Both the position numbers and the translations under genes were made by a program. This document shows, piece by piece, positions 1 through 25,083 of a stretch of 25,083 nucleotides of DNA; position 1 is the stretch's first letter; every line of letters begins with the position of its first letter. This stretch comes from a virus. The stretch lies in the IMG/VR virus record IMGVR_UViG_3300030098_002565, positions 22,533-47,615 of that record. The stretch is one strand, 5' to 3'. Under the pieces are notes generated by a model, which saw only the letters and a list, made by a program, of their open reading frames with translations, ran no database searches and was not told the origin of the DNA.

Positions 1-1161
1 CGACAGGCCAAATCGGGAGCATGGTGGGAAGACTATGGACACAGAGCACTCGCAAACAACAGTGCCAATTATCACTCCAAACCTGACACAGGAACATTCC
101 TTAGAGAGTGGGCATCCCTATACGAATCGAAGTCTGGAGAACGTGGGATCTACTCATCTTTTAATGCAAGAAAACAAGTCGAAAGAAACGGAGACAGAAG
201 GGAACCTAGAGATGACTTCGGGACGAATCCATGTTCTGAAATAATACTTCGGCCCAGAGAGTTCTGTAATCTGTCAGAGGTAGTCATTAGAAGCAGTGAT
301 GACGTTAAAGATCTCAAGTATAAAGTTAAGTTAGCAACTATACTTGGCACGTGGCAAAGCACCCTTACTAATTTCAGGTATCTCCCTAAAAAATGGAAAG
401 AAAATTGTGAAGAAGAAAGACTCCTTGGTGTATCCCTTACTGGTATTATGGATAACAAAATTACCAACGGTACTTTCCACAAAAAAGAAGCACTTGGGGA
501 AATCCTTGAGGAACTTAAACGACACGCTGTACACACGAATAAAGTGTGGGCTGAAAAACTTAACATCCCTCAGTCATCTGCTATTAGTTGTGTTAAACCC
601 AGTGGTACTGTTTCACAGCTTTGCGATTCTGCTTCTGGGATTCACACTAGGCATAGTAATTATTATATACGTACTGTGCGAGGGGATAACAAAGATCCTA
701 TCACCCAAATGATGAAGGACCAAGGTGTACCTCATGAACCAGATGTAATGAAGGAAGACAGTACTTCTGTGTTCTCGTTTCCTATTCAGTCACCTGAAGG
801 ATCAATGGTGAGAGATAGTCTTAGTGCAGTAGAGCAACTGGAAATCTGGAAGATATACCAGGATCACTGGTGTGAACATAAACCTTCTGTGACCATATCA
901 GTCAAGGAAGACGAGTGGATTGAAGTAGGTAATTGGGTAAACAGCAACTTCGATGACATAAGTGGGATATCATTCCTTCCTTATTCTGACCATGTATACA
1001 AGCAAGCACCTTATCAAGATTGTTCTAAAGAAGAGTACAAAGAACTAAGGGATAAAATGCCAGAAATAGATTGGAGTAAGCTTAAAGATTATGAAAAAGA
1101 GGACTACACAGTAGCATCTCAAGAGCTTGCTTGCACAGGTAACACATGCGAAGTGGTATGA
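1..1161 (+). CDS. nrdJ: Adenosylcobalamin-dependent (class II) ribonucleotide reductase, C-terminal part, 5' end outside window
   Basis: Frame 1 is open from the first base to TGA at 1159-1161, giving 386 residues with no start in the window. The enzyme reduces ribonucleotides to deoxyribonucleotides for phage DNA synthesis. Visible motifs: NPCSE at 226-240, whose Cys (232-234) matches the thiyl-radical cysteine of the family; a second Cys exactly 11 residues later (265-267, context EFCNLSEV), matching the redox partner spacing of the Lactobacillus-type monomeric enzyme (C408/C419); a KPSGTVSQL phosphate-loop motif near 595-621; and a C-terminal pair of cysteines five residues apart (ACTGNTCEVV), the usual reductant-accepting tail. 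These fit the monomeric class II form. The gene stands just upstream of the structural module, as in many marine podoviruses. The family call is firm; the subgroup is less certain because the N-terminal half is missing. Confidence 0.93.
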   Translation, partial: RQAKSGAWWEDYGHRALANNSANYHSKPDTGTFLREWASLYESKSGERGIYSSFNARKQVERNGDRREPRDDFGTNPCSEIILRPREFCNLSEVVIRSSDDVKDLKYKVKLATILGTWQSTLTNFRYLPKKWKENCEEERLLGVSLTGIMDNKITNGTFHKKEALGEILEELKRHAVHTNKVWAEKLNIPQSSAISCVKPSGTVSQLCDSASGIHTRHSNYYIRTVRGDNKDPITQMMKDQGVPHEPDVMKEDSTSVFSFPIQSPEGSMVRDSLSAVEQLEIWKIYQDHWCEHKPSVTISVKEDEWIEVGNWVNSNFDDISGISFLPYSDHVYKQAPYQDCSKEEYKELRDKMPEIDWSKLKDYEKEDYTVASQELACTGNTCEVV

Positions 1162-1179
1162 AAGGGCCATTATTAACCA

Positions 1180-1380
1180 ATGGTTGGTCAATATAATATT
1201 ACAGAAGAACTTATAACTAAACTTCAAGAATTATTCCCTGACAAATTGCCAAGACATGACATTCCTTTGGATCAGTTACGGTTGTTACAGGGACAACAAC
1301 AAGTAGTAGATATGATTATAAAACTATTTGAAGAATCCTTTGAACAGGATGCTGAGAGAAAGGAGTATGTCAATGTGTGA
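1180..1380 (+). CDS. Small hypothetical protein between reductase and virion genes
   Basis: A 66-residue protein that starts 18 bases after the reductase stop. An in-frame TAA at 1174 rules out a longer start. An AAAGGG (1161-1166) lies rather far upstream as a ribosome site, so initiation may depend on coupling to the reductase. The protein is soluble and mostly helical, with the core DIPLDQLRLLQGQQQVVDMI. I recall similar short proteins with an LQGQQQV-type core at this place in marine T7-like phages, but I know of no function. Its TGA lies inside the start region of the next gene (ATGTGTGA), which implies translational coupling. No membrane segment or catalytic motif is seen. Confidence 0.72.
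   Translation: MVGQYNITEELITKLQELFPDKLPRHDIPLDQLRLLQGQQQVVDMIIKLFEESFEQDAERKEYVNV
1361..1365 (+). promoter_or_regulatory. Ribosome binding site fixing the start at 1373
   Basis: AGGAG lies 7 bases ahead of ATG 1373 but only 1 base ahead of ATG 1367, and far from the TTG at 1328. Spacing therefore favours 1373, giving a protein that begins Met-Cys-Asp. Confidence 0.7.
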
Positions 1381-1798
1381 TTTAGGTACATTAGCAAAAG
1401 CTGGAAAGGAAGTAGGAGAAGATTTAAGTAAGAGTAGTGTAGGTGAAATGTATGACGAAAGTTTTTCAGGAACTAATTGGCAAAATAGATTAGGAGGACA
1501 GTTTGATGAATCATTAGGAGGGTCCAACTGGCAGAATAGATTTGGCGGTCAGTATGATGACTCCTGGGGAGGAGGTAACTGGATGGATAGACTAGGTTTA
1601 GGCGAGTTTAAAGATGGTATGGGTGGACAGGATAATTCCAACCAGGGAAAAACTAATGAAATAAATGCACTTAAACAGGTCACTACAGGTGCAGGTTTTG
1701 GAGGAAGTAAAGCTGCTAAGTTTAGCACTAATAAGAAAAATGCAGTAGGTAAGAAATCATTGGTTATTAAGAAACCTTCATCGTATAGGGGGGGTTAA
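1373..1798 (+). CDS. Small Met-Cys virion-type protein with three 17-residue repeats (T7 gp6.7/gp7.3-like position)
   Basis: A 141-residue protein overlapping the previous stop by 8 bases. It begins MCDLGTLAKAGKEVGEDL. Residues 27-77 are three tandem repeats of 17 residues with the pattern [YF]D[ED]S..G.NW..R.G. The rest is Gly/Asn/Gln-rich, and the end is Lys-rich (GKKSLVIKKPSSYRGG). From memory, T7 has two small virion genes here, 6.7 (starts MCF) and 7.3 (ends in a GGKKSLSV-type tail), just before the portal gene 8. Position, Met-Cys start and basic tail all fit a counterpart, so I infer a minor head or tail-assembly protein that leaves with the DNA. Direct homology is not proven. It ends in TAATG, overlapping the next start by one base, with a G7 run just before the stop. 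Confidence 0.75.
   Translation: MCDLGTLAKAGKEVGEDLSKSSVGEMYDESFSGTNWQNRLGGQFDESLGGSNWQNRFGGQYDDSWGGGNWMDRLGLGEFKDGMGGQDNSNQGKTNEINALKQVTTGAGFGGSKAAKFSTNKKNAVGKKSLVIKKPSSYRGG
1451..1603 (+). repeat. Three tandem 51-base coding repeats
   Basis: Units at 1451-1501, 1502-1552 and 1553-1603 encode YDESFSGTNWQNRLGGQ, FDESLGGSNWQNRFGGQ and YDDSWGGGNWMDRLGLG. The protein is better conserved than the DNA, which suggests selection on an Asp/Ser-Gly-Asn-Trp-Arg motif and not a recent duplication. Confidence 0.92.
1788..1794 (+). other. G7 run; possible -1 slippage site joining two virion genes
   Basis: Seven G bases lie two codons before the TAA of the 1373 gene. Read in frame as AGG GGG GGT TAA, the site contains G GGG GGT. 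A -1 slip gives GGG GGG TTA ATG and continues straight into the 1798 gene without a stop. A sequencing length error in this homopolymer would have the same effect on the reading. No downstream stimulatory structure was identified by eye. Confidence 0.4.
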
Positions 1799-2610
1799 TG
1801 TGTGCTGGATTTGGAGGTGGCGGAGGAGGTAGTGATCCTGTCACCACAGTTGTTAATACTGTTAGTGATAATACTCCCACTGTTAAGGTAGAACCACCAC
1901 CCCCTATTAAAATAAATCCACAGGATGCTGTTGATACAATTAGTGATGTAACACCAGACATTAAAATTACTGATACAAGTATTGGAGATATAGCTGAACA
2001 AGTAATTACTGTTCCAGAAGTACTTAATAAAGTGGATGAAATTGGAGGTGCTACTGGAGAGTTTGTTAAAGGTGGAGTTAAAGACGTACTTACAGCAGGT
2101 GAATCAGTTACAGATGCAATAGGAGAAGTTACAGAAGGAAGTGATGTAGACACGTTTCTCGAAGACAGTAAAGACATGGGTGATCTCATGCTAGATACTG
2201 TCATTACTATTGCTACAGGTGAAGACCACGGAAAAGTCAAAGAATTAAAAGAAGAAGGACAAAAAACTCAAGAATCCTATCAAGATCTAGCTGATGATTT
2301 TCAAACAGGTTTAGACAATATACAGGACGTTACTACAGACACTGTTGGTACTACAAACGAAGTACTCACTGACATTGGAACTAATGTAGCAGAGCAGTTC
2401 AGTGAAGCAATGGGTCTTACTGATGAAACTGAAGGCGGTGCAGTTACAGAAGAAACACGTGGCGGTGATGTAGAACGTGATGACTTAATGCTCACTCTTG
2501 GTAAAAAGAAAAGTGAATTAAAAGCACAAAAGAAAAAAGGTAAAAAAGGTCTAAGAATTGACTATGGTGTAAGTGTTCCTGGTATGGGTAAATCAGGAAT
2601 CGCAGCATAA
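1798..2610 (+). CDS. Met-Cys, Gly-rich acidic virion-type protein preceding the portal
   Basis: A 270-residue protein whose ATG overlaps the upstream TAA (TAATG). It starts MCAGFGGGGGGSDPV, followed by a Val/Thr-rich segment with four prolines (VEPPPPIKINP, about residues 32-42). Next comes a long acidic, probably helical region (about 45-225) of Asp/Glu/Thr/Val. The end is strongly basic (KKKSELKAQKKKGKKGLRID) and then GVSVPGMGKSGIAA. The tail resembles that of the gene before it (GKKSLVI versus GKKGLRI). By position and shape I infer a second counterpart of the small T7 virion proteins 6.7/7.3, possibly involved in tail assembly or ejection. There is no catalytic motif or signal peptide. 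The portal gene starts 11 bases after its stop. Confidence 0.78.
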   Translation: MCAGFGGGGGGSDPVTTVVNTVSDNTPTVKVEPPPPIKINPQDAVDTISDVTPDIKITDTSIGDIAEQVITVPEVLNKVDEIGGATGEFVKGGVKDVLTAGESVTDAIGEVTEGSDVDTFLEDSKDMGDLMLDTVITIATGEDHGKVKELKEEGQKTQESYQDLADDFQTGLDNIQDVTTDTVGTTNEVLTDIGTNVAEQFSEAMGLTDETEGGAVTEETRGGDVERDDLMLTLGKKKSELKAQKKKGKKGLRIDYGVSVPGMGKSGIAA

Positions 2611-2621
2611 AAAAGGAATAA

Positions 2622-4217
2622 ATGGTAGAAACAATTACACTTAACACAGATCCAGAACAGTATACTGGCAGTGTTCAAGGTAAGTATGAAAACTATGCAA
2701 GTGATAGATATACTTTTCTAGCAAGAGCTAGAGAAGCAGCAGCTATAACCATACCGTCTTTACTACCCAAAGAAGGACATACTGGTTCAAGTATATTACC
2801 CACTCCTTTTCAGTCGGTAGGTGCAAGAGGTGTAAATAACCTTGCAAGCAAACTGCTTCTCTCCCTTTTACCTCCCAATGCTCCGTTCTTTCGTCTAATC
2901 ATTGACGATGCAGAACTGGAACAAATGGTCGAATCTCAGAAAGGTGCAGTAGAAGAAGCACTATCTAAGATTGAACGAATGGTTATGCAAGAGATTGAGG
3001 TACGTGCCATTCGTGTCCCAGTGTTTGAAGCACTGAAACAACTGATTGTCGCAGGTAACGTCCTCCTTTACATTCCTGAAAAGGATGACCCACGGATCTT
3101 TAAACTAGATAGATACGTGTGTAAGCGAGATGTGATGGGCAACGTCTTGGAGATCATTACTAAGGAATCAGTATCACCTCTTTCACTTCCTGAGAAAGCA
3201 AAAGCACTTGTCGTAGATGACAGTGTTCCAATGCAGTCAGTAGATCTTTACACCTGTGTCAAGTGGGACAGTAACAAGTGGATTGTCCACCAAGAACTAG
3301 GCGGTGAAGAAGTACCAGGAAGCAGAGGTACATTTAAGAAAGGTAAGTGTCCATTCATACCACTTAGATTCACTCACATTGACTCTGAGGATTATGGAAG
3401 AGGATACGTGGAGGAGTATATCGGAGACTTAAAGAGTCTTGAATCACTTACTCAGTCCATCGTAGAAGGCAGTGCTGCTGCTGCCAAGGTGCTTTTCCTT
3501 GTTCGTCCTAATGGGACCACAAGGTTAAAATCATTAGCAGACAGTCCCAATGGTGCAATCGTGATGGGAGATGCTAATGATGTCAGCACACTTCAATTAC
3601 AGAAGTTCAATGACTTTCGTGTAGCACAGGAAACAATTAGGACTCTCACAGAAAGACTGTCCTATGCGTTCCTCAATAACTCTGCGATAAGAAGAGATGC
3701 AGAACGTGTCACCGCAGAAGAAATACGAAGGGCATATCAAGAACTCGAAACTGCACTAGGAGGAGTTTACTCCATCCTAAGTCAAGAGTTTCAACTACCA
3801 TTAGTGTCAATCCTCATGAGCAGGATGCAAAGGGAGAAGAAACTGCCTAAGTTCCCTGACGAATCATTGAAACCTATGATCGTTACTGGTGTTGAGGCAT
3901 TGGGAAGAGGACAGGATCTCAATGAACTCGCAGGATTCTTACAGTATCTACAACCTTTGGGTCCAGAAGTGGTACAGCAGGAGATTAATATTCCTGAGTA
4001 CATAGATAGATTAGGTGCATCTTTAGGAATTGACACAGAAGGACTTCTAAAGACAGAAGAACAGAAACAGCAGGAGATGCAAGCACAACAACAGCAACAG
4101 CAACAGATGATGTTGCAACAAACTCTGGCGAAGGCTGGAGAACGAGCAGCACCTGAAGTTGTTAAAGCAATGAAAGAAGGTCAAATGATGCAACAGCAAC
4201 AAGCAGAAGGACAATAA
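2622..4217 (+). CDS. gp8: Portal protein (head-tail connector, T7 gp8-like)
   Basis: 531 residues, close to the 536 of T7 gp8. It forms the dodecameric ring at the head vertex through which DNA is packaged and ejected, and onto which the tail assembles. The N-terminal half carries typical podovirus connector features: YENYASDRYTFLARAREAA, the small-residue stretch VGARGVNNLASKLLLSLLPPN, and later RFTHIDSEDYGRGYVEEYIG followed by an ESLTQSIVEGSAAAAKVLFLV helix. The C-terminal roughly 50 residues are very Gln-rich (a run of seven Q near residues 487-493, another QQQQ close to the end), probably disordered or helical inside the head. An AAGGA (2613-2617) lies 4 bases before the ATG. The stop overlaps the scaffold start (TAATG), as expected for stoichiometric coupling. 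Confidence 0.96.
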   Translation: MVETITLNTDPEQYTGSVQGKYENYASDRYTFLARAREAAAITIPSLLPKEGHTGSSILPTPFQSVGARGVNNLASKLLLSLLPPNAPFFRLIIDDAELEQMVESQKGAVEEALSKIERMVMQEIEVRAIRVPVFEALKQLIVAGNVLLYIPEKDDPRIFKLDRYVCKRDVMGNVLEIITKESVSPLSLPEKAKALVVDDSVPMQSVDLYTCVKWDSNKWIVHQELGGEEVPGSRGTFKKGKCPFIPLRFTHIDSEDYGRGYVEEYIGDLKSLESLTQSIVEGSAAAAKVLFLVRPNGTTRLKSLADSPNGAIVMGDANDVSTLQLQKFNDFRVAQETIRTLTERLSYAFLNNSAIRRDAERVTAEEIRRAYQELETALGGVYSILSQEFQLPLVSILMSRMQREKKLPKFPDESLKPMIVTGVEALGRGQDLNELAGFLQYLQPLGPEVVQQEINIPEYIDRLGASLGIDTEGLLKTEEQKQQEMQAQQQQQQQMMLQQTLAKAGERAAPEVVKAMKEGQMMQQQQAEGQ

Positions 4218-5008
4218 TGGTAGACGTAGTACAAACGCATGAAGCACCTCCACCTGAGAGTCAAGAGCATGTTCAGGAGATGATAGAGAAAGCAGAGAAT
4301 GCTAATAGTGTTCAAGCTAATGATCCTGACCGTCCTAATTGGCTTCCAGAAAAGTTTAACAGTCCAGAGGATTTAGCACAGGCTTATGGTCAGCTTGAAA
4401 AGGAATTCCATTCAAGACAGTCTCAAGCACCAGAGCAATCCAATCAGGAAGCACCTCAGTCAGAAGTTCAAGAACAGCAAGCCACTCAGGATGAAGCTAG
4501 AAATTTCATTGAAGATAAAGGACTTAGTTTCGATAAGTACTACCAGGAATATAACAATGAAGGTGGACTTACTAGAAACTCATACAATGAACTTGCTAAA
4601 TCTGGTATTCCAAAAGAAATGGTAGATAGCTGGATTGAAGGACAACAAGCACTTCAAGAACGATTTGTTGAGAGTGCATATAACGAAGTAGGCGGTCAAG
4701 AAAACTTCAAGAACATGGTAGAATGGGCAACGAATAATTTGCCTTCCAATGAAGTTGATGCTTTCAACCGTGCTATGGACAGTTCAAACCCCTCTGACTC
4801 CATGTTTGCAATTAAGAATCTTAATGCACGTTACATGGCAGAGAATTCTCAACCTAACCTCATAAAAGGTGATACAGGGACACCTAGTACTGGAAGATTT
4901 AATTCACTCGCTGAACTAAGGAGTGCTATGTCAGATCCAAAGTACGCAGAAGACCCTGCTTTTCGTGATCAAGTTACACAAAAACTTGCACGATCTAATA
5001 TTATGTGA
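4217..5008 (+). CDS. gp9: Capsid assembly scaffold protein (T7 gp9-like)
   Basis: 263 residues. Scaffold proteins line the inside of the prohead, guide capsid assembly and leave before or during packaging. Seen here: a disordered, Gln/Glu-rich N-terminus; the family signature RPNWLPEKFNSPEDLAQAYG near residues 38-57; a low-complexity Gln/Ser/Glu linker; and a helical C-terminal part ending in FRDQVTQKLARSNIM, the region that in T7-like scaffolds contacts the capsid protein. It lies between portal and capsid genes, as in T7. AAGGA (4207-4211), 5 bases ahead of the ATG, is inside the portal gene, so translation is coupled. It is followed by a 117-base non-coding gap leading to the capsid gene. 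Confidence 0.93.
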   Translation: MVDVVQTHEAPPPESQEHVQEMIEKAENANSVQANDPDRPNWLPEKFNSPEDLAQAYGQLEKEFHSRQSQAPEQSNQEAPQSEVQEQQATQDEARNFIEDKGLSFDKYYQEYNNEGGLTRNSYNELAKSGIPKEMVDSWIEGQQALQERFVESAYNEVGGQENFKNMVEWATNNLPSNEVDAFNRAMDSSNPSDSMFAIKNLNARYMAENSQPNLIKGDTGTPSTGRFNSLAELRSAMSDPKYAEDPAFRDQVTQKLARSNIM

Positions 5009-5049
5009 CCTATAAAAACAAATACTAACGGAGTAGATTTTAGCCCTTT

Positions 5050-5056
5050 GAGGAGG
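5050..5056 (+). promoter_or_regulatory. Orphan Shine-Dalgarno-like GAGGAGG in the capsid leader
   Basis: A near-perfect ribosome site stands 69 bases before the capsid ATG with no ATG behind it. The only start in reach is TTG at 5067 (10 bases on), which would give a 15-residue peptide ending at TAA 5112-5114, eleven bases before the capsid ATG. It could be a leader peptide, a ribosome standby site or chance. Confidence 0.4.
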
Positions 5057-5093
5057 ACAACTCTAATTGAAACTTAGGATAGTTATACAGGCA

Positions 5094-5116
5094 CAATTAA
5101 ACCCCTATAGCTAAAC
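5094..5116 (+). promoter_or_regulatory. Candidate phage RNA polymerase promoter ahead of the capsid gene
   Basis: The sequence AATTAAACCCCTATAG (5095-5110) recalls class III promoters of the T7 group: T3 uses AATTAACCC then CACTAAAGGG, and T7 and SP6 end in CTATAG. It sits exactly where T7 has phi10, just before gene 10. If the start is near G5110, the leader is only about 16 bases and contains the capsid ribosome site AAGG (5118-5121). No convincing second copy of the whole motif was found in the window, and the polymerase gene is not visible, so this is inference. Confidence 0.42.
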
Positions 5117-5125
5117 TAAGGAAAT

Positions 5126-6346
5126 ATGGCTACATATACAGGCACTAATCCAGTATCTGCTAATCCTACTAATTATGTAGGACATAGATCTGGTCAAAAG
5201 AATGCCACAGGTAGTTCAAGAGAACTATTTTTAAAATTGTACGCAGGTGAGGTCATGACTGCCTTCCAGACGAAGAATATCATGATGAATTACACTCGTA
5301 CAAGGACTATCTCGAAAGGGAAGTCAGCACAGTTTATTATGACAGGTAAGTACCGTGATGCTGCCTATCATACCCCAGGAGCAGAGATTGCACCTGTCGC
5401 AAACGCAAAGAATTCTGAGCGTGTCGTGTCAGTAGACGATCTCTTAATTAATGCTCAGTTCATCCCCAATATTGATGAGGCGATGCAACATTATGATGTC
5501 AGATCCATCTATACTCAAGAAGCTGGATATGGACTAAGTAAAGTTGCAGACCAGAACATTCTAAGGATGGCTGTAAAAGCAGCATTAACTACAAATAAGC
5601 AACGTGCATCTAAGTTAGTTCAAGACTATGCATCTTGGGATGACGAAGATTTCACAGCAAACGTAGAGTATGCAGATAATTTAGCTAAGTCGAAGAAAAA
5701 TGCCTTCATGGTAGAAGGCTTGATTGAAGCTAAACGCATCCTCGAAATGGCAGGAGCACCTTTAGAAGATCTTGTCTGTATTATGGCAACCGATCAGTAC
5801 TACAGGTTGTTCATGACTCAGCAAAACAGTGAAGCTATTTCCAATTTAATTGCTTGGAATCGTGACATTGGTGGAACTGGGTCTATCAATAATCTTGATC
5901 TTCCTACTATCGCAGGAATTCCAGTTGTAAGAACTCCACATTTGGGAACTTATGCAGTTGGAGCTTCTGGAGCATGGACTGATTCACTGTGGAGCACTGG
6001 AACAACTACTGGTCCTCAACCTTTAGGATCAGACCATTCCAACCGTGCTGCTCAGTACGACATCCCTGCTGCTTACAGCGGTGATGGAACTGACAGTCAA
6101 ATCGGTGCTGCTGGTGGTCTTGATGCATCAGGTTCTAATAATGTTAACCTACGTACTGAAGCTGAAAAGGTACGTGCGATTGTTATGCATAAAGATGCAG
6201 TTGCAACCGTTAAACTGTTGGATCTCAGTGTTGAATCTGAGTATCAAATCCAACGACAAGGTACGTTGATCGTGAGCAAATATGCGATGGGTCATAACGT
6301 ACTCAGACCTGCTATGGCTGTAGCGTTACACGCACCAAAGTCTTAA
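5126..6346 (+). CDS. gp10: Major capsid protein (T7 gp10A-like, HK97 fold)
   Basis: 406 residues, longer than the 345 of T7 gp10A. It forms the icosahedral shell. Typical segments seen: an N-terminal arm (TGTNPVSANPTNYVGHRSGQ), then LFLKLYAGEVMTAFQTKNIM; the long E-loop region with TISKGKSAQFIMTGKYRDAAYHTPGAEI; VSVDDLLINAQFIPNIDEAM; and near the end AIVMHKDAVATVKLLDLSVE with VSKYAMGHNVLRPAMAVAL. The extra length lies largely at residues about 272-345, a Gly/Ser/Asp-rich stretch likely to be a surface loop. AAGG (5118-5121) lies 4 bases before the ATG. I see no slippery site that would give a T7-style 10B extension. It stands alone between a candidate promoter and a terminator, fitting very high expression. 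Confidence 0.97.
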   Translation: MATYTGTNPVSANPTNYVGHRSGQKNATGSSRELFLKLYAGEVMTAFQTKNIMMNYTRTRTISKGKSAQFIMTGKYRDAAYHTPGAEIAPVANAKNSERVVSVDDLLINAQFIPNIDEAMQHYDVRSIYTQEAGYGLSKVADQNILRMAVKAALTTNKQRASKLVQDYASWDDEDFTANVEYADNLAKSKKNAFMVEGLIEAKRILEMAGAPLEDLVCIMATDQYYRLFMTQQNSEAISNLIAWNRDIGGTGSINNLDLPTIAGIPVVRTPHLGTYAVGASGAWTDSLWSTGTTTGPQPLGSDHSNRAAQYDIPAAYSGDGTDSQIGAAGGLDASGSNNVNLRTEAEKVRAIVMHKDAVATVKLLDLSVESEYQIQRQGTLIVSKYAMGHNVLRPAMAVALHAPKS

Positions 6347-6355
6347 TAGCAGTTT

Positions 6356-6399
6356 AAGGCATCAAGTGTTCGGGCTTGCTCTGCCTTTTTTCTTTTTTT
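6356..6399 (+). terminator. Intrinsic terminator after the capsid gene (Tphi-like)
   Basis: The outer stem AAGGCA (6356-6361) pairs with TGCCTT (6382-6387). The inner stem CAAG (6363-6366) pairs with CTTG (6375-6378) around the loop TGTTCGGG. A T-rich tract runs to 6399, broken only by one C. T7 places its main terminator at the same point, just after gene 10, to raise capsid mRNA over downstream genes. Confidence 0.85.
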
Positions 6400-6464
6400 A
6401 AGGGAGGGTAACTCTGTAGCTCCACCCACCTCCCACACACCTCTCGCTACAGAGTCCCTCCTTT
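6400..6464 (+). other. Long RNA hairpin with G-free, anti-SD-like loop between capsid and tail genes
   Basis: The left arm (6403-6420) and right arm (6446-6461) pair over 16 base pairs (10 + 6), interrupted only by a two-base bulge (TA, 6409-6410). Three weaker pairs (one G-U) could extend the base to 6400/6464. The 25-base loop (6421-6445) contains no G and is C-rich. It includes CACCTCC (6427-6433), identical to the anti-Shine-Dalgarno core of bacterial 16S rRNA. Only three T follow, so it is not a classic terminator. An RNase III site, a 5' stabiliser for the tail mRNA, or a pairing element are possible roles. The rest of the 6347-6485 gap shows nothing else. Confidence 0.75.
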
Positions 6465-6485
6465 CCCAACACATTAAAACTAACT

Positions 6486-7124
6486 ATGAGTGTAACCACA
6501 CCTACTACTGAACTAGATGCTGTCAATGTCATGCTGACCAGCATTGGAGAGAGTCCAGTGAACACACTGGGATCTGGTCTTCAAGAAGCTGAAATAGCTG
6601 AAGTGGTCCTTGATAATGTAAGCAGGGATGTACAGTCAGCAGGTTGGCATTTCAACACAGAAATAAGATACACATTAAATCGTAATGTAGTTAACGAAAT
6701 AAACCTACCTGTTAATGTCATAAAAGTAGATAAAACTTCACTTCTAAGAGACTACGAACTTGATGTAGTAGAAAGAGGTAGAAAACTGTATGACCGCATT
6801 GGTAATACCTACACATTTGATAAAGATATAGAAGTTAATATGGTGGTTTTACTGTCATTTGATGAACTGCCAGAAGTAGCACGTAGATACATAACACTAC
6901 GAGCAGCTAGAACCTTCCAACAACGTATACTTGGTAATGATACTTTGTCACAAATGTTGGCAATGGATGAACAGCAAGCGTTCCTTTCTTTACGTGAAGC
7001 TGAAGCAGAAGTTTCTGATTATAACATCTTTGATAACTATGATACTTACCGTGCTTTAGATAGAAACATTAAATCTGCTACTCATACAAATGATAGTATA
7101 GCAATACAACAATTCCCAAGTTAA
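6486..7124 (+). CDS. gp11: Tail tubular protein A / gatekeeper (T7 gp11-like)
   Basis: 212 residues (T7 gp11 has 196). It forms the adaptor ring under the portal and helps retain packaged DNA. The N-terminus has the family signature (ELDAVNVMLTSIGESPVNTL), followed by AEIAEVVLDNVSRDVQSAGW and HFNTEIRYTL. A middle beta-rich part contains LYDRIGNTYTF, and the C-terminal helix pair contains RYITLRAARTFQQRILG. No ribosome site precedes the ATG (upstream bases are AAACTAACT), so initiation probably depends on the A-rich leader. It is the first gene after the capsid terminator and hairpin, so it is read only by transcripts passing them. The next gene follows after 3 bases. Confidence 0.95.
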   Translation: MSVTTPTTELDAVNVMLTSIGESPVNTLGSGLQEAEIAEVVLDNVSRDVQSAGWHFNTEIRYTLNRNVVNEINLPVNVIKVDKTSLLRDYELDVVERGRKLYDRIGNTYTFDKDIEVNMVVLLSFDELPEVARRYITLRAARTFQQRILGNDTLSQMLAMDEQQAFLSLREAEAEVSDYNIFDNYDTYRALDRNIKSATHTNDSIAIQQFPS

Positions 7125-7127
7125 ACT

Positions 7128-10100
7128 ATGGCATTAGTATCCAGTACGATTCCTAATCTTATTAATGGAGTTTCACAGCAACCTCCTGAGATTAGATTAC
7201 CATCGCAGTGTGAAGTACAAGAGAATGGTATTTCTTCTGTGGTCAATGGCCTGGAAAAACGTCCTGGTACTGAACATGTTAAGAAGTTAGATGTAGCGAG
7301 TATTAGTGGTGCTTTTATACACACTATACAGAGAGATGAGGATGAGTCCTACACGTTAGTTGTAGGGGCCGATAGTAGTAACAATGAGTTTATGAAGATC
7401 TATGACAGATCTGGTAACTCTATGCCTATTAAAACAGGCAGTAAATCAGTAGCTATATCATCTTTAGTTGTTTCTTCTAATGTAGTGACAGTAACTACAG
7501 AATCAAATCATGGTTTAAATACTGGTGATAGTATTACTATAAGTGGAGCTACTGATTCTGATTTTAATGCTACACATACTAATGTAACTAAAACTAACGC
7601 TACAGTTTATACTTTTGCTCTTACTAAATCAGATACTACAGAGTCAAACAGTCCTGCCACACAGTTAAGATATACTGATGTCACTTCATCTGATCTCTCA
7701 TACTTTGACGCTCTTACTAACCACTCAGAAAACATTGTTGCAACTACAGTAGCAGATAATACATTTATTATTAACAGACAAAAAACAGTAGCTGAAGCAA
7801 CCAGTTCTGCTAACACTTCTGGTGAAGGAAGTTCTAATGTAACTTCACCTTCTGGATCTGATGATCTTGATACAGCATCAGGGTATTTATACGAGGGTTT
7901 AATTTACGTTAAACAAGGTGATTATTCTAGTAAGTATGTAGTAAGTATTAAGAATACTGAGATAGGTTCTGCTGTCAGTGATGTTGATATAAATACAATC
8001 ACAATTCCTGACAATACAGTTACTTCACCTGTTGCAACTTTTGCAACTGCAAGTGCTCATGGTTTACTTGCAGGAGATTTAGTTACAATAAGTGGCTGTA
8101 CTGAAACTAAATATAACGGTACTTTTACAATACAGACTAAAGACAGTGATACACAATTTAAAATACAGAGTACAACATTTAACAGTGCTCAAGATGAATC
8201 TGCTAGTACACCTGCTATTATAAATAAAACACAGTTAGCAAATAACACTGTCTATAAAGTAGCCTACCAATCTCCTTCTAATACTCCTGCACAAAATCAA
8301 GAGTACATTGGTACAAGTAAGATAGCAGACATACTTACTAATGGTGAGACTGCAAGTGGAACTAATGCATGGGGAGTATTTGAATATGCTTCTGATGATG
8401 TTGGAGGACCAGATAACACTAAACTAGGTTTCGGTGGAAGGCTACCTACAGATGCTGAAGATGAAGACGGTAATACTGACTCTAGGTACAAAGTAAGCCT
8501 AGACAATATACACCAAATATCTAACAAAGATTATAAGTTTACTCGCAGTGGCAGTGTCATTCACGTTCAATCAAAAGTAAAGTTCCAGGTAGAGGTAGAA
8601 GATTCACACGGTAACAGAGACATATTCTCATTCACACCAGACTTTGAAAACGATGGTATTCCAGAAGCTACAAAGTTTACAGACCTTCCTGCTGCTAACT
8701 CTCCTGATGATTTTGTCATTCGTATCATTGGGGATAATACTCGTCAACAAGATGACTACTACGTTAAGTTCAATGCGGATGGAAGTAACTGGAAAGAAAG
8801 TGTAAAACCTGGACTTAATATCCACTTTGACATGACCACAATGCCTCACAGATTAGTGAGGATATTTGATGATGCTAACATTGTATCAGGGACAAATCCA
8901 CTTGGTATTACATTTATTTATGAGCCTATACAAGAAGCTACAATTTCTAAAAATGTTGGTGGAGTATCTACAGAGTTCACCAGACAGGGTTGGAGATCTC
9001 GTAAGGTTGGTGACAATACTACTAACCCTTTTCCTACTTTTCTAGGTAACACAATCAACGACATTTTCTTTCACAGAAACAGGTTAGGATTTCTTAGTGA
9101 TGAGAATGTAATCTTTAGTGAAGCAGGTAACTACTACAACTTTTTTGCAACTACTGCACTTACTTCAATAGATAGTAATCCTATTGACGTTGCAGTGTCC
9201 AATAACCAAGTGTCAATCCTACGACACGCAGTACCATTTAACGAAGCACTTCTACTCTTCTCAGAACTCCAACAATTTAAGGTAACTGCTGGTGATGCTC
9301 TTACTCCTACTTCTGTTTCTATTGATGTCTCTACACAATTTGAATCGTCATCAAGAGCTAAACCCACCCCTGCTGGTAAATACGTATTCTTTCCATTCAA
9401 GCGTGGTAGTTTTTCAGGCATACGTGAGTACTTCATTGACTTCACCAACGAGGTTAACGATGCGACAGAAGTAACAGCACACGTTCCTCAGTACATCCCA
9501 GGAGATGTAACTAAGTTAGCATCCTCAAGTAACGAGGATATGTTGGTGTGTCTTAGTAGTGATGAAACTAAGAACATGTATGTGTACAAGTACTACTGGC
9601 AAGGCAATGAGAAGTTGATGTCATCGTGGTCTGTATGGAAGTTTGATGCAGACATATTGGACTGTGAGTTCTTAGGATCAAAACTGTACATATTATTTGA
9701 GAGAACTGATGGTGTATACCTGGAAACACTTAACCTTTCCACCGATACTTCTGTCGGTGTCATGGAAGATAAAACTCCAGTACTACTTGATAGAAGAGTT
9801 AAGTTATCACAGGCTACTGCATCACAGGACACTATAGCAGAAATACCTTACTACAGTAGTTCATCACCTCATCTTCCTAGCAACATAGTTTACGTTACTG
9901 ACAATGCTAGAAAGATAGCAGAAGCAGATGTTAATGCATACGTAGCTGCTGATGCAAGTAATGTGGTGTATGCAGGTATTCCGTTTACATTTAAGTATGA
10001 GTTTTCAAAGTTTACCTATAAGCAAAATGAAGTACCTATACAGACTGCAAAACTACAACTGCGAAACCTTAACCTACTGTATAACGATAGTGGGTATTTT

Positions 10101-10385
10101 GTATTTAATGTTGACCTAGCACCCTACAATTTACTTGTCAACGCTGGTAGCAACCAGACCCAAACTATTACCCCTAGAAAACAATACCAAAAGATTTTCA
10201 ATGGATTCATTACCAATGTTTCTTCCGTTGACAAATACACCCTACTTTCAGGAACTTTTAAGGGGTCCATCTTTTCCAATGCATCTAACTGTAAGGTATC
10301 ACTCACCAACGATGAGTACTTGCCTTGTGCCTTCCAAAGTGCTGAATGGGAAGGATTCTTACACCTTAGATCACAACGAGTATGA
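7128..10385 (+). CDS. gp12: Tail tubular protein B / nozzle (T7 gp12-like), enlarged
   Basis: 1085 residues, against about 794 in T7. gp12 makes the hexameric tail nozzle. The N-terminus is diagnostic: STIPNLINGVSQQPPEIRLP then NGLEKRPGTEHV. The central WRSRKVGDNTTNPFPTFLG and NDIFFHRNRLGFLSDENVIF and the later FKRGSFSGIREYFID and CAFQSAEWEGF are also typical. Much of the extra length lies at residues about 105-400, where two copies of a small beta module (SNHGLNTGDSITISG, His 128; ASAHGLLAGDLVTISG, His 311) are inserted into the nozzle scaffold, separated by Ser/Thr/Asp-rich sequence. The same module recurs in the fibre-cluster gene at 20721. No ribosome site is obvious (TTAAACT before the ATG). 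The stop overlaps the next start (ATGA). Confidence 0.95.
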   Translation: MALVSSTIPNLINGVSQQPPEIRLPSQCEVQENGISSVVNGLEKRPGTEHVKKLDVASISGAFIHTIQRDEDESYTLVVGADSSNNEFMKIYDRSGNSMPIKTGSKSVAISSLVVSSNVVTVTTESNHGLNTGDSITISGATDSDFNATHTNVTKTNATVYTFALTKSDTTESNSPATQLRYTDVTSSDLSYFDALTNHSENIVATTVADNTFIINRQKTVAEATSSANTSGEGSSNVTSPSGSDDLDTASGYLYEGLIYVKQGDYSSKYVVSIKNTEIGSAVSDVDINTITIPDNTVTSPVATFATASAHGLLAGDLVTISGCTETKYNGTFTIQTKDSDTQFKIQSTTFNSAQDESASTPAIINKTQLANNTVYKVAYQSPSNTPAQNQEYIGTSKIADILTNGETASGTNAWGVFEYASDDVGGPDNTKLGFGGRLPTDAEDEDGNTDSRYKVSLDNIHQISNKDYKFTRSGSVIHVQSKVKFQVEVEDSHGNRDIFSFTPDFENDGIPEATKFTDLPAANSPDDFVIRIIGDNTRQQDDYYVKFNADGSNWKESVKPGLNIHFDMTTMPHRLVRIFDDANIVSGTNPLGITFIYEPIQEATISKNVGGVSTEFTRQGWRSRKVGDNTTNPFPTFLGNTINDIFFHRNRLGFLSDENVIFSEAGNYYNFFATTALTSIDSNPIDVAVSNNQVSILRHAVPFNEALLLFSELQQFKVTAGDALTPTSVSIDVSTQFESSSRAKPTPAGKYVFFPFKRGSFSGIREYFIDFTNEVNDATEVTAHVPQYIPGDVTKLASSSNEDMLVCLSSDETKNMYVYKYYWQGNEKLMSSWSVWKFDADILDCEFLGSKLYILFERTDGVYLETLNLSTDTSVGVMEDKTPVLLDRRVKLSQATASQDTIAEIPYYSSSSPHLPSNIVYVTDNARKIAEADVNAYVAADASNVVYAGIPFTFKYEFSKFTYKQNEVPIQTAKLQLRNLNLLYNDSGYFVFNVDLAPYNLLVNAGSNQTQTITPRKQYQKIFNGFITNVSSVDKYTLLSGTFKGSIFSNASNCKVSLTNDEYLPCAFQSAEWEGFLHLRSQRV
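7455..7637 (+). repeat. First copy of HGL-x-x-GD beta module in tail tube B
   Basis: Residues 110-170 of the gp12-like protein: a V-x-V-T strand, then NHGLNTGDSITISGATDSDF, then a strand with TVYTFAL. It aligns by eye with the copies at 8010-8180 and 20904-21101. The order of features (hydrophobic strand, HG, GD, SG, F/Y strand) is the same in all three. Confidence 0.7.
8010..8180 (+). repeat. Second copy of HGL-x-x-GD beta module in tail tube B
   Basis: Residues 295-351 of the gp12-like protein: VATFATASAHGLLAGDLVT, then ISGCTETKYNGTFTIQ and a closing strand TQFKIQS. Its DNA differs strongly from the first copy, so the repeat is old. Confidence 0.7.
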
Positions 10386-10861
10386 GCTATCGGGAGTATT
10401 CTCGTCCCTATAAAGAATGGCATGGTACTGAGTTAGCAGAAAACATGAGACAAGTAGACATAGATGAGGTCTACGCATCTTCAGGACACACACCACTTCA
10501 ATCAATTCAATCTTCAGTGGAAATGTCTGATGAGAACTTTACTTTTCTCTATGAGAGTAAAGTCTTAGCCATTGCAGGAATACGAGAAGTAAATGAAAAC
10601 TCAGCAGTCCCTTGGATGCTGTGTAGTAATGCTATAGAGGACTTTAAAAAGGACTATAAGAAGACTTTTTACAAGTGTACTAGGCAATGGGTAGACGATA
10701 TGAATGAACGCTATCAGATGCTGTTTAACTACGTTGATGCACGTAACGAAGTCACGATTAGGTGGCTCAAGCATTTGAAGTTCGAGTTTCCAAAACTAAT
10801 CGAAGACTACGGTTTCGAGAAAATTCCATTTTACCTATTTATGAGAGTAAGACATGTGTAG
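10382..10861 (+). CDS. gp13: gp13-like internal virion protein with GNAT-like fold
   Basis: 159 residues. The ATG overlaps the gp12-like stop by 4 bases. Place and size match T7 gene 13 (138 residues), needed for proper internal core assembly. The sequence reads like a GNAT acetyltransferase fold: a strand VLAIAGIREV, then VPWMLCS, a long helix (KKTFYKCTRQWVDDMNERYQ), a strand with YVDARNEVTIRWLKHLKF, and the final strand FYLFMRVRHV. The RWLKHLKFEFP segment resembles the helix-turn before the last strands of the family. The canonical acetyl-CoA loop (Q/R-x-x-G-x-G/A) is not evident, so catalysis is doubtful and a structural role is likelier. Its stop lies inside the start of the next gene (ATGTGTAG). 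Confidence 0.82.
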   Translation: MSYREYSRPYKEWHGTELAENMRQVDIDEVYASSGHTPLQSIQSSVEMSDENFTFLYESKVLAIAGIREVNENSAVPWMLCSNAIEDFKKDYKKTFYKCTRQWVDDMNERYQMLFNYVDARNEVTIRWLKHLKFEFPKLIEDYGFEKIPFYLFMRVRHV

Positions 10862-11549
10862 TGCAGCAGGAGCAGTTGCAGGGGGTCAAATGGCTATTGG
10901 TTTGTTAGGTTCATACCTTGCCTACCAACAGCAAAAGCAAGCTACTGAAGAAGCAAACAGACAGAAAGACATTAGGGATGGTTTCCTTAAAGAGAAACTA
11001 CTGTTTGAATATGGTATGGGTGCTCAAAATGTTGCTGATATAAACAAACAGATGCAACAGGTTGAAGACATTGAATCTCAGAGTTTACAACAGGCAGAAC
11101 TGGATGCGATACGAGCAGAAGGTAAAATGGCTGTAGCAGAACTAGCAGAAGGACAGTCTACTGAATTACTTAAAGGACAAATGGTAAGAGAGTCGCTTAA
11201 TGTACAAGATACTATTAAGGAGAATGCAGGAATAGATAAGGTTAATCTTAATTACCAGTTAAGGGATGTAGCTACAGGATTAAATCTAAGAAGAATGGAT
11301 ACTATTAATGCCATTAATTCTACATCTTACCAAAGTGCTCCTAATCAAGCATTGTTTATGTTACAGGGATTAGGAAGTGTAGCAAGTTCTGCACAGACTT
11401 ATTACTCAATGCCTGATTCAGCAAAAGAAAGATGGGAATGGACTAAGTGGAACAGTAGCAGTAGTAGTAAAAGCACGAAAAAAACTAAAGGAATAGGTAC
11501 TTCTAGTTATTACAATCAATTAGATAATTATAACATGGCGGTAGGTTAA
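10854..11549 (+). CDS. gp14: Internal virion protein B (T7 gp14-like), ejectosome component
   Basis: 231 residues (T7 gp14 has 196). In T7, gp14 is ejected first and forms the outer-membrane part of the DNA channel. The N-terminus MCSAAGAVAGGQMAIGLLGS followed by YLAYQQQKQATEEANRQKD gives a small-residue hydrophobic helix and then a Gln/Ala-rich helical body, as in T7 gp14 (which also starts Met-Cys, from memory). The middle is a long predicted coiled coil of Gln, Glu and Ala. The C-terminus is Ser/Lys/Gly-rich (SSSSKSTKKTKGIGTSSYY). It overlaps the previous stop by 8 bases and the next start by one base (TAATG), so it is translationally linked to both neighbours. Confidence 0.88.
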   Translation: MCSAAGAVAGGQMAIGLLGSYLAYQQQKQATEEANRQKDIRDGFLKEKLLFEYGMGAQNVADINKQMQQVEDIESQSLQQAELDAIRAEGKMAVAELAEGQSTELLKGQMVRESLNVQDTIKENAGIDKVNLNYQLRDVATGLNLRRMDTINAINSTSYQSAPNQALFMLQGLGSVASSAQTYYSMPDSAKERWEWTKWNSSSSSKSTKKTKGIGTSSYYNQLDNYNMAVG

Positions 11550-14500
11550 TGGCTGAAAGAGAACGATTCGCAACTAGGAGACTACAGCCTGGAAATAACA
11601 TGAGGTTTAGTCCTAGCATACCACAGCAACAAGGTGATACTGCTAGGCTTAATCAAATGGAAGCTATGGCAAACCAGTTGCTACAGTTTAGTGACAGTTT
11701 TGCTGGTGCTTTTAAAGCAAAGTTTCAATACGATGATAGGGAAGCAGAACGTCAAAGAAAAATAGATGAACAAGTAAAAAAAGAGTTTACTACAGAACAA
11801 GAGTTACTAGGTAGAACTGAGAGAAGAAGGAACAATCTACTTAGACCAGAACAAAGAAAGATCATTTTATCTCCTGAAGCACAAAGGGGATGGATGCTTC
11901 AAGACTTTGAGATTAAGAGGGACAACAGAAACAAGTACCTCAATACACATGCCAAAACAATGGCAACGAGCATTTTCAATGCTTACAATCTCAATGTCAA
12001 AGCAGGTAAAATAAAGAACACTACTCTTGAAAAGTTTGCTGCAAATTACATTGAATTAAGAAGGTCATCATTTATAGATAATGACTTTTCTTACATGACA
12101 CAGAAAGAGGGTGAAGACCCTATTTATACTGTCACTAGAGAAGCACAAGAAGTACTTGATAAGAAGGGTTTAGATTTTACTAAGGTATATGAAGAAGTAG
12201 CAAATCTTTCTGTTCAACAGACAGAAACAATTAACCGTTCAATTCTACAAAGACAGGTACAGACAATAGTTAGAGGTACTACCCCTCCTGCTACCTACAA
12301 AGAGTTAAAAAGACGGATATTTCAGGCACAAATAAACACTGACGAAGGTGCTTATTTTACAGAAGCACAGGTTATTAATGAGTACATTAGGGATATAAAA
12401 GAACAACTAAAGTTTGCTAAGAGATCAGATGATCCTGTGTTTAGTAGTCTTGATTTTCTTGATACTGATGATGAAGGTGTAAGTTTAAGTAATAATGGCT
12501 ACCTAACAGAAAGTCCCCGTCCTGGTGTAAGAACTGTTGGTGATGATGTATCGGCCCTTTACAAAACATTAAGAGATGAAAAAATAAAATTAGAAACTAA
12601 AGAGTTTAATGAAAGTAAAGACTATTTACTTAAACAAAAAGAGGAAAGACAAAAGAAAGCATCCGATAACTCAAGGAAATTTATATCTCTAATAAGTGGT
12701 GCTGAAAATCTTCATGCACTTAAAATAATTAGAACACAATGGGATGGGACTCGGAATCTTTACGAAGATAATACTACTAATGACACACAGTTTGGATGGG
12801 GTAAACTAGATAAACTTTTTGCAGAAAAAGAAAAAGCATTTGTTGGTAATGAATTTAGTACTACATTAAAAGGTACTGAAGATGCTCCAAAATTCCAACA
12901 ACTATTATCTGAATTAGGTGAGTACCAGACTGACCAGAAGAAATTTGAAAGTCTTAACACTGATAAACTTACTGAACTTCAAAACGGATTTGTTCCTTAT
13001 TATAAATATACTGAAGTAGAAAAAGCTCAAAAGATACTATCAAAATTAAGAGAACAGGTAGAAGAACGAGAGAAAAATTTAGAAGATGAAGAGAAAAGAA
13101 AAGAACAAGAACAGTATGATGATGAAGTTTTAGAAACTGTTGAAGAACTTACAGATCAAGTCCGTGCTCTTGAACAAAACGCTAACAGAACTCCTAAAGA
13201 TAGTGCTCAGTTACAGAAAAGAATTCTAGAAGAACTGGCAAAGTACTCTCCAACTGATGAGACAAAAACACTTAAAGATAGACTCAGTAAACTTATCACA
13301 CTAGATAACAAAGCAGACAAAACAGAAATATACGAACAAAGCGGTCTGGATGCTATTACAGGTGCTAAAAATGTTCTCAGTGCTGTTCAGCAAGGTGATA
13401 AGAATGTCACATTAGAAATTGTAGACAAAGCTATTACAGCACTAAACAATAATAACACTATACTGTATAAAGATAGAAAAACTGCAATCAGTACTTTGTT
13501 TGATGCTAGAGCAGCACTACAAGAGAAAAGTGGTGATAAGGAACTAATAAATTTAAGAAAAGAACTGTCTGGAATTACAGAGGATGCAGATAAACTACAG
13601 AAGTTTATTAACAGTGATAAGTATGTCAACCATCCAGATGTAGGTAAGGAAGCACAGGCTCATCTTAACAACCTAAATAACCGAGCAGCAAATCAAAAGT
13701 TCTACTGGGAGACATATAACAAAAGAGTTAAAGACAGTGATGCTAGACTCAAAGAACGGATTGCAAGAGAAGATATACGAAGAGAAGAAGAACGTGCGTT
13801 TAGAAAGGGATTAAAAGAAGAAGAACGTGCGTATCAAAAAAAGTTAAAAAAAGAGAACCGTGAGTACAATGAAGCTGAGAAAAGAAAGTTCTGGGCAGAG
13901 AAGCAAAAGGACATTAGAGCACACCAGCTTGAAATGTACGAAAAACGAAAGAAAGATGCTGCCGAACTGAGAAAAAAATATAAACTTGAAGAACAAGAAG
14001 AGACATCTGAAAAGTTAAAAAAAGCAAGATTAGCAGGTGACAAAGCTAATGACTTAATGACTCGTTTTATTGAGGCTGGAACTGATGAAGCAAAAAAAGC
14101 AAAAATAGTAAAAGAGTTTTCATCTGATGCAGTTCAAAGAATCTTCAGTCAGTCTCCTAACAATGCTGCTTACGATGCAGTTAACAATTTCCTACTAGAT
14201 CAAAAGGCAGAGAAAACAAAGAATGACCGTTCTATTGCTAACCGTAAAATCTCAGATCAGTCTAAGGAAAGAAGGAATACTGATGCAGGAGCACTAGCAG
14301 GAAAGATTGATGTAATACTGGAAAGTGAGAATCCTGATTTTGATGAAGCAAGAAGACTTCTAATGGGTCGAACTGTCATCCAAGAATACTACAGTGATGA
14401 TGGAAGAATAGAACCTATAAGTGTAGACACACTTCCACTAAGCAAACGAATTGAGTACTCATCTAAGATACGTGCCAGAAGATTACAGAAGTTAGATAAA

Positions 14501-15166
14501 GATAACGGTATAGAAGAATCTACTACAAACATAAACTCACACATTAAACTTGAAAACAAACTTCGTGACTTTCCTTTTGAGTTGGCAGAAAACGATACAA
14601 CTGGTAAATCACTAGAAGAAAAACAAGCAGGGTTTATTGCACAGTTTTGGACTGAACTTACCAATGCTTATGCTTCACGTGATATTAGTCAAACTACATT
14701 TAACCAGTTAGACAACGATCTTAAAAAGATACAAAAAGATGCTGGTGAACGTGAATGGTTCATGGCTAAGACAGCACCATTTAGTCCTATCAAAACATGG
14801 GAAAGAAGTCTTACAGATAAAGTAGCTAATCCAGGTGGTTTCTTTTTGGAGTTTAGAGGTGCAGGTAATTTCTTTCAAGCTGAAGAAAATAGAAAACAAT
14901 TAGTAGCAGATATGCGTTCTGATTACCAGACCATTGTTAACGATTATTTCAGAAGAAATCCTGAGTGGATAAAAGACATTGATGCACAACAGTTAAAGTG
15001 TAAAGAGATCCACGATTTTATACTAGATAAGTACCAGCCAAGAATACAAAAAGTTAATGATATATTAAATATAAATCAAGATCCCACTAATGCAAATTTA
15101 GAAGTTGAAGATGCATCTAAAGAGGCACGGCAAGCAGCAGCACTCAAGAAATTATTAGAAGAATAA
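11549..15166 (+). CDS. gp15: Large internal core / ejection protein (T7 gp15-like), enlarged
   Basis: 1205 residues, far longer than T7 gp15 (747). The call rests mainly on position between gp14- and gp16-like genes and on composition: almost wholly helical, charged, with no membrane segment. The N-terminal 250 residues (MRFSPSIPQQQGDTARLNQM, then KYLNTHAKTMATSIFNAY) look like the family core. Residues about 720-840 form a highly charged, uninterrupted helix of Lys/Arg/Glu that contains three 11-residue repeats. A more ordered C-terminal part contains PGGFFLEFRGAGNFFQAEE, then YFRRNPEWIKDIDAQQLKC. In T7, gp15 and gp16 form the periplasmic tunnel and DNA-pulling machine. No peptidoglycan-lytic motif is seen. 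The next gene follows after 2 bases. Confidence 0.75.
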   Translation: MAERERFATRRLQPGNNMRFSPSIPQQQGDTARLNQMEAMANQLLQFSDSFAGAFKAKFQYDDREAERQRKIDEQVKKEFTTEQELLGRTERRRNNLLRPEQRKIILSPEAQRGWMLQDFEIKRDNRNKYLNTHAKTMATSIFNAYNLNVKAGKIKNTTLEKFAANYIELRRSSFIDNDFSYMTQKEGEDPIYTVTREAQEVLDKKGLDFTKVYEEVANLSVQQTETINRSILQRQVQTIVRGTTPPATYKELKRRIFQAQINTDEGAYFTEAQVINEYIRDIKEQLKFAKRSDDPVFSSLDFLDTDDEGVSLSNNGYLTESPRPGVRTVGDDVSALYKTLRDEKIKLETKEFNESKDYLLKQKEERQKKASDNSRKFISLISGAENLHALKIIRTQWDGTRNLYEDNTTNDTQFGWGKLDKLFAEKEKAFVGNEFSTTLKGTEDAPKFQQLLSELGEYQTDQKKFESLNTDKLTELQNGFVPYYKYTEVEKAQKILSKLREQVEEREKNLEDEEKRKEQEQYDDEVLETVEELTDQVRALEQNANRTPKDSAQLQKRILEELAKYSPTDETKTLKDRLSKLITLDNKADKTEIYEQSGLDAITGAKNVLSAVQQGDKNVTLEIVDKAITALNNNNTILYKDRKTAISTLFDARAALQEKSGDKELINLRKELSGITEDADKLQKFINSDKYVNHPDVGKEAQAHLNNLNNRAANQKFYWETYNKRVKDSDARLKERIAREDIRREEERAFRKGLKEEERAYQKKLKKENREYNEAEKRKFWAEKQKDIRAHQLEMYEKRKKDAAELRKKYKLEEQEETSEKLKKARLAGDKANDLMTRFIEAGTDEAKKAKIVKEFSSDAVQRIFSQSPNNAAYDAVNNFLLDQKAEKTKNDRSIANRKISDQSKERRNTDAGALAGKIDVILESENPDFDEARRLLMGRTVIQEYYSDDGRIEPISVDTLPLSKRIEYSSKIRARRLQKLDKDNGIEESTTNINSHIKLENKLRDFPFELAENDTTGKSLEEKQAGFIAQFWTELTNAYASRDISQTTFNQLDNDLKKIQKDAGEREWFMAKTAPFSPIKTWERSLTDKVANPGGFFLEFRGAGNFFQAEENRKQLVADMRSDYQTIVNDYFRRNPEWIKDIDAQQLKCKEIHDFILDKYQPRIQKVNDILNINQDPTNANLEVEDASKEARQAAALKKLLEE
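13784..13882 (+). repeat. Three 11-residue (hendecad) coiled-coil repeats in the gp15-like protein
   Basis: Residues 746-778 read EEERAFRKGLK, EEERAYQKKLK, KENREYNEAEK. The first two share a 16-base identical DNA stretch 33 bases apart. An 11-residue period suits a straight or right-handed coiled coil or a long single helix. Confidence 0.8.
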
Positions 15167-15168
15167 AC

Positions 15169-18100
15169 ATGGCAGAACCAGGATCACCAGAAGCTAAAGC
15201 AAAGTTGAGAGGAGAACTAGGTGCTCCCCCAGTTGTTGTACCTAAAATACCTGATCTAGCTGATAAAATACAAACCACACTAGATTCATATAAAAATAAA
15301 ACTGGTATATTCCAAGAGGGAGGTGATTTTTATGATGTTTCTGCTTTTGAATTTGCTCAAAAATTAAGAGCAATTGCTTCTCAAGGCAAACCTTCTAAAC
15401 GTAAAATTGCACTTATTGAAGCCTTTGAACAAGTAGCAAGAGATGAGGAAACTCCAGGTATATTTGAGCAGATAGCTACACATACTGTAGACCAGTTCTT
15501 CTATGGTCCTACTGCTGCGATGAATGAGACTATTCAAGGTGGTCTTGATGTCGTAGAAAGTGCTGCAAAAGGTTATATTAAAATGCAAGGGAACATGTTT
15601 CCCTATAACCTTTTAAAGAAGGCAGGAATTGATGTAAGTAGTGATGGTGTAAGGTATTTAGAAATGCCTAAAGTAAGGCAACCTACTACCACTGGTGGAG
15701 AGATAACAAAAGGTCTTACACAGGCAGGACTAAGCTATGCTGTAGGTGATAAAATTGTCAAACCAGTAAAGTTACTTAATAAGTTACTGCCTAAGTTAAA
15801 AACCACTATTAATACACCTGCAATGAAAGGTGTTATTAATACAGCAGTAGGTGAAGCAGCTACACTTCAAGGTAAAGATAGATTTGCTAGGTTTCTTAAC
15901 GAAACTTTTGGTGTAGATGGTAATCAAGTTGTCATGTATCTTGCTGACTCAAAAGATGAAGGTGAGTTTGAAAGTAGGTTGAAGTCAGGACTTGATGGTG
16001 TGCTTTCAGCAGTGGGACTAGGAGCACTTATTCCAGTGCTAGTTCCAATTGGAAAAGCGTTTTACAAAGCAGGATACTTCTTCTCAAAAGTAAAAGATCC
16101 TAAAGGTGCAGAACAAGAGATTGACAACGCAATGTCATTTCTTGAAAAGGTAGAAAAACTGTACCCACAAAGGATAGTTAAAACAAAGCAAAGTGATGAT
16201 CCTCTTGTTGCAATTAAAAAGACCAAAGAAGAAACAGTAGAAGAAGCAACAGAAGATACACCTAGTCCTACTGAAACTGTTCTTGATCAAGAAGAGGTAG
16301 CAGAAGTTACAACACCAGATGAAGTAGCAGTAGCACAAGGTAAAAAAGGTGAGCCACTTAGAAGACCTGCTCCCCTTCAACCTGATCAGATCAACATAGA
16401 AGACTTAGACATTTATAAGAACGAACAGAACATACCATTAGATCGTACCCTTGCAGACTTTAACATAGATCGTCTTGATGCAGAGCAAAGTGTTCTTGAG
16501 ATTGTTCAAAAAGGTGCTGAAGCAATAAAAGAAAAGTTACCTACAAGTAAGTCCTATGGTCCTAGTGGTAAAACAAGAAAAATAGAAGAAACTGATGAAT
16601 GGGGCAGGAAGACTGAACGCTATGTAACAGAAGGCGATAACGTCATTCCTTTTGAGGAAGTACGTGAAGCTGCTGATGGTGCTAGAGCACAGATGAAGCG
16701 TATGGGTGTTTCAATGGAACGCTTTATTGCAGGAACAAAAGCTACTACAGAAGAACTTCCTCACATAGTTTTAATGACACGTGATTATGTCATTGACATG
16801 GCTACTAAGGTTCGTAACGAAGCACGTGCTATTGATGAGTTATCAAAAACTGGTGGAGAAATATCTAACGAGCGTTTAGTTCGTTACCACAGAAGCATGG
16901 TTCGCTTCATGAACACGCTTGCTGAAGTAAAGGGTATTAAACGTGATATAGCCAGAACTATGTCAGCTATGAACATTGATGCTGTTTCAGGAACTGAAAA
17001 AGACAAGTTACTGAATGCTATCCTTGCTGATGCAGGACACACAGACATTATGACACAGGTGTTCGAGACAGGACAATCAGCAGAGCAAAGAGGAAGAGGT
17101 AATCTTCTCAAGTTAGCTAGTCACATGGCTAATATGGAATACGCTGAAGAAGTTATGAGTGTCGGTAATAAAGACACTATGACAAGAGTGTTTGATGCAA
17201 TTAATTACCTTGGTGTGAATAACTTCCTTGCTAACTTTTCAACGCAGACTGTGAATCTCATGGGTTCGCTGGCAATGACTAACTTACTTACTGCTGAAAA
17301 GTTTATATCGGCTGGTGCAAACAAGTTTATAGATCCTGCATTAAAAAAAGCAGGTCTAGTAACTGGAGATGGTGGAGTAACTTTTAATGAAGCTACAGCA
17401 CACACCTTCGGAGTGACTCAAGCACTGACAGAAATGTTTTTGCTTGATAAAGCTATGTTTGATAGATCAGCACTTGGACAAGCTAAGAAAGGATTTGTAG
17501 ATCTTGACTCAGGGTTTAGTTCACACGATCTAAGTGCTAAGAACACAGCAGATCCTGAGAGATTTATGGAGTACCCTGACCTAGACATACAAGGGTTAGC
17601 AGTACCAGAGGCATTTAGCTCCAAATCAATAGGTCAGATATTTGGTGTTAAAGATGGGAACATGCCTGACTTTTTAAAGGAAGTTATCAATGGTGCAGGT
17701 GTAATGCTTGGTGTTCCTGGTCGTGCTTTGATGGCAGGTGATAGGTTTTTTCGAGCCATGAACTACAGGAGTGCTATTCATGCACTGGCAATGCGTAAAG
17801 CTACAGGTGAAGGTCTTACTGGTAAAGCACTGCAAGACCGTTACATGGACCTTCTTATTAATCTCCCAAAAGAGATAGATGATACTGCCCAAATGTATGC
17901 ACAAGTAGCATTATTCCAGGAGGAGATCGGTAGGGATGGACTTGAGAAGTACATAAGATCAATAGAAAAAGCACGTAATGCTCCTTTACCCAAAACAGAA
18001 CGAGAGTGGTTAGTAAGTTTTGCACAGAATGCTACTGCATCTTTTATAAACTCTAAAATTCCATTCTTTAGGACTCCATACAACATTTTTAAGCAGACTT

Positions 18101-19497
18101 TAGTTCAAAGAAATCCGTTACTTATAGCAGCAAGATTAGGAATAGATAAAAAGTATAAAGAACAATTCACAACAGATGCTGCATTTAGACAGGATGTAAT
18201 TGCAAAGTTTACCACAGGATCAATTTTAAATTTATTAGGTTACTCTCTTGGTACTGGAGTAAAAGTAGGTAACTACTCTGTTAAAGCAGAAGGTGCATCT
18301 GCTCCTGCTCCACTTGAACGTGACATTGCTCAAGATCAAAGAAGAATGCAACCAGAAATATTCATTAGAAATATGAGCAATGCAGAAGCATTTACCATTC
18401 CTATAGGTCGTGCAGATCCTATTGCTACCTTTATACAAACAGGGTCAATACTAGGTAACTATGATGCATACAAACGTGCTCATGTAGATCCTTACAGGGA
18501 AGCTAAACCTAATCCTTTCAATGATAAGGCTGATGAAAAACTTAATCAGTTAAAAGATAGAATATATTGGCAGTTAGGTAACTTGTTTCTTGATAAAGCA
18601 ATGTTACGTGGTGTTAAAGATGTAATCATGAAAACTGTACCAGGAGCCTCACCAGCAGGTACTGATTACCCTGGTTTAGTTAGAGATTATGTAACTGATT
18701 ATGCAGGTGGACCGCCTTTAGGTAATTTTGCTAGAGGTACAGTTAGAGCCACAACTAATCAGCCTACAATGTCTGAGGCTAAAATAAAGGAAGTCTTAGT
18801 TCCTAAAAAGAAAGGTGACAGTAACATAACAGATTCAGGCATACCATTTCAAAATCTCAGTGAGCAAAAAGTAAAAGAACTTGGACAATTACAACGTCTT
18901 GTTAATCAATGGGCCGAAGAGTGGAGAAAAGTAAACATCATAAGTGCAGAAGAATTTAAAGGTGATGCAAAAGGTATTAGAGAAGGTACTGTTAAAATAA
19001 AAGCAGGTGCAGTTCCTATGCTCGATCTTGAGGGTAATCCTATGGGATTTACTGAGAAAGAAGTATCCTTGTACGAAAGATGGTTAGAGCAGAATCTGAT
19101 ACCATTTAGTATGAAGAAAGTTAATGAAACTAATACTTCAGTACTTATACAAGGTTTAGACATTCCTACTACCCATCCTAAAAGATGGACACACATAGTA
19201 GTAAATGGAAGAAAAATGCCACTTACTACAGAGCAACAAATGACTTGGGCTGCTATGTATGGTTGGCTTAATAAGAAATCAATGTCCAGATATAGTAAAG
19301 TAGTAAAAAAATTAAAACTTGAGGGAAGTCAGTCATTAACTAACCGACAAAGACTTGCTCTTGAAGCATCAGTATCACAATTACTAAAGGCTAATAAAGA
19401 AGCATCTAAAATGATGATGATGTCTAAATATAGCAACATGGAAGAAAAGACAGGATTGTTACCCCAATTCAACGAACTTAACATAAAAGGTAGATAA
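15169..19497 (+). CDS. gp16: Internal virion protein D-like ejection protein (T7 gp16-like), without visible transglycosylase
   Basis: 1442 residues (T7 gp16 has 1318). It is expected to be stored in the head and ejected to form the inner-membrane and periplasmic part of the DNA channel. Domains in order: a helical N-terminus; residues about 220-290 with GKDRFARF, VYLADS and ESRLKSGLDG, a pattern I associate with large podovirus ejection proteins; a hydrophobic helix at about 275-303; an acidic linker with Pro/Thr/Glu at about 350-420; FNIDRLDAEQSVLEIVQKG; a helical bundle with MGVSMERFIAGTKATTEELP; NFLANFSTQTVNLMGSLAM (about 684-702); GDRFFRAMNYRSAIHALAMR (about 857); and IPFFRTPYNIFKQTLVQRNP (about 964-983). 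The lytic transglycosylase seen at the N-terminus of T7 gp16 is not recognisable. The C-terminus is basic and Met-rich. Confidence 0.85.
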   Translation: MAEPGSPEAKAKLRGELGAPPVVVPKIPDLADKIQTTLDSYKNKTGIFQEGGDFYDVSAFEFAQKLRAIASQGKPSKRKIALIEAFEQVARDEETPGIFEQIATHTVDQFFYGPTAAMNETIQGGLDVVESAAKGYIKMQGNMFPYNLLKKAGIDVSSDGVRYLEMPKVRQPTTTGGEITKGLTQAGLSYAVGDKIVKPVKLLNKLLPKLKTTINTPAMKGVINTAVGEAATLQGKDRFARFLNETFGVDGNQVVMYLADSKDEGEFESRLKSGLDGVLSAVGLGALIPVLVPIGKAFYKAGYFFSKVKDPKGAEQEIDNAMSFLEKVEKLYPQRIVKTKQSDDPLVAIKKTKEETVEEATEDTPSPTETVLDQEEVAEVTTPDEVAVAQGKKGEPLRRPAPLQPDQINIEDLDIYKNEQNIPLDRTLADFNIDRLDAEQSVLEIVQKGAEAIKEKLPTSKSYGPSGKTRKIEETDEWGRKTERYVTEGDNVIPFEEVREAADGARAQMKRMGVSMERFIAGTKATTEELPHIVLMTRDYVIDMATKVRNEARAIDELSKTGGEISNERLVRYHRSMVRFMNTLAEVKGIKRDIARTMSAMNIDAVSGTEKDKLLNAILADAGHTDIMTQVFETGQSAEQRGRGNLLKLASHMANMEYAEEVMSVGNKDTMTRVFDAINYLGVNNFLANFSTQTVNLMGSLAMTNLLTAEKFISAGANKFIDPALKKAGLVTGDGGVTFNEATAHTFGVTQALTEMFLLDKAMFDRSALGQAKKGFVDLDSGFSSHDLSAKNTADPERFMEYPDLDIQGLAVPEAFSSKSIGQIFGVKDGNMPDFLKEVINGAGVMLGVPGRALMAGDRFFRAMNYRSAIHALAMRKATGEGLTGKALQDRYMDLLINLPKEIDDTAQMYAQVALFQEEIGRDGLEKYIRSIEKARNAPLPKTEREWLVSFAQNATASFINSKIPFFRTPYNIFKQTLVQRNPLLIAARLGIDKKYKEQFTTDAAFRQDVIAKFTTGSILNLLGYSLGTGVKVGNYSVKAEGASAPAPLERDIAQDQRRMQPEIFIRNMSNAEAFTIPIGRADPIATFIQTGSILGNYDAYKRAHVDPYREAKPNPFNDKADEKLNQLKDRIYWQLGNLFLDKAMLRGVKDVIMKTVPGASPAGTDYPGLVRDYVTDYAGGPPLGNFARGTVRATTNQPTMSEAKIKEVLVPKKKGDSNITDSGIPFQNLSEQKVKELGQLQRLVNQWAEEWRKVNIISAEEFKGDAKGIREGTVKIKAGAVPMLDLEGNPMGFTEKEVSLYERWLEQNLIPFSMKKVNETNTSVLIQGLDIPTTHPKRWTHIVVNGRKMPLTTEQQMTWAAMYGWLNKKSMSRYSKVVKKLKLEGSQSLTNRQRLALEASVSQLLKANKEASKMMMMSKYSNMEEKTGLLPQFNELNIKGR

Positions 19498-19499
19498 AC

Positions 19500-20717
19500 A
19501 TGCCAGTATCTCTAGTCCAACGTGGACCGTTCAGTTATGACGAACTGACTGTTGCTGCTGACCAAGCAGGAGCAAGTCCATCAGCACCCAGAGACTTTAC
19601 ACTAACGAATGCTATCTTTGATTCGACTATTGGTGAAGTGCTCGAAGTATTTGTCAACGGTGTAAAGTTAGTCGGAAGTGGTCTTAACGCTACTGGCGAT
19701 GAGTTTACTGTTGACGGTAATATATCTAAAATAACAATAGTAGATGATAGTGCTTTATCTACTGCTTCTGATAGTGCTGTTACTACACTTGCAGAAAATG
19801 ACACAGTACTCATCCGTAGAGTCTCTAATCGTACTGCCAAGAAAGTAGATTTTGCACCTGGATCTGTAATCCGAGAAGCAGACCTTGATAATGCCAATAC
19901 ACAGGTGTTTCACGTAGCTCAAGAAGCTATTGATACTGCATTACAAGCTATGGTCAGCGACACAGACAACAGGTGGAACGGTCAAGTCGGTAATGTAAAT
20001 AGAAATATTAAAAATGTAGCTACCCCTGGATCTTCTGACCCTGATCATTATGTTGCTACAAAAGGTTATGCAGATTCTACACTTAATACTACAGCAACCT
20101 ATCGTGATGCAGCTTTAGATCATCGTGATACAGCAGAAGATTATGCTCTTAGAACAGGTGCTGTTGTAAGACATTTTAGTGGTGCAAGTAACAATACCTC
20201 AGACACCTCTCCTTCAGATCAAGCTGGAGTATTTTCAGCAAAAGAACACGCAGTAGGTACTACTGTAACTACAGGATCTTCAAAGGCATGGGCAACTGAC
20301 CCTGGATCTGCACAAGTAGCTTCTACTGATTATTCGGCAAAAGCGTGGGCAAGTGATGACGGTAATAACATTGGTAGTTCTAAAGATTGGGCTACTAAAG
20401 CAGGAGATGCTACTGTCGCAAACTCAGATTACTCTTCTAAAGCCTATGCACAAGATGATGCAAATGACATTGGGAGTGCAAAAGATTGGGCAAGTAAGGC
20501 AACTACAGTAGTAAATTCAACCGCTTTCTACAGTGCAAAGGAATATGCTTCTGGTGATGCTACTGCATCTGGAGGATCAGCAAAGGCATGGGCAACAGAT
20601 ACATCAAGCCCTGATGGAACTTCAACAAAATCAGCAAAAACCTGGGCAGGGGAAGCAGCAACTTCAGCTTCCACCTCAGAATCTTCAGCAATCGTGATGG
20701 GAATAGCTTTAGGATAA
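19500..20717 (+). CDS. gp17: Tail fibre anchor protein (T7 gp17 N-terminal type) with SAK-x-WA repeats
   Basis: 405 residues. The N-terminal roughly 150 residues match the T7 fibre attachment domain: PVSLVQRGPFSYDELTVAAD, EVLEVFVNGVKLVG, VLIRRVSNRTAKKVDFAPGS, IREADLDNANTQVFHVAQEA. Next comes a short segment common in such fibres (NRNIKNVATPGSSDPDHYVA). Residues 246-383 hold nine copies of S[AS]K-x-[WYH]A in a Gly/Asp/Ser-rich shaft. The protein ends soon after, in SSAIVMGIALG, with no receptor-binding head, so this is probably an adaptor that attaches the products of the following genes to the tail. AAGG (19487-19490) lies 9 bases upstream of the ATG. It directly follows the ejection gene cluster. 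Confidence 0.92.
   Translation: MPVSLVQRGPFSYDELTVAADQAGASPSAPRDFTLTNAIFDSTIGEVLEVFVNGVKLVGSGLNATGDEFTVDGNISKITIVDDSALSTASDSAVTTLAENDTVLIRRVSNRTAKKVDFAPGSVIREADLDNANTQVFHVAQEAIDTALQAMVSDTDNRWNGQVGNVNRNIKNVATPGSSDPDHYVATKGYADSTLNTTATYRDAALDHRDTAEDYALRTGAVVRHFSGASNNTSDTSPSDQAGVFSAKEHAVGTTVTTGSSKAWATDPGSAQVASTDYSAKAWASDDGNNIGSSKDWATKAGDATVANSDYSSKAYAQDDANDIGSAKDWASKATTVVNSTAFYSAKEYASGDATASGGSAKAWATDTSSPDGTSTKSAKTWAGEAATSASTSESSAIVMGIALG
20235..20648 (+). repeat. Nine SAK-x-WA shaft repeats in the fibre anchor
   Basis: In order the motifs are SAKEHA, SSKAWA, SAKAWA, SSKDWA, SSKAYA, SAKDWA, SAKEYA, SAKAWA and SAKTWA, separated by variable Asp/Gly/Thr/Ser spacers. They are degenerate at the DNA level. 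Related SAKYWA motifs are common in podovirus fibre shafts. Confidence 0.85.
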
Positions 20718-20720
20718 TAC

Positions 20721-21296
20721 ATGGCAAATACATTTAATAACTCAGTAAATAAAGCAATAAGTACAACTGGTACACAAATATACTCAGGATCTAATCTTGA
20801 TGCCACAGGAGATGTGGGAATAGTAATTGGTATGTTAGTGTCTAATACTGGAACAAGTGACACACAAATATCTGCTTATCATGTAGGTTCTGCTAATGCA
20901 ATTTCTTCAGTGACAGATTCCAGTGGTCTTTTAGTTACTACAAGTTCACCACACGGAATGGTTGAAGGAGATTCTATAGTATTCACTACTACTGGATCAT
21001 TCCCAACTAACATTACTGCTGAAACTATTTTTTACGTGAAGTATGTAAATACAACTACATTTAATATAGCAACTGCTTCTGGAGGAACCGCAGTAGCCTT
21101 TAGTGCTGCTGGAAGTAACACTTCATTTCATTCTGCTATGCCCTTAATTAACCAAGTAAAAATACCTACGAATACTTCACTTGAGTTATGCAGAGGTAAT
21201 AAGTTTGTTGTAAAGAAAGATGAGTCTTTACATGCTCTTAGGACAGGTGGAACAGCTTCTACAGCAATGATTTCAATCTTGGAGATTACTTCATAA
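20721..21296 (+). CDS. Fibre-cluster virion protein with HG-x-x-x-GD module
   Basis: 191 residues, starting 3 bases after the fibre anchor. AGGATAATAC precedes the ATG and gives a ribosome site overlapping the previous stop. The N-terminal part (NSVNKAISTTGTQIYSGSNL) and the C-terminal part (NTSLELCRGNKFVVKKDESL, then ALRTGGTASTAMISILEI) form a beta-rich fold typical of small phage tail or head decoration proteins. Between them (about residues 62-127) sits a module with SPHGMVEGDSIVF that resembles the two modules inserted in the tail tube B protein. I infer a structural protein of the tail tip or fibre base. Exact role unknown. The stop overlaps the next ATG (TAATG). Confidence 0.78.
   Translation: MANTFNNSVNKAISTTGTQIYSGSNLDATGDVGIVIGMLVSNTGTSDTQISAYHVGSANAISSVTDSSGLLVTTSSPHGMVEGDSIVFTTTGSFPTNITAETIFYVKYVNTTTFNIATASGGTAVAFSAAGSNTSFHSAMPLINQVKIPTNTSLELCRGNKFVVKKDESLHALRTGGTASTAMISILEITS
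20904..21101 (+). repeat. Third copy of the HG-x-x-x-GD beta module
   Basis: SSGLLVTTSSPHGMVEGDSI is followed by FYVKYVNTTTFNIATASGG. It shares the strand-HG-GD-strand order with residues 110-170 and 295-351 of the tail tube B protein. The similarity is by eye and weaker than that between the two gp12 copies. Confidence 0.6.
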
Positions 21297-22930
21297 TGAG
21301 TATGGATACTTACGGCATTATTGGGTTTGCTCCCGATAATGTAGGAATAGATCGAAGGATATACACAGGGTCTGCTATTAATGGACAGACAGATCCTATT
21401 TTAGCTGTAAGTTACAATGGTGGACGAGTAGATGTCTATTTAAATGGTATTAAACTCGTAGGTGACCATAGTGAAATGCCTAGTGGTACTCGTGACTACA
21501 CATTTACACAAACAGGTCAAGGATCTAGCATACAGTTAAGAACTAATGTTGCCTTGGTAAGTGCTGATGTAGTTGAATGTGTTGGTCATGTAGGTCTTGG
21601 TAGTAATGTAGTTACAAGCTACAACCCTACTCCTGCCAATACAGATGGTGGATTTAATGTATTTGCAAGTATTAACCATACTACATCTGATCTAGTTAAT
21701 GTCTTTTTAAATGGTGTGTTGCTAGATGACTCTGATTACACGTTAGATGCAGGAAATAACAAAGTAACAATTCTTGGAGCTACTTTAACAGCAAGTGATG
21801 TTGTTGTAATACAAGTCATAGGTGCATTAGACAACAGTAACTTTGTTTCTGCGAGTGGTGGGACGTTTACTGGGAATGTTGTTTTTAGTGGGAACACTAC
21901 TGGTGTAGATGTAAACGGGACAGAGTTAGTTCTTGATGCAGATGGTGACACAAGTATTACTGCTGATACTGATGATAGAATAGATTTTAAAACTGCTGGA
22001 ACAGACAGAGTACATATTGATTCCTCTGGAAAAATTTTAACAGGCATCACAAGTGCTGATACTATCAGAGCAGGCGTTCCACAGGTACAAGTTGAAGGTG
22101 TAGGTTACGCCGATTCCTCAATTTCTGCGTTTTCTAATTCTAATGATGGTAATGGTGCTTATTTGTTTTTAGGTAAAAGCCGTGGAACCTCGGTTGGTTC
22201 AGATACCATAATAAATGACGGTGATTTTGTTGGTGGAGTAGAATTTATTGCAGCAGACGGAACAGACAGAGCTAGTACAACTGGAGGCGTTTATGGTGTT
22301 ATAGATGGAACGCCTGGTGCTAATGACACTCCTGGTTCGTTACGATTTTACACAACAGCAGATGGATCAAATGCAGCCACAGAGAGAATGCGGATTCGTG
22401 CTGGTGGTGATGTAGAAGTTAAAACAGGCAACCTAGTTATCGGCACGGCAGGGAAGGGGATAGATTTTGCTGTTAATTCTACTGAAAACGTATCGAGTGC
22501 GTCAAATGTTGGTAAAGTATTGATGGATTTTGAAGAAGGGGAATTCAGTCCTGCTATAACAGGTGAATCTGGTTCATCAAGTGGTCTTAGTGCTACAAGA
22601 AAGGGGTATTATACAAGAATCGGAGATATTGTTCACGTTACTATTTTTATACAAAATTCAAGTTGGACAAGTGGCCCAAGTGGTACTGCATATATAGGAC
22701 TTCCGTTTACTGTAAAAGCAAATTTTTCTTCGGCTGGGACACTTGGATATGTTAATAATTTCACTAAAACACCGCAAAGAATAAACGCATTCCAAAATAC
22801 TGCCAAACTATATTTGTTTAAATATAACACTTCAAGTGTAGCAGACAATTCAGGATTTACTAATTTAGATGGTAGTGAAGTTAATTCTAATAGTGAAATA
22901 TATGCACAAGTAACCTATAGAGTGGCTTAA
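21296..22930 (+). CDS. Tail fibre protein with two NG-[VI]-x-L domains and a C-terminal beta head
   Basis: 544 residues. Two N-terminal domains repeat the pattern found in the fibre anchor: GRVDVYLNGIKLVGDHSEMP (about residue 43) and LVNVFLNGVLLDDSDYTLDA (about 133). Next come FVSASGGTFTGNVVF and TELVLDADGDTSITADTDDR, widespread in marine phage fibres, and a head ending in LMDFEEGEFSPAI, GYYTRIGDIVHVTIFIQ, GLPFTVKA and YAQVTYRVA. This C-terminal plan recurs in receptor-binding or beta-sandwich tips of fibres. No intramolecular chaperone motif is evident. ATG 21296 overlaps the previous stop, with GGAG about 11 bases upstream; the in-frame ATG at 21302 is an alternative. It is likely a receptor-facing fibre component. 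Confidence 0.88.
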   Translation: MSMDTYGIIGFAPDNVGIDRRIYTGSAINGQTDPILAVSYNGGRVDVYLNGIKLVGDHSEMPSGTRDYTFTQTGQGSSIQLRTNVALVSADVVECVGHVGLGSNVVTSYNPTPANTDGGFNVFASINHTTSDLVNVFLNGVLLDDSDYTLDAGNNKVTILGATLTASDVVVIQVIGALDNSNFVSASGGTFTGNVVFSGNTTGVDVNGTELVLDADGDTSITADTDDRIDFKTAGTDRVHIDSSGKILTGITSADTIRAGVPQVQVEGVGYADSSISAFSNSNDGNGAYLFLGKSRGTSVGSDTIINDGDFVGGVEFIAADGTDRASTTGGVYGVIDGTPGANDTPGSLRFYTTADGSNAATERMRIRAGGDVEVKTGNLVIGTAGKGIDFAVNSTENVSSASNVGKVLMDFEEGEFSPAITGESGSSSGLSATRKGYYTRIGDIVHVTIFIQNSSWTSGPSGTAYIGLPFTVKANFSSAGTLGYVNNFTKTPQRINAFQNTAKLYLFKYNTSSVADNSGFTNLDGSEVNSNSEIYAQVTYRVA

Positions 22931-22932
22931 AA

Positions 22933-23205
22933 ATGGCAATTACAAAACAAACAATTACAGCAAGTATTGATACAGTAAAAGCAGGAAATCATTACTGTAT
23001 AAACGTAAGAGAAGTTGTTCAGATTATTGAAGATAATGAAATTATTTCTGAAAAAAACTTTAGGTATGTTTTAGAACCAAATGCAGATGTTTCCACAATA
23101 TCTGATCCAGTAGTCCTAGCCCAATTTAATGCGGTAATGACTGACACAGTAAAAGCAAACTACCAAACTTTTTTAGCATCTCAGACGGAGGAATCCAGTG
23201 AGTAG
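22933..23205 (+). CDS. Small fibre-cluster protein
   Basis: 90 residues beginning MAITKQTITASIDTVKAGNH, 2 bases after the previous stop and without a clear ribosome site. The first 50 residues look like a compact beta domain (YCINVREVVQIIEDNEIISE, then KNFRYVLEP), followed by a helical tail rich in Ala/Thr/Glu. I recall short proteins starting MAITKQTI among marine phage fibre genes, with no assigned function. It may be a fibre tip cap or assembly factor. Its TAG lies within the start of the next gene (GTGAGTAG), an 8-base overlap. Confidence 0.75.
   Translation: MAITKQTITASIDTVKAGNHYCINVREVVQIIEDNEIISEKNFRYVLEPNADVSTISDPVVLAQFNAVMTDTVKANYQTFLASQTEESSE
23187..23192 (+). promoter_or_regulatory. 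Ribosome binding site supporting a GTG start at 23198
   Basis: GGAGGA lies 5 bases before GTG 23198, one of the best ribosome sites in the window. It supports the non-ATG start and the Met-Ser-Arg-Ala-Arg-Asp N-terminus commonly seen in marine phage fibres. Confidence 0.8.
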
Positions 23206-23884
23206 GGCTAGAGACATGGCGAACCTTGGCGTACAAGCTGGGTCAGGGTTTGATGCTAGTGATATAACTACTGGTACTTTAGGTAACACAGTTCAGGATA
23301 ATATTACTAGGTTGGGTACTGTTACTACTGGTACTTTAAAAAACACTATTCATAGTGACGCAACCTTTCCCTCTAAAATGGTTGTAAAAACAGAAAATGT
23401 TACATCTACCACCCAAAGTGCAGTTATAAACAATGGGGTATTAGATCTTTTAGTCTGTACTTTTGAACGAGTATCCGCATCTAGCCATTTTGTTTTGTTT
23501 GGTCATGTTTATCTAGGGGCATATAACAATAGTAATGACCAAGACTCAAATGACCCTAGAATTTTATTAAGAGAAAACAATGCTGGTGCAGGAGAATCAA
23601 CAATTAATGTTAATAATAATATAACTACTAATGGTTTTTACAGAGTCGATGTTCCAATGTGGAAAACAAGCGTAGACTATAATGGAATGTATGATCTCCA
23701 TAATTATCCATTTGCGATAAAACGGTCATTATCAGGAAGTGTTGGTGATTCAATAGATTTTAAAATACGAATCCAAGCAGGACAAGGACACAATGCTGGA
23801 TATGGAGCTTATACTAACAGATCTTATGAAAGTGGCACAGGAGGAGGTGGTTCATCATTAACAGTTATGGAAATTATAAATTAG
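23198..23884 (+). CDS. Short tail fibre / receptor-binding type protein
   Basis: 228 residues with a GTG start. The N-terminus SRARDMANLGVQAGSGFDAS is a fibre start known from marine phages. Residues about 23-50 contain a doubled TTGTL-x-NT motif (DITTGTLGNTVQDNITRLGT, then TVTTGTLKNTIH), a register typical of short trimeric shafts. The rest is a beta-rich globular domain (VLDLLVCTFERVSASSHFVL, YLGAYNNSNDQ, YPFAIKRSLSGSVGDSIDFK) ending GTGGGGSSLTVMEI. The Gly-rich loop before the last strand and the T-V-M-E-I end recur in tip domains of such proteins. It could be a second receptor-binding or decoration tip. The exact ligand cannot be told. Confidence 0.82.
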   Translation: MSRARDMANLGVQAGSGFDASDITTGTLGNTVQDNITRLGTVTTGTLKNTIHSDATFPSKMVVKTENVTSTTQSAVINNGVLDLLVCTFERVSASSHFVLFGHVYLGAYNNSNDQDSNDPRILLRENNAGAGESTINVNNNITTNGFYRVDVPMWKTSVDYNGMYDLHNYPFAIKRSLSGSVGDSIDFKIRIQAGQGHNAGYGAYTNRSYESGTGGGGSSLTVMEIIN

Positions 23885-23885
23885 T

Positions 23886-24182
23886 ATGGAAAGTTTAAAA
23901 TATATTGCTATATCCAACAAGTATCCAGAAGTAGGGGTAATTGATCAAAATGGTAATGCTTTTCACAAAGAAACTAACGAAAAAATTGAGCTAGATAAAA
24001 GTATAGTTGACCAAGAATATGAAAAATTAAAACTAGAAAAGCAAGCAACTCAATATCAACGTGACAGACTAAAAGAATACCCAAGTATCCAAGAGTGCAT
24101 TCATGCAATCCTAGACAATGATTTGGATGCGTTACAAGTAAAGCGTAAATTAATAAAAGAAAAATACCCGAAATCTGAGTAA
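23886..24182 (+). CDS. Small fibre-cluster protein with EYPSI motif (possible fibre assembly factor)
   Basis: 98 residues. The ATG is one base after the previous stop, with no recognisable ribosome site. The N-terminal third is a small beta part (MESLKYIAISNKYPEVGVID), then comes a charged helix (DKSIVDQEYEKLKLEKQATQ), then YQRDRLKEYPSIQECIHAIL. An EYPSI-x-[ED] motif followed by a helix is frequent in small proteins placed among phage fibre genes, some annotated as tail fibre assembly or XkdW-like. Here the usual DQLDA core is replaced by ECIHAILDNDLDAL. A chaperone or hinge role is inferred from context only. Confidence 0.75.
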   Translation: MESLKYIAISNKYPEVGVIDQNGNAFHKETNEKIELDKSIVDQEYEKLKLEKQATQYQRDRLKEYPSIQECIHAILDNDLDALQVKRKLIKEKYPKSE

Positions 24183-24184
24183 CT

Positions 24185-25083
24185 ATGGCAACAACTAAAG
24201 CGACCACACTAGCACATACTATTGCTAGTACAACGTCTAGTACCGCAGACTTAGATTACGCTAAGACACTTAATGATACTGGTGTTACATCTACAGAATT
24301 TGACAAACTAGATGGACTTACTGCTACGACTACAGAATTAAACCTAGTAGATGGTAGTGTTTCTGGGCCGTTAAGTCATAGAAATATGATTATTAATGGG
24401 GCGATGCAAGTACATCAAAGATTAGCTGTTAATACTGAAGTAACTGCCACAAGTAGTGGAACTTTTTCGGCAGACAGATTTAGATTTTGGTCAAATGTTG
24501 GTAGTTCTTTGCCTGAATCTCAGGTGAGAAATGATGATGCACCAGCAGGATTTAACTATAGTTGGAAAAGAACAACTAACTCAGCTTCATCAATTGCTTC
24601 TAGCTCCTATGATGCTGTATTAACTAAAATTGAAGGTTATGATATTGCTAATTTAAATTTTGGAACATCAAATGCTAAAACTGTAACTTTTAGTTTTTAT
24701 GTAAAATCTTCAATTGCAGGGACGTTTTCACTTATGTTTGCTAATGCAGGTATTGATAGGGTTCTTCTTAAAGAATATACAGTAAATAGTGCAAATACTT
24801 GGGAAAGAAAGACAATCACATTTACTGGTGCAACAGACGGAACTTGGAACATTGGAAATGGCATAGGATTATTCATTCTTTTTGGTTTAGGATATGGTAG
24901 TAATTACACATCTTCTACAACTAATAGTTGGTTATCATCAGGTAAATATCAAACAACAAGTTCAACTACGGCAATAGCTACAACTAACGGAGCAACATTT
25001 CAACTAACAGGCCTCCAACTAGAACTTGGCAGTGTAGCAACTCCGTTTGAGCATAGAAGTTATGGAGATGAGTTACTAAAGTG
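24185..25083 (+). CDS. Tail fibre / receptor-binding protein, 3' end outside window
   Basis: Open from ATG 24185 to the window edge (299 codons, no stop). The N-terminal shaft part has TSTEFDKLDGLTATTTELNL, the T-x-x-E-[FL]-x-x-LDG repeat used in many phage fibre stalks. From about residue 66 comes a carbohydrate-binding-like jelly-roll: HRNMIINGAMQVHQR, ADRFRFWS, DAPAGFNYSWK, KIEGYDIANLNFG, AKTVTFSFYVKSS, TWERKTITFTGATDGTWN, and LTGLQLELGSVATPFEHRSY. The last segment and GDELLK at the edge normally precede a short C-x-R/K-Y-Y end, so little is probably missing. This is one of the commonest receptor-binding heads in aquatic phages. It stands 2 bases after the previous gene; no ribosome site is visible. 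Confidence 0.9.
   Translation, partial: MATTKATTLAHTIASTTSSTADLDYAKTLNDTGVTSTEFDKLDGLTATTTELNLVDGSVSGPLSHRNMIINGAMQVHQRLAVNTEVTATSSGTFSADRFRFWSNVGSSLPESQVRNDDAPAGFNYSWKRTTNSASSIASSSYDAVLTKIEGYDIANLNFGTSNAKTVTFSFYVKSSIAGTFSLMFANAGIDRVLLKEYTVNSANTWERKTITFTGATDGTWNIGNGIGLFILFGLGYGSNYTSSTTNSWLSSGKYQTTSSTTAIATTNGATFQLTGLQLELGSVATPFEHRSYGDELLK

Follow-up and report, generated by a model that had tools for sequence, protein, structure and literature searches.

A hairpin at the capsid-tail gene boundary of marine T7-like phages combines a conserved pyrimidine-rich loop with an exchangeable stem

RNase III sites, in the form of long imperfect stems between late genes, are used by T7, and their loop sequence need not be conserved. 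The boundary between the capsid and tail tubular A genes is also the location of the Tphi terminator of T7 and of the T16 terminator of LUZ100, where the terminator annotated after the capsid gene was termed an apparent strong terminator and an unexplained antisense RNA lies downstream of the same gene (PMC10134795). A different kind of precedent is offered by the alpha-r14/cuckoo sRNAs of alphaproteobacteria (the NfeR1 family), in which an ultraconserved unpaired anti-Shine-Dalgarno (anti-SD) pyrimidine motif is carried on stems that differ widely, and which silence mRNAs through these anti-SD seeds (PMC10746234).

The locus considered here lies in a stretch of 25,083 nucleotides (hereafter the window) included in a 47.6-kb virus record. 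The record represents a T7-like podovirus with a single-subunit RNA polymerase of its own, a T7-type primase-helicase and a T7-type terminase, in addition to an integrase, a ribonucleotide reductase and Fe-S assembly genes, and the phage is a marine T7-like one. The features relevant to the capsid gene and its two borders are the following:

5009-5125: capsid leader, upstream of the major capsid gene, with a conserved leader hairpin at 5045-5056 within 5043-5061
5126-6346, + strand: major capsid gene (PHROG 267), upstream of the hairpin; a mosaic cassette in group A (see below)
6356-6399, + strand: terminator-like hairpin (AAGGCA...TGCCTT) with a T-rich tail, after the capsid gene
6400-6408, + strand: outer left arm, AAGGGAGGG, pairing with 6456-6464; compensatory changes in L008/L010 and in L009
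6409-6410, + strand: 5'-side bulge, TA, separated from the loop by 10 pairs; its length is 1 nt in L008/L010 and 4 nt in L009
6411-6420, + strand: inner left arm, ACTCTGTAGC, pairing with 6446-6455; compensatory changes
6421-6445, + strand: G-free loop of 25 nt, TCCACCCACCTCCCACACACCTCTC, the conserved part; relatives differ by a 2-3 nt indel only
6446-6455, + strand: inner right arm, GCTACAGAGT, the partner of 6411-6420
6456-6464, + strand: outer right arm, CCCTCCTTT, the partner of 6400-6408 (9 bp including one G-U)
6486-7124, + strand: tail tubular protein A (gp11-like) gene (PHROG 446), downstream of the hairpin

The hairpin at 6400-6464 resembles the T7 RNase III sites in being a long imperfect stem between late genes and differs from them in its conserved loop. 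It occupies the same place as Tphi and T16; unlike these, it has only UUU past its stem and a long conserved loop, the terminator-like hairpin of the window being a separate structure at 6356-6399. With the alpha-r14/cuckoo sRNAs it shares a conserved loop motif on differing stems, as evidenced by the 13 compensatory pairs described below. However, those sRNAs are chromosomal trans-acting RNAs with their own promoter, each with three hairpins bearing CCUCCUCCC, whereas the phage hairpin sits inside a late operon, is a single one and lacks CCUCCUCCC; the neighboring hairpin at 6356-6399 is without a C-rich loop, and the three-hairpin arrangement is not found here. In Rfam nothing reached the gathering threshold and nothing was recovered up to E = 5 in this region of the window, while nine relatives gave a single hit, to a terminator, weak and below threshold, in L002. 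Our literature search recovered no description of this hairpin. Taken together, a structured RNA displaying a pyrimidine loop is a known type, its position after the capsid gene appears to be new, and the function discussed below is a proposal.

The hairpin comprises 19 base pairs (10 + 9, with one G-U), a 2-nt bulge and a 25-nt loop devoid of G; the earlier note on this DNA had given the bulge, the loop and the coordinates correctly and had under-counted the stem as 16 base pairs. The loop RNA, UCCACCCACCUCCCACACACCUCUC, contains CCUCC and does not contain CCUCCUCCC, and CACCTCC lies within it at 6427-6433. The 151-nt region folds with z = -4.3, none of 200 shuffled versions folding equally well, and on the + strand the hairpin is the lowest-energy 65-nt segment among those sampled. 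Pair count by itself is unexceptional and would be no proof, as bulged stems with at least 19 pairs turn up in 11 of 60 shuffled windows. The case for the hairpin rests on comparative evidence.

Relatives were gathered by searches of IMG/VR with the capsid and gp11 proteins, supplemented by pattern searches. The same hairpin was found at the same place in ten further public contigs, termed group A (L001, L005, L006, L008, L009, L010, L011, L012, L017 and L084). These display three diverged stem types, all of which fold to 17-21 pairs with a 5'-side bulge of 1-4 nt, the loop being 9-10 pairs away. When six distinct sequences were aligned by hand on their structure, compensatory changes were seen in 13 pairs and a one-sided change in one, and no pair was broken. 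In contrast to the stem, the loop is identical throughout group A but for one indel of 2-3 nt, CACCC[ACC/C/-]TCCC. At fourfold-degenerate sites in both flanking genes, L008, L009 and L010 are only 53-65% identical to the window, and the chance of 22 identical loop positions at 62% identity is about 3e-5 for one such lineage. The earlier suggestion that this is a structured RNA whose G-free loop matters is thus upheld by both of the comparisons that it had called for, namely those of the stem and of the loop. The element is almost certainly real and selected through its loop. The above patterns show the stem to be a replaceable scaffold and the C-rich, G-free loop to be under strong purifying selection; as the scaffold is free and the loop frozen, the loop is the active part. 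Furthermore, each stem type retains 1-3 G-U pairs, and since a G-U pair would be an A-C mismatch on the opposite strand, the sense-strand RNA is the selected molecule.

A 14-mer from the loop matched 74 contig stretches, and the structure was present in the local fold only in the ten group A stretches. The element was not found in GTDB genomes, and the only two contigs recovered from cellular genomes, with a capsid ~47-48% identical, have a different post-capsid sequence without the hairpin. One member, L001 (G001), has an insertion of ~80 bases past the hairpin and ahead of gp11, in which a further inverted repeat (CCGTAGG...CCTACGG) and a T run are present.

Where the earlier note had placed a terminator, just ahead of the long hairpin, there is indeed a terminator-like hairpin plus T run, and most hairpin-bearing members have such a terminator-like hairpin upstream. 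It is gone in L009, L011 and L017, which nevertheless retain a hairpin of the 6400-6464 type; hence, the two structures are independent and the terminator-like one is not a required partner of the long hairpin. The long hairpin does not itself have the form of an intrinsic terminator (GC-rich stem, short loop and immediate U run), given its loop of 22-25 nt and its UUUCCC tail, which is UUCUCCC in L008/L010, and a terminator scan did not report it. Some members do have a U run past the stem (TTTTTT in L001 and TTTCTTTT in L009). This run, a small-bulged stem of 17-21 bp that would be compatible with an RNase III site of about two helical turns, and the use of RNase III sites by T7 are what could be adduced for an RNase III processing site, a 5' stabilizer or a second terminator in which the loop is irrelevant. 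Such a role is improbable as it leaves the frozen loop unexplained: RNase III processing or mRNA stabilization, which had been suggested previously, would not as a sole function freeze a loop. The hairpins found at this position in sister lineages are also only ~9-11 bp long and without a U run, and the comparable hairpin of pelagiviruses is conserved in the reverse manner, with the stem kept and the loop free.

The latter hairpin, from HTVC019P and its relatives, served as a control. It has the same position, a long stem and little or no U run, but its stem is nearly fixed and its loop varies, which is the opposite of the pattern seen in group A and indicates that a frozen loop is not a general property of post-capsid hairpins. 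The sister lineages, however, do possess near-invariant pyrimidine-rich loops on changing stems, although with sequences clearly unlike those of group A. Group C, which is 58-70% identical to the window in the capsid and 52-62% in gp11, has two other hairpins at the same spot. In the first of these 10 of 11 pairs are compensatory and none is broken (15 distinct sequences), with the loop UUNAUCCUCUUG, and in the second AGUUCUCCAU is invariant amid changing surroundings (16 distinct sequences). Group B has a nested hairpin at this spot with the conserved stretches UCUCUUCC and CCUUCCUC. A loop motif common to groups A, B and C looked good in a test with a hand-picked motif, but unbiased local alignment gave p values of ~0.1-0.95; it was therefore dropped, the likeness being no more than composition predicts. 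In L002-L004, in L007 and in more distant relatives, this position is taken by a plain terminator.

A C-rich composition of this kind might alternatively point to a Rho loading or pause site, with a rut-like loop helping to end or pause transcription past the capsid gene. Although the loop is rich in C and free of G, and the hairpin directly follows the terminator-like hairpin, this is a quite remote prospect, since Rho sites are set by composition over longer stretches and require neither exact conservation of letters nor a stem of this length, and since late transcription is expected to be performed by the phage-encoded T7-type RNA polymerase. The strong terminator after the capsid gene of the T7-like relative LUZ100 (PMC10134795) may be counted on the side of a Rho-related role.

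The genes on the two sides of the hairpin have different histories. Group A is 90-99% identical to the window in the portal protein and 81-97% in gp11 but only 72-92% in the capsid, whereas L002-L004 and L007, which lack the hairpin, have a capsid 83-87% identical along with a portal protein of ~67% and a gp11 of ~70%. As capsid identity is out of step with that of the portal and gp11, the capsid gene is a cassette that has been exchanged, and the hairpin travels with gp11, which is the best tracker of the hairpin group among the relatives. The mosaic capsid cassette is seen across the window, L002-L004, L007 and L009-L012, with the portal and gp11 genes not exchanged. Such swapping of the capsid gene, together with the four G tracts in the complement of the loop, could be cited for a function at the level of DNA, be it a cruciform, a recombination boundary of the cassette or a template-strand G-quadruplex opposite the loop. 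All of these are highly improbable: stem changes that keep G-U pairs fit an RNA and not a DNA cruciform, at a recombination boundary the sequence of the stem would be conserved too, and the sister-group loops yield no G tracts.

As for the mechanism, we tentatively favor antisense-type, anti-SD-like pairing by the loop, because every group A variant keeps CCUCC (CCTCC in DNA) despite the indel and because the design is like that of the alpha-r14/cuckoo sRNAs. Late transcripts that read through would present the loop RNA in abundance, and in members without the upstream terminator it would be on every capsid transcript. Its CCUCC, CUCC and CCUCUC stretches could base-pair with G-rich Shine-Dalgarno-like sites of other RNAs, probably those of the host, so that the hairpin would act as an antisense or sponge RNA, with the long stem keeping the seed open and protecting it. 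A literal copy of the 16S rRNA 3' end, as which CACCTCC had been read previously, is not what is conserved: this heptamer is absent in L008, L009 and L010, CACCUCC being present only in window-type loops rather than in all homologues as expected of such a mimic, and only the core CCTCC is universal. A more inclusive scenario is speculative and rather unlikely in its entirety. According to it, several related marine T7-like lineages would each have a lineage-specific RNA device at the capsid-tail boundary, an exchangeable stem presenting a frozen loop of pyrimidines, deployed via late transcripts as an antisense decoy against translation start sites of the host or of superinfecting phages.

Several observations count against antisense pairing. 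The terminator upstream of the hairpin in most members would lower the amount of loop RNA, and a conserved target was not found within the phages. Against the phage's own start regions the loop has a mean pairing energy of -8.2 kcal/mol versus -7.8 kcal/mol for shuffled loops, 25% of the shuffles being as good; the strongest candidate, where gene 1798 begins, was not recovered in relatives, and complements of the seed across sister phage genomes gave no recurring target. A pairing switch between the left arm and the loop was also considered and rejected, as the hairpins' own loops perform no better than shuffled or foreign ones.

The main rival to antisense pairing is a protein-bound loop, in which an RNA-binding protein of the phage or host would recognize the single-stranded pyrimidines and thereby control how stable or how well translated the tail transcript is, or the ratio of capsid to tail proteins. 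This explanation, which we regard as possible though somewhat doubtful, is consistent with the failure to find an RNA target in the phage start regions, the relatives and the sister genomes. The kept letters of the loop include A and U besides C, its length is fixed bar the one indel, and a frozen loop on a freely varying stem is typical of protein-bound hairpins. Tail gene A, moreover, starts ~20 nt past the hairpin without a Shine-Dalgarno sequence. On the other hand, no candidate protein came to light, and given the clearly different loops of the sister lineages one common protein would need a relaxed specificity. As the earlier note had pointed out, no Shine-Dalgarno sequence precedes the starts at 6486 and 7128; the significance attached to this is not sustained, as GGAG, GAGG or AGGA occurs near the start in only 23% of the genes here.

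Should the loop pair with host mRNAs or be bound by a protein, marine podoviruses would have post-transcriptional control at the capsid-tail boundary. In either case, an important junction of T7-like phages harbors a structured RNA that is apparently undescribed and whose selected part is the loop rather than the stem. The near independence of stems and loops makes stem swaps or loop mutations easy tests.

The other end of the capsid gene also carries a selected RNA structure. GAGGAGG at 5050-5056, formerly regarded as an orphan Shine-Dalgarno sequence, in fact forms the 3' half of the conserved leader hairpin listed above, whose pattern is CCNN-YGNG-NNGG followed by AYAAY. All 79 distinct sequences of this hairpin are paired, with 14 stem/loop combinations, and it is single-copy in each of the five phage genomes checked. 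All groups have it, as do uvMED S45-C18 and the isolates HTVC019P and HTVC131P; RHEph01 and CRP-118 carry hairpins of similar form. It has no match in Rfam, is apparently undescribed and is possibly more widespread than the post-capsid hairpin. The pairing of the post-capsid loop with GAGGAGG that had been envisaged is not borne out, since the sister groups have GAGGTGG or GCGGAGG without matching changes in their loops.

Some further features of the phage genome may be mentioned. Directly after the integrase lies a partial tRNA-Ser(CGA) (L091:12623-12666, the same positions in the record), comprising the 5' part up to the anticodon stem; this fragment, GGAGAGATGGCCGAGTGGTCGAAGGCGGTAGACTCGAAATC, is conserved in G001 and G002. 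It is likely to be the attP site and as such a handle for finding the host, although a search with it gave no match in two partly overlapping sets of 385 and 398 genomes. The ribonucleotide reductase is split into two ORFs with a gap between them (35-244 and 448-1161, within 35-1161 of the window), for which a frameshift, an intron or a sequence error is a possible reading. An adjacent pair of Fe-S assembly genes, IscA-like (PF01521) and IscU-like (PF01592), is present in this T7-like phage at L091:467-1200. The early region contains promoter-like repeats of the form TTGACA-N17-TGTGAGATAAT (L091:5194-6304, and at 2600, 12742 and 15233), with TGTGAGATAAT present near the RNA polymerase gene too; these look like a host-type promoter with a built-in operator.
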